NCBI GenBank assembly: GCA_012520575.1
Contig: JAAYOB010000005.1
Location: 17,632 to 81,631 of the forward strand
DNA from: Candidatus Stramentimicrobium fermentans
GTDB lineage: Bacteria; Atribacterota; Phoenicimicrobiia; Phoenicimicrobiales; Stramentimicrobiaceae
Length of the DNA stretch: 64,000 nt
Reading direction: 5' to 3'
The position numbers and the translations under genes were made by a program. This document shows positions 1-64,000 of this stretch, piece by piece. Numbering within the stretch: position 1 is the stretch's first letter; every line of letters begins with the position of its first letter. The notes below the pieces were generated by a model, which saw only the letters and a list, made by a program, of their open reading frames with translations, was not told where the DNA came from and did no database searches.

Positions 1-1
1 T

Positions 2-274
2 TACCACCAAATTCCACTTGAATTTGTTCCGGGCATTGGTAAAAAAACTAAAGAGAAGCTATTTAAGCATTTTGGAACCGAAATGAATATCTTACATAAC
101 ACTTCCCGGCAGGAATTAAGTAAAGTAGCTGGACCGAGAATTGCCGCTGACATTATCTTGGCTCATAAGGGCAAATTGAATCTTTTATCTGGCGGTGGGG
201 GAAGGTATGGCAAAGTAAAAAGAGATGCTATAAAAAATAATAAGAATAGTTTTCAGAAAGAGAATTTAATTTAA
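2..274 (+). CDS. C-terminal fragment of an EndoQ/YqxK-like PHP-domain nuclease (partial)
   Basis: The open frame runs in from the left window edge, so only about 90 residues are visible and the true start lies outside. The fragment opens with a helix-hairpin-helix-like segment (PLEFVPGIGKKTKEKLFKHF) and ends near a glycine-rich GGGGRYGKV motif. From memory, that combination is typical of the C-terminus of the TIGR00375/endonuclease Q family, PHP-fold enzymes that act on deaminated DNA. The catalytic PHP domain is off-window, so activity cannot be judged. A DNA-repair nuclease just upstream of the primase gene is plausible. The assignment rests on motif recall alone; another HhH-tailed DNA-binding protein remains possible. 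Confidence 0.55.
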   Translation, partial: YHQIPLEFVPGIGKKTKEKLFKHFGTEMNILHNTSRQELSKVAGPRIAADIILAHKGKLNLLSGGGGRYGKVKRDAIKNNKNSFQKENLI

Positions 275-314
275 TAGAGTATAATTTACCGGTTGTCCGA
301 AATAAAAAAATATT

Positions 315-365
315 TCATTCATATAGGAGCGTATTTCGTCTAACACTAAATATGAATGATTTTTT
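315..365 (+). terminator. Candidate Rho-independent terminator before dnaG
   Basis: Ten-base inverted repeat TCATTCATAT (315-324) and ATATGAATGA (350-359), followed at once by a run of six T (360-365). The 25-base loop is long, so folding strength is uncertain. It sits 40 nt after the EndoQ-like gene and would separate that gene from dnaG. Confidence 0.55.
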
Positions 366-446
366 AAAATAGTCAAAAAAAAGAAGGATTTTTCATATCT
401 TTGCAGAATTAAATAATTAAGAGGCTTATTTATTAAGGAGCATTTT

Positions 447-2207
447 TTGGTTAGATACTCAGATGAAACTTTAGATGAAATCAGAAATAGATTAGATATA
501 GTAGCGCTTGTTTCCGAATATGTTTCCTTAAAGAAAAGCGGAAAGAGCTATAAAGGGCTCTGCCCTTTTCATCAGGAAAAAACCCCTTCTTTTCTGGTGG
601 ATGTTGAAAGGCAGATATTTCACTGTTTTGGGTGTGGAGAGGGAGGAAATATCTTCACCTTTATTATGAAAATGGAAAGATTAAATTTTCCGGAAGCGGT
701 TAGAATGTTGGCCCGTAAAGCAGGTGTAGCATTGCCGGTTTCTGAAAAGCGGAATATAAAAGATGTACAGGAAAGGGAATTAATTTATCGTTGTAACGAG
801 ATAGCCGCTGACTATTATCAGAAAAAACTATTTTCAATACAGGGAAAAAGGGCCTTACAATACCTCTTAGAGAGAAGCTTCACTAAAGAAATAATAAAAA
901 CCTTTCATCTGGGTTATGCTTTACCCGGATATGAAAATCTGATTAATGCTCTATTATCCCAAAAAATAGCGCAATCGGATCTATTTAAAGCCGGGTTAGT
1001 AGCGAAAAGCAGCAGATCCAATCAAGTTATAGATTATTTTCGAGATAGAATCATTTTTCCAATTTTTAATTTACAGGGGAAGATAATTGCCTTTGGTGGT
1101 AGAGTACTGGATGATAAATTACCAAAATATTTGAATTCTCCCGAAACCCCGGTCTACCATAAGGCTAAAAACCTCTATGGCTTTTTCCAGGCTAAAAGAG
1201 GTATCCGCCAAAAAAATCAGGCTATCATTATGGAAGGCTATACCGACGTACTGATGGCACATCAGTACGGGTTTGAAAATACTGTTGCCTCATTAGGTAC
1301 TGCCTTAACCGAGCAGCAGGTTGATTTAATAAAAAGATTTGCAGATGAGATAATAATTTCCTTTGATGCAGACACTGCCGGTAAGAGTGCAGCTTTGCGG
1401 AGTCTCGGTATTATCAAAAAAGCAGGAATTACAGTAAGGGTGATATCTTTGCCTGACAATAGCGACCCTGCCAGTATCCTTTTACAAAAGGGAAAAATAT
1501 TTTTTAGCAATCTAATAGACAATGCTCTGACACTAATTGATTATAAGTTAGAGGTAATGATGAAACAATATAATCCGGCTACCAGTGTAGGGAAAATTTC
1601 AATCGTTAGGGAGTTATTTCAGGATTTAAGTGCTATGAATAGTGAAATTGAATTGCATAGTTCAGTTAAGAAAATCGCTGAGAAACTGAAATTAAATGAA
1701 GAGAGCATTTTGAAAGATTTGCATCAATACAAGAGAGGAAAAAGTAAACCATCCAATATTGCCACTAACTCTCGCGCTGAATCTACTCATGTTAATGCAG
1801 AGAAAATTTTAATCGGCAGTATGCTGCAAAAAAAAGAAGGGTTAGAAAGAGTTGTTTCTGAGTTAGAGATTGAAGATTTTTCTGTGACTGAACATCAAGC
1901 CATTGTTGCTATTATTATTGATCTTTTTGAAAAAGGCGAAAAAATTTCTTTGCAAAAAGTGATTGACCAAATAGAAAAACCGGAAATAATTAATCTATTA
2001 TCTCAAATCATGCTCAAAGATATTGTTTCCTTAGATTCTGCTGCACTGGAACGTTCAATCAGGGCTATTAAAACTCACAAGCTTAAACGGGAATTGGATC
2101 AGGTTAAAGGCAGAATAGTAAAAGAAGAAAAGGGCAATAGAGAGGTTAACCCGGAGTTACTGCTGAAATACCAAAATATATTAGAGAAAATAAAGAAAAT
2201 GGCATAA
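447..2207 (+). CDS. dnaG: DNA primase DnaG
   Basis: Synthesises RNA primers at the replication fork in partnership with the replicative helicase. The 586-residue protein has the three expected parts. An N-terminal CHC2-type zinc-binding domain carries C39, H42, C60 and C63. A central RNA polymerase core contains a Toprim fold, with the EGYTD motif at 263-267 and DAD at 307-309 as metal-binding acidic residues. The C-terminal part, from about 440, is the helicase-interaction region. Length is normal for the family. The start is TTG at 447, chosen because AAGGAG at 435-440 lies six bases upstream and the protein then begins at the conserved pre-zinc-domain helix. rpoD follows after 78 bases, the classic macromolecular synthesis arrangement, although rpsU is absent. 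Confidence 0.97.
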   Translation: MVRYSDETLDEIRNRLDIVALVSEYVSLKKSGKSYKGLCPFHQEKTPSFLVDVERQIFHCFGCGEGGNIFTFIMKMERLNFPEAVRMLARKAGVALPVSEKRNIKDVQERELIYRCNEIAADYYQKKLFSIQGKRALQYLLERSFTKEIIKTFHLGYALPGYENLINALLSQKIAQSDLFKAGLVAKSSRSNQVIDYFRDRIIFPIFNLQGKIIAFGGRVLDDKLPKYLNSPETPVYHKAKNLYGFFQAKRGIRQKNQAIIMEGYTDVLMAHQYGFENTVASLGTALTEQQVDLIKRFADEIIISFDADTAGKSAALRSLGIIKKAGITVRVISLPDNSDPASILLQKGKIFFSNLIDNALTLIDYKLEVMMKQYNPATSVGKISIVRELFQDLSAMNSEIELHSSVKKIAEKLKLNEESILKDLHQYKRGKSKPSNIATNSRAESTHVNAEKILIGSMLQKKEGLERVVSELEIEDFSVTEHQAIVAIIIDLFEKGEKISLQKVIDQIEKPEIINLLSQIMLKDIVSLDSAALERSIRAIKTHKLKRELDQVKGRIVKEEKGNREVNPELLLKYQNILEKIKKMA

Positions 2208-2285
2208 AATTAAATCTAACGAAAAATCCTGCTCATAAGGCGCAGGTGTCTATTATTTAAATATCAGGATAGAGGTGCAATAAAA

Positions 2286-3395
2286 ATGGCTAAGAAAAAA
2301 GAGATGGATAAGCTTATTGAAAAAGGTATGGAAAAAACTTACCTTACATTTCAAGAGATTGAAACCTATCTTGATGATGATATCTTGAATATTAATAAGA
2401 TTGAGGATTTATACGACACTTTGAGTAAATATGGTGTTGATGTTGTCGATGAAGAAGATAAAGAAGAAGATAGTTATAGTGCTGAAAAAGAAAAAGCAAA
2501 GAAAAAAGGCATTCAGGCTATTTCTACTAAAAAGACTGCCACAGACTTGGCTATTGGCAGGGGCATTGAACTCGATGACCCGGTAAAGATGTATCTGAAA
2601 GAAATCGGTCAAATAAGATTATTAACCGCTGATGAAGAGGTTGAATTAGCTAAACGTATGGAGGCCGGTGATGAAGAGGCTAAAAAAATACTAGTACAAT
2701 CTAATTTGAGATTGGTAGTCAGTATAGCCAAGCGCTATGTGGGTAGGGGCATGCTTTTTTTAGACTTGATCCAGGAAGGGAATATGGGCTTAATCCGGGC
2801 AGTGGAAAAGTTTGATTATCGGCGCGGATACAAATTTAGCACCTATGCTACCTGGTGGATCAGGCAGGCCATAACCAGGGCTATTGCAGATCAGGCTAGG
2901 ACTATCAGGGTGCCGGTACATATGGTGGAAACCATCAATAAATTAGTGCGCACATCAAGGCTTCTTCTACAGGAGTTGGGAAGAGATCCTACCTTGGAAG
3001 AGATTGCTGAAAAAATGGAATTGCCTCTTGAAAAAATAAAGGAGATTATTAAGACTGCGCAGGAACCGGTTTCTTTGGAAAGCCCAATTGGCAAAGAGGA
3101 TGATAGCCATCTGGGAGATTTTATCGAAGATGAAGATTCCCCGGCTCCGCCAAAAATTGCTTCCCATACTCTCTTAAAAGAACAACTGGAAGATGTTTTG
3201 AAGACATTGACTTTTCGGGAAAAACGCGTTTTACAGTTAAGGTTCGGTATTGCCGACGGGCATCCGCATACACTGGAAGAGGTTGGGCGAGAATTTGGTG
3301 TTACCAGGGAAAGAATCAGACAGATTGAGGCCAAAGCACTTAGGAAGCTTAGACATCCTAGCCGCAGTAAAAAACTGAGAGATTACTTAGAATAA
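2286..3395 (+). CDS. rpoD: Primary RNA polymerase sigma factor (sigma-70/SigA type)
   Basis: Housekeeping sigma factor that directs RNA polymerase to -35/-10 promoters. The 369-residue protein has a short acidic region 1.1 (about 1-60), region 1.2 from about 94 ([12 protein letters not shown]), a strongly conserved region 2 (about 135-208, including [13 protein letters not shown] for -10 recognition and melting), region 3, and region 4 (about 305-365) with the helix-turn-helix ending in [16 protein letters not shown] for -35 recognition. The length matches SigA of Gram-positive type, without the long insertion of proteobacterial RpoD. An AGAGGTG sequence lies upstream of the ATG. It is probably co-transcribed with dnaG. 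The tRNA promoters in this window (TTGACC/TTGACT with a 17-base spacer and TATAAT) fit this sigma factor. Confidence 0.98.
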
Positions 3396-3462
3396 TCTGA
3401 GAAAAGTATTATAGATATAACGAAAAAATTTCATTATCTTAATAAAAAACATATAATTGTGA

Positions 3463-3491
3463 TTGACCTTTGCTCTTTTATAGATTATAAT
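3463..3491 (+). promoter_or_regulatory. Sigma-A promoter of tRNA-Asn
   Basis: TTGACC at 3463-3468, a 17-base spacer and TATAAT at 3486-3491. This is near-perfect consensus, and the tRNA begins 15 bases after the -10 box. Confidence 0.85.
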
Positions 3492-3505
3492 AAATTTCAC
3501 ATTAT

Positions 3506-3577
3506 TCCTCGGTAGCTCAACGGTGGAGCATCCGGCTGTTAACCGGAGGGTTGTAGGTTCGAATCCTACCCGAGGAG
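3506..3577 (+). tRNA. tRNA-Asn (anticodon GTT)
   Basis: Full cloverleaf by eye: acceptor stem TCCTCGG (3506-3512) with CCGAGGA (3570-3576), a D arm, anticodon stem TCCGG/CCGGA enclosing the loop CTGTTAA with anticodon GTT, and a T arm GTAGG-TTCGAAT-CCTAC. The discriminator is G3577. The 3' CCA is not encoded (CCT follows), so it would be added after transcription. The gene stands alone with its own promoter and a downstream hairpin. Confidence 0.97.
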
Positions 3578-3590
3578 CCTGACTGACCAT

Positions 3591-3630
3591 AGACAGAACC
3601 TCCTTAGTGGGGGTTCTGTCTATTTCACTT
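3591..3630 (+). terminator. Terminator-like hairpin after tRNA-Asn
   Basis: AGACAGAACCTCC (3591-3603) pairs with GGGGGTTCTGTCT (3609-3621), allowing one T-G pair, around a TTAGT loop. This gives a strong 13-pair stem 13 bases after the tRNA. The following sequence (ATTTCACTT) is only moderately T-rich, so efficiency is uncertain. Confidence 0.6.
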
Positions 3631-3938
3631 ATAATAGACAGGGCTATACTAGATTTTATCTTCGATTTATTAACAGTGATTTTTTAATAAAAGATTAAAT
3701 GAATTTACTTTCGTTCCAAAAGGGTTCCTTCGTTTAGGAGATTTTTCAGGCCATTAGTGTAGGTTTGTAGCTTGTCCAGGCTGAAGACAATTTTGGGAGG
3801 GGATTATGTCTTTTCTTCAGGAAAAGTATTTCTTGGTGATAAGGATAAAATTGGGGAAAAGTCAAGATGAATGAAGCACCCTGCGGCAAGCTACAGGGTG
3901 TTTCGCTATATCTTAATATTTAATAAGGAGTATAACTT
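3629..3938. other. Non-coding region with two hairpins of unknown role
   Basis: No convincing gene lies between the tRNA hairpin and the LeuA-like gene. Two structures stand out. CTGAAGACA and TGTC-TTTT-CTTCAG (about 3779-3822) form a stem around a G-rich loop. CACCCTG and CAGGGTG (about 3878-3902) are separated by a ten-base loop and followed by TTT. The second could be a leader attenuator for the downstream gene, or an end of a decayed mobile element, since an IS256 remnant lies beyond that gene. I could not match either hairpin to a known riboswitch. Confidence 0.4.
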
Positions 3939-5147
3939 ATGAGTTATCAGTATCATAAAAAAGATGAATGGTGGGTTAGTCCCTATAACTTTATTGATGA
4001 AGTTAGAGAACAAATAGGCCTTTCCTTACCGATTCAAATCCACGATGCTACACTCAGAGACGGTGAACAGACCCCTGGGGTTGTATTAACTAAAGATGAG
4101 AAAATAAAGATTGCCAAGGGTCTGGATAAAGTGGGCGTAGAAAGGATTGAAGCAGGTATGCCGGCAGTATCAGAAGAAGATGAGAAGGCTATTAAAGAAA
4201 TCAGTAAGTTAGGTCTAAAATCCAAAATATTTACTTTTGCCAGAGCCCTTGAAAAGGATATTGATAAAGCAGTTGAATGTGGGGCAGATGGAGTTGTACT
4301 CGAGATACCCATTGGATATCCTAAACTAAAATATCAGTTCAACTGGACTTGGGAAACCGTGCTGGAAAAGAGTGTAGATATTATTAACTATGCAAAAAAA
4401 GCTGGTCTTTATACTGTTTATTTTCCTTACGATACTACCCGTGCTAGAGAAGAGGACATAGAAAATCTACTAACTAACCTTATGAAAAATTCCAATCCGG
4501 ATTCCATTGGTGTTGTAGATACTATGGGTTGTGCACTTCCCGAAGCTATTCAGTACCTAGTTAAAAAATTTAAAAGATTAACAAACTTACCTGTAGAGAT
4601 TCATACCCATAATGATTTTGGCATGGCTGTTGCTACAGAAATTGCCGGCATCAATGCCGGTGCTCAGGTGGCACATACCTGCATAAACGGTCTTGGAGAA
4701 CGAACCGGTAATGCGGCTTTAGAAGAAATTATTACATCGCTTTATATGCTGCTTGGTATCAAAAATAATTACCAGATTGAACAGCTGCTTCCACTAAGCC
4801 GATACATGCAAGATATCACGGGAATTGAATGTGCTGATAATAAACCTATTGTTGGCAAAAGGAATTATACAAGAGAGTCAGGAATAGGAGTTGATCTGGT
4901 TGTTAAAAATCCTTTAGCCATGTTTGCAACAAATCCGAGTATCTTTGGTCGAACCGGTAATGTTGTACTTGGCAAGAAGAGTGGAAAATTATCTGTTATC
5001 TATCATTTAGAGAAATTAGGTATAAAAAATGCAAGTGATGAGAAAGTGCTTCAGATATTAAGTAAGGTAAAACAGCTTGGTATACAGAAAAAGACATTGA
5101 TTACGATAGATGAATTTAAGGAAATTGTTGAGCAAATAGGATTATAG
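3939..5147 (+). CDS. LeuA/homocitrate-synthase-like DRE-TIM acyltransferase
   Basis: Belongs to the family that condenses acetyl-CoA with a 2-oxo acid (isopropylmalate, homocitrate, citramalate and related synthases). The TIM-barrel catalytic motifs are intact: DATLRDGEQ at 36-44, HTHND (metal-binding histidines) at 222-226 and NGLGERTGNA at 250-259. At 402 residues it lacks the C-terminal LeuA allosteric domain of full-length LeuA (about 510 residues), so leucine feedback as in LeuA is not expected. Substrate cannot be told from motifs: homocitrate or citramalate-type activity, or a short isopropylmalate synthase, are all possible. AAGGAG (3924-3929) precedes the ATG. The gene stands alone, with no leu or lys pathway gene nearby, and is flanked by degenerate DNA, which may indicate an insertion or rearrangement site. 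Confidence 0.85.
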   Translation: MSYQYHKKDEWWVSPYNFIDEVREQIGLSLPIQIHDATLRDGEQTPGVVLTKDEKIKIAKGLDKVGVERIEAGMPAVSEEDEKAIKEISKLGLKSKIFTFARALEKDIDKAVECGADGVVLEIPIGYPKLKYQFNWTWETVLEKSVDIINYAKKAGLYTVYFPYDTTRAREEDIENLLTNLMKNSNPDSIGVVDTMGCALPEAIQYLVKKFKRLTNLPVEIHTHNDFGMAVATEIAGINAGAQVAHTCINGLGERTGNAALEEIITSLYMLLGIKNNYQIEQLLPLSRYMQDITGIECADNKPIVGKRNYTRESGIGVDLVVKNPLAMFATNPSIFGRTGNVVLGKKSGKLSVIYHLEKLGIKNASDEKVLQILSKVKQLGIQKKTLITIDEFKEIVEQIGL

Positions 5148-5165
5148 CAATACAATACCTACATG

Positions 5166-5196
5166 CTTTTAATTATAAGCGAGTTATAATTAAAAG
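5166..5196 (+). terminator. AT-rich perfect hairpin after the LeuA-like gene
   Basis: Perfect 13-base inverted repeat CTTTTAATTATAA (5166-5178) and TTATAATTAAAAG (5184-5196) around GCGAG, starting 18 bases past the stop codon. The stem is AT-rich and no long T run follows, so it may be a weak terminator or an mRNA 3'-end stabiliser. Confidence 0.45.
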
Positions 5197-5386
5197 TTGT
5201 GGACAATAGGATGAAAAAGCATATCCTTAATGGAAGGTACAAGTTAACAAAAATATTTCCAAATAAGAGAGGATATGTTTAGAGAACAGTATATATAAGA
5301 AAAGGACTTTTGCGCAGAAAAAAGTGAAATCTGGTCACAATTAGAGCAGCTGGATATAGTAAGGAGTCCGTATGATGCTGCAATAG

Positions 5387-5660
5387 GCTCTGGAATGGGA
5401 AGAAGATTTCTTTACCTTCTATGATTTCCCAGCTCTGCACTGGATGCATATCCGGACGACTAGCCCAATAGAGTCAACTTTTGCCACCGTACGTACGGAC
5501 CAAGTGCTGCGGATCCCGAAAGGCAAATCTGAGCATGGTTTTCAAACTTACACAGGAGGCTGAAAAAACTGGCGGTGGATTTGGGAATATTAAATGATTC
5601 TACTTGTTGGAGGGTAGGAAATTTCAGTATGGAGAGCTGGCGGAGAAAGCAGTATAATAG
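5387..5660 (+). pseudogene. Decayed IS256-family (Mutator-type) transposase, C-terminal remnant
   Basis: Translating in shifting frames recovers the highly characteristic end of IS256-type transposases. From 5387 one frame reads WEEDFFTFYDFPALHWMHIR and then TTSPIESTFATVR. After a frameshift or small deletion near 5491-5505, another frame reads CGSRKANLSMVFKLTQEAEK. A second slip in an A run (about 5563-5568) restores NWRW. The catalytic DDE portion upstream is not recognisable, so this is a truncated, inactive fossil. No terminal inverted repeats could be identified. Confidence 0.85.
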
Positions 5661-6237
5661 TTAATATTCCAAAGAATGTGAATTTGTCTATCCACAAGAT
5701 TTGACAGTATCTGATTATATGCTTTAGGAATAATTTATCTGGAACAGCTTTTTTGTTAAGGAATATATTTTTGTTTGGATATAAGTCTTTACAACTCATT
5801 TAATCTGCAATGCAATATATACGGCATTATGACTAACAACAAATATCGTTACGATTTTAGCAATCCGAATAAATCAAATCATGATAAAAGTCCACTTTCA
5901 ATCTCCAATTTTTAATATTTAATTAGTGTAAGTTTTAGTGGGTATTTCTTAGATTACACTTAATAGTGAGTTAATAAAAAAGGTAGTTTAGAGCAAGGTA
6001 AAGATACCGGTATTATTATTTTAAGCAAAGGGCTTGAAGTAGATTTAACCATATAATAAAAAATCCCTGCTACGTTTAATTTAATTCTGATATACTAGTA
6101 ATATAATTGCTTAGCCCAGCGGAAGCTTCCCCCGGTAGCCGGTAAGAGTAGGATATAAGATTATTAATAGCTATCCGTATTTATCATACTATAATAAAAG
6201 GTCAACATATTTCAAAATAAGAGAAGGCAATCAATAA
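5661..6237. other. Degenerate intergenic DNA
   Basis: No frame here shows a credible protein, and the one open minus-strand frame (5590-5799) has no recognisable domain and overlaps the transposase fossil. The stretch is AT-rich and probably eroded former mobile-element DNA. A TATAAT-like sequence near 6100 could serve the following rhomboid gene, but no good -35 partner was seen. Confidence 0.4.
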
Positions 6238-6924
6238 ATGTTACCCTTACGGGATGAAATACCGACGAAAAGAGTTCCAATAATAACCATAATAATTATA
6301 CTGTTGAATTGTTTGGTCTACTTCTATCAATTTTTTATGATAAAGGACCTGCATTACTTTGTTTATTCCTATGGATTAATCCCCTATGAGATTACTAAAG
6401 GAGTATCTTTAGTTCCATCTGTCTCCACTCCTATTCAGTTAACAGTATTTTCTTCTATGTTTATGCATGGTAGTCTTGTACATCTCGCCGGTAATATGCT
6501 CTACCTCTGGATTTTTGGCAATAATGTGGAAGATTTTTTAGGGAAATTACGTTTTATTATTTTTTATGTTCTATCAGGTATTTTTGCGGCCTTAGGGCAA
6601 ATAATAGTCAGCCCTAATTCTACCGTACCAATGATCGGGTCAAGCGGTGCTATAGCCGGGGTTTTAGGTGCTTATCTGATTCTTTTCCCCAGAGCCAGAA
6701 TAACTACCCTGGTATTTTTTGGGTTTTTTATTAGACTGGTGAAGTTACCGGCAATATTTTTCTTGGGACTCTGGATTATTTATCAATTCTTATACGGGTT
6801 AACCGAAGTATCATTATCCGGAGGGGGCGCGGGAGTTGCCTGGTTTGCTCACATCGGCGGCTTTGTCGGTGGGATAATTTTAATCAAACTATTGAGTCCC
6901 AGGAAAAATTATTACTCTCGGTAA
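6238..6924 (+). CDS. Rhomboid-family intramembrane serine protease
   Basis: Cuts transmembrane segments of substrate proteins inside the membrane. The 228-residue protein has six or so hydrophobic segments (first at about 12-34). The catalytic serine lies in the GSSG motif (S136), with the partner histidine in AHIGG (H205). The conserved HxxxN-type segment HLAGNMLYLWIFG sits at 82-94, supplying the oxyanion-hole side. All key residues are present, so an active enzyme is expected. Substrates are unknown. It precedes tmk by 193 bases and may be transcribed separately. Confidence 0.93.
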   Translation: MLPLRDEIPTKRVPIITIIIILLNCLVYFYQFFMIKDLHYFVYSYGLIPYEITKGVSLVPSVSTPIQLTVFSSMFMHGSLVHLAGNMLYLWIFGNNVEDFLGKLRFIIFYVLSGIFAALGQIIVSPNSTVPMIGSSGAIAGVLGAYLILFPRARITTLVFFGFFIRLVKLPAIFFLGLWIIYQFLYGLTEVSLSGGGAGVAWFAHIGGFVGGIILIKLLSPRKNYYSR

Positions 6925-7117
6925 GAATAACTAGCTAAATATAAAATATAAAACTATATAATCTCTTTGCTATTTATCGCTTTTTTGCCTATTTTCAGTA
7001 ATTGAGATATAATCTCTATACATATCTGTTTATCCTGAAAGTCCCCTCTAAAGGTAATCTTAGGATTTTTTTGATAAATAATACTATTATTGGTAGAACA
7101 AAACCAGAAAGGAAAAA

Positions 7118-7804
7118 ATGAAAAAGGGGTATTTTGTCACATTGGAAGGATTTGAAGGCTCAGGGAAAACTACTTTGGCTCATAAATTATACCATATCTT
7201 TTTAAAGAATGGCTTTCATGCGCTGGTAACTAAGGAGCCGGGTGGAACTTCAGCAGGTGATAAAATCCGTAAAATATTATTAGAAAGAGAGAATGAAGGT
7301 TTGGGCTATAAGGCGGAATTATTGCTGTTTGCGGCCTCCCGTTCCGAAAATGTTAGAATCAATATTAAACCTGCATTGGAAAAAGGCTTAATAGTAATAT
7401 GTGATAGATACTTTGATTCTACCATCGCCTATCAGGGATTTGGGCGTGGAATTGATATGGATATAATCGAATACCTTAATAGTATTGCTATAGAAGGAAT
7501 CATTCCGGATTTAACCATATTTCTGGATGTAGATACCGAAATCGGCTTAAAACGCGCTACTACCCTCAGTAAAAGTACGGAATTACGTTTTGAGGATGAA
7601 TTTCTGCAAAAAAAAGAAGTAAATGGTAAATTATTCTTAGAAAGGGTCAGAGATGGGTATTATCAGATTGCACGACAAAACCCTGATAGAATAAAAATAA
7701 TTGATGCCAATCGCGATATCTCCTTGATATTAAAGGATATCATTGGTCTAATTGGCACGCATCTTTCTCTTAAATATAAAAAAGAAGTTATTTTAAACCT
7801 TTAA
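7118..7804 (+). CDS. tmk: Thymidylate kinase
   Basis: Phosphorylates dTMP to dTDP for DNA synthesis. The 228-residue protein shows the P-loop GFEGSGKTT (11-19), the EPGGT substrate loop (40-44) and the DRYFDST motif (96-102), all characteristic of bacterial TMPK. AGAAAGGAAA precedes the ATG. It begins the conserved block tmk-holB-ricT-trmN6-rsmI-metG. In Bacillus two small genes (darA/yaaQ and yaaR) lie between tmk and holB; both are missing here. Confidence 0.97.
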   Translation: MKKGYFVTLEGFEGSGKTTLAHKLYHIFLKNGFHALVTKEPGGTSAGDKIRKILLERENEGLGYKAELLLFAASRSENVRINIKPALEKGLIVICDRYFDSTIAYQGFGRGIDMDIIEYLNSIAIEGIIPDLTIFLDVDTEIGLKRATTLSKSTELRFEDEFLQKKEVNGKLFLERVRDGYYQIARQNPDRIKIIDANRDISLILKDIIGLIGTHLSLKYKKEVILNL

Positions 7805-7840
7805 AATAATTGAATACAGGTTAGTTCATTAGTTCTTATT

Positions 7841-8749
7841 ATGATTAATTTCGATGCTGTAGTTGGGCAGGAAAAGCCCATTCAAATACTAAAAAACTTA
7901 ATAAGATTTGGCAGAATAGGACATGCCTATCTTTTTACCGGTCCGGAAGGAACCGGGCGAAAAACGGTGGCTATAAGCTTTGCTAAGGCTGTAAACTGTC
8001 TTAATTTGCCTGAAAAATATGATCCATGTAATTATTGTTCAAACTGCTTGAAGACTGAAAAAGGTATTCATTCTGATTTCCATACCATTTCACCGCTTAA
8101 TTCAGTAATTACCATAGAGCAAATTAGAGAAATAAAAGAGACAATTTATTGGCGTCCCTTAGAAAACAGAAAAAAGATATTTATTATAAGTGATGCTCAT
8201 AAAATGACCCTCGCTGCCTCCAATTCTCTCTTAAAAATATTAGAAGAACCACCCTCTTATGCGGTATTAATCTTGATTACCTCAGTGCCCGAAAACCTTT
8301 TACCTACCATTCTTTCCCGTTGCCACAGAATTTCTTTCCAACCCTTAAAAAAGGCGGAACAGAAAGAGATATCAAACAGAATGGGCCGGGGTTCGGAAGA
8401 AAAAAATAAATATATAGATTGGGTTTTAAAGGCAAAATCGGAACAGCCGTTTAGCTATTTTTTTTCTACCGGTGAAAAAGAAATAAAAGACATCACAGAT
8501 TCCTTTTTAGATTTTACCGAAGTAATGATTCTCTGGTTTCGGGATATACTCTTTCTACAGTTAGGGCTGCCGCAGAATACCTTATCTTTTCCGGAGAGGA
8601 TTGATAAGATAAAAGACTTTGCCCAATTTTATTCCGAAGAAAGGATAATCGCTATTTTAGATTATTTGACCCAAATACCTGAAAAGATGGAAAAATATAT
8701 TAATCCCAAAATATTATTAGAAAACTTTATTTTGCAGATAGGTGATTGA
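7841..8749 (+). CDS. holB: DNA polymerase III delta-prime subunit
   Basis: Clamp-loader subunit that helps place the sliding clamp on DNA. The 302-residue protein has an AAA+ fold with the P-loop GPEGTGRKTV (34-43), a zinc-binding cysteine set (C53, C63, C66, C69) between Walker A and Walker B, and a LLKILEEPP segment typical of delta-prime and DnaX proteins. The P-loop is complete except that Arg-Lys replaces the usual Gly-Lys dipeptide order, as is common in HolB. Length fits holB rather than dnaX. The next gene starts within or right after its stop codon. Confidence 0.93.
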   Translation: MINFDAVVGQEKPIQILKNLIRFGRIGHAYLFTGPEGTGRKTVAISFAKAVNCLNLPEKYDPCNYCSNCLKTEKGIHSDFHTISPLNSVITIEQIREIKETIYWRPLENRKKIFIISDAHKMTLAASNSLLKILEEPPSYAVLILITSVPENLLPTILSRCHRISFQPLKKAEQKEISNRMGRGSEEKNKYIDWVLKAKSEQPFSYFFSTGEKEIKDITDSFLDFTEVMILWFRDILFLQLGLPQNTLSFPERIDKIKDFAQFYSEERIIAILDYLTQIPEKMEKYINPKILLENFILQIGD

Positions 8750-8751
8750 CA

Positions 8752-9639
8752 ATGCCCAGTGTTATTGGAATTCAGTTTCGGAACTCGAATTTTATTTATT
8801 ATTTTACATATGGAAAGCATGTTTTAGAAATAGGTGACCATTGTGTGGTAAAAACTTCCTTAGGATTGGATATAGGAAAGGTAGCAACACCGGTCTTGTT
8901 TCTTGAACCGGAAGAGTTAAAAGAGCCTCTCAAAAGGATAGTTCGTAAAGCGACAAAAGCTGACATCGATAAATGGATGCAAATTCAGGCTGATGAACAA
9001 GAAGCCCATGATGTTTGCCAGGAAAATATCAATAAATATCAATTAGATATGCACCTTATTCATAGTAAATACCTGTTTGATAAAAGTAGGCTCATTTTTT
9101 ATTTTTATGCTGATAATCGTGTAGATTTTCGGGAACTAGTTAAAGACCTTGCATTACAGTTAAAGACTAAGATAGAGCTAAAACAGGTAGGGGTAAGAGA
9201 TAAGGCAAAGATGGTAGGCGGGTTGGGTATTTGCGGAAGGCCTTTATGCTGTACCTGTTTTTTAAATGAATTTAAACCGGTTCCCATTAATGTGGCTAAA
9301 ATGCAGAGCGTAGCTTTGAACCTTTCTAAGATTTCAGGTACATGCGGGCGGTTGAAGTGTTGTCTGAATTTTGAAGCACAATTCTATGCAGAAGAATTAA
9401 AAAAATACCCCAAACTGAATAGCCACATAAAAAATAATGAAGGCAAAGATGGGAAAGTAGTAGAAGTTAATATATTGAGCAGATATATGATTATTGAAAC
9501 ATTAGAAAAAGAGGATAATGAACATATTAAGAATAGGGTTAAAATTCCTATAGATGAATGGGAAAAGAGTTATACTCAGATAAGAAAAAGAGAAACACAA
9601 AATGCAGAAAGTAAAGCTACACCCGAGAGAGATAGTTGA
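8752..9639 (+). CDS. ricT: PSP1-domain protein RicT (YaaT) homologue
   Basis: In Bacillus, RicT is part of the RicA-RicF-RicT iron-sulfur complex that aids RNase Y-dependent RNA maturation, sporulation and competence. The protein has the PSP1 C-terminal region and the diagnostic cysteine cluster: C161, C166, C167, C169, then C198, C203 and C204 (ICGRPLCCTC and TCGRLKCC), which bind Fe-S clusters in the family. I chose ATG 8752 because AGGTGA (8740-8745) lies six bases upstream; an in-frame TTG at 8746 would add two residues. Position right after holB matches Bacillus gene order. Genes for the partner proteins RicA and RicF are not in this window. Confidence 0.9.
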   Translation: MPSVIGIQFRNSNFIYYFTYGKHVLEIGDHCVVKTSLGLDIGKVATPVLFLEPEELKEPLKRIVRKATKADIDKWMQIQADEQEAHDVCQENINKYQLDMHLIHSKYLFDKSRLIFYFYADNRVDFRELVKDLALQLKTKIELKQVGVRDKAKMVGGLGICGRPLCCTCFLNEFKPVPINVAKMQSVALNLSKISGTCGRLKCCLNFEAQFYAEELKKYPKLNSHIKNNEGKDGKVVEVNILSRYMIIETLEKEDNEHIKNRVKIPIDEWEKSYTQIRKRETQNAESKATPERDS

Positions 9640-10291
9640 ATCGTTAGGTCCATACCAATTGAAGGTTATTCAGAATAAAGATAGTTACTGCTTTTCTATC
9701 GATTCTCTTTTGCTGGCTCAATTCATTAAGATTAAAAACAAGGAAAGGGTAATAGATTTAGGCACCGGCTGCGGGATTATCCCCCTCCTGATCTACCGAC
9801 CCCAAAAAAATAATATTATTTACGGAATTGAAATTCAGGAAAAGCTGGCCTCTTTAGCCAAGAGAAACGTATCTTTAAATAACTTAGAGCAAGATATTTT
9901 TATTCTGCAGGGGGATATAAAAAATCTGAAAGAAAATTTCTCTGGTGAATATTTTGATATCGTTACGGTCAATCCCCCTTATATCCCTCTTGGCAGAGGG
10001 AAAAGTAGCTCTGATAATGAACAATTGATAGCCCGGCATGAATTGAATATTGATTTAAATGGACTCATGAAAATAAGCAGCTATCTTTTAAAAAAGGGTG
10101 GCAGGCTATATTTGATACACCGGGCAGATACGCTAATTTCAATAATCACTACCTTAAAAAAGTACTGTCTGGAGCCAAAAATATTACAATTTATTTATAC
10201 CAAAAAAGGTATGCAGGCCAAAAGATTTCTTTTGGAGGCAAGAAAAGAAGGAGGAGCGGAGCTTCAAGTTCTGCCTCCCCATTTTTTATAG
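9602..10291 (+). CDS. trmN6: tRNA1(Val) (adenine-37 N6)-methyltransferase-like protein (TrmN6/YabB)
   Basis: SAM-dependent N6-adenine methyltransferase of the YabB/TrmN6 group. The SAM-binding DLGTGCG motif is at 52-58 and the catalytic NPPY at 124-127, both intact. Length 229 is close to the usual 240-250. The gene overlaps the end of ricT by 38 bases, indicating tight translational coupling. Context (holB-ricT before, rsmI after) is the same as in Firmicutes, which supports the specific name over a generic N6-methyltransferase. The last codons form part of a terminator-like hairpin. Confidence 0.88.
   Translation: MQKVKLHPREIVESLGPYQLKVIQNKDSYCFSIDSLLLAQFIKIKNKERVIDLGTGCGIIPLLIYRPQKNNIIYGIEIQEKLASLAKRNVSLNNLEQDIFILQGDIKNLKENFSGEYFDIVTVNPPYIPLGRGKSSSDNEQLIARHELNIDLNGLMKISSYLLKKGGRLYLIHRADTLISIITTLKKYCLEPKILQFIYTKKGMQAKRFLLEARKEGGAELQVLPPHFL
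10250..10287 (+). terminator. Terminator embedded in the 3' end of trmN6
   Basis: GGAGG-A-GCGGA (10250-10260) pairs with TCTGC-CTCC (10270-10278), leaving one bulged A, and is followed by CCATTTTTT with T run 10282-10287. The stop codon of trmN6 (10289-10291) lies just after the T run, so terminator and coding sequence share bases. It would split rsmI from the upstream operon. Confidence 0.6.
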
Positions 10292-10510
10292 GTGCGAAAA
10301 TATTAATCTGAAAAAAATTAACAATAATATATAAAATAAGTACAGCATTTTTAGTTTTTTGTTCGTAGAAAGCGTTTTGTTAAGCTGAAAACCAATTCTT
10401 ACGATAGTATATTATCATATTCGCAACTAAAAAATATTTAAAATACTTGCTTAATATTAATTCCTTAATGACTGAAAACTATAAACTGATAACTTTTCTA
10501 AAAGGCTTTT

Positions 10511-11380
10511 ATGGAAAAAAAAATCGGCAAACTATATATTTGCGGTACTCCTATCGGTAATCTGGAAGATATTACCTTGCGTTGCCTGGAGACTTTAAAG
10601 AAAGTAGACTTAATTGCAGCAGAAGACACTCGTCATACCAAAATATTGTTAAACTATTATCAGATTGAAAAACCGATTATCAGTTACCACGAATTCAGTT
10701 CCCAAAAGAAAACCGAATACATAGTTCAATTACTGAAAAAAGGGCAGGATGTTGCTTTAGTATCGGATGCCGGAATGCCCGGGTTAAGTGACCCGGGTTA
10801 TGTGATAATTAATAAAGCCATAGAAAACAATATCTCTCTTATACCTATTCCGGGAGTTTCGGCACTGACCGCCGCACTGGTAGTTTCGGGCTTTGCTATG
10901 CATAGTTTTGTCTTTGAGGGATTTGTTCCCCGAAGAAGAGCGGATAAAGAAAAATATTTTACCAGGTTAAAAGAAGAGCACAGAACTATAGTTTGCTATG
11001 AAACCCCGCATCGTATAAAAGATACCCTTCTTATTATTAGGCAGATATTGGGGGACCGAAGGATTGTTTTGACCAGGGAACTAACCAAAATATTTGAAGA
11101 AATAATAAGGGGAACATTAACGGAAGTAATTGATTATGTTAATTCCAAAGAGATTAAAGGTGAGATAACTCTGGTTCTGGAGGGACTACCGACCCGTCGG
11201 AAAAAATCAGTTTCTTGCCTCAAAGATGGCCCGGCAGAGGATAATGAGTTAATAAAAAAGATTAATAATTACCTAAAAAAAGGATACTACCATAAAGACA
11301 TTGTATCTTTAATCGCTGTAGAGTATCATATTCCTAAAAAGTGGGTTTACGAAAAGATTTTAGAATTTAAAGATAAATAG
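10511..11380 (+). CDS. rsmI: 16S rRNA 2'-O-ribose C1402 methyltransferase
   Basis: Methylates the ribose of C1402 in 16S rRNA to tune decoding. The 289-residue protein carries the family signature near the N-terminus (GTPIGNLEDITLR, then IAAEDTRHT) and the SDAGMPGLSDPG motif of the tetrapyrrole-methylase fold. A short helical C-terminal extension is present, as is usual. Located between trmN6 and metG as in Bacillus (yabC), though 219 bases separate it from trmN6. That gap holds AT-rich DNA with CTGAAAA-type repeat pieces and no gene. Confidence 0.96.
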   Translation: MEKKIGKLYICGTPIGNLEDITLRCLETLKKVDLIAAEDTRHTKILLNYYQIEKPIISYHEFSSQKKTEYIVQLLKKGQDVALVSDAGMPGLSDPGYVIINKAIENNISLIPIPGVSALTAALVVSGFAMHSFVFEGFVPRRRADKEKYFTRLKEEHRTIVCYETPHRIKDTLLIIRQILGDRRIVLTRELTKIFEEIIRGTLTEVIDYVNSKEIKGEITLVLEGLPTRRKKSVSCLKDGPAEDNELIKKINNYLKKGYYHKDIVSLIAVEYHIPKKWVYEKILEFKDK

Positions 11381-11447
11381 ATTTAATAACAAAATCAAAG
11401 AGTAAAATATTTAAAAAATCATCTGGGGAAAGGATGCAAAATTAATC

Positions 11448-13409
11448 ATGGACAATAAGAAAAAAGCCTTTTACATTACCACTCCTATTTATTATGTGAA
11501 TGATGTTCCGCATATTGGGCATGCCTACACTACAATTGCGGCAGATACCATGGCCAGGTTTAAAAGGATAACCGGCTTCGATGTCTTGTTTGCTACCGGC
11601 ACTGATGAGCATGGACAAAAAATTGCCAAAGCAGCCGAGCAGCAGGGAATGACCCCCCTGGAACTGGCTGATAGCGTAGTGCTAAAATTTAAAAATCTCT
11701 GGCCTATCCTAAATATTAAACCGGATGATTTTATACGTACTACTGAGCAACGGCATAAATTAGTAGTTCAAAAAATATTTGAACGTTTATACGAAAAAGG
11801 AGATATTTATAAAGGTGAATATGAAGGGTGGTATTGTGTGCCCTGTGAAACTTTTTGGCCGGAAAGTCAGGTAGAAGGAGATGTCTGTCCTGATTGCGGC
11901 AGACCGGTGGAAAAATTCCATGAAGAAAGCTATTTTTTTAAGATGAGCAACTATCAGGACCGTCTATTGCAACATATTGAATCTCATCCTGATTGCATCA
12001 AACCAGAATCAAGAAAGAATGAAATTGTTAGTTTTGTAAAGCGAGGATTAAAAGACCAGAGTGTTACCAGAATTAAAACTAGCCTCAATTGGGGAATTGA
12101 TGTTCCTTTTGATTCAAACCATGTAGTTTATGTCTGGTTTGATGCCTTAATTAATTATCTCACAGTAGCCGGTTATGGTGTTAATGAGGATAAGTTTAAT
12201 TTCTATTGGCCGGAAGTGATGCATCTAATCGGTAAAGATATTTTAAGGTTTCATACCATTATCTGGTTTACCATGCTGATGGCGGCAGATATTGAGCCCC
12301 CTAAAATTGTCTATTCCCACGGTTGGTGGACTATTGAAGGCGACAAAATGTCTAAATCAAAAGGGAATGTGGTTGACCCTTATCAAGTTGCCGAAGAATT
12401 TGGTGCCGATGCCTTTCGTTATTTTTTATTGAGAGAACTCTCCTTTGGCCAAGATGGGAATTATTCTCGACAATTGCTCATTCAGAGGATTAATTATGAT
12501 TTAGCCAATGACCTGGGTAATTTACTCAGCCGTACTATAGCTATGATTGTCAAGTTCTGTAATGGGAGCATCCCTGTTCCATCGGCAAGTACTGAATTGC
12601 TCGATAGCGAATTACAAAATCGGGCTGAAGAAACGGTGGAGCAGGTTATAGAAAGTATGGAGCAAGTATCTTTTAACCTTGCCTTAGAGAGTATCTGGTC
12701 ATTGGTCAGAAGAACCAATAAATATATAGACCAGACCGAACCATGGGTATTAGGTAAGGATACGCACAAAAAGGAAAGATTAGAACAGGTGTTATATAAT
12801 CTTGCTGAGTCATTACGGATAATATCTATTTTAGTGTATTCCTTTATGCCTGTAACGGCTCTGAAAATGTGGGATCAGTTAGGAATTAAAGAAAACCTGG
12901 AAAATATGAAGATACCGGAACATGCTAACTGGGGGATTCTGGAACCTGGCACTAAAGTCAATCCCGGTGCTAATTTATTCCCCAGAATAGAGGAAATGAA
13001 AAAAAGTACATCTGCAGAAAATGCAGAAAGAAAGGATAGCGTAGGGAGAGTAACTATGGAAGCCGATAATAAAAATAATGAAGTACCAACCATATCTATG
13101 GAAGAATTTCAAAAATTGGATTTGCGAGTAGGTAAAATTATCTCAGCAGAAGACGTCCCGGGAACTAGTAAGCTATTAAAAATAGAAGTTGATTTTAAGT
13201 CTGAGACCAGAACCTTAATTGCCGGTATAAAAGGATTTTATCTGTCCGAAGAACTAATTGGTAAGAATATTGTAGTAGTATTCAATTTAGAACCTGCCAC
13301 TATTAGAGGCATTCGCTCGCAAGGAATGCTTTTAGCCGCGTCAGAAGGGGAACAGGTTGTTCTTTTGACTACCGATAAAGAAATATCTCCGGGTAGTAAA
13401 ATAAGATAG
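11448..13409 (+). CDS. metG: Methionyl-tRNA synthetase
   Basis: Charges tRNA-Met. The 653-residue class I enzyme shows the HIGH-type motif PHIGHAY (21-27), a zinc-knuckle insertion with C130, C133, C147 and C150, and KMSKS at 300-304. A C-terminal EMAP/Trbp111-like tRNA-binding domain (about 549-653, beginning near EEFQKLDLRVGKI) completes the long bacterial form. A low-complexity charged linker (about 515-545) joins the two parts. Start at the ATG after AAAGGA. It ends the tmk-metG block. Confidence 0.97.
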   Translation: MDNKKKAFYITTPIYYVNDVPHIGHAYTTIAADTMARFKRITGFDVLFATGTDEHGQKIAKAAEQQGMTPLELADSVVLKFKNLWPILNIKPDDFIRTTEQRHKLVVQKIFERLYEKGDIYKGEYEGWYCVPCETFWPESQVEGDVCPDCGRPVEKFHEESYFFKMSNYQDRLLQHIESHPDCIKPESRKNEIVSFVKRGLKDQSVTRIKTSLNWGIDVPFDSNHVVYVWFDALINYLTVAGYGVNEDKFNFYWPEVMHLIGKDILRFHTIIWFTMLMAADIEPPKIVYSHGWWTIEGDKMSKSKGNVVDPYQVAEEFGADAFRYFLLRELSFGQDGNYSRQLLIQRINYDLANDLGNLLSRTIAMIVKFCNGSIPVPSASTELLDSELQNRAEETVEQVIESMEQVSFNLALESIWSLVRRTNKYIDQTEPWVLGKDTHKKERLEQVLYNLAESLRIISILVYSFMPVTALKMWDQLGIKENLENMKIPEHANWGILEPGTKVNPGANLFPRIEEMKKSTSAENAERKDSVGRVTMEADNKNNEVPTISMEEFQKLDLRVGKIISAEDVPGTSKLLKIEVDFKSETRTLIAGIKGFYLSEELIGKNIVVVFNLEPATIRGIRSQGMLLAASEGEQVVLLTTDKEISPGSKIR

Positions 13410-13450
13410 ATTACCGCTGCTCAAGTCAGATAAAGAATAGAGGAAAAGGT

Positions 13451-14344
13451 ATGGAACAGATAAGTAATAAACAAGAAAATGGCAAGATAGGCCAAAATAA
13501 TGATTTTAGATATGGCAGTTTTACCAAATACTTCACTATTGCTTTAGTTTTATTACTTTTAGTCTCTTTAATCTATAGCCAGTGGCAATATCGACGACTT
13601 GTTAAGTCGATTGGCGAGTTAAATCAAACATATAATGAAGTGCAAATGGAAAATAAAGACTTGAAAGAGCAGATTGAAGAACAAAATCATAAATTATGGG
13701 TTATAGGTAATCAAATACACAACTATTTAGAAGACAGCATAACCAAGGAAGAGCTTACCGAAATATATAATCAACTGCAAGAGCTGGAAGAAAAGGTGTT
13801 TGATGTAAACAAAACGGTATCTTATTTAAATCGAATTAAAGGAATTGTTTCCAGTAATAATAAACAGCTAAAGGCTGAAACCGTATCTAAAATAGCTAAG
13901 TATATTTATGAAACTGCCTTGAATTATGAATTTAATCCATTCTTAATCTGTGCCCTGATTAAGGTAGAAAGTAATTTCAAGGTAGATTCTATCTCTAGCG
14001 CCAGTGCTTATGGATTATGTCAGGTTAGCTCTATGACCGCTCGTAAATTGGCTCCTCACCTTGGGATTAATTGGGATGGGGCGGAGGAGACATTGTTAAA
14101 TCCGGAAAAGAATATAAAAATCGGGATACATTATCTATCTACACTTTACAATGACTTCGGAGATTTAAAATTAGCCCTAACTGCCTACAATTACGGGCCG
14201 AGCAGGGTACAGGGGTTTATTTCAGAGGATATCAGAATTCCCAGTGGTTATACTGACAAAGTCCTTAAATACTACGCCCAATACGAAGGATTAAGCAGCG
14301 ATGAGCTCAATAAATCGCTGACCTTAAAATGGAGAAATAGCTAA
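13451..14344 (+). CDS. Membrane-anchored lytic transglycosylase (SLT domain)
   Basis: Predicted murein-cleaving enzyme tethered to the inner membrane. The 297-residue protein has one transmembrane segment (about 25-43), a long coiled coil (about 50-125) projecting outwards, and a C-terminal SLT/lysozyme-like domain (about 145-275). The catalytic glutamate is in LIKVESNF (E173), and the family motifs SAYGLCQV and LTAYNYGP are present. AGGAAAAGG precedes the ATG. It lies 41 bases after metG. The nearby pilT suggests, but does not prove, a role in opening peptidoglycan for pilus assembly; general wall turnover is the alternative. Confidence 0.9.
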   Translation: MEQISNKQENGKIGQNNDFRYGSFTKYFTIALVLLLLVSLIYSQWQYRRLVKSIGELNQTYNEVQMENKDLKEQIEEQNHKLWVIGNQIHNYLEDSITKEELTEIYNQLQELEEKVFDVNKTVSYLNRIKGIVSSNNKQLKAETVSKIAKYIYETALNYEFNPFLICALIKVESNFKVDSISSASAYGLCQVSSMTARKLAPHLGINWDGAEETLLNPEKNIKIGIHYLSTLYNDFGDLKLALTAYNYGPSRVQGFISEDIRIPSGYTDKVLKYYAQYEGLSSDELNKSLTLKWRNS

Positions 14345-14368
14345 ATATTAAATAATAATTTAAATTAG

Positions 14369-14398
14369 TTTACTTTAGTAGGATTTAAATGTTATAGT
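14369..14398 (+). promoter_or_regulatory. Candidate sigma-A promoter of metK
   Basis: TTTACT (14369-14374), an 18-base spacer and TATAGT (14393-14398), about 60 bases before metK. No SAM riboswitch fits in the short remaining leader. Confidence 0.5.
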
Positions 14399-14456
14399 AT
14401 TAACTGTTATTTTAGGGACATATTCTACCGATAAGAATATAAGGAGGCTCGGTCTA

Positions 14457-15653
14457 TTGCAAAATAATTATTTGTTCACGTCTGAATCTGTTACGGAGGG
14501 ACACCCTGATAAAGTTGCCGATCAGATTGCTGATGCTGTATTAGATGCCATTTATGTTCAAGATGCTGAGGCCAGGGTGGCTGTAGAGACTTTGGTTGCT
14601 ACAGGGCTTGTTTTAGTTGCCGGTCAGATTACAACTTCGGCTTATGTTGATATTCCGAAGATTGTCAGAGACACAGTCAGGGAGATTGGTTATACTAGAG
14701 CAAAATATGGTTTTGATTGCGATACCTGTGCCGTGTTGACTTCTATTGACGAGCAAGCCAAGGATATCGCTATTGGCGTTAATAAAGCTTTTGAAATACG
14801 GGAAGAAAATATTAATCCGGAAAAAAATAAATTTGCCGTTACCGGAGCGGGAGATCAGGGTATGATGTTTGGCTATGCCTGTCGAGAAACACCGGAATTA
14901 ATGCCTTTACCGATATCATTAGCTCATAAGCTAACCTATCGTTTAGCGGAAGTTAGAAAAAACAAGATTATTCCCTATCTAAGACCGGATGGAAAATCCC
15001 AGGTAACGGTGCAATATATAGATGGAGCCCCGGCCCGGATAGAGGCAATAGTGATTGCAGCCCAGCATAATCCTAAAGTAGATATAGAAACTATACAAAA
15101 AGACATTAAAGAAAAAGTAATTGCTGAGGTAATTCCCCAAAAATATCTTGATGAAAATACTAAATACTATATAAATTCTACCGGCAGATTTACTATTGGA
15201 GGGCCTAAGGCCGATACCGGTCTTAGCGGCAGGAAAATTATTGTTGATACTTATGGTGGCACTGCCCGACACGGAGGCGGTTCATTCTCCGGGAAAGACC
15301 CTACCAAAGTTGACCGCTCAGCCAGTTATGCTGCTCGATACATTGCCAAAAATATTGTTGCTGCCGGAATTGCTGATAAGTGTGAGGTACAGTTGGCTTA
15401 TGCTATTGGAGTAGCAAACCCGGTTTCCATAATGATCGATACCTTTCAGACAGAGAGAATCCCCCAATCACAGATTATACAATTGATTAAAAAACATTTC
15501 GATGTAAGACCTGCTGCTATTATTGACCATTTACAATTAAGAAGACCTATCTATAAGAAGACCGCTGCCTATGGACATTTTGGCCGAGAAAACGAAGAGT
15601 TTACTTGGGAAAAAATAGATAAAGCTGAAGAATTAAAAAGAGATATTCAATAA
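14457..15653 (+). CDS. metK: S-adenosylmethionine synthetase
   Basis: Makes SAM from methionine and ATP. The 398-residue protein contains the conserved [16 protein letters not shown] segment near the N-terminus, the [12 protein letters not shown] motif and the glycine-rich [10 protein letters not shown] loop. Length is normal. Start is TTG at 14457 behind AAGGAGG (14441-14447). It supplies the methyl donor for enzymes encoded nearby (trmN6, rsmI, rimO). It is followed after 64 bases by pilT. Confidence 0.98.
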
Positions 15654-15717
15654 TGATTTTAAATGAACTTAGCTTCCAAAAATTTCTTTTTTTAAAAATA
15701 TTTAAATGAGGTTTAGA

Positions 15718-16764
15718 ATGAAAATTACAGAGTTGCTAAGAATTACTCGAGATGCAGAAGCTTCCGACCTACACTTGACAGTCGGTGCTCCGCCTACCAT
15801 TAGAGTAAACGGTTTGCTTTCTCAACTAAATTATCCCGCTTTAGAAGATATTGAAGTTAACGAGATGCTTTACAGCGTTCTGAGTAAAGAGCAGATAAAA
15901 AAACTTGAAGAATTAAAGGATATAGATTTTTCTTTAGAGATTTTGAATGTTGCCCGCTTTAGGGCAAATGTGTTTATGCATAGACGTGGATTAGCCGGGG
16001 CATTTCGTTTGATTCCGGAAAGGATTAAAAGTTTGGAAGAATTAGAACTTCCCCTTGGACTGGCAGATTTTACTAAAAAAGCGAAAGGATTGGTTCTTGT
16101 TACCGGACCTACCGGGAGCGGTAAATCGACAACTATTTCTACCCTGATTGATATAATCAATGAAAGAGATAATCTACATATTATTACCATTGAAGACCCT
16201 ATTGAATTTATTCATCAGCACAAAAATTGTATCATTGATCAGCGAGAGGTTGGCTTGCATGCCAGGTCATTTTCCCTTGCTCTAAGAAGTGCTTTAAGAG
16301 AAGACCCGGATGTCATATTAGTTGGGGAAATGAGAGATTTAGAAACGATATCTATGGCCGTTACCGCTGCCGAAACAGGCCATTTAGTATTTTCAACTCT
16401 TCATACCAATAGTGCCGCTGAGACTATCGAACGTATTATCGATGTGTTTCCCCCTCACCAGCAAAGACAAATCCGAATCCAATTAGCCGAGTCTTTACAG
16501 GGGGTTATTTCTCAGACTTTATTGCCTAATATCGATCAGAGCAAGAGAGTGCCGGCAGTAGAGGTGATGGTAGCTACTCCGGCTATAAGAAATATTATAC
16601 GTGAAGAAAAGATTCATTTAATCCCGGCGACCATACAGAGCTCTCAGCAGTACGGGATGCAGTCAATGGACCAATCTCTGCGGAAATTATTCCGTAATCA
16701 TATAATCGATAGAGAAACAGCTTTATACAGAGCAAGGGATACCAGTTATGTTCTGTCGCATTAA
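15718..16764 (+). CDS. pilT: Type IV pilus retraction ATPase PilT
   Basis: Hexameric motor that depolymerises type IV pili, powering twitching and DNA uptake. The N-terminal ASDLHLTVG segment, Walker A GPTGSGKSTT (about 130-139), an EDPIEF Asp-box and the AETGHLVFSTLHT His-box are all present. Start set at ATG 15718 because GAGG (15708-15711) precedes it by six bases; the upstream in-frame ATG at 15706 overlaps that site. Length 348 fits PilT (about 345) rather than PilB. It lies 16 kb from the main pilus locus. Confidence 0.95.
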   Translation: MKITELLRITRDAEASDLHLTVGAPPTIRVNGLLSQLNYPALEDIEVNEMLYSVLSKEQIKKLEELKDIDFSLEILNVARFRANVFMHRRGLAGAFRLIPERIKSLEELELPLGLADFTKKAKGLVLVTGPTGSGKSTTISTLIDIINERDNLHIITIEDPIEFIHQHKNCIIDQREVGLHARSFSLALRSALREDPDVILVGEMRDLETISMAVTAAETGHLVFSTLHTNSAAETIERIIDVFPPHQQRQIRIQLAESLQGVISQTLLPNIDQSKRVPAVEVMVATPAIRNIIREEKIHLIPATIQSSQQYGMQSMDQSLRKLFRNHIIDRETALYRARDTSYVLSH

Positions 16765-16899
16765 GATATGAAAAGTATGTATATTTAAAATAAAAATATT
16801 AAATAAATATCGATGCCTTTATAATATTTTGACATTAGGAGGTCGATTGGTTAAAATATCACCATAATTTGTACTTTAATTATATCGGATTTAAATGTT

Positions 16900-17119
16900 A
16901 ATAGATTTGCAGGAGAAAGTAGATTGCTAACCAAGCAATCGAATGACGTCTCCCAATCAATAGGTAGCAAGATTATAATAGTATCTACAAATCTGTTCGT
17001 AACAATGCGTTAAAAGTAAGAGCGGAATGTTGACTCGAGTCCATTCAATAGGGGTGGCACCGCGAAAAGTAATTTTCGTCCCTGATAGTATTATTTGTAC
17101 AATATTATCAGGGTTTTTT
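16900..17119 (+). ncRNA. T-box leader upstream of hisS-asnS-aspS
   Basis: Senses uncharged tRNA and controls transcription of the synthetase genes. The conserved T-box core GGGGTGGCACCGCG is at 17051-17064. A ten-pair basal stem joins AATAGATTTG (16900-16909) to CAAATCTGTT (16988-16997). Inside it, GGAGA/TCTCC encloses an internal loop with AGTA on one side and GAATGAC on the other, the usual specifier-loop arrangement. Read this way the specifier is GAC (Asp, 16945-16947), fitting a gene set that includes aspS. The hairpin above the loop (GATTGC/GCAATC) is very short, so the distal stem I module looks absent. A stem III (GAATG..CATTC) lies at about 17021-17047. Confidence 0.9.
17080..17119 (+). 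terminator. T-box-controlled terminator
   Basis: CCCTGATAGTATT (17080-17092) pairs with AATATTATCAGGG (17101-17113), followed by six T (17114-17119). It competes with the antiterminator formed by the T-box core just upstream. Confidence 0.9.
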
Positions 17120-17238
17120 ATTTAATTAGCTAATTTCCTTTCAGCTTATTGACAGATTGCTGATTGTTCTTACTCGCATTTCAAATCTTTAATAATTTTA
17201 AGCTGTCTTAACCGAAAACTGAATACTATCTCTCTTCT

Positions 17239-17310
17239 GTCATTGCGAGCGGCCGGAGGGGGTGTGGTAATATCATGCTCTGCTGCCCGCAAAAATTTAA
17301 CCTGAAAACC
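17239..17310. repeat. Dispersed intergenic repeat, copy A
   Basis: Begins GTCATTGCGAGCGG, then GTGTGGTAAT-A-TCAT, TCTG-TGC-GCAA-AATTTA and CTGAAAACC. The same ordered blocks recur at 31221-31300 and partly at 38003-38050. It lies between the T-box terminator and hisS, inside the operon leader. The sequence after it (to 17360) is built from CTGAAAACCG/GATAACCGAAA-like units. Confidence 0.6.
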
Positions 17311-17376
17311 AGAAAATGAAAACCGTTTCAGCTGACAACGGATAACCGAAACATATCCTATTCAAAGGAGCGAAAA

Positions 17377-18651
17377 TTGTTAGTACAAGTACCAAAAGGA
17401 ACCAATGATATACTCCCTGCACAGATAGATTACTGGTATTATCTGGAAAATATCATAAAAGAGGTGTTGCAAAACTTTGGTTATCGGGAAATAAGGACGC
17501 CTGTTTTTGAATATACCGAATTATTTGTAAGGGGAATTGGAGAGACCACAGATATAGTGGCCAAAGAGATGTTTACTTTTTCCGATAAAAAAGGGCGAAG
17601 CCTTACCTTGCGGCCGGAAGGTACTGCCCCGGTAATTAGGGCTTATCTGGAACACAACCTGAGCAGAGAAAATCCTTTAACTAAACTATTCTACATAGAA
17701 AGTATGTTTCGCAGTGAGAAACCGCAGGCAGGCAGATTCAGACAGTTCCATCAATTCGGTGCCGAAGCTATTGGTTCACCTTTACCGATCATTGATGCAG
17801 AGATAGTCGTTGCCGCGCTCTTCATTTTTCAAAAATTAGGGCTAACTGACCTAACCCTGCACTTGAACAGTGTAGGCTGTAAGCAATGCAGGCCAAAATA
17901 CTTAGATGCTCTGAGAGATTATTTTCGAGAAAAAAAAGCTCAATTATGCGCTGACTGTCAGTTACGCTATGAAACAAACCCGCTCAGGATACTCGATTGC
18001 AAAAAAGAACAGTGCCGGGTAATTGTCGGAAAATGCCCTTCGATCTTTAAATATCTGTGCCGGGATTGTGCTGCACATTTTGATGCCTTAAAAGTATATC
18101 TCGATAAACTCGGTATTACCTATCAGATTAACCCATTTCTGGTAAGAGGATTGGATTATTATACTAAAACTGCTTTTGAAATTATCTCAGGGGAATTAGG
18201 TGCGCAAAATGCCATATGTGGTGGGGGAAGGTACGATTATCTGGCAGAAGAACTTGGCGGCAAACCTACCCCGGGAGTCGGCTTTGCCGCCGGTATGGAA
18301 AGAGTTTTAATGACCATAATCAAACAAAATATTGAAATCCCTTTATGGGGAGGAATTAAGGTCTTTGTTGCGGTAACCGGCCAGGATGGAGTTAATACTG
18401 CCCTTGAAATTGCCAACCAGCTAAGATCAGCAGGTGTTGCTGCCGATATGGATTTTTTAGGAAAAAGCTTAAAAGCCCAATTGAGAATGGCTAACAAGTT
18501 ACAGATTCCCTATGTACTTATCTTAGGTCCCGACGAATTAAAAGAGAATGCGGTATTAATTAAAGACATGGAGGAAGGGACTCAGGAGACAGTCTCCTTA
18601 AAAAATATTTTATTCCATCTTAAATCACTGATTTTAAAGAATAAAATTTAA
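17377..18651 (+). CDS. hisS: Histidyl-tRNA synthetase
   Basis: Class II synthetase charging tRNA-His. Motif 2 region (FYIESMFRSEKPQAGRFRQF) and the histidine-binding LVRGLDYYTKTAFE segment are present, with a C-terminal anticodon-binding domain from about residue 330. A cysteine-bearing insertion (CKQC, CADC, CRDC) in the middle is the usual form of the Gram-positive type. 424 residues is normal. Start is TTG at 17377 after AAAGGAG (17364-17370). It is the first gene under the T-box, 258 bases beyond the regulated terminator. Confidence 0.97.
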   Translation: MLVQVPKGTNDILPAQIDYWYYLENIIKEVLQNFGYREIRTPVFEYTELFVRGIGETTDIVAKEMFTFSDKKGRSLTLRPEGTAPVIRAYLEHNLSRENPLTKLFYIESMFRSEKPQAGRFRQFHQFGAEAIGSPLPIIDAEIVVAALFIFQKLGLTDLTLHLNSVGCKQCRPKYLDALRDYFREKKAQLCADCQLRYETNPLRILDCKKEQCRVIVGKCPSIFKYLCRDCAAHFDALKVYLDKLGITYQINPFLVRGLDYYTKTAFEIISGELGAQNAICGGGRYDYLAEELGGKPTPGVGFAAGMERVLMTIIKQNIEIPLWGGIKVFVAVTGQDGVNTALEIANQLRSAGVAADMDFLGKSLKAQLRMANKLQIPYVLILGPDELKENAVLIKDMEEGTQETVSLKNILFHLKSLILKNKI

Positions 18652-18699
18652 AACCCATCATTATGTTATCTTTTTTGGAAATAAGGAGGAAGATAGTTT

Positions 18700-19995
18700 A
18701 TGGAAGTGATTTCAATATCGGAGGTAGGAAAACATGATACAGAACATGTCTGTATCAAAGGGTGGCTCTATAACCAACGCTCCAGTGGAAAAATAAAATT
18801 CATGGTTATTCGAGATGGAACAGGGTTTTTACAGGGAACGCTGATAAAAAGTGAGATGGAAGAACAATATTTTAATCTATTAGATGAGTTGCATTACGAA
18901 TCGTCTATTGTAGTGGAAGGGGTTATAAAAAAGGAGCAGAGAGCGCCCAGCGGATATGAAATGCTGGTCAAGACTATTCGGGTGGTTCAAAATGCTCAGG
19001 AAGACTATCCTATCTCTCTTAAAAAACATGGAGTAGCTTTTCTGATGAATTATCGGCATCTTTGGCTCAGGACCCAAAGGCAAAATGCCATTTTAAGAAT
19101 CAGAGTTGAAATCGTAAAAGCAATCCACCATTTTTTACAGCAAAGAGGGTTTTATCTAATTGAATCTCCTATACTGACTCCCGCTGCTTGTGAGGGAACG
19201 ACAACGCTTTTCGAAACCGATTATTTTGAAGACAAAGCTTATTTAACCCAGAGCGGTCAATTGTATAATGAAGCTTCAGCTATGGCTTTTGGTAAAGTTT
19301 ATTGTTTTGGTCCCACCTTCAGGGCAGAGAAGTCCAAAACGAGGAGACATCTGATGGAATTTTGGATGGTGGAACCGGAGGCCGCCTATTTTAGCTTTGA
19401 AGATAATAATCAGCTGCAGGAAGAATTGGTCGTTGCCATTGTACAGCATGTTTTGCAGGCTTGTCCCTTAGAATTAAAAATATTGGAAAGGGATGTCTCA
19501 TTGTTGGAAAAAGTGCAATCACCCTTTCCTTACTTATCCTATGATGATGCGATTAAGATAATACAAAAGCATGGCAGTTCCACTCAGTGGGGAGATGACC
19601 TTACCGGAGAAGATGAGACCATCGTTTCTAAGTATTATGACCGTCCTGTCTTTATTCACCATTTTCCAACTAAATGCAAAGCTTTCTATATGAAACCTGA
19701 TCCGGAAAGACCCGAAACGGTTTTGGGAGCCGATTTAATTGCTCCTGAAGGGTTTGGAGAGATAATTGGCGGCGGAGAACGTATAGATGATTATCAGCTG
19801 ATTAAAGACAGGATTAGAGAGCATCAACTACCGGAAGAAGATTATCAATGGTATATAGATTTGAGGAAATATGGTTCGGTTCCCCATTCCGGTTTTGGTC
19901 TGGGAATTGAAAGAACCGTTGCCTGGATTTGCAATCTTCCCCATATCAGGGAGGCTATTGCCTTCCCGCGCATGCTGCATAAGATTTATCCGTAA
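18700..19995 (+). CDS. asnS: Asparaginyl-tRNA synthetase
   Basis: Class IIb synthetase with an N-terminal OB-fold anticodon domain (about 1-105) and a catalytic core. Motif 2 reads FGPTFRAEKSKTRRHLMEFW and motif 3 GFGLGIERTVAWI. The substrate pocket region (SGQLYNEASAMAFGKVYCFG) resembles AsnRS rather than AspRS, and a separate full-length aspS follows. 431 residues is usual for AsnRS. AAGGAGG precedes the ATG; 48 bases separate it from hisS. Its presence means Asn-tRNA can be made directly; whether a GatCAB route also exists cannot be seen here. An archaeal-type AspRS is the alternative but less likely. Confidence 0.9.
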   Translation: MEVISISEVGKHDTEHVCIKGWLYNQRSSGKIKFMVIRDGTGFLQGTLIKSEMEEQYFNLLDELHYESSIVVEGVIKKEQRAPSGYEMLVKTIRVVQNAQEDYPISLKKHGVAFLMNYRHLWLRTQRQNAILRIRVEIVKAIHHFLQQRGFYLIESPILTPAACEGTTTLFETDYFEDKAYLTQSGQLYNEASAMAFGKVYCFGPTFRAEKSKTRRHLMEFWMVEPEAAYFSFEDNNQLQEELVVAIVQHVLQACPLELKILERDVSLLEKVQSPFPYLSYDDAIKIIQKHGSSTQWGDDLTGEDETIVSKYYDRPVFIHHFPTKCKAFYMKPDPERPETVLGADLIAPEGFGEIIGGGERIDDYQLIKDRIREHQLPEEDYQWYIDLRKYGSVPHSGFGLGIERTVAWICNLPHIREAIAFPRMLHKIYP

Positions 19996-20192
19996 ACTCG
20001 CAGTATGCCGTGAATCGCGCGAAGTGCGCGGTAGGAGATCCCGAGTAAAAATGTGAAAGATGTGGGAGTAATCGGGTGAGGCCATCACAACAGCTAATTG
20101 CCGGAAATAGAGTTGTTTTAATCTGAAAACCGAGATTCGAAAACTGTAAACCGTTTTTTTAACTTTATATTAAAAACAAGGAGTGGACTGAA

Positions 20193-21992
20193 ATGACCTT
20201 ATCAGAACAAGAACAAAATGAAATGAAATTATGGAAAAGAACTCATAGTTGCGGAGAATTGAATAAAGGTAATATTGAAGAAAATGTTACCCTGATGGGA
20301 TGGGTTAATTCCCGTCGAGACCATGGCGGACTAATTTTCATTGACTTAAGGGATAGAGAGGGCAAAACGCAGATTGTTTTTGACCCAAAAGTTTCCAAAG
20401 AAGCACATCAGCTGGCTCATAACATTCGTAATGAATTTGTTATTGCGGTCAAGGGAGAGGTGTCATTCAGAGGAAAGGATGCCATAAACCCTAATATGAA
20501 AACCGGCGAAATAGAAATCCGAATTAGTGAAATGCAGATACTAAGCCAGTCCAAACAACTTCCTTTTAGTATTAGCGAATACTCCGATGTAGGTGAGGAT
20601 GCCCGCTTAAAATATCGTTATTTAGACCTCAGAAGGACTGAGATGAAAAACAATATAATCCTGCGCCATAAAGTCTCTTTATTAATTAGAAATTTTTTAA
20701 ACAAAAAAGGATTTTTAGAGATAGAAACACCATTTTTAACGAAAAGTACACCGGAAGGTGCGAGAGACTACATTGTTCCCAGTCGGGTAAATCCGGGTAA
20801 ATTTTTTGCCCTTCCCCAATCACCGCAGTTATTTAAACAATTACTAATGATCAGCGGTTTTGATAAATATTTTCAGATAGTGAGGTGCTTTAGAGACGAA
20901 GATTTAAGAGCTGACCGGGCACCGGAATTTACTCAATTAGATATGGAAATGTCTTTTATTGACCGCGATATACTCTTTAACCTTATTGAAGAGTTAATGG
21001 CAACTCTATTTAAAGAAATTCTCTCGGCAGAGGTTAAGAGACCCTTCCCCAGACTTGATTATGATGATGCCATGTCGCATTATGGTATTGATAAACCTGA
21101 TTTAAGATATGGCATGAAGATTCATAATCTAAATGAGTTTTTTAAGGATACCCAATTTAGTCCTTTTTCAGAGGTGCTGGCCGGTAATGGTAAAATTGGT
21201 GCTCTTAAAACTGAGCAGCCCGAAAAATTTTCCAGAAAAAATATTGATGACTTAGATCTTTTTGTAAAGTCATTGGGATTAGGAGGCTTAATTTCTATTC
21301 GTTTTAAGGAGGGAAGCGAACTCCAGTCCTCTTTAAAAAAATACATTACCGAAGAGACAGCGGCATTGCTGAAAAAAGAGATGCAAGCCCAACCGGGAGA
21401 CCTTGTTTTTATAGCTGCCGGCAGCACTGAAAAAGTAAATCAAGTGTTAGGCTTGCTGCGTATAAAAATTGCCAACACTTTAAAGATAATTCCAAAAGAG
21501 CAATATAAATTCTTATGGGTAACCAATTTTCCGTTATTTGAATATTCTCAGACCGAAAAACGGTATACTTCAGTGCACCATCCCTTTACTGCTCCGGTAG
21601 ATGAAGATATCGCTATGCTGGAAAGTAACCCCTATCAGGTTCGTTCTAAGGCTTATGATTTAGTACTGAATGGCAATGAAATTGGAGGAGGAAGTATTCG
21701 TATTCACCGTACCGAGCTGCAGCAAAAAATATTTAATTTATTGGGAATAAAAGCCGAAGAGGCCGAACAGAAATTCGGCTTTCTACTGGAAGCATTGCAA
21801 TATGGTCCTCCGCCGCATGGAGGAATTGCCTTTGGAATGGATAGGATTGTGATGCTGTTGGCAGGTGCATCTTCCATACGTGATGCAATCGCCTTTCCCA
21901 AAACAGCAAAAGCTACCTGTCCTTTAACCGGGGCGCCCTCTGAGGTCAGCTCGGAGCAATTAAAGGAGCTTCATATAAAGTTGGACCTTTAG
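20193..21992 (+). CDS. aspS: Aspartyl-tRNA synthetase, bacterial type
   Basis: Class IIb synthetase of the long bacterial form (599 residues): OB-fold domain (about 14-115), catalytic core interrupted by a GAD insertion domain (about 290-420), and a C-terminal extension. Motif 2 (FRDEDLRADRAPEFTQLD) and motif 3 (GGIAFGMDRIVMLL) are intact. AAGGAG (20178-20183) lies nine bases from the chosen ATG. The 197 bases after asnS contain a GC-rich hairpin (CGCGCGAAGTGCGCG near 20017) and CTGAAAACCG repeat units but no gene. It probably belongs to the T-box-controlled transcript. Confidence 0.97.
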   Translation: MTLSEQEQNEMKLWKRTHSCGELNKGNIEENVTLMGWVNSRRDHGGLIFIDLRDREGKTQIVFDPKVSKEAHQLAHNIRNEFVIAVKGEVSFRGKDAINPNMKTGEIEIRISEMQILSQSKQLPFSISEYSDVGEDARLKYRYLDLRRTEMKNNIILRHKVSLLIRNFLNKKGFLEIETPFLTKSTPEGARDYIVPSRVNPGKFFALPQSPQLFKQLLMISGFDKYFQIVRCFRDEDLRADRAPEFTQLDMEMSFIDRDILFNLIEELMATLFKEILSAEVKRPFPRLDYDDAMSHYGIDKPDLRYGMKIHNLNEFFKDTQFSPFSEVLAGNGKIGALKTEQPEKFSRKNIDDLDLFVKSLGLGGLISIRFKEGSELQSSLKKYITEETAALLKKEMQAQPGDLVFIAAGSTEKVNQVLGLLRIKIANTLKIIPKEQYKFLWVTNFPLFEYSQTEKRYTSVHHPFTAPVDEDIAMLESNPYQVRSKAYDLVLNGNEIGGGSIRIHRTELQQKIFNLLGIKAEEAEQKFGFLLEALQYGPPPHGGIAFGMDRIVMLLAGASSIRDAIAFPKTAKATCPLTGAPSEVSSEQLKELHIKLDL

Positions 21993-22023
21993 CAAATACC
22001 GATAGTGCAATATTTTAGGTGAA

Positions 22024-22052
22024 TTGCATTTAAATAAAAAATATGCTATATT
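22024..22052 (+). promoter_or_regulatory. Strong sigma-A promoter driving the 6S-like RNA
   Basis: TTGCAT (22024-22029), a 17-base spacer and TATATT (22047-22052). A start near 22059 would begin right at the first paired bases of the structured RNA. Confidence 0.75.
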
Positions 22053-22058
22053 GTAACT

Positions 22059-22305
22059 GCAAGGCAAATAAGATTAGTTGCCCTGCTGTGATCGCTAACT
22101 GAATAAGTTTTGACCCAACACTTTTCCAAAAAGGAAATTGATCTCCGGGTGTGAAATGCAAGCCTGTGGTTTTCCGAAAGGTTTGCCTAAAATTAACAGC
22201 GATGTTAATTAACTGGACGCATGAAGCATTCGGGTAAATATCCACCTGTTTGAGGGTCGGATTCAAAACTTGTTGTTTGCGGCATAGCAGGGTTATTGTT
22301 TGTCT
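22059..22305 (+). ncRNA. ssrS: 6S RNA-like structured RNA (ssrS candidate)
   Basis: No protein is encoded here, yet the stretch folds as a long rod. CCCTGCTGTG (22081-22090) pairs with CATAGCAGGG (22283-22292). AAGTTTTG (22105-22112) pairs with CAAAACTT (22264-22271), and GACCC (22112-22116) with GGGTC (22254-22258). A large asymmetric bubble separates the two helices. Inner hairpins include AATTAAC/GTTAATT. A consensus promoter lies just upstream and a 5-formyl-THF cyclo-ligase gene just downstream. A rod with a central bubble next to that gene is the known 6S RNA setting (ssrS-ygfA). 6S RNA mimics an open promoter and binds housekeeping RNA polymerase. At about 245 nt it is longer than usual, so another ncRNA class remains possible. 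Confidence 0.65.
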
Positions 22306-22335
22306 GTCGGCAATTTCTATTTCTGTATATTTATT

Positions 22336-22941
22336 ATGGTCAGATTAAGTAAACATTCTATCAGAAAAAAGCTCTTAAGTGAAAGAAGCAAACTATCACC
22401 GGAAATAATTTTGGAAAATAGTAAAAAAATAACAGAATCTTTGCTTAAATTAGATATATATCAACAATCAACCAACATTATGCTCTATATTGCCACTCCA
22501 TCTGAAGTGCAGACCGAGGAAATTATAAAAACTGCTCAAAAAGATAGAAAAAAAGTTTTTGTTCCCCTAATTATTCGGAGAGATCAGCCCATGCTTCCTT
22601 CTTTGTTAAATGATTTTGAAAAAGAGCTTTCTACCGGCTATTTAGGAATACTGCAGCCAAGAAAAGAATTCTTCAGAATTTATCCTCCCAGTATTTTAAA
22701 TCTCATAATAGTTCCCGGAGTTGCCTTTACACTTCAGGGTCATCGTTTAGGCCGGGGAGGAGGATATTATGACCGATTCCTTAGTCAGTTAAAAAAGGAC
22801 ACTATATCGGTAGCACTTGCTTTTGAAATGCAAATTTTAGCTCAGATACCTCATGACCAAAATGATTTTCCGGTAGATTACATTATAACCGAACAGAGAG
22901 TAATTCCAATCAGAAGTCCTTTGTTAAAAGATGAAAATTGA
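22336..22941 (+). CDS. 5-formyltetrahydrofolate cyclo-ligase
   Basis: Converts 5-formyl-THF to 5,10-methenyl-THF with ATP, returning folate to one-carbon metabolism (YgfA/FthC/MTHFS family). The C-terminal nucleotide-binding motif LGRGGGYYDRFL is intact, as is the earlier GVAFTLQGHRLG segment. I chose ATG 22336, where the protein starts MVRLSKHSIRKKLL, the usual N-terminal helix; an upstream in-frame TTG at 22300 would run into the structured RNA. No good ribosome-binding site precedes this ATG. Length 201 is typical. Confidence 0.93.
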   Translation: MVRLSKHSIRKKLLSERSKLSPEIILENSKKITESLLKLDIYQQSTNIMLYIATPSEVQTEEIIKTAQKDRKKVFVPLIIRRDQPMLPSLLNDFEKELSTGYLGILQPRKEFFRIYPPSILNLIIVPGVAFTLQGHRLGRGGGYYDRFLSQLKKDTISVALAFEMQILAQIPHDQNDFPVDYIITEQRVIPIRSPLLKDEN

Positions 22942-23091
22942 CCTGAATAACAATTATAAAAATATTAGACTTAATTATCGGCTGAAGATTAGAAACAAAA
23001 AAAGTATATTTTCTCTAAATTGTGATTAATAGTAATATAAGTAAATATGTGATAATATTGACACACGAATTAAGAAGGAGATTACCAGTCC

Positions 23092-25086
23092 ATGGAAAAA
23101 CAAAATGATACACCTGAAGAAAGAACAGAAAATCAAAGTCCGGAGCAAATGGATACAATGCTCAATGATTCATTGAAGGACTTTAAGCAGATCAGGAGCG
23201 GGGAAGTTGTACGAGGCAGGATTATTAAAGTTGAGGAAGATGGATACCATATTGACATCAACTATAAGATGGAAGGTTTTCTCCCCACTGAGGAAGATTC
23301 TTTGCTGGGAAAGAGCCAGCATAGAGTACACCACACTCTGGAAATAGATGATGAAATTGAGGTCTATATTGTTCGTGTTGATGAAAAAAATGGACAGATT
23401 CATCTATCCCGGGAGAGAGCCCGTTATATAACCTTATGGGACCGGCTGTTTAATGCCTTCAAGAACAAGAAATCAATAGAAGGTGAAGTTATTGAAAAAA
23501 ATTCCAATGGACTGATGGTAGATATAGGGGTTAAAGCTTTTGTGCCCTTGTCCCAGGTAGAGCAGAGATTTATTACCGAACAAGACCTGGAGAAATACGT
23601 AGGTAAAAAATTATCTTTCCTTATTCTAAAACTGGATAAAGCAAAAAATAATGTTGTATTATCGCACTGCGAAGCTTTGGAAAAAGAGAGAGAATCCATG
23701 AGACAGAAAACTTTAGCCAATCTGAAAGTAGGGCAAATCTCAGATGGCAAAGTGGTTAATATTACCGATTTCGGTGCTTTTGTAGATATCGGGGGTATTG
23801 AAGGGTTGCTGCATCTTTCTGAAATTACCTGGAAGGAAATTAGAAATCCTCTGAGTCTGATCCAGAAAGGTGATGAAGTTAAGGTAAAGGTTATAGATTT
23901 TAATAAAGAACAGAAAAGGATATCTCTCAGCATAAAACAATTAAATCCCAATCCCTGGGATGAAGTGGAAAAAAGATATAGTGTCGGCGATGAAGTTGAG
24001 GGAAAGGTCATTAGTATTAAGGATTTTGGTGCTTTTATTGAATTAGAAGAGGGATTGAATGGTTTATTGCATATTTCCGATATGTCCTGGGCTTATACCA
24101 GGACACCTCAGGAAGTCTTAGCAGAAAATGAAACAGTAAAAGTCAGAGTACTCGATATCAATAAAGAAGAAAGAAAGATGTCGCTCGGCTTAAAACAGCT
24201 CATGGCAGACCCCTGGACCAATATTGAAGAAAAATATGCCCTGGGTAATACAGTAGAGGGAAAAATAACCCAGGTGACCTCCTATGGGGCAAATGTAGAA
24301 TTAGAACCGGGTGTGTCCGGCATTATTCATCTATCTGAAATCGATTGGAAATACATTGAAAGGCCATCCTCCATCCTAAAAAAATATGCAGTTCTGCCCT
24401 TAAAAGTAATTAAAATTGACGAAAAAGACCGTTTATTATTTTTAAGCAGAAAGCAGGCATTGCCCAATCCCTGGATTGATATTGAACAAAAATATAAGAT
24501 TAACGATACGGTCAAGGCAGTGGTGCAGAGATTGAAAAATTTTGGTGTTTTCGTTTCCCTCGATGAAAAAATCGAAGGGTTTATACCATTTTCCGAAATC
24601 ACCTGGGAAGACATTAAACACCCCAATCAAGTACTTAAAAAAGGTGACGAGTTGGAACTGAAAATAATTGAAATAGATCCGGGGAAGTTCCAGATAACCT
24701 TAAGCCGTAAACAACTTTTGCCTAATCCCTGGACTGAGATAAAAAAGAAATATGGAACAGGAACTATTGTAGAAGGAAAAGTGGTTAATATTACCGATTT
24801 CGGTGTCTTTGTAAACCTGGAAAAAAATATTGACGGTCTGGTTCCTCTCTCTGAAATATCTCCTAAAAGAATTGAAGATGTTAATAGCGTACTTGCAATT
24901 GGCGATACAGTCCAAGCTCTGGTAACCAGAATTGATGATAGGCGAAAGAAGATCAGTCTTAGTATCAGAAGAGCAGAAAGAGAAGCGCAGAAGAGACTGG
25001 TCAAAGATTTTAATAAACAAGAGGGCAATGAAAAAATTTTACTCAAAGATGTCTTTGGGGATATTTTAAATTTTAAAGAGAAATAA
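23092..25086 (+). CDS. rpsA: S1-repeat RNA-binding protein (ribosomal protein S1 homologue), seven domains
   Basis: Binds mRNA and helps ribosomes engage transcripts. After an acidic lead (1-35), seven S1 domains can be counted, starting at about residues 36, 125, 213, 298, 383, 468 and 553. Most show the pattern G..V.G.V..I..FGAFV.L...EGL.H.SE..W. Domains 3, 4 and 7 are the best conserved (ITDFGAFVDIGG, IKDFGAFIELEE, ITDFGVFVNLEK). E. coli S1 has six domains, so this 664-residue form has one more. Start is ATG behind AAGGAG. A TGATAAT sequence near 23050 may be the -10 box. It stands 150 bases after the folate gene and just before pilB. Confidence 0.9.
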   Translation: MEKQNDTPEERTENQSPEQMDTMLNDSLKDFKQIRSGEVVRGRIIKVEEDGYHIDINYKMEGFLPTEEDSLLGKSQHRVHHTLEIDDEIEVYIVRVDEKNGQIHLSRERARYITLWDRLFNAFKNKKSIEGEVIEKNSNGLMVDIGVKAFVPLSQVEQRFITEQDLEKYVGKKLSFLILKLDKAKNNVVLSHCEALEKERESMRQKTLANLKVGQISDGKVVNITDFGAFVDIGGIEGLLHLSEITWKEIRNPLSLIQKGDEVKVKVIDFNKEQKRISLSIKQLNPNPWDEVEKRYSVGDEVEGKVISIKDFGAFIELEEGLNGLLHISDMSWAYTRTPQEVLAENETVKVRVLDINKEERKMSLGLKQLMADPWTNIEEKYALGNTVEGKITQVTSYGANVELEPGVSGIIHLSEIDWKYIERPSSILKKYAVLPLKVIKIDEKDRLLFLSRKQALPNPWIDIEQKYKINDTVKAVVQRLKNFGVFVSLDEKIEGFIPFSEITWEDIKHPNQVLKKGDELELKIIEIDPGKFQITLSRKQLLPNPWTEIKKKYGTGTIVEGKVVNITDFGVFVNLEKNIDGLVPLSEISPKRIEDVNSVLAIGDTVQALVTRIDDRRKKISLSIRRAEREAQKRLVKDFNKQEGNEKILLKDVFGDILNFKEK

Positions 25087-25101
25087 TCAGAGGTATTAGT
25101 A

Positions 25102-26823
25102 TTGGAAATAGATAAAAAAAATAATATCTATTTTGCAAATTTAAGATTGGGTGAAATCCTTATCAATGAGGGTGCTATAAGCTCAGAGCAGCTAAAAAAA
25201 GCGCTGGAAGTTCAAAAAATCGATAGAAAAAAGAAGGTAGGAGAAATACTGCTCGAGCAGGGAGTAATTACTCAAAGGCAGCTCAATAATGCTTTGCAAT
25301 ATGTCTATGGGACCGAATATATTGAACTGAAGGATGCGATCATAGACCCGGAAATAGTTACTCTTATTCCCAAGAATATCGCCCTTCGATACAAAGTGGT
25401 GCCTCTCAATAAAGAAGACAGCACTTTAACCATTGCCATGGCTAATCCGTTGGATGTAAACGCTATTGATTATATCAGAGGATATACCCGCCTGGAAGTT
25501 AACCCCAAATTCGCAAGCGAAAATGAAATTATTAATGCCCTGAGTCATTATCACGATGCAGGAGAACAGTTTGATGACCTTTTAGAAAAGGTTGATATAG
25601 CTACTATAAGTGATGTAAATGACGAAGTAAACCTTTCTGCTTTAGAGGCTATCAGCCAGGAAGCCCCTATTATTCAATTAGTGAATATGATAATTGTAGA
25701 TGCTATTAAAGAAAGGGCTAGCGATATCCATTTAGAACCCAATCAGAGAGGTTTGTTAGTTCGTTATCGTATTGATGGCATATTACACGATATTCGTATG
25801 TTGCCTGTTAGAGTTCGGCCGGCGGTAATTTCTCGAATTAAAATATTATCTTATATGGACATAGCGGAAAGGCGTTTACCCCAGGATGGCCGCTTTCAGC
25901 TCCGTTTTGGAGCCCGTGAGGTCGATTTGAGGGTATCCTCAATCCCTACCGTTTTTGATGAAAAAATTGTAATTAGAATTTTAGATAAGAGTCAGGGAGT
26001 AATTTCTCTGAAAAGTATCGGTTTTACCGATACCCAATTGAATGAATTCCGCCGGATGATAAGTAGGCCGCATGGTATTATTCTTATTACCGGACCAACC
26101 GGTAGCGGTAAGAGCACCACCCTTTATGCCGGTTTAAATGAAGTTGACTCTACCAGCAAGAATGTAATTACGGTTGAAGACCCGGTAGAATACAAATTAG
26201 ACCGGATAAACCAGATAAATGTCAGACCAAAAATAAACCTTACTTTTGCTAATGCGCTCCGCTCTATTTTACGTCAGGACCCCGATATTATTATGATTGG
26301 TGAAATGAGGGACTCCGAAACTGCCCATATTGCTGTGCAATCTGCCCTGACCGGGCATCTTGTCTTTAGTACACTGCATACCAATGATGCGGTTGGCTCT
26401 TTAACCCGTATGATTGATATGGGAGTAGAGCCCTTTTTGATTGCCTCCTCTATAATTGGAGTTATGGCGCAAAGATTAGTTCGAAAAATATGTGAACACT
26501 GTAAAGAAGAATATACACCGGATGAAAATATTTTTGATGATCTCCGGCTTAATTTTGAGTTGCCTGATAAAAAAAGCATCAAGCTTTATCGGGGTAGGGG
26601 CTGCAGCCACTGCAAAAATACCGGCTACTATGGCCGGACATCTATTTTTGAGATGATACCTATAAATGATGAGATTCGCTCTCTCATTTTGAAAAAAACT
26701 TCCAGCAATGAGATAAAAGAAGTTGCTATCCGTTATGGCATGAAGACACTTTTGGATAGCGGAATAGCTAAAGCCCTGGCTGGAATTACCTCTATTGACG
26801 AAGTATTCCGAGTAGCTGTATAA
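25102..26823 (+). CDS. pilB: Type IV pilus assembly ATPase PilB, copy 1
   Basis: Cytoplasmic hexameric motor that powers pilus extension (GspE/PilB family). An N-terminal MshEN-type domain (about 15-150, with LGEILINEGAIS and VGEILLEQGVIT repeats) precedes the ATPase core. Walker A is GPTGSGKSTT (331-340), the Walker B region DPDIIMIGEMRD is present, and the His-box is LVFSTLHTND. A zinc-binding tetracysteine (CEHC...CSHC) lies near 465-505. MshEN domains bind c-di-GMP in some relatives, so second-messenger control is possible. TTG start at 25102; it lies 15 bases after rpsA. A second, different copy lies at 32885. Confidence 0.95.
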   Translation: MEIDKKNNIYFANLRLGEILINEGAISSEQLKKALEVQKIDRKKKVGEILLEQGVITQRQLNNALQYVYGTEYIELKDAIIDPEIVTLIPKNIALRYKVVPLNKEDSTLTIAMANPLDVNAIDYIRGYTRLEVNPKFASENEIINALSHYHDAGEQFDDLLEKVDIATISDVNDEVNLSALEAISQEAPIIQLVNMIIVDAIKERASDIHLEPNQRGLLVRYRIDGILHDIRMLPVRVRPAVISRIKILSYMDIAERRLPQDGRFQLRFGAREVDLRVSSIPTVFDEKIVIRILDKSQGVISLKSIGFTDTQLNEFRRMISRPHGIILITGPTGSGKSTTLYAGLNEVDSTSKNVITVEDPVEYKLDRINQINVRPKINLTFANALRSILRQDPDIIMIGEMRDSETAHIAVQSALTGHLVFSTLHTNDAVGSLTRMIDMGVEPFLIASSIIGVMAQRLVRKICEHCKEEYTPDENIFDDLRLNFELPDKKSIKLYRGRGCSHCKNTGYYGRTSIFEMIPINDEIRSLILKKTSSNEIKEVAIRYGMKTLLDSGIAKALAGITSIDEVFRVAV

Positions 26824-26955
26824 TACTCAGCATAGCTATATAATCATTTTGTAAATATAATTTTTTCTAGTCTATTTATATACACCAACTATATGTTAAT
26901 TAATTTCAAATCTACTCGATAGTTTGGTTATTTTTTTATAGAAAAGGAATTCAAC

Positions 26956-29607
26956 ATGGAAAAAATGACCGGTCAGCAAATAAGAACTGCTTTTTTACAA
27001 TTTTTCCAGTCTAAAGGCCATAAGATTACGCCCAGCGCCTCCCTCATACCGGATGACCCTACCATATTATTGACTATTGCCGGTATGGTCCCTTTTAAAC
27101 CAATTTTTTTGGGACAGGTTAAATCTGCACTAAAAAGAGCAACAACTTCGCAAAAATGCTTGAGAACTAATGACATTGAAAATGTAGGGAAGACCGCCCG
27201 CCACCATACTTTCTTTGAAATGCTGGGTAATTTTTCTTTTGGAGACTATTTTAAAAAAGAAGCTATATTGTGGGGATGGGAATTTTTTACCGAAGTGATA
27301 GATTTGCCTCAGGATAAACTCTATGTTTCCGTCTATAAAGATGATGATGAGGCTTTTAACTTGTGGCATACTATGGTGGGATTACCGGAAGAACGTATCG
27401 TAAGATTAGGAGAAGAAGATAACTTTTGGAAAGTTGGCCCCGAAGGCCCCTGTGGTCCCTGTTCTGAAATTTATATCGATTTAGGTCCAGAAAAAGCCTC
27501 GCCTCACAGAGGAGGGGTAGGCGTTGATGATCGATATTTAGAGCTGTGGAATCTGGTCTTTATGCAATATAATCGCAATAAAGATGGTTCTCTTACGCCG
27601 TTACCTTCTCAGAATATTGATACCGGACTGGGGTTAGAAAGAATGGCTTCGGTTCTGCAAAACGCATCTTCCGATTTTGAAACAGACCTGTTTCTCCCCA
27701 TTATAGACTATACCGGTCAAAAAGCCGGAGTTCTTTATGGTAAAAATCAAAAAACTGATGTTGCCTTAAAGATAATTTCAGACCACATCCGCGCCATAGT
27801 CTTTCTGATTTCAGATGGCGTTATGCCCTCCAATGAAGGCAGAGGGTATGTCTTAAGAATGTTATTGAGAAGGGCTTACCGTTTCGGCAAGCTGCTTAAT
27901 TTTAATGAGCCTTTTCTCTACGATATTGCCCCACAGGTTATTCAAATTATGCAAACTTCCTACCCGGAATTAAAGGAAAGAGAGAGTGTTATATGTGAAC
28001 TTATCCTGACGGAGGAAAACCGTTTTCAGGCGACACTCCAATTGGGTCTTCACATGCTGGAAGAATACATAAGGAAGCTGAGAAGAGGCAATCAGCAGGT
28101 TCTTAGCGGCAAAGATGCCTTCACTCTCTATGACACCTATGGCTTTCCTCTGGAGATTACCAGAGATATATTGTCTGAATCGGGATTGTCTGTAGATGAG
28201 CAGGATTATGAAAAATATATGTCAGAACAAAAAGAACGCTCCCGTCAATCCCGGGGACAGGACCGGAATAGTGATAAAGTAAAAGAGAAACAAGAACAAA
28301 TCTATCAAGAAATTCAATCTATTAGCGGAGATACCGAATTTTGCGGCTATACCCGGATTGCAGCCAGTACCAGAATAATCGCTATTATCAAGAACTCTAA
28401 GCAGATTGAACAGCTTAATGCCAATGAAGATGCTCTAATAATACTGGAAGAGACTCCCTTTTATGCTGAAAAAGGCGGTCAAAAAGGAGATACCGGTACT
28501 ATAACGGATACCGATAAATCCGATTCTCTGGCCCGTATATATGATACCCGGATGCCTTTAGAAGGCCTGATAGTCCACCATGCCAGGGTAGAGAAGGGTA
28601 CTTTTACTAAAAATCAAATAGTCAAAGCAGAGATAGATAATGAGGAGAGGACTGCTATCGCTGCTAACCACACTGCAACCCATCTTTTACACTATGCGCT
28701 GCGCGAAGTGTTAGGCAATCATGTTACCCAGGCCGGCTCCTCGGTGACCTCTGAGCGCCTAAGGTTTGACTATACGCATTATAGTCAGTTACAGAAAGAA
28801 GAGTTGGCTCAGATTGAAAGAATTGTGAATCAAAAAATTCGAGAAAACCATCGGGTGACCTCAGAAATTATTGGCTTTCAGACTGCCAGAGAAAAGGGTG
28901 CCCTTGCCTTTTTTAACGAAAAATATGGAGAGCAAGTGCGTATGATTGATATTGGCGGTTTCAGTAAGGAGCTCTGCGGCGGTACTCACCTGGAGCAGAC
29001 TTTTAAAATCGGCATTTTTAAAATTGTTTTAGAACAGGGCATTGGCAGCGGTTTAAGGCGGATTGAAGCGGTTACCGGAGAAAAAGCCTGGGACTATATT
29101 AAAAAAGAAGAAAGTATTTTGGAAGAATTACAAAAATCTTTAGATGTCACTATTAATAAATTGCCTCAAAAGGTAGAACAATTACTGTTAGAAAGAGAGT
29201 CCCTTGTCCGCAGCTATCGTCTCCTCCGGAAAAATACACTCCCTTACCGCTTGGAGAGCATTATTAATTCTAAAAAAATAATAAAAGAAATTTCCCTTGT
29301 CTCGGCAATCCTCGATATCGATGATAAATCGGAGTTGAGAACAGCCGGGGACTTGCTCAAAGAAAAGATAAAATCAGGAATTATTATTCTGGGAGCAACA
29401 TTAAAAGAAGACAAGATTATTTTAATAGTTATGTTGACCGATGACTTAATCCATAAGGGATATGATGCCGGAAAGATTATTGCTCCACTGGCTCAGGCCC
29501 TCCGGGGGAAAGGCGGAGGCAAACGTCATTATGCTCAGGCCGGCGGAACAGGCCATTCCAAATTACGTGATTTGTTTCAAAATATCGAACAATATATACA
29601 GATTTGA
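26956..29607 (+). CDS. alaS: Alanyl-tRNA synthetase
   Basis: Class II synthetase with aminoacylation, editing and C-terminal domains (883 residues, normal). The N-terminus shows TFFEMLGNFSFGDYFK. The editing site has HTATHLLHYALREVLG and the downstream CGGTH, supplying the zinc-binding His and Cys residues. The C-terminal glycine-rich part ends GKGGGKRHYAQAGG. ATG start behind AAAGG. Followed by ruvX and mltG as in many Firmicutes. Confidence 0.98.
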   Translation: MEKMTGQQIRTAFLQFFQSKGHKITPSASLIPDDPTILLTIAGMVPFKPIFLGQVKSALKRATTSQKCLRTNDIENVGKTARHHTFFEMLGNFSFGDYFKKEAILWGWEFFTEVIDLPQDKLYVSVYKDDDEAFNLWHTMVGLPEERIVRLGEEDNFWKVGPEGPCGPCSEIYIDLGPEKASPHRGGVGVDDRYLELWNLVFMQYNRNKDGSLTPLPSQNIDTGLGLERMASVLQNASSDFETDLFLPIIDYTGQKAGVLYGKNQKTDVALKIISDHIRAIVFLISDGVMPSNEGRGYVLRMLLRRAYRFGKLLNFNEPFLYDIAPQVIQIMQTSYPELKERESVICELILTEENRFQATLQLGLHMLEEYIRKLRRGNQQVLSGKDAFTLYDTYGFPLEITRDILSESGLSVDEQDYEKYMSEQKERSRQSRGQDRNSDKVKEKQEQIYQEIQSISGDTEFCGYTRIAASTRIIAIIKNSKQIEQLNANEDALIILEETPFYAEKGGQKGDTGTITDTDKSDSLARIYDTRMPLEGLIVHHARVEKGTFTKNQIVKAEIDNEERTAIAANHTATHLLHYALREVLGNHVTQAGSSVTSERLRFDYTHYSQLQKEELAQIERIVNQKIRENHRVTSEIIGFQTAREKGALAFFNEKYGEQVRMIDIGGFSKELCGGTHLEQTFKIGIFKIVLEQGIGSGLRRIEAVTGEKAWDYIKKEESILEELQKSLDVTINKLPQKVEQLLLERESLVRSYRLLRKNTLPYRLESIINSKKIIKEISLVSAILDIDDKSELRTAGDLLKEKIKSGIIILGATLKEDKIILIVMLTDDLIHKGYDAGKIIAPLAQALRGKGGGKRHYAQAGGTGHSKLRDLFQNIEQYIQI

Positions 29608-29782
29608 GAGCTGTTTACTTCTTTCTTTGCTCTCTATTCTTAGCCGCACCTATCTCATAATAAATATATACATGTCAGATTTATGCATGGAAAGCTTTTT
29701 AAATTTCATTTTCACTGTACAATAAGAAATTAATTAAATATATTTTTAGGAATGACCCAACCAAAAGATAAGGAGACGGTAA

Positions 29783-30196
29783 TTGAGAATATTAGGGATT
29801 GACTTAGGTGAAAAGAGAATCGGTTTAGCTGTCAGTGATGCCTTGGGAATCACTGCCCAGGGGCTGGAAACCATTCAGTTGAAAGGAGAATATGAAGTTT
29901 GCCCTAAAATTATGAAGGTGATTGAAGAGAAAAATATCGGGAAAATCGTTTTTGGCTTGCCAAGAAATATGAATGGGACCTTAGGGCCGCAAGCCCAAAA
30001 GGTACAAAAAATTGCTGAAAAAATTAAAGAATTAAGCAATTTGCCAATAGATTTTGAAGATGAAAGATTGAGCACCATGAGTGCCGAAAAAGTATTGCTG
30101 GAGGCGGATACCAGCAGGGCTAAGCGGAAAAAGGCAATCGACCGCCTATCCGCAGTCATTATACTGCAGTCCTATCTGGACCGACAGCCAAGATAA
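29783..30196 (+). CDS. ruvX: Putative pre-16S rRNA nuclease / Holliday junction resolvase-like RuvX (YqgF)
   Basis: RNase H-fold nuclease implicated in 16S rRNA 5'-end maturation. The 137-residue protein begins RILGIDLGEKRIGLAVSD with the first catalytic Asp at residue 7. GLPRNMNG and DERLSTMSA supply the remaining family motifs. Length is standard. The start is TTG behind AAGGAGACGG. Between alaS and mltG, matching Bacillus order, though the small yrzL gene is absent. Nine bases separate it from mltG. Confidence 0.95.
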   Translation: MRILGIDLGEKRIGLAVSDALGITAQGLETIQLKGEYEVCPKIMKVIEEKNIGKIVFGLPRNMNGTLGPQAQKVQKIAEKIKELSNLPIDFEDERLSTMSAEKVLLEADTSRAKRKKAIDRLSAVIILQSYLDRQPR

Positions 30197-30205
30197 GGTA
30201 TAAAA

Positions 30206-31174
30206 ATGAAAAAAATCCCCAATATTTTTCTTAGTTTATTATTTTTTCTGCCTTCTGTCATTCTTCTGTTTTTAATTTACGCTGCCTCCTGGTTTTATGC
30301 ACCGCAAACCATGGGCCAATCCGTAGAGAAAGTGCTCGAAATACCTTATGGTTATAATAGTGTTCAAATAAGGCAATTATTAGAAGAAGAGGGCATTATA
30401 AGACCCTATAGCCATCTTTTTCAACATACCACCAAACTGATGAAAGTTGATGGAAAGCTGCAGACAGGGGAATACCGTTTCTCTTCTTCTCAGAGTATTT
30501 CTCAGATTATTGACCAGTTAGTGAAAGGGAAAACAATACGTTATAGCATTACCGTTCCCGAAGGATTTCAAACAAAACAGATTGCCCGACTGCTGGCAGA
30601 TAAGAATATCGCAGACCATGATGAATTCCTTGAGCTGGCCAAAAGAGAAGAGCAATTCCGGGAAGGGTATCTATTTCCTGATACCTATGAGTTCCCAAAA
30701 AATTTCGGAGCAGAAAATGTTCTTAAATTAATGCATAAAAATTTCGAGGATACAGTCTATCAACATGTTGACCCAAAACAGGAATTTCCTGCGGGTTTGA
30801 ACTTTGAGCAGATAATTATTTTAGCTTCCATTATCGAAAAAGAAGCCCAAGGAGCAGAAGATAAGTTTAAAATCGCTTCAGTTTTTTATAATAGGCTAAA
30901 AGTCGGTATGCCCCTGCAATCTTGCGCTACTATTCAATATTTACTGGGGCAACCACAGGAAAAATTGACTCAACAGGATTTAGACACTGATTCTCCTTAC
31001 AATACCTACCTGCATTCCGGATTACCGCCGGGACCAATCTGTAATCCCGGATTAGATTCAATTTTGGCGGCCGTCCTGCCGGCACAGGAAGAATATTTTT
31101 ACTTTGTTCTGGGCAAAGAGGGGAAGCATATCTTTTCTAAAACCTATCAGGAGCATCTCCATAACAAACCATAG
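30206..31174 (+). CDS. mltG: Endolytic murein transglycosylase MltG
   Basis: Cuts nascent glycan strands in the periplasm and so sets strand length (YceG family). One N-terminal transmembrane segment (about 8-29) anchors a LysM-like subdomain (about 40-110) and the catalytic domain. The YLFPDTYEF motif is at 155-163 and the catalytic glutamate falls in ASIIEKEAQ (E211). The C-terminal HSGLPPGPICNPG segment is also conserved. 322 residues is usual. Start at ATG nine bases after ruvX. Confidence 0.95.
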   Translation: MKKIPNIFLSLLFFLPSVILLFLIYAASWFYAPQTMGQSVEKVLEIPYGYNSVQIRQLLEEEGIIRPYSHLFQHTTKLMKVDGKLQTGEYRFSSSQSISQIIDQLVKGKTIRYSITVPEGFQTKQIARLLADKNIADHDEFLELAKREEQFREGYLFPDTYEFPKNFGAENVLKLMHKNFEDTVYQHVDPKQEFPAGLNFEQIIILASIIEKEAQGAEDKFKIASVFYNRLKVGMPLQSCATIQYLLGQPQEKLTQQDLDTDSPYNTYLHSGLPPGPICNPGLDSILAAVLPAQEEYFYFVLGKEGKHIFSKTYQEHLHNKP

Positions 31175-31220
31175 ACATGGATAATAGTTTTGAAAATATA
31201 AACAAAACTCTCTTTCTCCG

Positions 31221-31300
31221 GTCATTACCGACACTGTACCGGCAATGTGTGGTAATCTCATATTCTGTTGCTGCAATAATTTAGTCTGAAGGCGACAACC
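31221..31300. repeat. Dispersed intergenic repeat, copy B
   Basis: Shares with copy A the ordered blocks GTCATT, GTGTGGTAAT-C-TCAT, TCTG-TGC-GCAA-AATTTA and CTGAA. It differs in the middle, where CCG/CGG-type bases could pair. Followed by ACCGATAA-type units up to about 31335. Lies between mltG and udk. Confidence 0.6.
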
Positions 31301-31406
31301 GATAAATTGTAAATCGCTTTAACCGATAAACGATAATTTCTTTATCTCTTCTCACATCATATTTATGCTATACTACTGGTATTGATAAAAAATTCAGGAG
31401 TACAAA

Positions 31407-32033
31407 ATGCGCCCACTCATTATAGGCATTGCCGGCGGCTCCGGCAGCGGAAAGACTACCGTTGCGGAAAATATCTGTCAGGGCATTATAGAAGGTAAAA
31501 AAGCCTTGATTATTGCTCAGGATTCTTACTACAAAGACCTCTCCCATCTTTCCTTTGCAGAACGAAAAAAAATCAATTTTGACCATCCTTCTGCCTTTGA
31601 TAACAAGCTATTGTTAGAACATTTAAACAAATTAAAAAATTGCGAACCTATTTCCATGCCTGTCTACTCTTTTCTGCGACATACCCGCAAAAAATCCACT
31701 AAATATATTAAACCGGCAGAGGTTATAATCTTAGAGGGAATCTTAATTTTAGAAGAAGAATCAATTCGCGAGCTGCTCGATATCAAGATTTATGTAGATA
31801 CTGACTCAGATGAACGCTTTATCCGCAGATTAATTCGTGATACCAGTGAAAGAGGCAGAAGTCTTTCATCGGTAGTAGAGCAATACCTTAGCCGTGTGAA
31901 ACCCATGTTTTTGCAATTTGTGGAACCGTCAAAACGCTATGCTGATATTATTATTCCCCAGGGTGGTTTAAATAAAGTGGCTATTGACATAGTTACCAGC
32001 AATATTAATGCCCAAATCGCTCAATTAACTTGA
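31407..32033 (+). CDS. udk: Uridine kinase
   Basis: Salvages uridine and cytidine to UMP and CMP. The 208-residue protein starts with the P-loop GGSGSGKTT (10-18). It has the DSYYKD motif and an NFDHP-type substrate segment (INFDHPSAFD), then IILEGILIL and RRLIRDTSERGRS. All are typical of Udk. AGGAG precedes the ATG. The alaS-ruvX-mltG-udk order is also seen in Firmicutes. Confidence 0.96.
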   Translation: MRPLIIGIAGGSGSGKTTVAENICQGIIEGKKALIIAQDSYYKDLSHLSFAERKKINFDHPSAFDNKLLLEHLNKLKNCEPISMPVYSFLRHTRKKSTKYIKPAEVIILEGILILEEESIRELLDIKIYVDTDSDERFIRRLIRDTSERGRSLSSVVEQYLSRVKPMFLQFVEPSKRYADIIIPQGGLNKVAIDIVTSNINAQIAQLT

Positions 32034-32070
32034 CAATTAAAAAAATTTAATGCTACTCGAAGGAGTTTTA

Positions 32071-32628
32071 GTGTTAAAACCTTGCCGATTAAATCTTAAT
32101 TTACTGTTGCCCGATGTCTATCTGGAGAATATCTGTTCCATTGATATAGAAAAATTGAAAACGCGGAAGAATATTAAAGGAATTATTATAGATCTGGATA
32201 ATACTTTGATTCCCTATGGGCAAAAAACCCTGGACGATAAGACTAAAGACTGGATTAAACAAGTCAAGCAATCCGGACTTAAAATACACATTGTTTCCAA
32301 TTCTCACATCAGGAAAGTCTCAAATATCGGCAATTTGCTGGAAATTCCCTATTTTTATAATTGCTTCAAACCTTTCCAAAAATATATCTTGCTGGCTATG
32401 GAAGAAATGAATACCGGATATGAGGAAACAGCCATTATCGGCGACCAGATACTTACCGATGTGTTAGGAGGCAACTTTGCCCGGCTGTTAACCATTCTGG
32501 TTCACCCATTGAGTTCCACTGATTCCATATTCACAACTCTATTCAACAGAACTTTGGAACGGCTTATATTCTCATTCTGGTCAAAAAATGGTAAAATAGA
32601 ACAGACTAAAGGTAAATGGCCTCAATGA
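32071..32628 (+). CDS. yqeG: YqeG-family HAD-type phosphatase
   Basis: HAD superfamily IIIA protein of the YqeG type, a putative phosphatase whose substrate is not firmly known. It has the nucleophile motif DLDNTLI and the C-terminal GDQILTDVLGG acidic motif. The HAD motif II serine is in IVSNSH. I set the start at GTG 32071 (MLKPCRLNLN) since AAGGAG at 32060-32065 lies five bases upstream; an ATG at 32050 would add seven residues and overlap that site. Length 185 fits. Follows udk closely, probably in one transcript. Confidence 0.85.
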   Translation: MLKPCRLNLNLLLPDVYLENICSIDIEKLKTRKNIKGIIIDLDNTLIPYGQKTLDDKTKDWIKQVKQSGLKIHIVSNSHIRKVSNIGNLLEIPYFYNCFKPFQKYILLAMEEMNTGYEETAIIGDQILTDVLGGNFARLLTILVHPLSSTDSIFTTLFNRTLERLIFSFWSKNGKIEQTKGKWPQ

Positions 32629-32884
32629 CGATAAGATAACATAAAATTGTTTAAATTAGCTCTACCGATTAGAAAGAGAAAGATTATATAATATATTATG
32701 GAATGAATCGGATAAATGGAATTGGCACAATTTAAAATACAAATTTGCCTAAATTAAAGTTTTATAAAGAAAATGTAGTATAATAAAGATATATCTCTTA
32801 AAATATCACTTGATTTAAACAACGTTAATATTTGAATCCTTCTTTATAGATTAAAAGAATCAGCTCTAAAAATGAGGATGCTAT

Positions 32885-34612
32885 ATGACGCGCTCCCTAA
32901 AAGAAAAAGGAATAACCGGTGAATTTTTACTAAATTTATTGGTCAGTAAAAAAATTATCACCAGCAAAGAGGCTGAAGAGATTTGCCGTAAACAAGGAGA
33001 AAACGGTTTACCCGTACAGAGAATAGTCCTGGATTCGGGCATTCTAAACAAAATAGAGATGATGCAATTACTCTCCTGCGAAATTGGTATTCCGTATTTA
33101 GATTTAGAGGGCAGGACCTTTGACCCTTCTATATTGGCACTGGTCTCTGAAGAGCTTTCCCGTAAACATAATCTGGCTACCATCGATAAAAAGAACGGCA
33201 AACTTGTGGTAGCTATGGCTAACCCTTTAGATGTCTTCGCACATGATGAGATTAGAATCCTGACCGGCTTTGATGTGGAACCCTATTTGGCTTGCAGAGA
33301 GGATATCAACAAGGTTTTAGATTCAGTCTATGGAATTACCGAAAGTTGGCAGCAGATGATAGGGGAGATATCGTCGCTTCCCATAGCGGCGGTAGAAGAT
33401 GAAGTCGAAGATATGGAGATTACCAAAGGTATTTCAGAAAGTCACGAAGCCCCTGTTATTGCCCTGGTGAACCTTATTTTGCTTCGTGCCATTAAGGAAA
33501 GTGCCAGTGATATCCACATAGAACCGTTCGGCGATAAATCATTAAGGGTGAGATATCGCATTGACGGAATACTGCACGATATTATGTCTCCTCCCCGCAG
33601 TTTGCATATGGCAATTATTTCGCGTGTAAAAATTATGTCCCACCTCAATATAGCCGAGAGACGTCTGCCGCAGGATGGCCGAATCAAAGTACAGGTACAT
33701 GGCCGTGAAATCAATTTTCGGGTGTCCACCATTCCTGCTGTAAACGGAGAGAGTGCGGTATTAAGAATATTAGACCCGGCTCAAATCAGATTAGATTTAA
33801 AGACACTCGGCTTTTCCAAAGATAATTTTATTAAATTCCAAGAACTCATTACCAGGCCAAATGGTATTATTCTGGTTACCGGTCCTACCGGCAGCGGCAA
33901 GTCTACCACTTTATATGCCGTTTTAAATACCTTGAATTCTCTTGAAAAAAAGATAATGACCATAGAAGATCCGGTAGAATACCGCTTAGACGGGATAAAT
34001 CAATTACAGGCAAAACCAAAAATAGGTTTGACATTTGCTGCCGGTTTGCGTAGTTTTCTGCGTCAGGACCCCGATATAATGTTAGTGGGAGAGATACGGG
34101 ATAAAGAAACTGCTGAGATTGCTATTCAATCGGCGCTGACCGGGCATTTAGTTTTAAGCACCCTGCATACCAATGATGCTCCCAGTTCTGTTATCAGATT
34201 GGTGGATATGGGCATTGAACCGTTTTTGATATCTTCTTCTGTGATAGGGATACTGGCACAGCGCCTGGTGCGTAAAATTTGCTCTTATTGTAAAAAAGAA
34301 GTGCCCATAACCAATGAAATAAAGAATATTTTAGGAGAATGCCATTCAGATTCAGAGAATATTAAAATATTCCATGGTGAAGGATGCAGCCATTGTAAAA
34401 ATACCGGATATAAAGGAAGAACTGCCATTTTTGAATTTATGATAGTGAATGATTGTATTCGAGAATTAATCTATAGGAATGCCCCTCTTTCTGAAATTAG
34501 GGAGGCTGCCATTAAAGTAAATGGCATGCTTACTTTAAAAGAAGATGGTTTACAGAAAGTTATAGAAGGATTAACTACAATGGAAGAAGTAATGCGCGCC
34601 GCTTCCGCCTGA
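32885..34612 (+). CDS. pilB: Type IV pilus assembly ATPase PilB, copy 2
   Basis: Second GspE/PilB motor, 575 residues. MshEN-like N-terminal region (about 10-150), then the ATPase core with Walker A GPTGSGKSTT (333-342), Walker B segment DPDIMLVGEIRD, His-box LVLSTLHTND and a tetracysteine pair (CSYC and CSHC). Its core is close to that of copy 1, but the N-terminal domain has diverged (ITGEFLLNLLVSKKIIT). This copy heads the main pilus locus and is followed by pilC after 316 bases, so it is the likelier partner of PilC. The paralogues may drive two filament types or different stages. Confidence 0.93.
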   Translation: MTRSLKEKGITGEFLLNLLVSKKIITSKEAEEICRKQGENGLPVQRIVLDSGILNKIEMMQLLSCEIGIPYLDLEGRTFDPSILALVSEELSRKHNLATIDKKNGKLVVAMANPLDVFAHDEIRILTGFDVEPYLACREDINKVLDSVYGITESWQQMIGEISSLPIAAVEDEVEDMEITKGISESHEAPVIALVNLILLRAIKESASDIHIEPFGDKSLRVRYRIDGILHDIMSPPRSLHMAIISRVKIMSHLNIAERRLPQDGRIKVQVHGREINFRVSTIPAVNGESAVLRILDPAQIRLDLKTLGFSKDNFIKFQELITRPNGIILVTGPTGSGKSTTLYAVLNTLNSLEKKIMTIEDPVEYRLDGINQLQAKPKIGLTFAAGLRSFLRQDPDIMLVGEIRDKETAEIAIQSALTGHLVLSTLHTNDAPSSVIRLVDMGIEPFLISSSVIGILAQRLVRKICSYCKKEVPITNEIKNILGECHSDSENIKIFHGEGCSHCKNTGYKGRTAIFEFMIVNDCIRELIYRNAPLSEIREAAIKVNGMLTLKEDGLQKVIEGLTTMEEVMRAASA

Positions 34613-34928
34613 TTGTGCCGGAATATATGCGGGAATAGGTTTACAATTTTCGTTCATAATTTTAAGTCTTGTAAATCACAGCGGCTCTCGTCTTTGCATC
34701 TATCAGCAGGGGCGGCTTTTGAATTAGAATATCAAATATTTTTATCCAAAGACCTGGGTTTTATATCGCAAAGCATGAATATAAATTGACAAATGAAAAA
34801 ATAAAAAAAATCATACGCATACTGCTCAACTAATCATTTTGCTAAAAATTATAAAAATTATTTTATTTATAATATTATTATTCTCTAACAAATGACGACT
34901 TTTTAAGTTCCGGAGGTAAAATTTTAGA
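34613..34928. other. Gene-free AT-rich interval before pilC
   Basis: No coding frame is supported. A TTGACA lies at about 34787, but the -10 region 17 bases on (AATCAT) is poor. No copy of the GTCTAAAA/GAATAA motif found before the pilin genes was seen. The pilC ribosome-binding site (CCGGAGG) lies at the right end. Confidence 0.5.
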
Positions 34929-36137
34929 ATGCCATCATATTCTTTTAAAGCTCGGGACAGTTCCGGGCGGCTTTTGTCCGGCAGTATGGAAGCAAACAGC
35001 CGGGAAGCAGCTATCGAACGGCTGCATGAAATGAGATATTTCATTGTTTCCGTGGAAGAAAAACGCAAAAGTTTGCTCTCTACCGAAATAACCATTTTCA
35101 AAACTATCACAATTCGGGATTTGGCCATCTTCTTCCGCCAATTTGCTACCATGGTTAAAGCCGGCTTATCACTGATTAGCTGTCTGGATATATTATCAAA
35201 ACAGACTGAAAATAAGCTGTTGGCTAAAAAAGTAGATGATATCAAAAAAAGTGTGGAAGGCGGTTCCACACTTGCCGAAGCCTTTGGCAACCACCCGGAA
35301 ACTTTTTCTAAATTATATCTGAATATGATTAAAGCCGGAGAGGTCGGCGGAGTGCTCGATGATGTTCTGAATAGGATGGCTACCTTAATGGAAAAGGAAT
35401 ATGAGCTGCGGCAGAAAATAAAATCTGCTATGACTTATCCTTTATTTATCTTCGGTGCTGCGATGATAATGGCAGTATTCATGCTGACCTTTATCTTACC
35501 CCAATTTGTGGGAGTATTCCAATCCTTTGGGGGAGAGCTTCCTTTTCTGACTAAAATATTAGTATTTGTCACAATGGTTTTTAACCGTTTCTGGTATATT
35601 TTCCTGGCAGCTTTTGTTCTCCTTGTTTTTGCCTACATCGGTTATAGCCGTACCCAACATGGGCATAGAAATATTGACCGCATAAAATTAAAATTACCGA
35701 TTTTCGGTAATCTGTTCCTTAAAACATCCATCACTCGTTTTGCCAGGACTCTGGGCACTTTAATCCAAAACGGTGTTCCCATTATTCAATCTTTGAAAAT
35801 TTCCGCCGAATCTATCGGCAACGATATCCTTGCTGAAGCGGTAATGGAAGCATCTGACCGCATCAAAGAAGGTCAGAGCATCTCCGCACCGCTGGAAGAA
35901 AGCAAAGTATTTCCGCCCATGGTAACTCAGATGATATTAGTAGGGGAGGAGAGCGGAGGGTTAGAAACAATGCTCTTCAATGTTGCTAACTTTTATGATC
36001 AGGAAGTGGAAAGGGCCATAGAGCAGCTGACTTCTGTAATTGAACCGATGATGATGATAGTGGTAGCCCTGGTAGTGGGTGTAATGGTTATCGCTATGTA
36101 TCTGCCTATTTTCAGTATGGTGCAGCTGATACAATAA
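34929..36137 (+). CDS. pilC: Type IV pilus inner-membrane platform protein PilC
   Basis: Polytopic membrane protein linking the PilB/PilT motors to the growing filament. Two repeats of the T2SSF fold are visible: FFRQFATMVKAGLSLISCLD (first copy) and FARTLGTLIQNGVPIIQSL (second copy), each followed by a GxxLxxA/LE and EESGGLE-type segment. Three transmembrane stretches lie near 170-190, 215-240 and 372-395. 402 residues matches PilC/GspF. Start is ATG behind GGAGG. The end is followed after 26 bases by the sigma-like gene. Confidence 0.96.
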   Translation: MPSYSFKARDSSGRLLSGSMEANSREAAIERLHEMRYFIVSVEEKRKSLLSTEITIFKTITIRDLAIFFRQFATMVKAGLSLISCLDILSKQTENKLLAKKVDDIKKSVEGGSTLAEAFGNHPETFSKLYLNMIKAGEVGGVLDDVLNRMATLMEKEYELRQKIKSAMTYPLFIFGAAMIMAVFMLTFILPQFVGVFQSFGGELPFLTKILVFVTMVFNRFWYIFLAAFVLLVFAYIGYSRTQHGHRNIDRIKLKLPIFGNLFLKTSITRFARTLGTLIQNGVPIIQSLKISAESIGNDILAEAVMEASDRIKEGQSISAPLEESKVFPPMVTQMILVGEESGGLETMLFNVANFYDQEVERAIEQLTSVIEPMMMIVVALVVGVMVIAMYLPIFSMVQLIQ

Positions 36138-36163
36138 AAAAGATAAAATGAGGTGTTAGTATT

Positions 36164-36694
36164 TTGGCGGCAGCAGAAATCGAAAGTAATAATTTCCAAC
36201 CGAACTGTAACAGCAATAAGATTGAAGAAAATTTAGCTTTTTTAAAAGAAGTAGTGCAGGAGTTTCAAAATTCCGGAGAGCCGGAAGAAGAACTTATGCA
36301 GGTAGGTTATATTGGACTATTAAACGCGGTTAACTTATATCAGGAACATCAGCAGGATACTTTCCAACAATATGCCGGTAATTTAATTCGGGGAGAGATT
36401 CGTAACCATATCAGAGAAAAGAATAAGAAAGTAGATATACCGGATTGGTTATCGGTAATAATAAATAAATTGTTGAATCAGATGCTTACTGCCTATCGGA
36501 AACAGTATAATAAATTTCCCAGTTTAGCGGAACTCTCTCAAATGCTCGAACTTTCACCGGAAATATTAAAAGAGGCCTTAAAGGCACGCAAGGCGGCAGT
36601 GGAGGTTTCTATCGACCAGCACAGAAGAAGCACTATTGACTTACAGGAGCCTCTTGATATAGTTAAAATCAGAAAAGAAATCAATAAAAGGTAA
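36164..36694 (+). CDS. Sigma-factor-like protein lacking region 4
   Basis: The 176-residue product resembles the sigma factor encoded next to it but is incomplete. Residues 41-92 match sigma region 2 (ELMQVGYIGLLNAVNLY, then IRGEIRNHIREKNKKVDIP), and 97-142 match region 3 (KFPSLAELSQMLELSPEILK). It then ends in a short charged tail without the region 4 helix-turn-helix. Region 2 is also eroded: the aromatic melting residues seen in the neighbour (FTTYATW) read FQQYAGN. The frame is clean, so it is a real gene rather than a decayed copy. It could pair with another sigma subunit (as RsoA does with SigO in Bacillus), compete with its neighbour, or regulate it. TTG start behind AGGTG; its stop is one base before the next start. 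Confidence 0.75.
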   Translation: MAAAEIESNNFQPNCNSNKIEENLAFLKEVVQEFQNSGEPEEELMQVGYIGLLNAVNLYQEHQQDTFQQYAGNLIRGEIRNHIREKNKKVDIPDWLSVIINKLLNQMLTAYRKQYNKFPSLAELSQMLELSPEILKEALKARKAAVEVSIDQHRRSTIDLQEPLDIVKIRKEINKR

Positions 36695-36695
36695 C

Positions 36696-37409
36696 ATGGA
36701 AAGTAACGATAGCATCGATTATTCGAATAGATTCAATGATGAAATTGTCAGCAAATATCAGCCCCTGGTCAGGTCAATTGCCAGAAAGTATTATAATTCA
36801 GGGGAACAGGTTGAAGATTTAGAGCAGATCGGTTATCTGGGATTACTTAATGCCCTGCAGCTCTTTAATGAAAAAAAAGGCGTTAAATTCACTACCTATG
36901 CCACTTGGCTGATTAACGGGGAAATTCGCCATTATTTAAGGGATAAGCATGCCGTTGTCAAAATCCCTTCCTGGATCAGACAGCTTAATAGAAAAATCGA
37001 CCAATATGTTGAAAAATACTATAGTGAACACAAAGAGTTCCCTTCTATGGAACAGATTGCCGATGTATTGAATATAACGGAAGAAGGTGTTCAGGAAATT
37101 TTAAAAGGCAGGAAATCAGTGCAGGTGGTTTCTTTAGATAAAAGTATCAGGGAGGATGATATTGACGCTATCCCTTTGATAGAAAACATAAAAAGCAAAG
37201 AATACCGTTCTTTCCAATTACCCATAGAAGATACCATACATTTAAAGAATACCATAAGTAAGCTTAAAAAGATTCACAGGCAGGTAATTTATTACCTGTT
37301 CTATATGGACTTAAGCCAGACCAGGGTTGCTAAAATGTTAGGAATAACGCAAAGGCAGGTATCTCGTATCAAAATGGAAGCTTTAGAAGAATTGCGAAAA
37401 AATATTTAA
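36696..37409 (+). CDS. Alternative sigma factor of the sigma-B/F/G group
   Basis: Complete group 3 sigma-70 protein, 237 residues. Region 2 at about 20-90 (DLEQIGYLGLLNALQLF, FTTYATWLINGEIRHYLRD), region 3 at 97-140 (FPSMEQIADVLNITEEGVQE) and region 4 at 183-235 with the helix-turn-helix LSQTRVAKMLGITQRQVSRI. The GEIRHYLRDK segment and overall spacing resemble Bacillus SigB/SigF more than FliA. No anti-sigma or anti-anti-sigma gene lies nearby. It starts one base after the region-4-less paralogue, in the pilC transcript. Three pilin-class genes downstream share a promoter motif close to that of this sigma class, so it may drive pilin expression; that link is inference. Confidence 0.85.
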   Translation: MESNDSIDYSNRFNDEIVSKYQPLVRSIARKYYNSGEQVEDLEQIGYLGLLNALQLFNEKKGVKFTTYATWLINGEIRHYLRDKHAVVKIPSWIRQLNRKIDQYVEKYYSEHKEFPSMEQIADVLNITEEGVQEILKGRKSVQVVSLDKSIREDDIDAIPLIENIKSKEYRSFQLPIEDTIHLKNTISKLKKIHRQVIYYLFYMDLSQTRVAKMLGITQRQVSRIKMEALEELRKNI

Positions 37410-37438
37410 TCAATACCAATAGAAAGGAGCAATAAGCC

Positions 37439-37900
37439 ATGTTGGGAAAAAAGATAGTAGCCAGATATAAAGACGGGAGCATTCAGAAAGGGTATACCAG
37501 CAATTTCAATCCGGACAAAGATTTTTTTCACCTTTCTTTGATTGATGAAGCAACTGAATTACCTACCGGAGAGATTGTTGAGGTCAATGTCAGTATTCTC
37601 AAGGCGGTCTTTTTTGTCAAGTCTTTTAAAGGGGACAAGGAATATATCAAAGTCAGAACCTTCGATAAATCCCCTGCAGGTCCTCCCAGTCAGCGCAGGA
37701 TTATATTGATCTTTAAAGATGGAGAAAATTTTTACGGCAGCACGCTCAGTTATTCCCCCAGGCGCAGCGGTTTTTTTGTTTTCCCCATTGATAATCAGGA
37801 CAATAGTGAGAGCGTCTTTGTGCCCCAGGGTGCTCTGGAAAAAGTGCATATTAAAAAATTCGGCAGTGAAGAGTTTGATATCTATCTTTATGAAAACTAA
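37439..37900 (+). CDS. Small protein with a two-fold internal repeat, function unknown
   Basis: I do not recognise a functional family with certainty; it resembles small domains of the DUF6982 type (pattern RYKDG...KGY...FNP...F). The 153-residue chain is an internal duplication. Residues 4-36 (IVARYKDGSIQKGYTSNFNP...HLSLID) align with 86-118 (IILIFKDGENFYGSTLSYSP...FVFPID), and each is followed by a V-rich strand ending in KSF or KKF. It is probably all-beta, with no signal peptide or membrane segment, hence cytoplasmic. RBS AAAGGAG precedes the ATG; it is 29 bases after the sigma gene. A PilZ-like or regulator-binding role is conceivable but unsupported. Confidence 0.7.
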   Translation: MLGKKIVARYKDGSIQKGYTSNFNPDKDFFHLSLIDEATELPTGEIVEVNVSILKAVFFVKSFKGDKEYIKVRTFDKSPAGPPSQRRIILIFKDGENFYGSTLSYSPRRSGFFVFPIDNQDNSESVFVPQGALEKVHIKKFGSEEFDIYLYEN

Positions 37901-37944
37901 AAATCTAGACACAGCCAAATAAGGTTATCAGTTTTCGGTAAAAA

Positions 37945-37972
37945 GCGGGGTATATCCGAATACTGCCCGCTT
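37945..37972 (+). terminator. Weak terminator-like hairpin after the small repeat protein
   Basis: GCGGG-GTAT (37945-37953) pairs with ATAC-TG-CCCGC (37960-37970). Only two T follow, so termination strength is doubtful. It would end the pilC-sigma transcript. Confidence 0.4.
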
Positions 37973-38002
37973 AATCTGTTAGCATTTTTGTATCTTTTTT
38001 CC

Positions 38003-38050
38003 TGCCATTACCAATAACGAAACGCCGTGGCAAGCTCATACTCTGTTCCC
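38003..38050. repeat. Dispersed intergenic repeat, partial copy C
   Basis: Carries CCATTACC, then GTGGCAA-G-CTCATACTCTGTT, matching the second half of copies A and B (GTGGTAA, TCAT, TCTG). The tail after CTCTG has diverged. It lies in the 324-base gap before the first pilin gene. Confidence 0.4.
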
Positions 38051-38127
38051 CGACTCCTTGCCTTTTCGCTAAAACTTTTTTCCGCGCTTATTCCGCAATT
38101 TTTATCTGAAAATATTTCCTGTTTTAG

Positions 38128-38160
38128 GTCTAAAATTCTGAAAATAGGGAATAATATAAT
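38128..38160 (+). promoter_or_regulatory. Alternative-sigma promoter P1 of the first pilin gene
   Basis: GTCTAAAA (38128-38135), 13 bases, GAATAA (38149-38154), 70 bases before the pilin ATG. Two further copies of the same motif stand before the pilin-class genes at 38830 and 41065. It is close to GTTTAA-N12/14-GGGTAT (sigma-B type) and CTAAA-N15-CCGATAA (sigma-28 type), and unlike the sigma-A promoters of the tRNA genes. Confidence 0.7.
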
Positions 38161-38224
38161 ATAGAAGTAAAAACCATAAATCATCATAAAAACAATAAAG
38201 TATTCAGACTTTTAGCAAAGCAAT

Positions 38225-38698
38225 ATGAGAAATATAACTGTTAAAAAAGAAGATAAAACCGAAAATAAGGTGGGGTTCACCTTAATAGAATTGATGGTTG
38301 TTGTTGCCATAATAGGCATACTCTCTTTATTTGGATTGAGAGTCTATGCCGGTTTTCAGTACAAAGCCAAAGATGCCCTGTTAAAAGGTAATGTTTCTAC
38401 CATTCATACCCATATACAAACGGAATTGTCAGACGATAAGAAGAGCGCCACGGAAGTCTGGACCAATATAGACGACATATTCCTTGCCTCCGGCATCTAT
38501 TTTCCGGCAGCAGGCAATCCCCAGCAGGGCAATATTGAGGGGATATCGACAGCCGAGCCGGCATCATTAACCGGTTTAGGCGGAAAGGTCTTTGTCTTTG
38601 TAGACAGCACTGCCGCTCCTACCAGGTTTTATGTCAATGGCGTTAATGCGGAGGAGACCGGTTTTGTCTTCCCGGAATCCTTAATTGCCCAAAAATAA
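38225..38698 (+). CDS. Type IV pilin-like protein, first copy
   Basis: Class III signal and pilin helix: cleavage is predicted between G17 and F18 in VGFTLIELMVVVAIIG, with Glu at mature position +5 (E22). The mature chain is about 140 residues; after the helix comes KGNVSTIHTHIQTEL, a segment shared with the next two pilin-like genes. No cysteine pair forms a classic D-region, as expected for GspG/PilE-like short pilins of this kind. A 17-residue charged leader is longer than that of copy two. Whether this or the next gene gives the major subunit cannot be decided. Transcription is predicted from P1. Confidence 0.88.
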   Translation: MRNITVKKEDKTENKVGFTLIELMVVVAIIGILSLFGLRVYAGFQYKAKDALLKGNVSTIHTHIQTELSDDKKSATEVWTNIDDIFLASGIYFPAAGNPQQGNIEGISTAEPASLTGLGGKVFVFVDSTAAPTRFYVNGVNAEETGFVFPESLIAQK

Positions 38699-38726
38699 AA
38701 ATATTTGAAAATATTTCTATCTTTAT

Positions 38727-38759
38727 GTCTAAAAAAGATATTATGTGGAATAACATATA
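38727..38759 (+). promoter_or_regulatory. Alternative-sigma promoter P2 of the second pilin gene
   Basis: GTCTAAAA (38727-38734), 13 bases, GAATAA (38748-38753), 76 bases before the ATG. Identical in both boxes and spacer length to P1, although the spacer sequences differ. Confidence 0.7.
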
Positions 38760-38829
38760 ATAGATACCTTAAAAGAGGAAAGAAGTACGGAAAACTATAT
38801 TTATAATAAAAAAGGAGAATTTTAAAAAA

Positions 38830-39258
38830 ATGTTCATGTACTTACACAAAAACAAAAAAGGTTTTACCTTAATCGAACTGATGGTCGTAGTTGCCATTAT
38901 CGGCATCCTGGCGCTGCTGGGCTTGCGTCTCTACGCCGGGCAGCAGGAAAAAGCCAAGAATGCCATTGTTAAAGCCAATGCCGGTACCATACAAACCCTG
39001 ATTCAGGCCGAATTAGCTGACGCTGCTGTTGCCGACATTGATTTAGACGAAATTTTTGGTGCCGCTGGTATATACAATCCTTATACAGGTGAGGCTCAAA
39101 CAGTAAGCGGTAGCGATGAAGGAGAGGTTGGGGCTAGTTTAGGTGCATACGTTAATGACGCTAGCGGTGCAGGTGCAGAAGATAACGTTTTCTATATAAA
39201 TGGTTATGGTTCTGATGGAGATTTTGTATATGGCAGAGATTTAGAAGCGCGAAAATAA
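38830..39258 (+). CDS. Type IV pilin-like protein, second copy (likely major pilin)
   Basis: 142-residue prepilin with a short leader. Cleavage is predicted between G11 and F12 in KGFTLIELMVVVAIIG, with Glu+5 at E16. The conserved segment KANAGTIQTLIQAEL follows the helix. The C-terminal half is glycine-, alanine- and acid-rich with few lysines, as in an exposed filament surface. It has its own promoter (P2), AAGGAG (38813-38818) and a strong terminator, so it forms a single-gene unit; that setting fits a highly expressed major pilin. An ATG six bases later (MYLHKN) is an alternative start. Confidence 0.88.
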   Translation: MFMYLHKNKKGFTLIELMVVVAIIGILALLGLRLYAGQQEKAKNAIVKANAGTIQTLIQAELADAAVADIDLDEIFGAAGIYNPYTGEAQTVSGSDEGEVGASLGAYVNDASGAGAEDNVFYINGYGSDGDFVYGRDLEARK

Positions 39259-39316
39259 GCTAATTAGCTGTCAACCATCAGCCGGGGGACGTTCTCCGGC
39301 AAAGAATTTTTCAATC

Positions 39317-39350
39317 AAGAGCCAGTCTTTTAAGACTGGCTCTTCTTCTT
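39317..39350 (+). terminator. Terminator of the second pilin gene
   Basis: AAGAGCCAGTCT (39317-39328) pairs perfectly with AGACTGGCTCTT (39333-39344) around TTTA, followed by CTTCTT and TTTCC. Strong 12-base stem with a T-rich tail. Confidence 0.8.
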
Positions 39351-39548
39351 TTCCTGCCTTTCCCGGCACTCTTCTTTCTTCCGTCACCGCGATGCGGCAT
39401 TATTGCCTGTAATTAGCTCTAACCGAAGACAGAAAGTCAACAAAAGTATTTCTATGGTCTATGCTTTCGCTCCCATATGTTTTTATTGTCTTTTTCAATC
39501 CGTAATGCTATTATCTTAATAGATTAAACGGTTTAGGAGGGGATAAGA

Positions 39549-39947
39549 ATGAGAATAAACAATCAGAAGGGCATTACCGTTCTTTCCTTGCTCATACTGG
39601 TGCTTATTGTCGGAGGGGGAATTCTCTATGGGCCCAAACTTTTTAACCATGTGATCGACCGGAATATAAAAAGATTGGTTACGGCCAATGCCAAATCCGT
39701 AGAGACGGAGATACGCTCCGAATTAATCAATAGACATCCCATTCAAATCTGGAATGATATGGATAAACTCATCAATGCTTTGAATTTTCAAAACCCGGTG
39801 CTTTCGGAAAGGCAGACTAAAAATGGCTGGGACCGCCCGGGTGATGTGGTAGTCTCCTTTGACGGTATCAATACTTTCCGCCTGGACGGCATAGGGCGCG
39901 ACGGTTCTTCCTTCGGCCTCAATATCATAATACAAAGATCAAAATAA
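39549..39947 (+). CDS. Pilin-like protein lacking the conserved Glu+5
   Basis: 132 residues with a short charged leader and a hydrophobic helix. If cut after G8 (KGITVLSLLILVLIVGG), position +5 is Ser instead of Glu. The segment VTANAKSVETEIRSEL clearly matches KANAGTIQTLIQAEL and KGNVSTIHTHIQTEL in the two preceding pilins, and HPIQIWNDMDKLI echoes the first copy (VWTNIDDIF). So it is a third paralogue. Absence of Glu+5 is seen in tip pseudopilins such as GspK, which start the filament; a tip or initiator role is a fair guess. RBS AGGAGGGG precedes the ATG. A degraded version of the pilin promoter motif (GTCTTTTT-N13-TATTAT, 39488-39514) lies upstream. Confidence 0.8.
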   Translation: MRINNQKGITVLSLLILVLIVGGGILYGPKLFNHVIDRNIKRLVTANAKSVETEIRSELINRHPIQIWNDMDKLINALNFQNPVLSERQTKNGWDRPGDVVVSFDGINTFRLDGIGRDGSSFGLNIIIQRSK

Positions 39948-39981
39948 AACAAAAAGGATAGTTATCTAATCAGATAACATA

Positions 39982-40755
39982 ATGGTACAAATGACACAAA
40001 TATTTACTACAATCATTATATTCATTATCGGTCTGGTAATCGGCAGCTTCAGCAATGTCTGCATTTACCGCCTACCCCGCAACGAATCAATCGTATTTCC
40101 CGGTTCCCATTGTCCCCGGTGCAGCTATCCCATTGAATGGCACGACAATATCCCGCTCATCAGCTATATCATCTTAAAGGGGAAATGCCGTTCCTGCGCT
40201 GAAAAAATATCCCTGCAATACCCTTTGGTAGAGTTTTTAACCGCCTCACTTTATCTGTTTTTATTCTATTTCTATGGATTGCAATTACGCACCGTTGTTT
40301 ATATGGTATTCTGTTCCGCTTTAGTAATAATCGCTTTCATCGATTTGAAAGAAAAGATTATTCCCGATGTTATCTCTCTTCCCTTAACCGCCCTCGGCTT
40401 TCTATCGAGTTTTGTCTTAAAAAACATCTCACCTTTAAACTCTCTGCTCGGCATTCTGGCGGGAGGGGGAAGCTTGTATTTAATAGCTATAGCCGGCACC
40501 TATATATTCAGGAAAGAAGCCATGGGCGGAGGGGATATCAAATTATCCGCCATGGTCGGTGCTTTTTTAGGATGGCAGCTCGCCCTGCTTTCGCTCTTTA
40601 TAGGATTCTTGCTGGGCTCTGTAATCGGTATAATTGTTCTGATGAAAACGAAAGGAGAAATCAGGGATGTTCCCTTTGGACCATTCATTGCCTTAGGTAC
40701 CCTGATTGCTCTCTTCTTTGGTCAAGGCATACTCGATTGGTATTTTCTGCTTTGA
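39982..40755 (+). CDS. pilD: Prepilin peptidase / N-methyltransferase
   Basis: Inner-membrane aspartyl protease that cleaves prepilin leaders and methylates the new N-terminus. The N-terminal cytoplasmic zinc loop has C44, C47, C69 and C72. The catalytic aspartates are D120 (FIDLKEKIIPD) and D184 (GGGDIK). Eight or so transmembrane segments are evident. 257 residues is typical. Both domains are complete, so methylation is expected. It sits among the genes for its substrates, 34 bases after the Ser+5 pilin-like gene. An in-frame ATG nine bases on (MTQIF) is possible. Confidence 0.95.
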   Translation: MVQMTQIFTTIIIFIIGLVIGSFSNVCIYRLPRNESIVFPGSHCPRCSYPIEWHDNIPLISYIILKGKCRSCAEKISLQYPLVEFLTASLYLFLFYFYGLQLRTVVYMVFCSALVIIAFIDLKEKIIPDVISLPLTALGFLSSFVLKNISPLNSLLGILAGGGSLYLIAIAGTYIFRKEAMGGGDIKLSAMVGAFLGWQLALLSLFIGFLLGSVIGIIVLMKTKGEIRDVPFGPFIALGTLIALFFGQGILDWYFLL

Positions 40756-40991
40756 CTTGTTTTCTTAGCTCCATTTAAACAAAATGTAAAGAAAATCTTC
40801 TAACAAATCAATATCAATGTATCAGATCAGCTTAAATGAAAACCAAATTCGGCACGGCATAATTTAGAAGCAGAAGAATTTCTTAAGATAGAATAAAAAG
40901 TATCTCATAATCTAATAAGAGCAATTCACTATTTTAAAACCTTCCTAATATTAAAAAAAATTATTTCCAATCATTATATTGTATCTGTTTT
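40756..40991. other. Gene-free interval after the prepilin peptidase gene
   Basis: AT-rich, no coding frame and no strong hairpin noticed. It ends at promoter P3 for the next gene, which implies that the following minor-pilin genes form a separate transcript. Confidence 0.45.
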
Positions 40992-41024
40992 GTCTAAAAT
41001 TTGTTATAATATGGAATAATATAT
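40992..41024 (+). promoter_or_regulatory. Alternative-sigma promoter P3 of the minor-pilin genes
   Basis: GTCTAAAA (40992-40999), 14 bases, GAATAA (41014-41019), 45 bases before the ATG of the GspH-like gene. The third copy of the motif seen at P1 and P2; here the spacer is one base longer. Confidence 0.65.
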
Positions 41025-41064
41025 AGTGAGAGGGAAAATAGTATATTTTCTTATGTGCTGGTAG

Positions 41065-41547
41065 ATGAAATACCATTATGAAAGGTGTAATAGCGCTAAA
41101 TCGAACCGCGGATTTACCCTGATTGAATTAATGGTTGTAGTCGGAATAATTGCGGTGCTGTTAACAGTTACAGGAAGGGCTCTTTTTATCGTAAAACAGA
41201 ACCACGACCTGAACATTACGGCTCGTCAAATAGAGGCAGCTCTGAAAGATTGTCAGGCCAGTGCTTTTTATAGCGGAAGCTGGTATAAGGTTTACTTCTG
41301 GCCATCTATAAACCGATACCGGGTTTATCGGGGAGCGGGTGAAGTGGTGAAGGATGTCCAGTTGGAAAACATAAAACTGCACCACACCAATTTTATAGAC
41401 CACAGAGTTGACTTTTATAGTACCGGTATACCCAGTATGGGCGGTACTGTAACTTTAAAAAATAAAAACGGGAAGACATTATATGTTATCATGACACCGG
41501 TGACCGCCAGGACGAGAGTAAGCACAGAACCGCCGGATAATTGGTAG
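41065..41547 (+). CDS. GspH/FimT-type minor pseudopilin
   Basis: 160-residue prepilin. Cleavage is predicted between G16 and F17 in RGFTLIELMVVVGIIA with Glu+5 at E21. The region after the helix (ITARQIEAALKDCQASAFYSG) and the later beta strands with a V.F...G sequence (VDFYSTGIPSMGGTVTL) resemble GspH/FimT proteins, which join the filament tip complex. Promoter P3 lies 45 bases upstream. It is the first of four minor-pilin genes. Confidence 0.85.
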   Translation: MKYHYERCNSAKSNRGFTLIELMVVVGIIAVLLTVTGRALFIVKQNHDLNITARQIEAALKDCQASAFYSGSWYKVYFWPSINRYRVYRGAGEVVKDVQLENIKLHHTNFIDHRVDFYSTGIPSMGGTVTLKNKNGKTLYVIMTPVTARTRVSTEPPDNW

Positions 41548-41677
41548 CTTTATATTATTTTGCGGGAGAGAAATGCAGGAGTTTTCGGTTTACAGTTCTC
41601 AACCGTCTGTCTGTATTTTATTTAACTGAAAGAATTAAAAAATTGATTAATTAACTAACTACCGGGAGGTATTCCCA

Positions 41678-44074
41678 ATGCTAAGAATAAAAAGAATATT
41701 AACCCAAAGTCCCAAGGGTATGACCTTAATTGAACTGATGATAGCAGTCTTCATTTTGGCTTTAGTTGCAATGGGGCTATTTCGGGGATTTACCGTCGCC
41801 TTTCAAGCTATGGCAGATGCTAAAGACCGTACCATGGCCACCAACTATGCCCAGCAAATATTGGAGAGTTATAAAAACACCCCTTTTGAAAAAATTCTGC
41901 CTTCTTCCGGCTCTATAGAAGGGACTAAATTCTTTAAAAATGTAAGTGTTAATCAAATCGATGAAAGTTTGAAAAAGGTTATTACTAGAATCTCTTGGGC
42001 AGATAGGAATAGTGATGATGCTGATAAAAGAGTAGTGGTAGAAACTTCCATTGCTGATACCCGGGTAACTGCTCAGGAAAATGCAACTCCGGCGGGAATT
42101 ATTATTTATGCCAGTTCCTATAATTTATTGCCGGGGAACGATCCTGAAAACCGCGACAGGCCATCTCATATTTGGGCAAAAATTGTAGACGAGCATGGTA
42201 ATTTGATTATCGATTGGGATGAAGAGAAGGTATTATTTACGATTGAATCAGAAGTCGGACTAGATAATGAGCCGGTGTATGATACACTTGGCGGCTTTAC
42301 TCCGGCATATTTTAATGAATTATTATCAGATATAAGAGACGGTGTGGCAGAAACAGATTTTTATCAATATCAAGCTGAAGAAAGGCAAGGTTATGTTACT
42401 ATTAAAGCCAGTTTAACTGTAGGAGCCGAAGAATTATACGATACCTTAAGGCTGAAAATTACCAATGAAGCTGTTGCTGTTGTCTTGTCTTCTGAAGGTA
42501 ATAAGCATATTATCAGTACAGAAGGCGGAGAAGAAGGAATAGCGCATCTGATTGCTAAAATCGTAGATGCCGCCGGGGATATAGTCACTACTGAAAATAG
42601 ACCGGTTACTTTTGAAATAATTTCCGGACCGGAAACATCAAGTCTGATAAACATGATACCTACTGAAAACGGTATAGCCAAAATAGATTTAAAAGCCGGT
42701 TCCCTGACCGGCAGTAACACGGTATTGGCAATGCTCATTCCCCTGGAACCGGGAAGCATCACTATTCAGGTTGTTGACCCCGGAATTCATAATTTTAAAA
42801 TTGTAGCTCCTGCCCCTAATACAAAAATTGCCCAACTGGGCTCTGTTGAAATAGTTGCCCGGCTGACAGATTATTTAGGCGAACCTATATCCGGTAATAT
42901 AATTAACTTTGCAATTGAAGACGGTTCGCATTTGGGAAGTATATCTCGAAGTAGCGATACAACAGGGGAAGCCGGTAATGCAACTACCGAGTTAACTATG
43001 AATTATGCAGGCACGGCAACTATCAAGGCCTATTGGATTGATGAAGAAAATAATGAGATTTATGATACTATTCAAATTGTCTGCGGAAATCATTGGTTAT
43101 ATGTTGAAGCTGACCCTTTGAACGTCTATGAAGGCCATTCATCAACTATCAGGGCAGCGCTGACCAACGTATTTGGTGCCCCTGTGCCTTCTCAATATAT
43201 CAATTTCAGTGTTAAAGAGGGAGATGCCACATTATCTCCGCTCAGTGCTTTGACCGATGAGGAGGGAATTGCAACTGTCACACTTACTGCGAATGAGCCC
43301 GGGGACATTATTGTCAGGGCAGAATGGCAAGAAGACCTGCAAAACGTTTTTGGGGAGGTTGAGGTATCGTGCATAAATGCCCCGATTTATCAGGTACAGC
43401 TCAGTGCCCCAAAGACTACAATTTCTGCGGGTGAATCATTAGAGCTTACTGCTGCCGTAACCGAAAATGGCAATCCTGTTAATGGTATCACCGTAACTTT
43501 TACCGTTTCCGGCTCTGCTGATGCCAAACTTGATAACCAAGCACCCTCAATAAGTAAAGATACTGATGAAGATGGAATTGCAACTGTTACTTTAAGCGGA
43601 TTGAATCCTGGTGAATCGGCTACGATAACTGCAGAAGCAGGAGATAGCAGTGATAGTATCACAATCAGCTGCGAAGTACCGGAAATAGCAATTAGGCTGA
43701 ATCCCGCTTACAATCCAAGACTTCAAGGTAATAAACAAGTTTATTTTGGTATAATTGTAGAAAATGATGACATTAATCTAAATAAAATGAAAATATCATG
43801 GAGTCCGGCGTCAAATGAAGGATTAAAAGAAGTGTGGATTGACGATACGCAGGTTTATTTAAGTGGTATATCTGGAGGCTCTGCAAATGGAACCGAGATC
43901 AGTTTCAATGTAGCTCCATATTCATACCAATTAGAAAAAGATAGAAGTTACGTAATTAAAATGGTTTTTATAGTAAATGGTAATATGAAAAAGAAACATT
44001 GGAACATAGAATTTTTTAATCCGGAAAACAATGCACCCATTGTTCCGGCGATTGAGTTTTATTTAAAAGGATAA
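41678..44074 (+). CDS. Very large pseudopilin with about five Ig-like (invasin/BIg-type) repeats
   Basis: 798 residues. The N-terminus is a prepilin: SPKG14/M15TLIELMIAVFILALVAMG with Glu+5 at E19, then a PilV/GspI-like segment (ATNYAQQILESYKNTPFE). From about residue 118 the chain becomes a row of beta domains starting near 125, 265, 370, 470 and 570. Several end with the pattern G.A.T.L......G...I.A, typical of bacterial Ig-like and invasin folds. A distinct C-terminal domain covers about 675-798. Minor pilins usually have 130-250 residues, so this looks like a filament-tip adhesin. RBS GGGAGG; followed after 18 bases by the GspJ/PilW-like gene. Confidence 0.85.
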   Translation: MLRIKRILTQSPKGMTLIELMIAVFILALVAMGLFRGFTVAFQAMADAKDRTMATNYAQQILESYKNTPFEKILPSSGSIEGTKFFKNVSVNQIDESLKKVITRISWADRNSDDADKRVVVETSIADTRVTAQENATPAGIIIYASSYNLLPGNDPENRDRPSHIWAKIVDEHGNLIIDWDEEKVLFTIESEVGLDNEPVYDTLGGFTPAYFNELLSDIRDGVAETDFYQYQAEERQGYVTIKASLTVGAEELYDTLRLKITNEAVAVVLSSEGNKHIISTEGGEEGIAHLIAKIVDAAGDIVTTENRPVTFEIISGPETSSLINMIPTENGIAKIDLKAGSLTGSNTVLAMLIPLEPGSITIQVVDPGIHNFKIVAPAPNTKIAQLGSVEIVARLTDYLGEPISGNIINFAIEDGSHLGSISRSSDTTGEAGNATTELTMNYAGTATIKAYWIDEENNEIYDTIQIVCGNHWLYVEADPLNVYEGHSSTIRAALTNVFGAPVPSQYINFSVKEGDATLSPLSALTDEEGIATVTLTANEPGDIIVRAEWQEDLQNVFGEVEVSCINAPIYQVQLSAPKTTISAGESLELTAAVTENGNPVNGITVTFTVSGSADAKLDNQAPSISKDTDEDGIATVTLSGLNPGESATITAEAGDSSDSITISCEVPEIAIRLNPAYNPRLQGNKQVYFGIIVENDDINLNKMKISWSPASNEGLKEVWIDDTQVYLSGISGGSANGTEISFNVAPYSYQLEKDRSYVIKMVFIVNGNMKKKHWNIEFFNPENNAPIVPAIEFYLKG

Positions 44075-44092
44075 TAACCAGAGGAAAATATT

Positions 44093-44632
44093 TTGAGAAT
44101 AAAAAATAAAAAATTCAATATAATCAACAATACCCGAGGTTTCTCCTTAATTGAATTGATGGTAGTAGTGGCGATACTGGGTTTCATAATCATTGGATTG
44201 GTTACATTTTTTAGCGGGGGCACTCGTTCCTGGATAATAGGGCAGTCTCAATTAAAGGCGCAGAGAGAAGCCCGTTTAGCATTAGACCGTATGGCAAAAG
44301 AGATAAGAGAAGGAGATAGCTTTGATAACAGTTCAGGCGATAATAAATTGATTGTTAAATTTGACGTTCTTGGTAAATCTGATTTAACATATAACTGGTC
44401 CGGAAATCACGGTGATAGTTTAACACGTAATACCGGACCTTTTCTGGATAATGTGCATGATATAACTTTTGTTTATTTAAATCAGTCAGGCATTATTATG
44501 ACTAACCCTGTAAATGCTTCTAAAGTATTAATAAATTTACAGATAGATGTAGATGGTGATGCTCAAAAGGGTGGAAACCCTGATATAATATTGGAAACAG
44601 AAATTAGTTTACGAAATTTCGATTATAAATAA
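44093..44632 (+). CDS. PilW/GspJ-type minor pseudopilin
   Basis: 179-residue prepilin. Cleavage is predicted between G16 and F17 in RGFSLIELMVVVAILG with Glu+5 at E21. The segment QREARLALDRMAKEIREGD after the helix is typical of PilW/GspJ proteins, and the C-terminal half is beta-rich. TTG start at 44093, 18 bases after the Ig-repeat pseudopilin. In known systems GspJ/PilW joins the GspH/I/K-like proteins in a tip complex; genes for such partners flank it. Confidence 0.85.
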   Translation: MRIKNKKFNIINNTRGFSLIELMVVVAILGFIIIGLVTFFSGGTRSWIIGQSQLKAQREARLALDRMAKEIREGDSFDNSSGDNKLIVKFDVLGKSDLTYNWSGNHGDSLTRNTGPFLDNVHDITFVYLNQSGIIMTNPVNASKVLINLQIDVDGDAQKGGNPDIILETEISLRNFDYK

Positions 44633-44803
44633 AGATTAATGTTAGTAGATTGCTTGTGTAATATTATTAAAAAATAAGATAAAATAGATATATTTAAAGT
44701 TTCATCTATATTTACACAAATATAATAGATATTTGAATTATCGCAATATTAAGTTAATTATTTTTAATAGAAAATCATATTTTTTTGAGAGAAGGTGACA
44801 GAT

Positions 44804-46153
44804 ATGATAAATATATTTAAACCTGTCAAGGTTAATAAAAATGACCATATTCTAAAATCGCAAAAAGGAGCTGCTCTACTGACGGTGATTATTTTCACGG
44901 TGGTTCTGGTCAGTTTCGTTATTGCCATACTAAAAATGGCTGGAAATGACACTCAATTATCTGCCATGCAGCGAGATTCTACAAAGGCATTCTATTTAGC
45001 CGAGGCCGGGATTGAAGAAACCATCTGGAAATTAAATACAGGCGACATTTCCTTAGATGACCTTAATTGGGGTGAAGAGCTATTACTGCTGCATGAAGGA
45101 AATCCCGATGAATATTATGATGTAACTATAAGAGCTTATCCCGAAGATGATCCGCGGCGTGGAGCAGGCGATAATCCAAAAGACTGGATTGCCATTGAGT
45201 CTCAAGGGGTAATTGCCAGCAACAGAATGGATGCGGATGGAGAAAGAATTGCGGCGGGGAAAAGGACTGTAGCTGTTGATGCTCATTTCGCCCTTACTCA
45301 ACATACCACTACTATTTACGACAAAGCAATCCTTACCCAACACATGATCACTTTTCAGGGAAACCCCGGGGCTGAAATTATCGGAGGAGACATTCATTCT
45401 AATTATGGAATAGATGTTAAAGGACCTTTTACTTTTGATGGGATTGCCACTACCTCCGGAGTGCCTGATGGTTGGCCTGATACATCTTACAGTTCTTTAA
45501 ATGACCTTGATAACACACCTAATGGAGATTTTTCAGGCCCGGAGAATTGGCAGCCAATGGATATTCCCGCTGTCCCCTATGATGATTTAAAAGCAATGGC
45601 TATCGCTAATGGTACTTATTTTGCAAATGGTTATGATTCGAAAAACTATAGTAGAGGAGAACAAACGTTTACCGGTATTGTTTATGTAGAAGGGGATGTT
45701 ATCTTCAGAAACGGTGATTCCCTCATTATTACTGATGGGGCTCTTATTGTCGGTAAAAATAATCCTGATAATCCCAATGATTCTTCAGGTACCGTGGAAT
45801 TTAAAAATGGTTCTAATTTAACAATACAAAGGAGCGACCCAATCCCGGAAGGAGCTTATCCGGGACCGCTTGGACTTGCTGCAATGGGAAATATTCTGCT
45901 GCATGCCAGTTCTTCCGCTGTCAATGGTGTAGTGCAGTCAGGCGGCTATTATGACGCTGACGGAAATCTAATGCCGGGAGGGATGGTTGATTTTCGGAAT
46001 AATTCAAGGGTAGTAGGGGCAGTAGTGGCAGAAGAGGTATGGATGCATAATAATACTACCATTGAATATGATGGAGAATATATGGAAAATTTCCAGCATG
46101 TTACCACTATTGGCAATGAGAAATTTGTAAAGGTATCCTGGCGGGAAATATAA
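44804..46153 (+). CDS. PilX/GspK-type pilus assembly protein with a beta-rich passenger
   Basis: 449 residues from ATG 44804, chosen because AAGGTG (44792-44797) lies six bases upstream; a GTG at 44795 lies inside that site. The start shows KGAALLTVIIFTVVLVSFVIA followed by AFYLAEAGIEETIWKLN, the PilX N-terminal signature, which lacks Glu+5. From about residue 175 the chain is rich in glycine and asparagine with short strand repeats (DIHSNYGIDVKG, VVQSGGYYDADG, VDFRNNSRVVGAVVAEE), suggesting a beta-helix. In other systems PilX-class proteins belong to the minor-pilin priming complex. It is much larger than the usual 160-200 residues. Confidence 0.82.
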   Translation: MINIFKPVKVNKNDHILKSQKGAALLTVIIFTVVLVSFVIAILKMAGNDTQLSAMQRDSTKAFYLAEAGIEETIWKLNTGDISLDDLNWGEELLLLHEGNPDEYYDVTIRAYPEDDPRRGAGDNPKDWIAIESQGVIASNRMDADGERIAAGKRTVAVDAHFALTQHTTTIYDKAILTQHMITFQGNPGAEIIGGDIHSNYGIDVKGPFTFDGIATTSGVPDGWPDTSYSSLNDLDNTPNGDFSGPENWQPMDIPAVPYDDLKAMAIANGTYFANGYDSKNYSRGEQTFTGIVYVEGDVIFRNGDSLIITDGALIVGKNNPDNPNDSSGTVEFKNGSNLTIQRSDPIPEGAYPGPLGLAAMGNILLHASSSAVNGVVQSGGYYDADGNLMPGGMVDFRNNSRVVGAVVAEEVWMHNNTTIEYDGEYMENFQHVTTIGNEKFVKVSWREI

Positions 46154-46211
46154 AAAATAGTGAATAAATCAACCGAAAGATGGAAAACATGGCTTTAACT
46201 TTTAACTAAAG

Positions 46212-46238
46212 GTTTAAAAAGTAATTAAAATGTAATAA
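46212..46238 (+). promoter_or_regulatory. Possible divergent copy of the pilin promoter motif before pilM
   Basis: GTTTAAAA (46212-46219), 13 bases, TAATAA (46233-46238), 120 bases before pilM. It differs from P1 and P2 by one base in each box and has identical spacing. In AT-rich DNA such a match may arise by chance. Confidence 0.35.
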
Positions 46239-46358
46239 AATTATTGCAATATAATGGCTCGTTATATATAATTGAATGAAAGCAACAGTCTTGCTCAGGT
46301 ATTGGTGATAATTTCTATAAATTAGATACAATTAGAAAATTGGAGAAGAAGGGCATAA

Positions 46359-47567
46359 ATGCTTGCTATTGATTTTGGTGCATATTCCATTAAGGCGGTA
46401 AAGATAGAGAGGAATAGGAGCGGTTATTATTTATCCAACTTCGGCATAGTATTAACTCCCCCGGGCAGCATTGTCCATGGCGAAATAAAAGATGTCGATT
46501 CGGTTAGCCAGGCCTTAGGTAAGATGTTGCAGAAAAAAGGAATATCGGATAGAAACTGCATAATCGCTCTCACCGGACAAAAAGTAATTGTACGGGAAAT
46601 CACCTCCCCGTTTATGACCGAAAAAGAACTGAAAGAAGGAATACGGTGGGAAGCCCCTAAGTATGTCCCCTATGATTTGGAAGACTCATTATTGGATGCT
46701 AAAATAATTGAGGAATTAGAAGAAAAAGACGGTTCCCGCATGATTAAGATATTACTGGTCGCCTCTCCCAAAAATCTGTTGGAACAGCAGATTGCAGTTT
46801 TGAAAAAACTGAAATTGCAGCCCCGGGTAGCAGATATAGTTGCTAATGCTCAAATGAGAGCTTTTGAAAGTTATCTTGTGCCGAGCTCCGGTCTGAACGA
46901 AGAGGGCACCCTGATAGATATAATTCTGTCTATCGGTGCCAGTACCACAGAGATTACTTTAGTAGAAGGGGATAGATTAAAGTTCACCAGGACTATTCTT
47001 AAAGGCGGGGATGACATTAACCGATTGATTGAAAATAAGTTAAACGTTCCCTTTCCGGAAGCCGAACTGCTTAAACGGCAGGTCGGTCTTGGCTTGGATG
47101 AAGAAGATCCTGTGCCTGACCCGGAAAAAAATAGCAAAGAAAAAATAACCGAAATTAATGGTATGATAGAACCGTCAATTACTTCAGAACAGGCAGACAA
47201 AGAGCCGATTCACATAAAAGCAAATACCGCAGAAGATGAAAAAGAAGCCCCCCTACCCAATGAAGAAAAAATCGCTGAATTGGTAAATTCAGGTGTTACT
47301 GAAATATTCAATGAAATTCGTAAATCCTTAAATTATTTTAAGACCCAATATCAGAAAGTAAATTATCAGAGAATCATCCTATGCGGCGGCATGACTCGAT
47401 TATCCAACCTGGGGCAAATGCTTAAAAAGCAATTTGGAATTACTGTTGTAATAGCTAATCCATTAAAAGATGTCGTGGTAAATGAAAGTATAAGCAATGT
47501 GGAAGCCCTTGAGGAACAAAAATCTGCCTTAGCTACGGCAGTTGGATTGGCAAAAAGAGAAAGGTAA
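46359..47567 (+). CDS. pilM: Type IV pilus assembly protein PilM
   Basis: Actin-like cytoplasmic ATPase that recruits PilN to form the inner-membrane alignment complex. It starts LAIDFGAYSIKAVKI (nucleotide phosphate-1 motif) and has MTEKELKEGIRWEAPKYVPY, a PilM hallmark, and IILCGGMTRL near the C-terminus. 402 residues versus the usual about 350. The excess is an acidic, lysine-rich, probably disordered insertion at about 245-305. First gene of the pilMNOPQ operon; the next gene starts 11 bases after its stop. Confidence 0.95.
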   Translation: MLAIDFGAYSIKAVKIERNRSGYYLSNFGIVLTPPGSIVHGEIKDVDSVSQALGKMLQKKGISDRNCIIALTGQKVIVREITSPFMTEKELKEGIRWEAPKYVPYDLEDSLLDAKIIEELEEKDGSRMIKILLVASPKNLLEQQIAVLKKLKLQPRVADIVANAQMRAFESYLVPSSGLNEEGTLIDIILSIGASTTEITLVEGDRLKFTRTILKGGDDINRLIENKLNVPFPEAELLKRQVGLGLDEEDPVPDPEKNSKEKITEINGMIEPSITSEQADKEPIHIKANTAEDEKEAPLPNEEKIAELVNSGVTEIFNEIRKSLNYFKTQYQKVNYQRIILCGGMTRLSNLGQMLKKQFGITVVIANPLKDVVVNESISNVEALEEQKSALATAVGLAKRER

Positions 47568-47578
47568 AAAACAAGGGA

Positions 47579-48196
47579 ATGGCTAAAAATAAGTATACTG
47601 ACAGAGATATTAATCTGCTGCCGGAGGAATACCGGGAAAAAGAAAAGTACAATTTTCCAAGATTGTTTTTCACTGTCTTCATAATTCTGCTTTTGGCTGC
47701 CTCAGCTTATTTGTATGTTTCTCTTGAGAATAAAATATTTGCTCGGGAAAATCAAATAGCAAATTTAGAAATTCAGTTAGAGAGCATTGAAAAGATTATA
47801 CAGGAAGTTAAAAACTTAGAAAAAGACCGGGAGCTATTGGCTGACCGAGTCAAAGTTGTTGAAAGTTTAATTACTACTCAATCTCGCCTCACCCGTGTGT
47901 TAGGCGATTTTGGCGGTACTATTCTGCCCGAAGTATGGCTGAACAACCTGAGTCTTAGCTCCAATAACACTTTTAGCTTTACCGCTGATACCTTTAATAA
48001 TTATCTTATCGCACAATATATGAATACCTTAAAAGATAGTGAACGTTTTGATGCTATAGAATTACAATATATACGCAAGCAAAATACTAAAATACCTGAA
48101 CTCGATAAAAATATAGAAACCGTAAATTTTCAATTATCGGGAGTTTTTATACCCTACCGTCCCGATTATGAAGGCAAAATCCAAGAGAACAAATAG
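47579..48196 (+). CDS. pilN: Type IV pilus assembly protein PilN
   Basis: Bitopic membrane protein. The N-terminal cytoplasmic INLLPEEYR motif (11-19) binds PilM. One transmembrane helix lies at about 27-48, then a coiled coil (about 50-95) and a ferredoxin-like periplasmic domain. 205 residues is usual. Gene order pilM-N-O-P-Q is the classic one. Confidence 0.93.
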   Translation: MAKNKYTDRDINLLPEEYREKEKYNFPRLFFTVFIILLLAASAYLYVSLENKIFARENQIANLEIQLESIEKIIQEVKNLEKDRELLADRVKVVESLITTQSRLTRVLGDFGGTILPEVWLNNLSLSSNNTFSFTADTFNNYLIAQYMNTLKDSERFDAIELQYIRKQNTKIPELDKNIETVNFQLSGVFIPYRPDYEGKIQENK

Positions 48197-48208
48197 AGGT
48201 GGACTCTT

Positions 48209-48766
48209 TTGAAATTACCTAAATTGAGCAAAAGAGCTAAAATTGTGCTTTCTTTTATTTTATTTGTCGTCTTCCTTTATTTTATTTACTTTTTCATCTA
48301 TGTACCAAGGAATACTAAGATAGAGGAATTAGATAACAAAATAAGCAGCCTTCGGAGTAAAATTGATGATGGCAGAAGAATCGCTGCCCGTTTAGATGTT
48401 TTACGGAAAGAATACCAGGAATTAACTGAAAAGATGGAATTTATGGAAGTCCTCTTACCTAAAGAAAAAGATATCCCGGAATTTTTAGTTATGCTGCAAG
48501 AGACCATGGATGAATTCAATATAGACTTTACTAATTTTTCTCCGCAAAACTTATTGGTAGATAGAGATTCTATCTATGCTCAATTACCGATTCGGCTTAC
48601 CTTTACCGCCGACTATTTTGAAACTATAAGATTCTTAGATAGGCTGGAGAACTTTCCCAGAATTGTCGATGTCAGGGATTTAAAACTGAATCCGGTCGGC
48701 GAAAACTTGGAAAATGTTAATGTAGATATGTCCATGTTTACTTATGTTTTAGTGAAAGGAAATTAG
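48209..48766 (+). CDS. pilO: Type IV pilus assembly protein PilO
   Basis: 185 residues with one transmembrane helix (about 11-31), a coiled coil (about 35-75) and a periplasmic ferredoxin-like domain containing ETMDEFNIDFTNFSP and LENFPRIVDVRDL. It pairs with PilN in the alignment subcomplex. Start is TTG at 48209 behind GAGGTGG. It follows pilN by 12 bases. Confidence 0.9.
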   Translation: MKLPKLSKRAKIVLSFILFVVFLYFIYFFIYVPRNTKIEELDNKISSLRSKIDDGRRIAARLDVLRKEYQELTEKMEFMEVLLPKEKDIPEFLVMLQETMDEFNIDFTNFSPQNLLVDRDSIYAQLPIRLTFTADYFETIRFLDRLENFPRIVDVRDLKLNPVGENLENVNVDMSMFTYVLVKGN

Positions 48767-48770
48767 TGTT

Positions 48771-49493
48771 TTGAGCAGGTTGAATCGAGTATTATTAGTT
48801 ATCGTAGTTATTTTAGCGGCTGCTACTGCACTGGTTTGGTTCAGGCCGGACATGCTTGATATGTTTATGTCCTTCTCCTGGGCTGATTTAAATCCCTTTA
48901 AAGGTAGAAATATCGCCACTGAGCTGGATGAAGAGAGTACTGCTACAGCCGGAGTTCAGCTTCCCTCCGAAAAGGCAATAGCCGGTCCTTCGCAAACAGG
49001 CATAGCTCAAGTTTCATCTGAAAAGAGTAAGGTAGACGATAAAAAAGAAGTGGAAATAATAGAGGAAGAAAAAGAACTGACTTTTTTGGAAAAAGATATA
49101 AATCGCAGACAAGAAAGCTACCAATCCAAAATTTTCACCTATGAACCCTATCAGATACCGGTTAGGCGTAACCCTTTCCAGCGGGTAGTGAATACTGTTT
49201 ACTTTAGCGAAGCAGAAGAAATAATTGCTCAGGGGTTGGATACTGAAGAGGAACTCCGTAGATTTGTATATCCTGAACTTCCACCGGGAACAAAATGTTC
49301 CGGCTTTATTTCATCCGGTGACAACAAATTAGCTATTATTGAATTAGACGGAGAGACCTATATTGTAAAAGAAGGCGATACCCTTTTGGACCACTATGTG
49401 GTCAGCTCAATAGAGACGGATAGAGTAGTCATTGATATTAACGGATATCCAATTCCTATAAAATTGGGAGGTGAGGAGGCTAGTAATGAGTGA
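48771..49493 (+). CDS. pilP: PilP/GspC-like periplasmic linker protein
   Basis: 240 residues. N-terminal transmembrane helix (about 6-23), a long acidic low-complexity linker (about 40-110), then RRNPFQRVV and a small beta domain (about 165-235: CSGFISSGDNKLAIIEL, then YIVKEGDTLLDHYVV). The fold matches the PilP/GspC homology region that bridges PilNO to the secretin. There is no lipobox, unlike many PilP proteins, so it is anchored by its helix as in GspC. TTG start at 48771; its end overlaps the pilQ start by eight bases. Sequence similarity to PilP is weak; the name relies on context. Confidence 0.82.
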   Translation: MSRLNRVLLVIVVILAAATALVWFRPDMLDMFMSFSWADLNPFKGRNIATELDEESTATAGVQLPSEKAIAGPSQTGIAQVSSEKSKVDDKKEVEIIEEEKELTFLEKDINRRQESYQSKIFTYEPYQIPVRRNPFQRVVNTVYFSEAEEIIAQGLDTEEELRRFVYPELPPGTKCSGFISSGDNKLAIIELDGETYIVKEGDTLLDHYVVSSIETDRVVIDINGYPIPIKLGGEEASNE

Positions 49494-51354
49494 ACTGATT
49501 AGAAAAAGGTGCAAGAACAATAATATATCTAAGCTAAGCAATCCAAAAGTATTTATAGGTTTAATTTCTTTTTTATTATTATTTTTTGTTTTATGTGATG
49601 CATGCCTTGCGCAGGAGAATATAACCATTACCAATATCTGGTATAAAAAGATGCCCAATTTTACCAGAGTAACCATCAAAGCCGATAAACCCGTTGAAGA
49701 ATATGAATCAATGTATACCGGGGACCCGGATAGAATTGTTATTGATATACATAATGCCGACTACAATATAACCGGTTTGGTGAAAAACACCTTGTTCTTG
49801 AATATGGGTTCCGTAAAACAGGTCAGATGCGGACAGATAGAAGCAGATAAAGCGAGATTTGTAATAGATTTGTTTCAACGAGTAGATTACGATATGGCTT
49901 TAGATGCCACTAAGCGGTTGTTGCAAATTAATATTTACGATTATGAAGAATTCTACTCCCCTGAAACTCAGATTTTTACTGTGGAACCGCTTGGTGCCGA
50001 TGAGATAAAAAGAATTAAAGAGCAAGAATTAACTGAATACAAAACTTCTTCACTGGTCGACCAGGTAACAATACCAATTAGTATGAATTTAAAAGAGACC
50101 GAGGTCGTTGACGCTATCAGAACTCTCTCTCTGTTAAGCGGAGTGAATATCGTAGCAGATGATTCCGTTGCCGGGAATATTACTCTCAGTTTGAATAATG
50201 TGACTTTTAAAGATGCTCTGAACTGGATATTGAGACTGAAAAGATTGGATTATACCCAGGTAGGAAATGCACTGATTATCGGTACCGAAGATATCATTAA
50301 AACTTACCGGCAGAGAGTCACCCGTATTGTCCACATGGAAAATGCCGATGTAGAAAATTCTAAAGGCGTCTTGGACTCTTATTTTGGCGAAGACGAAAAT
50401 ATTAGAATAACTGTGGACAGCAGACTGAATAACCTGATTTTAGAAGGGATACCGGAAATGGTTGTCAAGGCTGAGGGCTTAATTAAAGAAATCGATAGCA
50501 GTTTGATTACCAAAACCTTCAAAATTGATAATGCCACCTTTGCTGAGGAGGTTGATTCCATTAAAAGTATGCTGGGAATAGTAATCCCCGATGATAACAG
50601 AGTGCTCATAGATAGCCGTCAGAATGAAATTATTATTAAGGGAAATGAAGAAGAGATTGCCAATGCCGAGCTGATGATCAAAGGACTTGATAAACGCGCT
50701 CCCCAGATTATGATTGAAGCAAAGATTATCGAGATAACTCTGGATGGACAAAAAGAATTGGGGTTCAGATGGTTTAGCAATGCAGAAGAAGGTGAATTAA
50801 CAATCGGTGAGCTGACTCTGGGGGGTTCTCTGGAGAGAAGAGGGCTAATTGAAGCAAAACTGAAAGCTTTGGCTACTGAAAACAAAATCAATATTTTGTC
50901 TAATCCCAAAGTGCTCACCCTGGATGGGAAAACAGCTGTAATCGATTCCGGAAAACAAATCCCTATACAGGAAGAGGTAATAGATAATGAGGGGAGAATT
51001 AGAAGGACCGTTACCTGGAAAGATGTGGGGGTAAAATTGGAAATAACACCCCGGCTAAGTTCTGATGGTATTATAAATATGGACCTCTTTACTGAAGTTA
51101 AGTCTTTGGGAGAGGAATTTATTGTCGGTTATCCGGTTATCAATAACCGTTCTCAGACAGCCAAAATTTTGTCAAAGTTAGGAGAAACTACGGTAATCGG
51201 CGGGCTTATCAGTTCTGAAGAGACGGAGAATATTCGCAGGATTCCGATATTGTCAGAAATTCCCATTTTTGGTGAAATTTTTAAATTTAGGACCAAGAAT
51301 AAGAGCAGAACTGAAGTAATCATGCTAATTACCGCTAACAAGATTGATTATTAA
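49486..51354 (+). CDS. pilQ: Type IV pilus secretin PilQ
   Basis: Outer-membrane ring through which the pilus leaves the cell. Signal segment at about 20-43 (FIGLISFLLLFFVLCDACLA), an AMIN domain (about 45-125), a secretin N0/STN domain (VVDAIRTLSLLSGVNIVADD), N1-type domains, and the C-terminal secretin gate (VGVKLEITPRLSSDGIINMD, then ETTVIGGLISSEETENIRRI and IPIFGEIFKF). ATG 49486 was chosen because GAGGAGG (49473-49479) precedes it by six bases; an in-frame GTG at 49471 would sit before that site. It is the clearest sign that the organism has an outer membrane. Confidence 0.96.
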   Translation: MSELIRKRCKNNNISKLSNPKVFIGLISFLLLFFVLCDACLAQENITITNIWYKKMPNFTRVTIKADKPVEEYESMYTGDPDRIVIDIHNADYNITGLVKNTLFLNMGSVKQVRCGQIEADKARFVIDLFQRVDYDMALDATKRLLQINIYDYEEFYSPETQIFTVEPLGADEIKRIKEQELTEYKTSSLVDQVTIPISMNLKETEVVDAIRTLSLLSGVNIVADDSVAGNITLSLNNVTFKDALNWILRLKRLDYTQVGNALIIGTEDIIKTYRQRVTRIVHMENADVENSKGVLDSYFGEDENIRITVDSRLNNLILEGIPEMVVKAEGLIKEIDSSLITKTFKIDNATFAEEVDSIKSMLGIVIPDDNRVLIDSRQNEIIIKGNEEEIANAELMIKGLDKRAPQIMIEAKIIEITLDGQKELGFRWFSNAEEGELTIGELTLGGSLERRGLIEAKLKALATENKINILSNPKVLTLDGKTAVIDSGKQIPIQEEVIDNEGRIRRTVTWKDVGVKLEITPRLSSDGIINMDLFTEVKSLGEEFIVGYPVINNRSQTAKILSKLGETTVIGGLISSEETENIRRIPILSEIPIFGEIFKFRTKNKSRTEVIMLITANKIDY

Positions 51355-51489
51355 TGTTTTTGAAATGATTTTTTAACCTATTGACGGCTATTTCTTTGAG
51401 AATATAAATAGTCGGTAAATTGAATAGAAAACTATTAACTGAAAACTAAGTTTATCTGAAAACCTTTTTATTAAAGGAGGGGCTAGGAA

Positions 51490-52320
51490 TTGACAAATAA
51501 AATATTCAAAGAAAATAAGAAAGCGATTCTATTTTTATCTGTTCTTATATTATTTGTATTGACACTTGCCGGCTGCAATTGGTTCGGTGAGGGCATTTTA
51601 AATGTAATAGACCCCAAAGCCCAGATCAGAGTTGATTATAGATTAGGTATGTTAGAAGAAGATGGGGCTCAACATGGTATTTATTTCCATATTTTTTCAT
51701 TAAATGAAGTTGGATTTATTGGTGAATCATTTACATTTGACTATTTTATCGATGGTAAAAGGATTGATACCTTAACCAGAACAATAGGTTCAACTTTTTA
51801 TGTCCCACCTTATCCTATCAGTAGCTGGGAAGATCCGGTAAGGGTGCCAAAAGAACCGCCCCAAAACTCTACGTTTCCAGTTTATTTTCAAGATGTTATA
51901 GATTATTTAAAACTAAATCCTCAGGTTGTAGAAATAGATGCAACTATCACTGTAAGCGGTACTGATGAGGCAAATCATAAAATAACGAAAACCATTGCTT
52001 TTGACTTACCGGCAAATTTACCCGGTGTTGACCTTGTACCTCCTGAGGCAGCAATTATGGCCACACCAACAGAAGGCAATGCTCCTCTTACTGTTGTTTT
52101 TGATGCTTCTCAATCATGTGATAGAAGGAATCAGTCTTCAGATTGTGTTCCCGGGGGTATTGTCAGCTATAAATGGGACTTTGGAGATGGAACTACTTCT
52201 ACCAAAATTGTAACTACTCATGAATATGAAGAGGCAGGAACCTTTATTGTTACACTAACTGTTACCGATTTATTCGGAAATGAAGGATTTGACACAAAGG
52301 TCATTGAAGTGTCTGATTAG
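51490..52320 (+). CDS. Lipoprotein with a C-terminal PKD domain
   Basis: 276 residues. The N-terminal signal ends in the lipobox LAGC with C29 as lipid-anchored residue. An unrecognised beta-rich region (about 40-180) is followed by a PKD fold (about 190-275: APLTVVFDASQS, YKWDFGDGTTST, EAGTFIVTLTVTD). Such domains mediate protein or glycan contacts on cell surfaces. TTG start behind AAAGGAGGGG. It lies 135 bases after pilQ and ends the pilus locus; a pilot-like or surface partner role for PilQ is possible but not shown. Confidence 0.85.
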   Translation: MTNKIFKENKKAILFLSVLILFVLTLAGCNWFGEGILNVIDPKAQIRVDYRLGMLEEDGAQHGIYFHIFSLNEVGFIGESFTFDYFIDGKRIDTLTRTIGSTFYVPPYPISSWEDPVRVPKEPPQNSTFPVYFQDVIDYLKLNPQVVEIDATITVSGTDEANHKITKTIAFDLPANLPGVDLVPPEAAIMATPTEGNAPLTVVFDASQSCDRRNQSSDCVPGGIVSYKWDFGDGTTSTKIVTTHEYEEAGTFIVTLTVTDLFGNEGFDTKVIEVSD

Positions 52321-52420
52321 GCAGGATTATACCTTTATCGTTGGATTAGATGTATCCGGTTCTGCTGTTCAAAATACACCGGCTGTCTGTTAAAATAAAA
52401 ACAAATGATTTAATTATACA

Positions 52421-52468
52421 TAGGATGGTTTCTGTGATATTAATAACAGAAACCATCCTATTATATTT
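52421..52468 (+). terminator. Strong hairpin ending the pilus locus
   Basis: TAGGATGGTTTCTGT (52421-52435) and ACAGAAACCATCCTA (52446-52460) form a perfect 15-base stem with a ten-base loop, followed by TTATATTTT. It lies 100 bases after the lipoprotein gene. Confidence 0.7.
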
Positions 52469-52593
52469 TGCGGCTCTACCCAATGATTATATGAAGCGGC
52501 TGTGAAGCTGATGGTTAATTGCTATTTTGTACTTGAATTCATTTCCATTCAATACGAAATGAAAAAGCCTTAATTAGATGAAGTTAGTGAAAA

Positions 52594-52950
52594 ATGACCG
52601 ATAAACAACATAGAAAACATAGAAAAAGCAATATTCTAAAAAATAAATACTACTGGCTGAGATTGCTACTTCATATCCCTAATTTTTTTAAACTGATGCT
52701 TAGCCTGTTGAGGGATAAACAGGTTCCGTTTTATCTGAAAGTTATTTCTTATACCGCATTTCTTTATTGCCTCTCTCCTTATGATTTAATTCCCATTTTT
52801 GCCATACCGCTACTGGGCTGGCTTGATGATGTAATAATCTTTTATATTTGTATGAAATTGCTGGTTAATTTTAGCCCGCCGGGAGTAGTGGAAAAACATG
52901 TTAAGGCAATTGATGCGGAAATGAAAAGAAAGTTTAACATGTGGAGATAA
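52594..52950 (+). CDS. YkvA-family (DUF1232) small membrane protein
   Basis: 118 residues with the DUF1232 core VPFYLKVISYTAFLYCLSPY followed by DLIPIFAIPLLGWLDDV, forming two hydrophobic segments. The DLIPD-type motif appears here as DLIPI. A basic N-terminus (KQHRKHRKSNILKNK) should stay in the cytoplasm. Function in the family is unknown. It stands alone between the pilus locus and the BaeRF gene. No clear ribosome-binding site was seen. Confidence 0.85.
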   Translation: MTDKQHRKHRKSNILKNKYYWLRLLLHIPNFFKLMLSLLRDKQVPFYLKVISYTAFLYCLSPYDLIPIFAIPLLGWLDDVIIFYICMKLLVNFSPPGVVEKHVKAIDAEMKRKFNMWR

Positions 52951-53074
52951 CAGAGGTTGTCCCAACTGAAAATCTCTTCAATCTCTCAGCTTCTTTTATT
53001 TGAAATTGCAGCCTAAAAAATATAAAATATAGATAGACAAGTTATTCTATCAATAATTATAGGAGGTATATTCT

Positions 53075-54232
53075 ATGGAAGAAGTAACAAAAAAGGTGAT
53101 TGAAGAACTCATAAGCGAAAAAGAGGAGCCCTGCATTTCCGTGTATATGCCCACCAGAGCTGCTGCCAGTGTTGAAGTGAAGCAAATGTCAATACAGCTA
53201 AAGAATTTGCTTAGTAGTGTTAAGAAAGATTTACTCGACAAACGATATTTGCAATATCCGGGAAGCCGTGATATTGATGCTTTGTTAAAACCTGCAACCG
53301 ACTTATTGGGAGATATGGCGTTCTGGCAAAACCAAAAAGAAGGATTGGCAATATTTTTAAATTCTGAAAACTTTCACTATTATCGTTTAAATAAGTCAGT
53401 TCCGGAAAGTTTTTTGGTCAGTAAATATGTTAATGTGATGCCTCTTATTCCCGAGGTTCTGCTCAATAATGTATATTATGTGCTGGCTTTAAGTAAGAAT
53501 AAAAATAGGATATTCAGTGGAATAGGGTCCCATATCGAGCAGTTGGAAATAGAAGGTATGCCGGAAAGTAAAAAAGTGATATCACAAAATACAGGAAGTG
53601 AAAAAAGTATTTCCCGTCACATTGCCGGCTCAAAAGGTGCCGGTACTATTTTTCATGGGGCGGGAGAAATTGCTGCCGAACAAAAAGAAGATTTATTAAC
53701 CTACTTCAGACAGATTGACCAGGCTTTGAATAAATATTTGGATAAAAAAGAAAAATCACCTTTGATTGTTATGTCGGTAAAAGATATTTTTGCCATGTAT
53801 TCTGAAATTAATTCTTATCCTTATCTATTAAAGGAAAGCATAGAGGGGAATCCCGATGAGACTCCTCCTGATATAATTGCTAAAAGCGCTTTTCCCATTA
53901 TCTCAAAATATTTCGATAACCAAATAGATGGTATAGATGAAACATACCATAACCTTAAAGGTACCGGTAAGACATCAACACATCTGGAAGAAATAGTATC
54001 AGCTGCCCATTTTAGCCGAATAGAGCAATTGTTAGTAAAAAATAATGTTTCTCAGAATGGTATTTTTGACCCGGATGAGAATAAGGTTTCCATTGAGTCT
54101 GAAGGAGAAGACCATTATAACCTGTACAATTTTGCTGCTATCAGGACTATTGCCAATGGCGGACAGGTCTATGTGCTGGATGAAGAGAAAATGCCGGACA
54201 ATGAAAATGTAATTGCTTTTTATAGGTTCTAA
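53075..54232 (+). CDS. BaeRF-type (bacterial aeRF1-like) protein
   Basis: 385 residues. It resembles the bacterial eRF1-like BaeRF3 group: N-terminal CISVYMPTRAA, middle EGLAIFLNSENFHYYRL, then a central GTIFHGAGE motif (a Gly-rich loop where eRF1-like proteins carry catalytic features) and a C-terminal AAIRTIANGGQVYVL that matches the eRF1 domain 3 end. Family members are predicted to act on stalled ribosomes or in stress, without firm experimental proof. GGAGG precedes the ATG. It is a single-gene unit, ended by a perfect hairpin. Confidence 0.75.
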   Translation: MEEVTKKVIEELISEKEEPCISVYMPTRAAASVEVKQMSIQLKNLLSSVKKDLLDKRYLQYPGSRDIDALLKPATDLLGDMAFWQNQKEGLAIFLNSENFHYYRLNKSVPESFLVSKYVNVMPLIPEVLLNNVYYVLALSKNKNRIFSGIGSHIEQLEIEGMPESKKVISQNTGSEKSISRHIAGSKGAGTIFHGAGEIAAEQKEDLLTYFRQIDQALNKYLDKKEKSPLIVMSVKDIFAMYSEINSYPYLLKESIEGNPDETPPDIIAKSAFPIISKYFDNQIDGIDETYHNLKGTGKTSTHLEEIVSAAHFSRIEQLLVKNNVSQNGIFDPDENKVSIESEGEDHYNLYNFAAIRTIANGGQVYVLDEEKMPDNENVIAFYRF

Positions 54233-54363
54233 AAAAAGTTTTCAGATAAAAAACATCAATTCCCGGTTTACATAGTAGAATGTTTATTGTTTTGATTGGC
54301 GGATGTCTTTTCCCGAAATAAGGCAATAAGCTGTTCTTTTCTAAAAACTATGAGTTTATTTTG

Positions 54364-54401
54364 ATTAACGAATCAGCAAATTAATTAGCTGATTCGTTAA
54401 T
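54364..54401. terminator. Perfect 14-base inverted repeat between BaeRF gene and rimO
   Basis: ATTAACGAATCAGC (54364-54377) and GCTGATTCGTTAAT (54388-54401) around AAATTAATTA. It lies 131 bases past the BaeRF stop. The flank TATTTACAA is weakly T-rich. It could be a terminator or a protein-binding palindrome. Confidence 0.5.
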
Positions 54402-54477
54402 TATTTACAATCACTCCTTCTGATGATACAATGCCAGAGTGTTTTAAAATTTAAGCTGATATGGTTAATTAAATAAT

Positions 54478-55830
54478 ATGCGTGTATGTATACAATCATT
54501 AGGTTGCCCTAAGAATCTAGTGGATAGTGAAGTAATTTCAGGTTCTTTATTAAAACAGAACTACACCATAACTAACGATATTGATAATTGTGATATTGCT
54601 GTTATCAATACCTGCAGTTTTATCCAACCGGCTGTAGAAGAATCCATTGAAGCTATTCTGGAGGCAGCAGAATTAAAAAAAGAGGGTAGGATAAAACATG
54701 TGGTGGTTGCTGGCTGTCTTTCACAAAGATATTCGGAAAAAGAATTAAAAGAATCATTGCCGGAAGTTGACGGTTTTATAGGTATCGATGAAATTGCCAA
54801 GATTCCTGAGATAATGGAACAAGTTCTCAGAAGGGAAGGCCCTTTTCGGGTTAATCGGAAGCCCTGCTTTCTTTACGATGAAAATTCTCCCCGTTTTCTC
54901 TTTACTCCAAACCATTATGCCTATCTTAAAATTGCCGAAGGTTGTAATAATGCCTGTGCTTATTGCCTTATCCCGCGCATCAAAGGTACTTATCGCAGCA
55001 GGACAATTGAGTCTGTCTTTGCAGAAGCCCAAAATCTGATAACAAGCTATCCTCTAAAAGAAATAATATTGATTGCCGAAGATACTACCTATTATGGGAG
55101 GGATCTTTATGGCGAGCCAGCTCTGGCCAATTTACTGCAGAAACTGACTCAATTAAAATGGTCTTCTGAAAATCGCATTAGAATTCTTTATACCCATCCT
55201 GCCCATTATAATGATGCCTTAATTGATTTTTTGGCTGAAAATAAGCAGATTTGCCCCTATTTAGATTTGCCCTTACAGCATATCAGTAATTCCATGCTTA
55301 AGAGAATGAACCGAAAAATCGGCCAGAAGGATATCATAACCTTAATTGAAAAATTAAGGGACAAAATCCCGGAATTAACTTTGAGAACTACTTTTATAGT
55401 CGGTTTTCCGGGAGAGACAGAACAAGATTTTGAGGAGTTATGCCGTTTTGTGGAGAATTATCAATTTGAAAAAGTAGGAGTCTTTACTTATTACAATGAG
55501 CCGGATTGCACTGCCGGTAAATTTGATGAGCAGGTTACTGAAAAAGTTAAGAAAATGAGATTAGATACCTTGATGAAAATACAGCAGAAGATTGCACTGC
55601 ACAAACAAAAGACTAAAATTGGCAAAGTTTTAAAGGTTTTAGTCGATGGGGTTTCAGACAAAGGGAAAGATATTCTAATAGGACGCTCTTGTGCCGAGGC
55701 ACCTGAAATTGATGGCGAAATATTAGTCTTTAAAGGGCAGGAAAAAGATATTGGTAATTGGGTAAATATTAAGATAACCGAGGCATTTCCTTACCATCTG
55801 GAGGGTGAAATATTAGCGGATAAAAATTAG
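54478..55830 (+). CDS. rimO: Ribosomal protein S12 methylthiotransferase RimO
   Basis: Radical-SAM enzyme that methylthiolates an aspartate in ribosomal protein S12. The N-terminal UPF0004 domain binds one [4Fe-4S] cluster through C10, C46 and C80 and carries the RimO-type SLGCPKNLVDSE. The radical-SAM triad CxxxCxxC is C156, C160 and C163 (CNNACAYC). A C-terminal TRAM domain lies at about 380-445. The GCPKN signature separates it from MiaB and MtaB. 450 residues is normal. No strong ribosome-binding site precedes the ATG, and I saw no better start. Confidence 0.95.
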   Translation: MRVCIQSLGCPKNLVDSEVISGSLLKQNYTITNDIDNCDIAVINTCSFIQPAVEESIEAILEAAELKKEGRIKHVVVAGCLSQRYSEKELKESLPEVDGFIGIDEIAKIPEIMEQVLRREGPFRVNRKPCFLYDENSPRFLFTPNHYAYLKIAEGCNNACAYCLIPRIKGTYRSRTIESVFAEAQNLITSYPLKEIILIAEDTTYYGRDLYGEPALANLLQKLTQLKWSSENRIRILYTHPAHYNDALIDFLAENKQICPYLDLPLQHISNSMLKRMNRKIGQKDIITLIEKLRDKIPELTLRTTFIVGFPGETEQDFEELCRFVENYQFEKVGVFTYYNEPDCTAGKFDEQVTEKVKKMRLDTLMKIQQKIALHKQKTKIGKVLKVLVDGVSDKGKDILIGRSCAEAPEIDGEILVFKGQEKDIGNWVNIKITEAFPYHLEGEILADKN

Positions 55831-56047
55831 TGGAAAATTAATATTTGCAGATTGAATGGGTTTCTGGTTATAATAGCATTGATATAATTCCCTAATAACA
55901 TGTAGGAAATTAGGTAAGTATAATTGTGATTATAAGTAATTGTAAAAAATATTGCCAAACAAAAGAAGAGCAACTTAAATCTATGTAGTTTTACCAAATA
56001 GAGTAAAGCTGATTTATGAAGTCAAGGCTTAGGGAGGGAGCTGTACT

Positions 56048-57136
56048 TTGATAAGGAAAAGAATTAAAAGATTCTGGCTGGAATTAAAAAAAAGTGCAAC
56101 ACATCCGGCTGCATTTCTGGTCACGAACCCTCAAAATGTTTTTTACCTGTCTCAGTTTAAAGGCGAAGGTATATTGCTTTTAACAGAACCACAAAACTAC
56201 CTTATTACCGACTCACGCTATACCGAGCAGGCAGGGCAAGAGGCGCAATATTGTAAAATTATTGTACAGTCATTAAAAAAGAGTGATGCCCAAACAGCTT
56301 CCTTAATAGAGCTTATAGCTGAGTTGAAAATAAAAGAATTGGGCTTTGAATCCGATTTTTTGAAAGTAAGTCCCTATCTAAAATACCAACAACTGGTGCC
56401 GCATATTGAATTAGTTCCCTTTCCCGGCATAATTGAAATAATCCGTATGGTTAAAGACCAATCTGAAATTGAACTTATCAAAAAAGCTGCCCTGATTGCC
56501 GACCGGGCTTTCCGGGAAACTATCAAAAATATAAAGGCAGGTGTTTCTGAAATTTCTTTGGCTAATGAATTAAATTACAATATGCGTAAAAATGGTGCTG
56601 CCAATGAAGCCTTTGATATTATTGTGACCTCAGGTGAAAGGGGAACACTGATACATGGAGCGCCCTCTGATAAGAAGATCAAAGAAAGTGAGCTGATTAT
56701 TATAGATTTTGGCGCTATTTTTAACTATTATCACTCTGATTGTACACGTACCCTGCTCATAGGTAAGGCTAATAGAGAACAGGAGCAAATATTCAATCTG
56801 GTGAAAGAGGTGCAGCAGGAAATTTTGCAGAAGGTCAGACCCGGTGTACAATGTAGTGAATTAGATAAATATACCCGGCTTAGATTTGCCGAAAAAGGCT
56901 ATGATGATTATTTCCAGCATTCTTTGGGTCATGGTGTAGGTTTGGATATTCACGAATTACCCCGACTCAGTTCCTATAGTGATGCCCTCTTAGAACCGGG
57001 AATGGTTGTAGCGGTTGAACCGGGCCTTTATATTCCGGAAATAGGCGGTGTGCGCCTTGAAGATACGGTAGTAGTGACTGAAAACGGATGCGATATTCTT
57101 ACCGGCTTACCCAAGGAACTTGTGCTTTCCTTTTAA
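56048..57136 (+). CDS. pepQ: M24B-family aminopeptidase P / Xaa-Pro peptidase
   Basis: Metallopeptidase removing N-terminal residues before proline, or splitting Xaa-Pro dipeptides. A creatinase-like N-terminal domain (about 1-130) is followed by the pita-bread fold. Metal ligands are visible: two Asp in [18 protein letters not shown], His in [15 protein letters not shown], and Glu in VAVEPGLY and GVRLEDT. Length 362 matches YqhT/PepQ proteins that precede efp in Firmicutes. TTG start behind GGGAGGGAG. Dipeptidase and aminopeptidase cannot be told apart by eye. Confidence 0.92.
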
Positions 57137-57167
57137 ATTAAAAAATATAAAGAAAAGGAGAGAAAAA

Positions 57168-58394
57168 ATGAATTTAGAAAAGACAGACTCAGCAATATAT
57201 AATTTAATCAAAAAAGAAGAGGAGCGTCAAAAATTTACTATAGAGCTGATCGCCTCAGAAAATTTTGTGAGTGATGCCATCTTGGAAGCCCAGAGCTCTG
57301 TTCTTACTAATAAATATGCAGAAGGGTATCCCGGTCAAAAGTATTATGGCGGTTGCCAATACATCGATGAGATAGAAAACCTAGCCATTGAGAGGGCTAA
57401 GAAATTATTTTCAGCCGAACATGCCAATGTGCAGCCACATTCCGGCTCACAGGCTAATATGGCTGTCTATTTCAGTATCTTGAAACCGGGAGATACTATT
57501 CTGGCAATGGATCTTTCCCATGGCGGACATCTCACCCATGGCAGCCCGGTTAATTTTTCCGGTATGTTATACCATATAGTTCCTTATGGTGTTAATAAAG
57601 ACACAGAACAGATCGATTATGACGAATTAAGGGTACTCGCTATGGAAAATAAGCCGAAACTGATAATTGCCGGCGGCAGTGCCTATCCCCGGGAAATTGA
57701 TTTTGCTAAATTTCAGGAGATAGCCGATGAGGTTGGCGCATTTTTGCTGGCAGATATTGCCCACATTGCCGGTTTAGTGGTTACCGGGGAACATCTATCG
57801 CCTATGCCATATTGCCATTTTGTCACCACTACCACCCATAAGACATTACGAGGACCGAGGGGCGGCTTAATTCTTTGCCGGGAAGATTTGGCTAAACAGG
57901 TGGATAAGAGTATATTCCCCGGTATGCAGGGAGGACCGTTAATGCATGTAATTGCCGCCAAAGCGGTCTGTTTTGAATTGGCTATGAGGGATGATTTCGT
58001 TGCGTATCAGAAGCAAGTTAAAAAGAATGCGGCAACCTTAGCCCGGTGTTTAATAGAGATGGATTATAAATTGGTTTCCGGTGGAACTGACAATCATTTA
58101 ATACTGGTTGACTTAAGGAATAAAGGGCTTAACGGTAAGCAAGCGGAAAAGGCCTTGGAGGACTCCGGCATAACGGTAAATAAAAATACTATACCTTTTG
58201 ATATCCAATCTCCTGTGATTACCAGCGGTATTCGTATCGGGACACCTGCTATGACTACCCGGGGTATGAAAGAACCGGAAATGCGCCTTATTGCTGCCTT
58301 GATTGACAAAGTATTAAACAATATTGATAAAGCAGAGGTCAAACGGGAAGTACACCAAGAAGTAATCAAGTTATGCAGCCGATTTATTTCCTGA
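57168..58394 (+). CDS. glyA: Serine hydroxymethyltransferase
   Basis: PLP enzyme interconverting serine and glycine and supplying one-carbon units to THF. The 408-residue protein has [30 protein letters not shown], the PLP-lysine motif [14 protein letters not shown], and the FPGMQGGP segment. I set the start at ATG 57168 (MNLEKTDS) since AAGGAG (57155-57160) lies seven bases upstream; an in-frame TTG/ATG option near 57120 overlaps pepQ and adds an unconserved stretch. It is inserted between pepQ and efp, which are neighbours in Firmicutes. Confidence 0.98.
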
Positions 58395-58487
58395 GTTCAT
58401 TAGTTTGCTATAAGGAAACAACGAATAAAATATTTAGAAAAAAGATAGTCTTAACATATTTTGCACAATAACAAGGGGGTTATTGAC

Positions 58488-59045
58488 TTGATAGATACCA
58501 GTTACTTTAAAAATGGATTGTCCATTGAATTAGAAGGTGGCTTATACACCATTGTTGAGTTTCAGCATGTCAAACCCGGTAAGGGGGGAGCTTTTGTCAG
58601 AACTAAACTCAAGAATGTCGAGACCGGCGCTGTTATAGATAGGACCTTTCGTTCCGGGGAAAAATTTGAACAAGCTATTCTGGACCGGAAAAATATGCAA
58701 TATCTTTACAACGATGGGCATAATTATTATTTTATGGACAAGGATTCTTATGAACAAATCCCGATTAGCCAAGAAAAAATTGGAGATTCTGCTGACCTGC
58801 TGAAAGAAGGCAATGACGTTGAAATCACCTTTTGCAAAGGGCTGGTCATTGGGGTGCAGCTGCCTAGTACAATTGCTTTAGAGGTAGTAGAGACTATAGC
58901 CGGTGCCAAAGGGAATACGGTGTCAGGGGCTATGAAACCGGCAACTCTGGAGACTGGTGCCGTAATACAGGTTCCTCTTTTCATCAAAAAAGGGGATGTG
59001 ATCAGAGTTACCACCGGCGATAAAAAATATCAAGAAAGAGTATGA
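58488..59045 (+). CDS. efp: Translation elongation factor P
   Basis: Relieves ribosome stalling at polyproline. Three beta-barrel domains in 185 residues. N-terminal KPGKGGAF holds the tip lysine (K32, equivalent to E. coli K34), and the signature near the end reads KGDVIRVTTGDKKYQERV. Start is TTG 58488 (MIDTSYFKNGLSIE), as AAGGGGG lies seven bases upstream and this matches the family N-terminus; the upstream in-frame extension from 58461 has no support. A plain PGKGG loop with lysine fits EF-P types modified by EpmA/YmfI-like systems or unmodified; no modifier gene is in the window. Confidence 0.96.
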   Translation: MIDTSYFKNGLSIELEGGLYTIVEFQHVKPGKGGAFVRTKLKNVETGAVIDRTFRSGEKFEQAILDRKNMQYLYNDGHNYYFMDKDSYEQIPISQEKIGDSADLLKEGNDVEITFCKGLVIGVQLPSTIALEVVETIAGAKGNTVSGAMKPATLETGAVIQVPLFIKKGDVIRVTTGDKKYQERV

Positions 59046-59052
59046 ATAAGCG

Positions 59053-59487
59053 ATGGAATTAGCCAGAGTCGCTACAGATTTGGGGAATATTAATATTTCT
59101 CGAGACATTATTGAAACCCTAATCCAGTTGATTTTACAAAACGTTGATGGAATTATTTTTCTCAAAAGGTCTGCTCTGCGAAAAAGAAGAAAGTTTGCTA
59201 CGAGCAAAAGTGACGGTAAACAAAAAAGAATCGATGGGACCAAAGAAATTAGGGTGGACATTAAGCAAGATTACATCATCATCAATCTTTTTTTAGTCAT
59301 TCGTTATGGTATCAGAATTCCTGATTTAACCTGGGAAGTTCAGGCTAAAATCAAGGAAGGATTAAAAGAAGAAACAGGTCTGAATATTGACCAGATAAAT
59401 GTTCATATTAGAGAAATTCGCTTTTCCAAAAAATATTACCATGGGGGAGAATTAATTACCCCAGAGGCTTTTTTGAAAATCTTCTAG
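59053..59487 (+). CDS. Asp23/Gls24-family protein (YqhY-like)
   Basis: 144 residues of the alkaline-shock/Asp23 group (VDIKQDYIIINLFLVIRYGIRIPD, then the VQAKIKEGLKEETG helix). In Bacillus yqhY lies between acetyl-CoA carboxylase genes and nusB; here it lies between efp and nusB. An extended basic middle region (RKRRKFATSKSDGKQKR) is unusual. Exact function is unclear; links to envelope stress and lipid-synthesis control are reported for relatives. It starts eight bases after efp. Confidence 0.85.
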   Translation: MELARVATDLGNINISRDIIETLIQLILQNVDGIIFLKRSALRKRRKFATSKSDGKQKRIDGTKEIRVDIKQDYIIINLFLVIRYGIRIPDLTWEVQAKIKEGLKEETGLNIDQINVHIREIRFSKKYYHGGELITPEAFLKIF

Positions 59488-59525
59488 CTGAAGTATTTTG
59501 ATAATAAAATTAGGACCAAAAACAG

Positions 59526-59954
59526 ATGGGGAATAGACGACAGGCAAGGGAATTAGCCCTGAAGATATTATTTCAAGTTGACCTTGTCCATTGCAATGTT
59601 AATGAAGCTGCCTCTTTTGCCTTTCAGGTGGAAGATGTATTGCCATGCAGCGACCAAAATAGCATAATCTCCTTTTCACAGGAATTGGTGAAGGGGGTTT
59701 TGTCTAATCTAACAGAAATAGACAGCCTGATTGAAAGTAATGCCGATAATTGGTCTTTGGAAAGAATGGCTAATATCGACCGCAACATTTTGCGCGTTGC
59801 TGTCTTTGAAATTGTTTTTATGGAAAACATTCCTAAAAGTGTTTCCATTAATGAGGCGGTAGAATTAGCTAAAAAGTACAGCACTGAAAATTCTTTTGGT
59901 TTTGTCAATGGTGTTTTAGGGAAGATTGAAAAAAATAATAATCAGAATATGTGA
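59526..59954 (+). CDS. nusB: Transcription antitermination factor NusB
   Basis: RNA-binding factor of the rRNA antitermination complex (with NusE). 142 residues, all-helical, starting GNRRQARELALKILFQVDL and ending with the ISINEAVELAKKYSTENSFG-type segment (VSINEAVELAKKYSTENSFGF). Length normal. Located after the Asp23 gene and before xseA, as in Firmicutes. Confidence 0.96.
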   Translation: MGNRRQARELALKILFQVDLVHCNVNEAASFAFQVEDVLPCSDQNSIISFSQELVKGVLSNLTEIDSLIESNADNWSLERMANIDRNILRVAVFEIVFMENIPKSVSINEAVELAKKYSTENSFGFVNGVLGKIEKNNNQNM

Positions 59955-60014
59955 TATAAATAAACCCTTAGATATTTGAAAGATAAGATAAAATAAAAAG
60001 AGATAAGGCCTTAT

Positions 60015-61259
60015 ATGCAAACAAACTCTCCCTCTTTCAACGAAAAAATATTTACCGTTACCGGTATTACTCAACATATTCAAATGCTCTTTAGTTCAGA
60101 CCCTATTTTACAAAATATTACCATCCTCGGAGAGATAAGTAATTATATCCACCACTCTTCCGGGCATATGTATTTTGTATTAAAAGATGAAAAGGCACAA
60201 ATAAGGTGTGTTATGTTTAAAGGCAGTGCTTTAGGGCTTGACTTTAAACCGAAAGATGGGCTGGGTGTCAGAGCTAAGGGTGAAGTAAGGGTTTATGAAA
60301 AAAGAGGCGAATACCAATTATATGTTTCTCAGATGTTTGAAGCAGGGAAAGGCGCCCTGTTTGCCGCCTTTGAAGCATTAAAAGAAAAGCTGAGGGCAGA
60401 GGGATTATTTAAAACCGAGATTAAAAAAATACTACCAAAAATTCCTCGCAAGATTGCTGTCATCACCTCACCTACCGGAGCCGCTATTCGCGATATTATT
60501 TCCATTACTCTGCGTAGATTTCCTAACATCCACATCGTAGTAGTACCGGCTCAGGTACAGGGCGATGGGGCAGCCCGGCAGATTGCCGAAAACATTGATT
60601 TTCTTAATGAGGCATTACCGGAATTGGATTTTATTATTATCGGAAGAGGCGGTGGTTCTATCGAAGAATTATGGGCTTTTAACGAGGAAATATTAGCTCG
60701 TTCCATCTATGCATCAAAGATTCCTATTGTGTCAGCAGTGGGGCATGAAACAGATTTTACCATCTCCGACTTTGTGGCAGACTTACGTGCTCCCACGCCT
60801 TCAGGAGCTGCTGAAATGGCTATTCCTGATAAGGATAGTCTGGTTAAAAATATTAAATTATTACGGGGAAAGTTGAATCGTACCGTTTTTCATATCTTTG
60901 ATTTGAAAGAACAGAGATATTTTAATATGGCTGAAAATCTGAAATACAGAAGCCCTAAAAATACAATTTTACAACATCTGCAAACCATAGATGATTTGAA
61001 TAATCGTTTAAGATTGCATATAAAACACATATTCAATAATTATGAAAATAGATTAAAGAACTTTAAGGATAAATTGGTTTCCTTGAACCCCAAATCTGTT
61101 TTGGACAGGGGGTACAGTATCTGTCTAAAGATTCCGGAAAAAGCCGTAGTAAAAAATATTGAGCAGGTAGAAAAAGATAATAAAATTGAAATTATTATTC
61201 GAGATGGCTCCATCTCAGCAAATGTTTCGGGGAAGGAGGGGAAAAAAGATGACCGCTAA
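60015..61259 (+). CDS. xseA: Exodeoxyribonuclease VII large subunit
   Basis: Large subunit of the ssDNA exonuclease used in repair. N-terminal OB fold (about 15-115, with ILGEISNYIHHSSGHMYFVL), then the catalytic domain with VITSPTGAAIRDI, IIGRGGGSIEELWAFN and VSAVGHETDFTI. A coiled-coil C-terminal region (about 285-370) takes up the small subunits. 414 residues is normal. The xseB gene starts inside its last codons. Confidence 0.97.
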   Translation: MQTNSPSFNEKIFTVTGITQHIQMLFSSDPILQNITILGEISNYIHHSSGHMYFVLKDEKAQIRCVMFKGSALGLDFKPKDGLGVRAKGEVRVYEKRGEYQLYVSQMFEAGKGALFAAFEALKEKLRAEGLFKTEIKKILPKIPRKIAVITSPTGAAIRDIISITLRRFPNIHIVVVPAQVQGDGAARQIAENIDFLNEALPELDFIIIGRGGGSIEELWAFNEEILARSIYASKIPIVSAVGHETDFTISDFVADLRAPTPSGAAEMAIPDKDSLVKNIKLLRGKLNRTVFHIFDLKEQRYFNMAENLKYRSPKNTILQHLQTIDDLNNRLRLHIKHIFNNYENRLKNFKDKLVSLNPKSVLDRGYSICLKIPEKAVVKNIEQVEKDNKIEIIIRDGSISANVSGKEGKKDDR

Positions 61260-61518
61260 GAAAAAACAGGATGAAGAGATTTCTTTTGAAGATTCACTAA
61301 AACAACTGGAAAATATAGTAGAAGAGCTAGAAAAGGGTGAGCTTAATTTAGATGAGGCTTTAAAGTTATATGAAGAGGGGATGTATTTTTCCGATAAGTG
61401 CCTGGAAAAATTAAATGAAACAAAACAGAAAGTGGAAAAATTAACCAAAGAGGCAGATACAAAATATCGTACTGAACCATTTGCTATACAGAGTAATGAA
61501 GAGGTTGTTGAGGAGTAA
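61249..61518 (+). CDS. xseB: Exodeoxyribonuclease VII small subunit
   Basis: 89 residues. The typical core ISFEDSLKQLENIVEELEKG continues as ELNLDEALKLYEEG and forms two helices wrapping XseA. I chose ATG 61249 since GGAAGGAGG lies just upstream; a longer in-frame start at 61186 would overlap xseA much further and add residues with no family match. It overlaps xseA by 11 bases and its stop is directly followed by the start of ispA. Confidence 0.95.
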   Translation: MTAKKKQDEEISFEDSLKQLENIVEELEKGELNLDEALKLYEEGMYFSDKCLEKLNETKQKVEKLTKEADTKYRTEPFAIQSNEEVVEE

Positions 61519-62379
61519 ATGGAATTAGCTGCCTACTTACAGGAAAAAAGAGAAATAATTGACCAATACCTTACGGAAAAACTTCCTTCTGAAAAAGAAG
61601 CACCGGCCTTAATTCATCGTTCTATGCGCTATAGCGTCTTAAATGGCGGAAAAAGATTGAGGCCTATTCTTACTTTAATGACAGCAGAGTTATTGGGAAA
61701 GCCATACGAACTAGTCTTACCGGCTGCTGCCGGTATTGAATTAATCCATTGTTTTTCTTTAGTCCATGACGATTTGCCCTGTATGGATAATGATGATTAT
61801 CGGAGAGGTAAATTGACTAATCATAAAGTTTTTGGCGAAGCTGTGGCGCTATTAACCGGAGACGCTCTTTTAGTATTAGGGTTGGAATATATCAGACAGA
61901 ACGCTGAAGTAGAAGGGGTTAGCAAAGAGTCAGCAGTCAAGGCAATCCAAAAAACTCTGGAGATGTTAGGGACCCGTAAAATGTTAGGAGGTCAAATTGA
62001 TGACATTAACTGGCAATTGCAAAAGCAGAGTGAAGCTAAGATAATTGATATTTATTTAAAAAAAACTTCTGCTTTAATCTGTGCTGCTCTGGAAATTGGC
62101 GGTTTGTTAGCGCAGGCAAATGTTGGAGAACTTTCTGCATTGCATAGCTTTGGTGAAAAGATTGGACTTGCCTTTCAAATTACCGATGACGTGCTTGATT
62201 TTGAAAAGGACAAAAAAAGCCCTGATAAACCCAGCTACCCGGCTACATTTGGCATTAAAAAGTCACTGGCCGAGATAAAGAGGTATTGCAGAGAAGCAAA
62301 AGAAAGTCTTTCTCTCTTTGAAAATAAGGCTAAATATTTTTTAGAATTGGTTGACTATGTTCAGTACCGTAAAGAGTAG
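61519..62379 (+). CDS. ispA: Short-chain polyprenyl diphosphate synthase (farnesyl/geranylgeranyl type)
   Basis: Builds C15-C20 isoprenoid diphosphates for quinones and undecaprenol. First Asp-rich motif HDDLPCMDNDDYRRG, second motif FQITDDVLDF; the GGKRLRP segment is at the N-terminus. 286 residues. The DDLPCMDNDD form with two extra residues between aspartates is typical of bacterial FPP synthases. Chain length (C15 or C20) is uncertain. ATG directly follows the xseB stop. Confidence 0.93.
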   Translation: MELAAYLQEKREIIDQYLTEKLPSEKEAPALIHRSMRYSVLNGGKRLRPILTLMTAELLGKPYELVLPAAAGIELIHCFSLVHDDLPCMDNDDYRRGKLTNHKVFGEAVALLTGDALLVLGLEYIRQNAEVEGVSKESAVKAIQKTLEMLGTRKMLGGQIDDINWQLQKQSEAKIIDIYLKKTSALICAALEIGGLLAQANVGELSALHSFGEKIGLAFQITDDVLDFEKDKKSPDKPSYPATFGIKKSLAEIKRYCREAKESLSLFENKAKYFLELVDYVQYRKE

Positions 62380-62418
62380 AAGGTATTTTTCGGGGGAAGG
62401 AAAGATAAGGAGGAAGTA

Positions 62419-63144
62419 ATGCTGAGGACTTATAACCGCAGATTTGACGAAATCAGACCCATAAAAATAATTCGAAATTATATAAAATATTCAGAAGGTT
62501 CTGTATTAATAGAAATGGGAGATACCAGAATAATCTGCACCGCAAGCGTAGAAGAAAAACTGCCCCTTTTTTTAAGGGGAACTCAGCAAGGATGGATTTC
62601 TGCTGAATATTCAATGATTCCTCGTGCTAATCAGGACCGGAATATACGTGATTCTATAAAGGGGAAAGTTGACGGAAGGTCGCAGGAGATACAACGATTG
62701 GTCGGCCGTTCGCTAAGGGCGGTAACCGATTTGGACATGCTTGGTCCCCGAATGATCTGGCTGGATTGTGATGTGTTACAGGCTGATGGTGGAACCAGAA
62801 CTGCTTCAATTATAGGTGCATATATTGCTTTAATAGATGCTTTAAAGTATTTAAAAGCTGAAAAAAAGATTGAATCAATTCCCGTGAAGCATTTTTTAGG
62901 TGCCATTAGTGTTGGAATTGTGGATGGAGAGATGTTATTAGACTTGGATTTCAAAGAAGACAGTCGGGCTCAGGTAGATATGAATATAGTGATGACTGAT
63001 GGAGGGAATGTGGTAGAGATTCAGGGAACGGCAGAGGACAGGCCTTTTTCTATGAGAAATTTAAATAAATTAATTGAGTTGGCAGAAATTGGTATCAGCC
63101 AGGTAGTTGCAGTAGAAAAAGAAATAATTGGAGAATTATGCTAA
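62419..63144 (+). CDS. rph: Ribonuclease PH
   Basis: Phosphorolytic 3'-5' exoribonuclease trimming tRNA 3' ends. The 241-residue protein has GWISAEYSMIPRANQ, RSLRAVTDLDMLG, and DADGGTR-type motif (QADGGTRTASIIGAYIAL), with phosphate-binding residues in the GGTR. ATG behind AAGGAGG. The next gene overlaps by seven bases. tRNA genes without encoded CCA (tRNA-Asn here) rely on such trimming plus nucleotidyltransferase. Confidence 0.97.
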   Translation: MLRTYNRRFDEIRPIKIIRNYIKYSEGSVLIEMGDTRIICTASVEEKLPLFLRGTQQGWISAEYSMIPRANQDRNIRDSIKGKVDGRSQEIQRLVGRSLRAVTDLDMLGPRMIWLDCDVLQADGGTRTASIIGAYIALIDALKYLKAEKKIESIPVKHFLGAISVGIVDGEMLLDLDFKEDSRAQVDMNIVMTDGGNVVEIQGTAEDRPFSMRNLNKLIELAEIGISQVVAVEKEIIGELC

Positions 63145-63731
63145 AAATAGTTGCCGCTACTCATAATACTGGTAAATTAAAAGAGATTAAAGAAAAAATA
63201 AAAGATTACCCAATAGAATTAATCAGCTTGCTGGATTACCCGCAAATACCTGAAATAGAAGAAAAGGGCAATACTTTTTATGAAAATGCGCTCTTAAAAG
63301 CAACGGCAGTATCCCGTTTTACTAAACTACCGGCGCTGGCGGATGATTCCGGCTTGGAAATTGATTATTTGGATGGCAAACCGGGAATTTATTCTGCCAG
63401 ATGGGGAAACTCAGACGAAGAAAGAATAAGAAGAGTTCTTAAGGCGCTGGAGAGAGTTTCGGATACAGAAAGAACCGCCCGTTTTATCTGCGTTATGTGT
63501 CTGGTAATTCCCGAAAACAAAATCTTTTCAGCGGAAGGTATTTGCATCGGTTATATTGTATCGACACCTCAGGGAAGCTCCGGTTTCGGATATGACCCTA
63601 TATTTAAACCAAAGGGATATAACCTTACTTTTTCTCAATTAGAGGTAAAGACTAAAAATAAGATGAGTCACCGAGCCCGAGCTCTCGATAAGATTGTTCC
63701 CCTAATTGTGTCCTATTTCCATCTAGCATGA
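63138..63731 (+). CDS. rdgB: XTP/dITP diphosphatase (RdgB/HAM1)
   Basis: House-cleaning pyrophosphatase removing dITP and XTP from nucleotide pools. The 197-residue protein starts KIVAATHNTGKLKEI and has LADDSGLEIDYLDGKPGIYSA, GSSGFGYDPIF and a C-terminal SHRARALDKI; all family motifs are intact. It overlaps rph by seven bases, a common rph-rdgB arrangement. Confidence 0.97.
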   Translation: MLKIVAATHNTGKLKEIKEKIKDYPIELISLLDYPQIPEIEEKGNTFYENALLKATAVSRFTKLPALADDSGLEIDYLDGKPGIYSARWGNSDEERIRRVLKALERVSDTERTARFICVMCLVIPENKIFSAEGICIGYIVSTPQGSSGFGYDPIFKPKGYNLTFSQLEVKTKNKMSHRARALDKIVPLIVSYFHLA

Positions 63732-63841
63732 TTCCAAAAAAGAAAGGAAGAGATCAAAAAAATAACTATATTCTAGTATTTTAACCCGAGTTTTTATTAT
63801 AATAAAGGTGCTCCTGTAAGTAGGAAAATAGGTTGATTTTA

Positions 63842-63870
63842 TTGACTTCTAATTTGATATACTATATAAT
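63842..63870 (+). promoter_or_regulatory. Sigma-A promoter of the tRNA-Pro/tRNA-Gly genes
   Basis: TTGACT (63842-63847), a 17-base spacer and TATAAT (63865-63870), ten bases before tRNA-Pro. Confidence 0.85.
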
Positions 63871-63880
63871 ACTTTTGTTT

Positions 63881-63958
63881 CGGGGTGTAGCGCAGTTTGG
63901 CTAGCGCACCTGCTTTGGGAGCAGGGGGTCGGAGGTTCAAATCCTCTCACCCCGACCA
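63881..63958 (+). tRNA. tRNA-Pro (anticodon TGG)
   Basis: Acceptor CGGGGTG (63881-63887) pairs with CACCCCG (63948-63954); discriminator A; CCA encoded (63956-63958). The anticodon stem CCTGC/GCAGG encloses TTTGGGA (anticodon TGG), and the T arm has GGTTCAAATCC. Unlike tRNA-Asn in this window, its CCA is encoded. Confidence 0.97.
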
Positions 63959-63961
63959 TGA

Positions 63962-64000
63962 GCGGGAATAGCTCAGTTGGTAGAGCACTAGCCTTCCAAG
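63962..64000 (+). tRNA. tRNA-Gly (anticodon TCC), cut by the window edge
   Basis: Begins GCGGGAATAGCTCAGTTGG and TAGAGCA (acceptor 5' strand and D arm), then the anticodon loop CTTCCAA with anticodon TCC. The 3' half is outside the window. It lies three bases after tRNA-Pro, hence the same transcript. Confidence 0.88.

Follow-up and report, generated by a model that had tools for sequence, protein, structure and literature searches.

A truncated sigma paralog encoded beside a SigB/F/G-like factor in a pilus locus of Atribacterota, and its possible role as a restrainer of its full-length twin

Anti-sigma factors usually derive from unrelated folds, and pilin genes are reportedly placed under a dedicated sigma factor both by ComX in streptococci and by the sigma cascade of Nostoc hormogonia. 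The locus described here would share with ComX and the Nostoc cascade a sigma factor dedicated to pilins, but those systems involve other sigma groups, and their sigma genes do not lie between pilC and the pilin genes in the company of a truncated twin. In Bacillus subtilis, regions 2 and 4 of one sigma factor are divided between two proteins, SigO and RsoA (PMC8103513). The PhyR protein of alphaproteobacteria contains a sigma-like domain that has degenerated in its promoter-binding and core-binding functions and titrates NepR (PMC8103513), and gp55 of phage T4 provides the function of sigma2 without sigma4 (PMC7408454).

The short protein considered here resembles the SigO–RsoA system in that a region 2 protein without region 4 is encoded beside another sigma-like gene, but the partner there consists of region 4 only and here it is complete. 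An analogy to SigO–RsoA, drawn in the original prediction, fails on this point, as the downstream partner holds both region 2 and region 4, and also because full-length factors in a sister family serve the same kind of promoter with no short partner. The nearest parallels are PhyR and T4 gp55, both of which differ in defining features. The likeness to PhyR lies in a sigma-like protein with eroded promoter contacts and a putative regulatory use; unlike PhyR, the short protein has no receiver domain, PhyR mimics an ECF factor, and NepR has no known counterpart here. T4 gp55 is likewise a region 2-type sigma protein without region 4, but it is active and promoter-specific, whereas the short protein has lost its melting residues and shows no link to gp33 or a clamp. 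The full factor is like the SigB/SigF/SigG group of Bacillus in its region 2-3-4 order, its best-matching model (TIGR02980), its relation to structure 1l0o and its similar predicted promoter, but it resides in a pilus locus, lacks an RsbW/SpoIIAB partner gene and scores under the TIGR02980 cut-off. To the original prediction the present analysis adds the origin of the short protein from a full-length tandem sigma factor, the promoter motif, a second eroded paralog under that motif, and a new hydrophobic face on region 3.

The window, i.e., the whole stretch of 64,000 nucleotides that was analyzed, belongs to an Atribacterota genome of 1.58 Mb that is 98% complete, and the features of its pilus locus are all on the forward strand. 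Genes for a PilB-type assembly ATPase (32885–34612; MshEN and T2SSE domains) and a PilC-type platform protein (34929–36137; T2SSF) are followed, 26 bp downstream of the latter, by the short gene (36164–36694; 176 aa) and then the full SigB/F/G-type sigma gene (36696–37409; 237 aa). The sigma pair thus precedes the gene for a protein with the Pfam domain DUF6982 (PF22478; 37439–37900) and those for pilin 1 (38225–38698), which has an N-methylation motif, and pilin 2 (38830–39258), assigned from its sequence. Farther downstream are a pilin-like (pseudopilin) gene (39549–39947), which gave no match in a Pfam search and whose homologues are weakly similar to pilins 1 and 2; the gene for the prepilin peptidase PilD (39982–40755), also assigned from sequence and with a homologue in genome G026 that matches Peptidase_A24; and a second pilin-like gene (41065–41547) with an N-terminal FTLIELMVV motif.

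The anatomy read earlier from this sequence, in which two paralogous genes lie one base apart, the first without region 4 and with an eroded melting segment and the second a full SigB/F/G-like factor, was borne out. The two products share 34% identity across regions 2–3 (E 1e-27), and a single base separates the stop codon of the short gene from the start of the full one in the junction AAAAGG-TAA-C-ATG (36686–36698), in which the AAAAGG, within the final codons of the short gene, is probably the ribosome-binding site of the full sigma gene. The short gene begins with TTG, downstream of the Shine-Dalgarno sequence gaggtg. Its product passed the Pfam model for region 2 (Sigma70_r2, 35.8 bits, cut-off 24) and reached only 15.3 bits for Sigma70_r3, under the cut-off of 25.3; Pfam found no region 4 in it or in any readable copy of the family, and neither another Pfam domain over its cut-off nor a fused receiver domain was present. 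In its predicted structure, region 2 superimposes closely on sigma domain 2 (8b3z, Z 14.5, 1.0 Å over 77 residues), with region 3 and the tail modeled at lower confidence. The full protein passed the cut-offs for region 2 (70.3 bits), region 3 (35.0 bits) and region 4 (50.7 bits). Its best NCBIfam model was TIGR02980 (SigBFG) at 194.4 bits, under the curated cut-off of 234.35, and its closest relative in the PDB is SigF of the SpoIIAB complex (1l0o); by sequence it is SigB/F/G-like rather than a filed member of TIGR02980.

The distribution of the pair was surveyed in 50 genomes of the phylum, drafts throughout, of which 24 belong to the order of the window and 26 do not. The order pilC-short-full was found in 8/8 genomes of the window's family that have the locus, i.e., the window and seven further genomes, so the pair is not a product of chance or of an assembly error; in one of them (G046) the pair is present with parts of both genes masked. 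Wherever the pair was found it was linked to pilC, with zero copies away from pilus genes, and the short gene is common to at least three genera (g1, g3, and g4). Two other genomes of the family, G041 (68% complete) and G045 (78% complete), have neither a locus sigma nor pilC. Short and full frames overlap by 4–29 bases in five of the six other family genomes in which the junction is readable, and in 6/7 genomes the start codon of the short gene is TTG or GTG. A ninth short copy, on a 3-kb contig (G030:C53, L044), is probably contamination, because it is nearly identical to that of G044 and G030 is a sister-family genome with a full-length locus of its own. Across the order, locus sigma and pilC agree in 24/24 genomes (16 with both, 8 with neither). 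Sigma and pilC are on different contigs in G027, G031, and G039, so their co-occurrence is not merely single-contig dropout, and genome incompleteness may explain some of the absences. One strict scan covered other phyla; its only match was a distant sigma factor in an Actinomycetes metagenome-assembled genome, which is not evidence of absence.

In the sister family, the same slot contains one full-length sigma gene (G029, G030, and G027) or two in tandem (G031, G032, G039, and G040, and likewise G037, across two contigs); wherever they can be read, regions 2.3 and 4 of these factors are intact. Because the slot carries one or two full-length factors there, the short gene is, by its sequence, a truncated tandem sigma gene that lost region 4. 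The short proteins are monophyletic on a long stem (support 99/97). Deep branching in the sigma tree is weak and does not fix their position among the full-length copies: AU tests gave p 0.39 for the short proteins as sister of the upstream copy of the sister family, which neither favors nor rejects that placement, and p 0.43 for short plus full.

The residues retained by the short proteins suggest a protein whose constraint has shifted rather than been lost. Sites were numbered in what we take to be the sigma70 scheme, anchored on Y430, and were counted as conserved if kept in at least 90% of 20 full-length relatives. The short proteins retain 12 of 15 such sites in core-binding regions 2.1–2.2, 9 of 11 in region 2.4, 10 of 20 in region 3.0–3.1, and 2 of 7 in melting region 2.3. 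Equivalents of K426, T429, and W433, kept in 20/20 full-length relatives, are missing from 7/7 readable short proteins, and that of Y430 is also gone in G042. The D403 equivalent is kept in one of seven, with E mostly in its place, and the Q406 equivalent is changed from Q to E in two of seven. The short gene is neither unique to this genome nor under relaxed selection, being present in eight genomes and subject to purifying selection: for the best pair (G049/G047), omega (dN/dS) is ~0.09 for the whole gene and 0.07 in regions 2–3. Silent sites are saturated or nearly so in more distant pairs, and the values for G043/G044 (0.47 for the whole gene, 0.23 in regions 2–3) come from too few changes to tell.

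In a comparison over one set of six genomes, identity in regions 2–3 is 79% between short proteins vs. 72% between full ones. Conservation of region 3.0–3.1 is higher in the short proteins (0.73 vs. 0.65), and the opposite trend is seen in region 2.3–2.4 (0.68 vs. 0.85). Hydrophobic residues have been gained at short-protein positions 99, 103, 110, 115, 127, and 134, where the full factors have mostly polar or charged residues, and positions 99, 103, and 110 share one helix (94–115) in the predicted structure. Such a pattern in region 3 would suit a new protein interface better than decay. The short gene as a pseudogene is disfavored by omega, by conservation and by clade-specific residues, and the reading frames are intact.

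A side-by-side reading of the regions upstream of the pilin genes yielded the motif GTCTAAA-N13/14-GGAATA. In the window it has three matches vs. zero expected from 100 shuffles, all 47–78 bases 5' of pilin-like ORFs: GTCTAA-N13-GGGAAT at 38128–38153, ~72 bp upstream of pilin 1; GTCTAA-N13-TGGAAT at 38727–38752, ~78 bp upstream of pilin 2; and GTCTAA-N14-TGGAAT at 40992–41018, ~47 bp upstream of the pilin-like gene that begins at 41065. Phylum-wide, 78 matches were found in 23 of the 24 genomes of the order (one probable contaminant counted) vs. a single match in the 26 other genomes, and a control with the reversed pattern gave about ten matches across all 50; the motif was derived from part of these same sequences, and its genome-wide specificity extends far beyond them. 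The predicted promoter, GTCTAA-N13/14-GGGAAT, is like the SigB promoter of B. subtilis, GTTTAA-N14-GGGTAT (PMC9847131), with C at position 3 of the −35 element here. It is probably the target promoter of the full factor. By hand count, the spacer is mostly 13 bases in the window's family and nearly always 14 in the sister family.

Genes downstream of the motif fell into clusters encoding pilins (18 proteins, some counted twice), surface lipoproteins (13), C39-like peptidase lipoproteins (11) and a sigma paralog (7), and, by eye, PAS/GAF/HD-type signaling proteins (9) and Sir2-like proteins (5). The suggestion that the pair exerts dedicated control over the pilus agrees with its constant position beside pilC and with this probable pilin and surface-protein regulon of the full factor. 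One to three matches also occur in some genomes of the order without a detected locus sigma; there, either another factor may recognize the motif as well or the assembly may lack the sigma gene. The strict motif was not found 5' of the pilB-pilC-sigma genes, and relaxed scans there returned chance numbers only, so autoregulation of the locus by the pilus sigma factor is unsupported.

The sigma paralog under the motif is a second eroded member of this lineage. At G000:C34:3195-3908 (L059, L111) it is preceded by GTCTAA-N-GGGAAT, as it is in seven genomes of the window's family in all (further copies: L116, L120, L127, L135, L138, and L146). In G000:C34 and six other genomes of the family, TYAQILITEEMHQYLLNRN replaces TYATWLINGEIRHYIRDK; the recognition helix lacks the Q..SR residues, and regions 2.3/2.4 and 4 are eroded. 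Region 4 is shortened in G000, G043, and G049, and Pfam finds none even in the longer copy of G047. In several genomes the second paralog is followed by a gene for a PAS-type protein.

Of the mechanisms considered, the likeliest is one in which the short protein restrains its twin. The full factor would be a dedicated SigB/F-type sigma factor that activates GTCTAA-N13/14-GGGAAT promoters and thereby the genes for pilins and surface proteins. The short protein would be a former tandem full-length sigma factor that, having lost region 4 and its promoter-melting residues, was retained as a sigma-like regulator inert at promoters. Translated from a shared message, immediately before the full factor, it would restrain that factor either by taking the place of sigma on core RNA polymerase or through contact with the factor itself or with its holoenzyme, acting through the conserved core-binding region 2 and the remodeled region 3. 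This explanation as a whole is tentative, and we would put it somewhat below an even chance. The retention of core-binding sites together with the loss of melting sites favors a promoter-inert core binder, and a second eroded paralog under the pilus-sigma promoter would fit feedback by proteins of sigma descent; a main reason for favoring sigma-derived regulation is that one regulon has two proteins of this kind attached to it, both with eroded promoter contacts. Core binding and promoter inertness are predicted from residues, and the direction of the effect, restraint rather than assistance, is the boldest step. Against restraint by competition, the remodeled and constrained region 3 points to a specific protein partner, a lone region 2 fragment should be a weak competitor of RpoD and of the full factor, and the equivalents of D403 and Q406, key core contacts, are altered in some short copies. 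The TTG and GTG starts argue mildly against a short protein in large excess, and the true regulator could be DUF6982, whose gene adjoins the locus sigma.

A different role would be that of an anti-anti-sigma decoy, in which the short protein, by its likeness to the full factor, titrates a putative anti-sigma factor, possibly the DUF6982 product, so that the pilus sigma factor is turned on. SpoIIAB docks on SigF at region 3 (1l0o), and it is in region 3 that the short protein is best conserved relative to the full one and has a remodeled face; both families have DUF6982 after the locus sigma, and PhyR is a precedent. The decoy is nevertheless unlikely, given that the sister family has DUF6982 and sigma together without a short protein, that core-binding residues, none of which a pure decoy needs, are mostly kept, and that DUF6982 has no shown link to sigma factors and known anti-sigma genes are absent from the locus. 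Quite unlikely, in our judgment, is a helper subunit that joins the full sigma factor in the holoenzyme or passes it to core, thereby raising or retuning promoter activity in the window's family: every region is already present in the full factor, we know of no role for a second region 2, and the full-length factors of the sister family serve the same motif without such help. The coupled genes, the retention of regions 2.1–2.2, 2.4, and 3, and the shorter spacer of the window's family would suit a helper, although the spacer shift may be lineage drift. A further argument for it is the contact made with SigO by the region 2.3-like segment of RsoA, as stated in the title of a reference listed in PMC8103513.

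An autonomous minimal sigma factor like T4 gp55, recognizing promoters without a −35 contact, would be in keeping with the mostly retained region 2.4 and has gp55 itself as a precedent. It is very improbable, as the equivalents of W433 and T429 are gone in every copy, and that of Y430 in G042, and gp55 works with gp33 and a sliding clamp, partners of a kind not seen here. The least probable account makes the short gene a non-functional remnant kept solely for translational coupling of the downstream gene; the start of the full sigma gene does overlap the short gene in most genomes, but the low omega, the conservation of regions 2–3 above that of the full factor and the clade-specific invariant residues are hard to reconcile with it.

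If the restrainer explanation is true, a sigma factor became the regulator of its own twin, i.e., an anti-sigma factor evolved from a sigma factor, and the one-copy, two-full-copy and truncated arrangements in related genomes would allow the origin of sigma control to be traced stepwise. An extension, in which this lineage swapped anti-sigma proteins for sigma paralogs, with the short protein as a co-made inhibitor of its twin and the second paralog as feedback, seems to us doubtful, though not far-fetched. The motif also offers a promoter and regulon that can be tested for pili and surface proteins in Atribacterota, where regulatory genetics is very scarce; the open-access Atribacterota papers searched do not mention pili or sigma factors.

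The original prediction had noted that an anti-sigma gene was missing, and no gene of the RsbW/SpoIIAB type (HATPase_c_2) was found at the locus; the window's genome has one sub-threshold HATPase_c_2 match, on another contig. DUF6982 is a candidate partner or regulator of the locus sigma under any model. Wherever the contigs of the two families allow it to be seen, its gene comes after the locus sigma, separated from it by small ORFs in one or two genomes, and sometimes there are two copies; in the window's family it comes next after the pair where readable, and G049 has a DUF6982 gene farther along. It was found in 0/14 well-known control genomes, and no paper on it was found in the open-access literature searched. 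The predicted fold consists of tandem small beta barrels (pLDDT 88). Foldseek returned nothing with E < 0.001 for this model, and VIA gave Z up to 6 vs. Sm/Hfq-like and YaeO barrels, a likeness that may merely reflect a common barrel.

Several other elements were observed. The window's ORFs at 25102–26823 and 15706–16764 are matched by PilB homologues at 41–49% identity, so that it contains more than one pilus/secretion-type ATPase. A 6S RNA lies at 22077–22297 (79 bits), and no Rfam RNA or riboswitch over threshold was found close to the sigma locus. A split sigma factor, unrelated to the pair, takes the form of two ORFs in some dozen genomes belonging to the order, a region 2 ORF (~95–120 aa) followed on the same strand by a region 4 ORF (66–110 aa), at G000:C36:52181-52684 (L062, L182) and in L183-L195; it looks like a SigO/RsoA-type two-subunit sigma factor in Atribacterota. 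Its region 4-only ORF, the sole one found in that genome, was considered as a partner of the short protein and rejected, as it belongs to the adjacent region 2 ORF. In the sister family, a GAF and HD-type protein is encoded between pilB and pilC (L049:3958-5088; domains identified in G032), with ORFs of 371–381 aa in the same position in L050 and L053; it is absent from the window, and in G026, of another family, genes for an HD-domain protein, PilD and a sigma factor are neighbors. The GAF and HD-type protein may be a hint that cyclic-di-GMP controls the locus.
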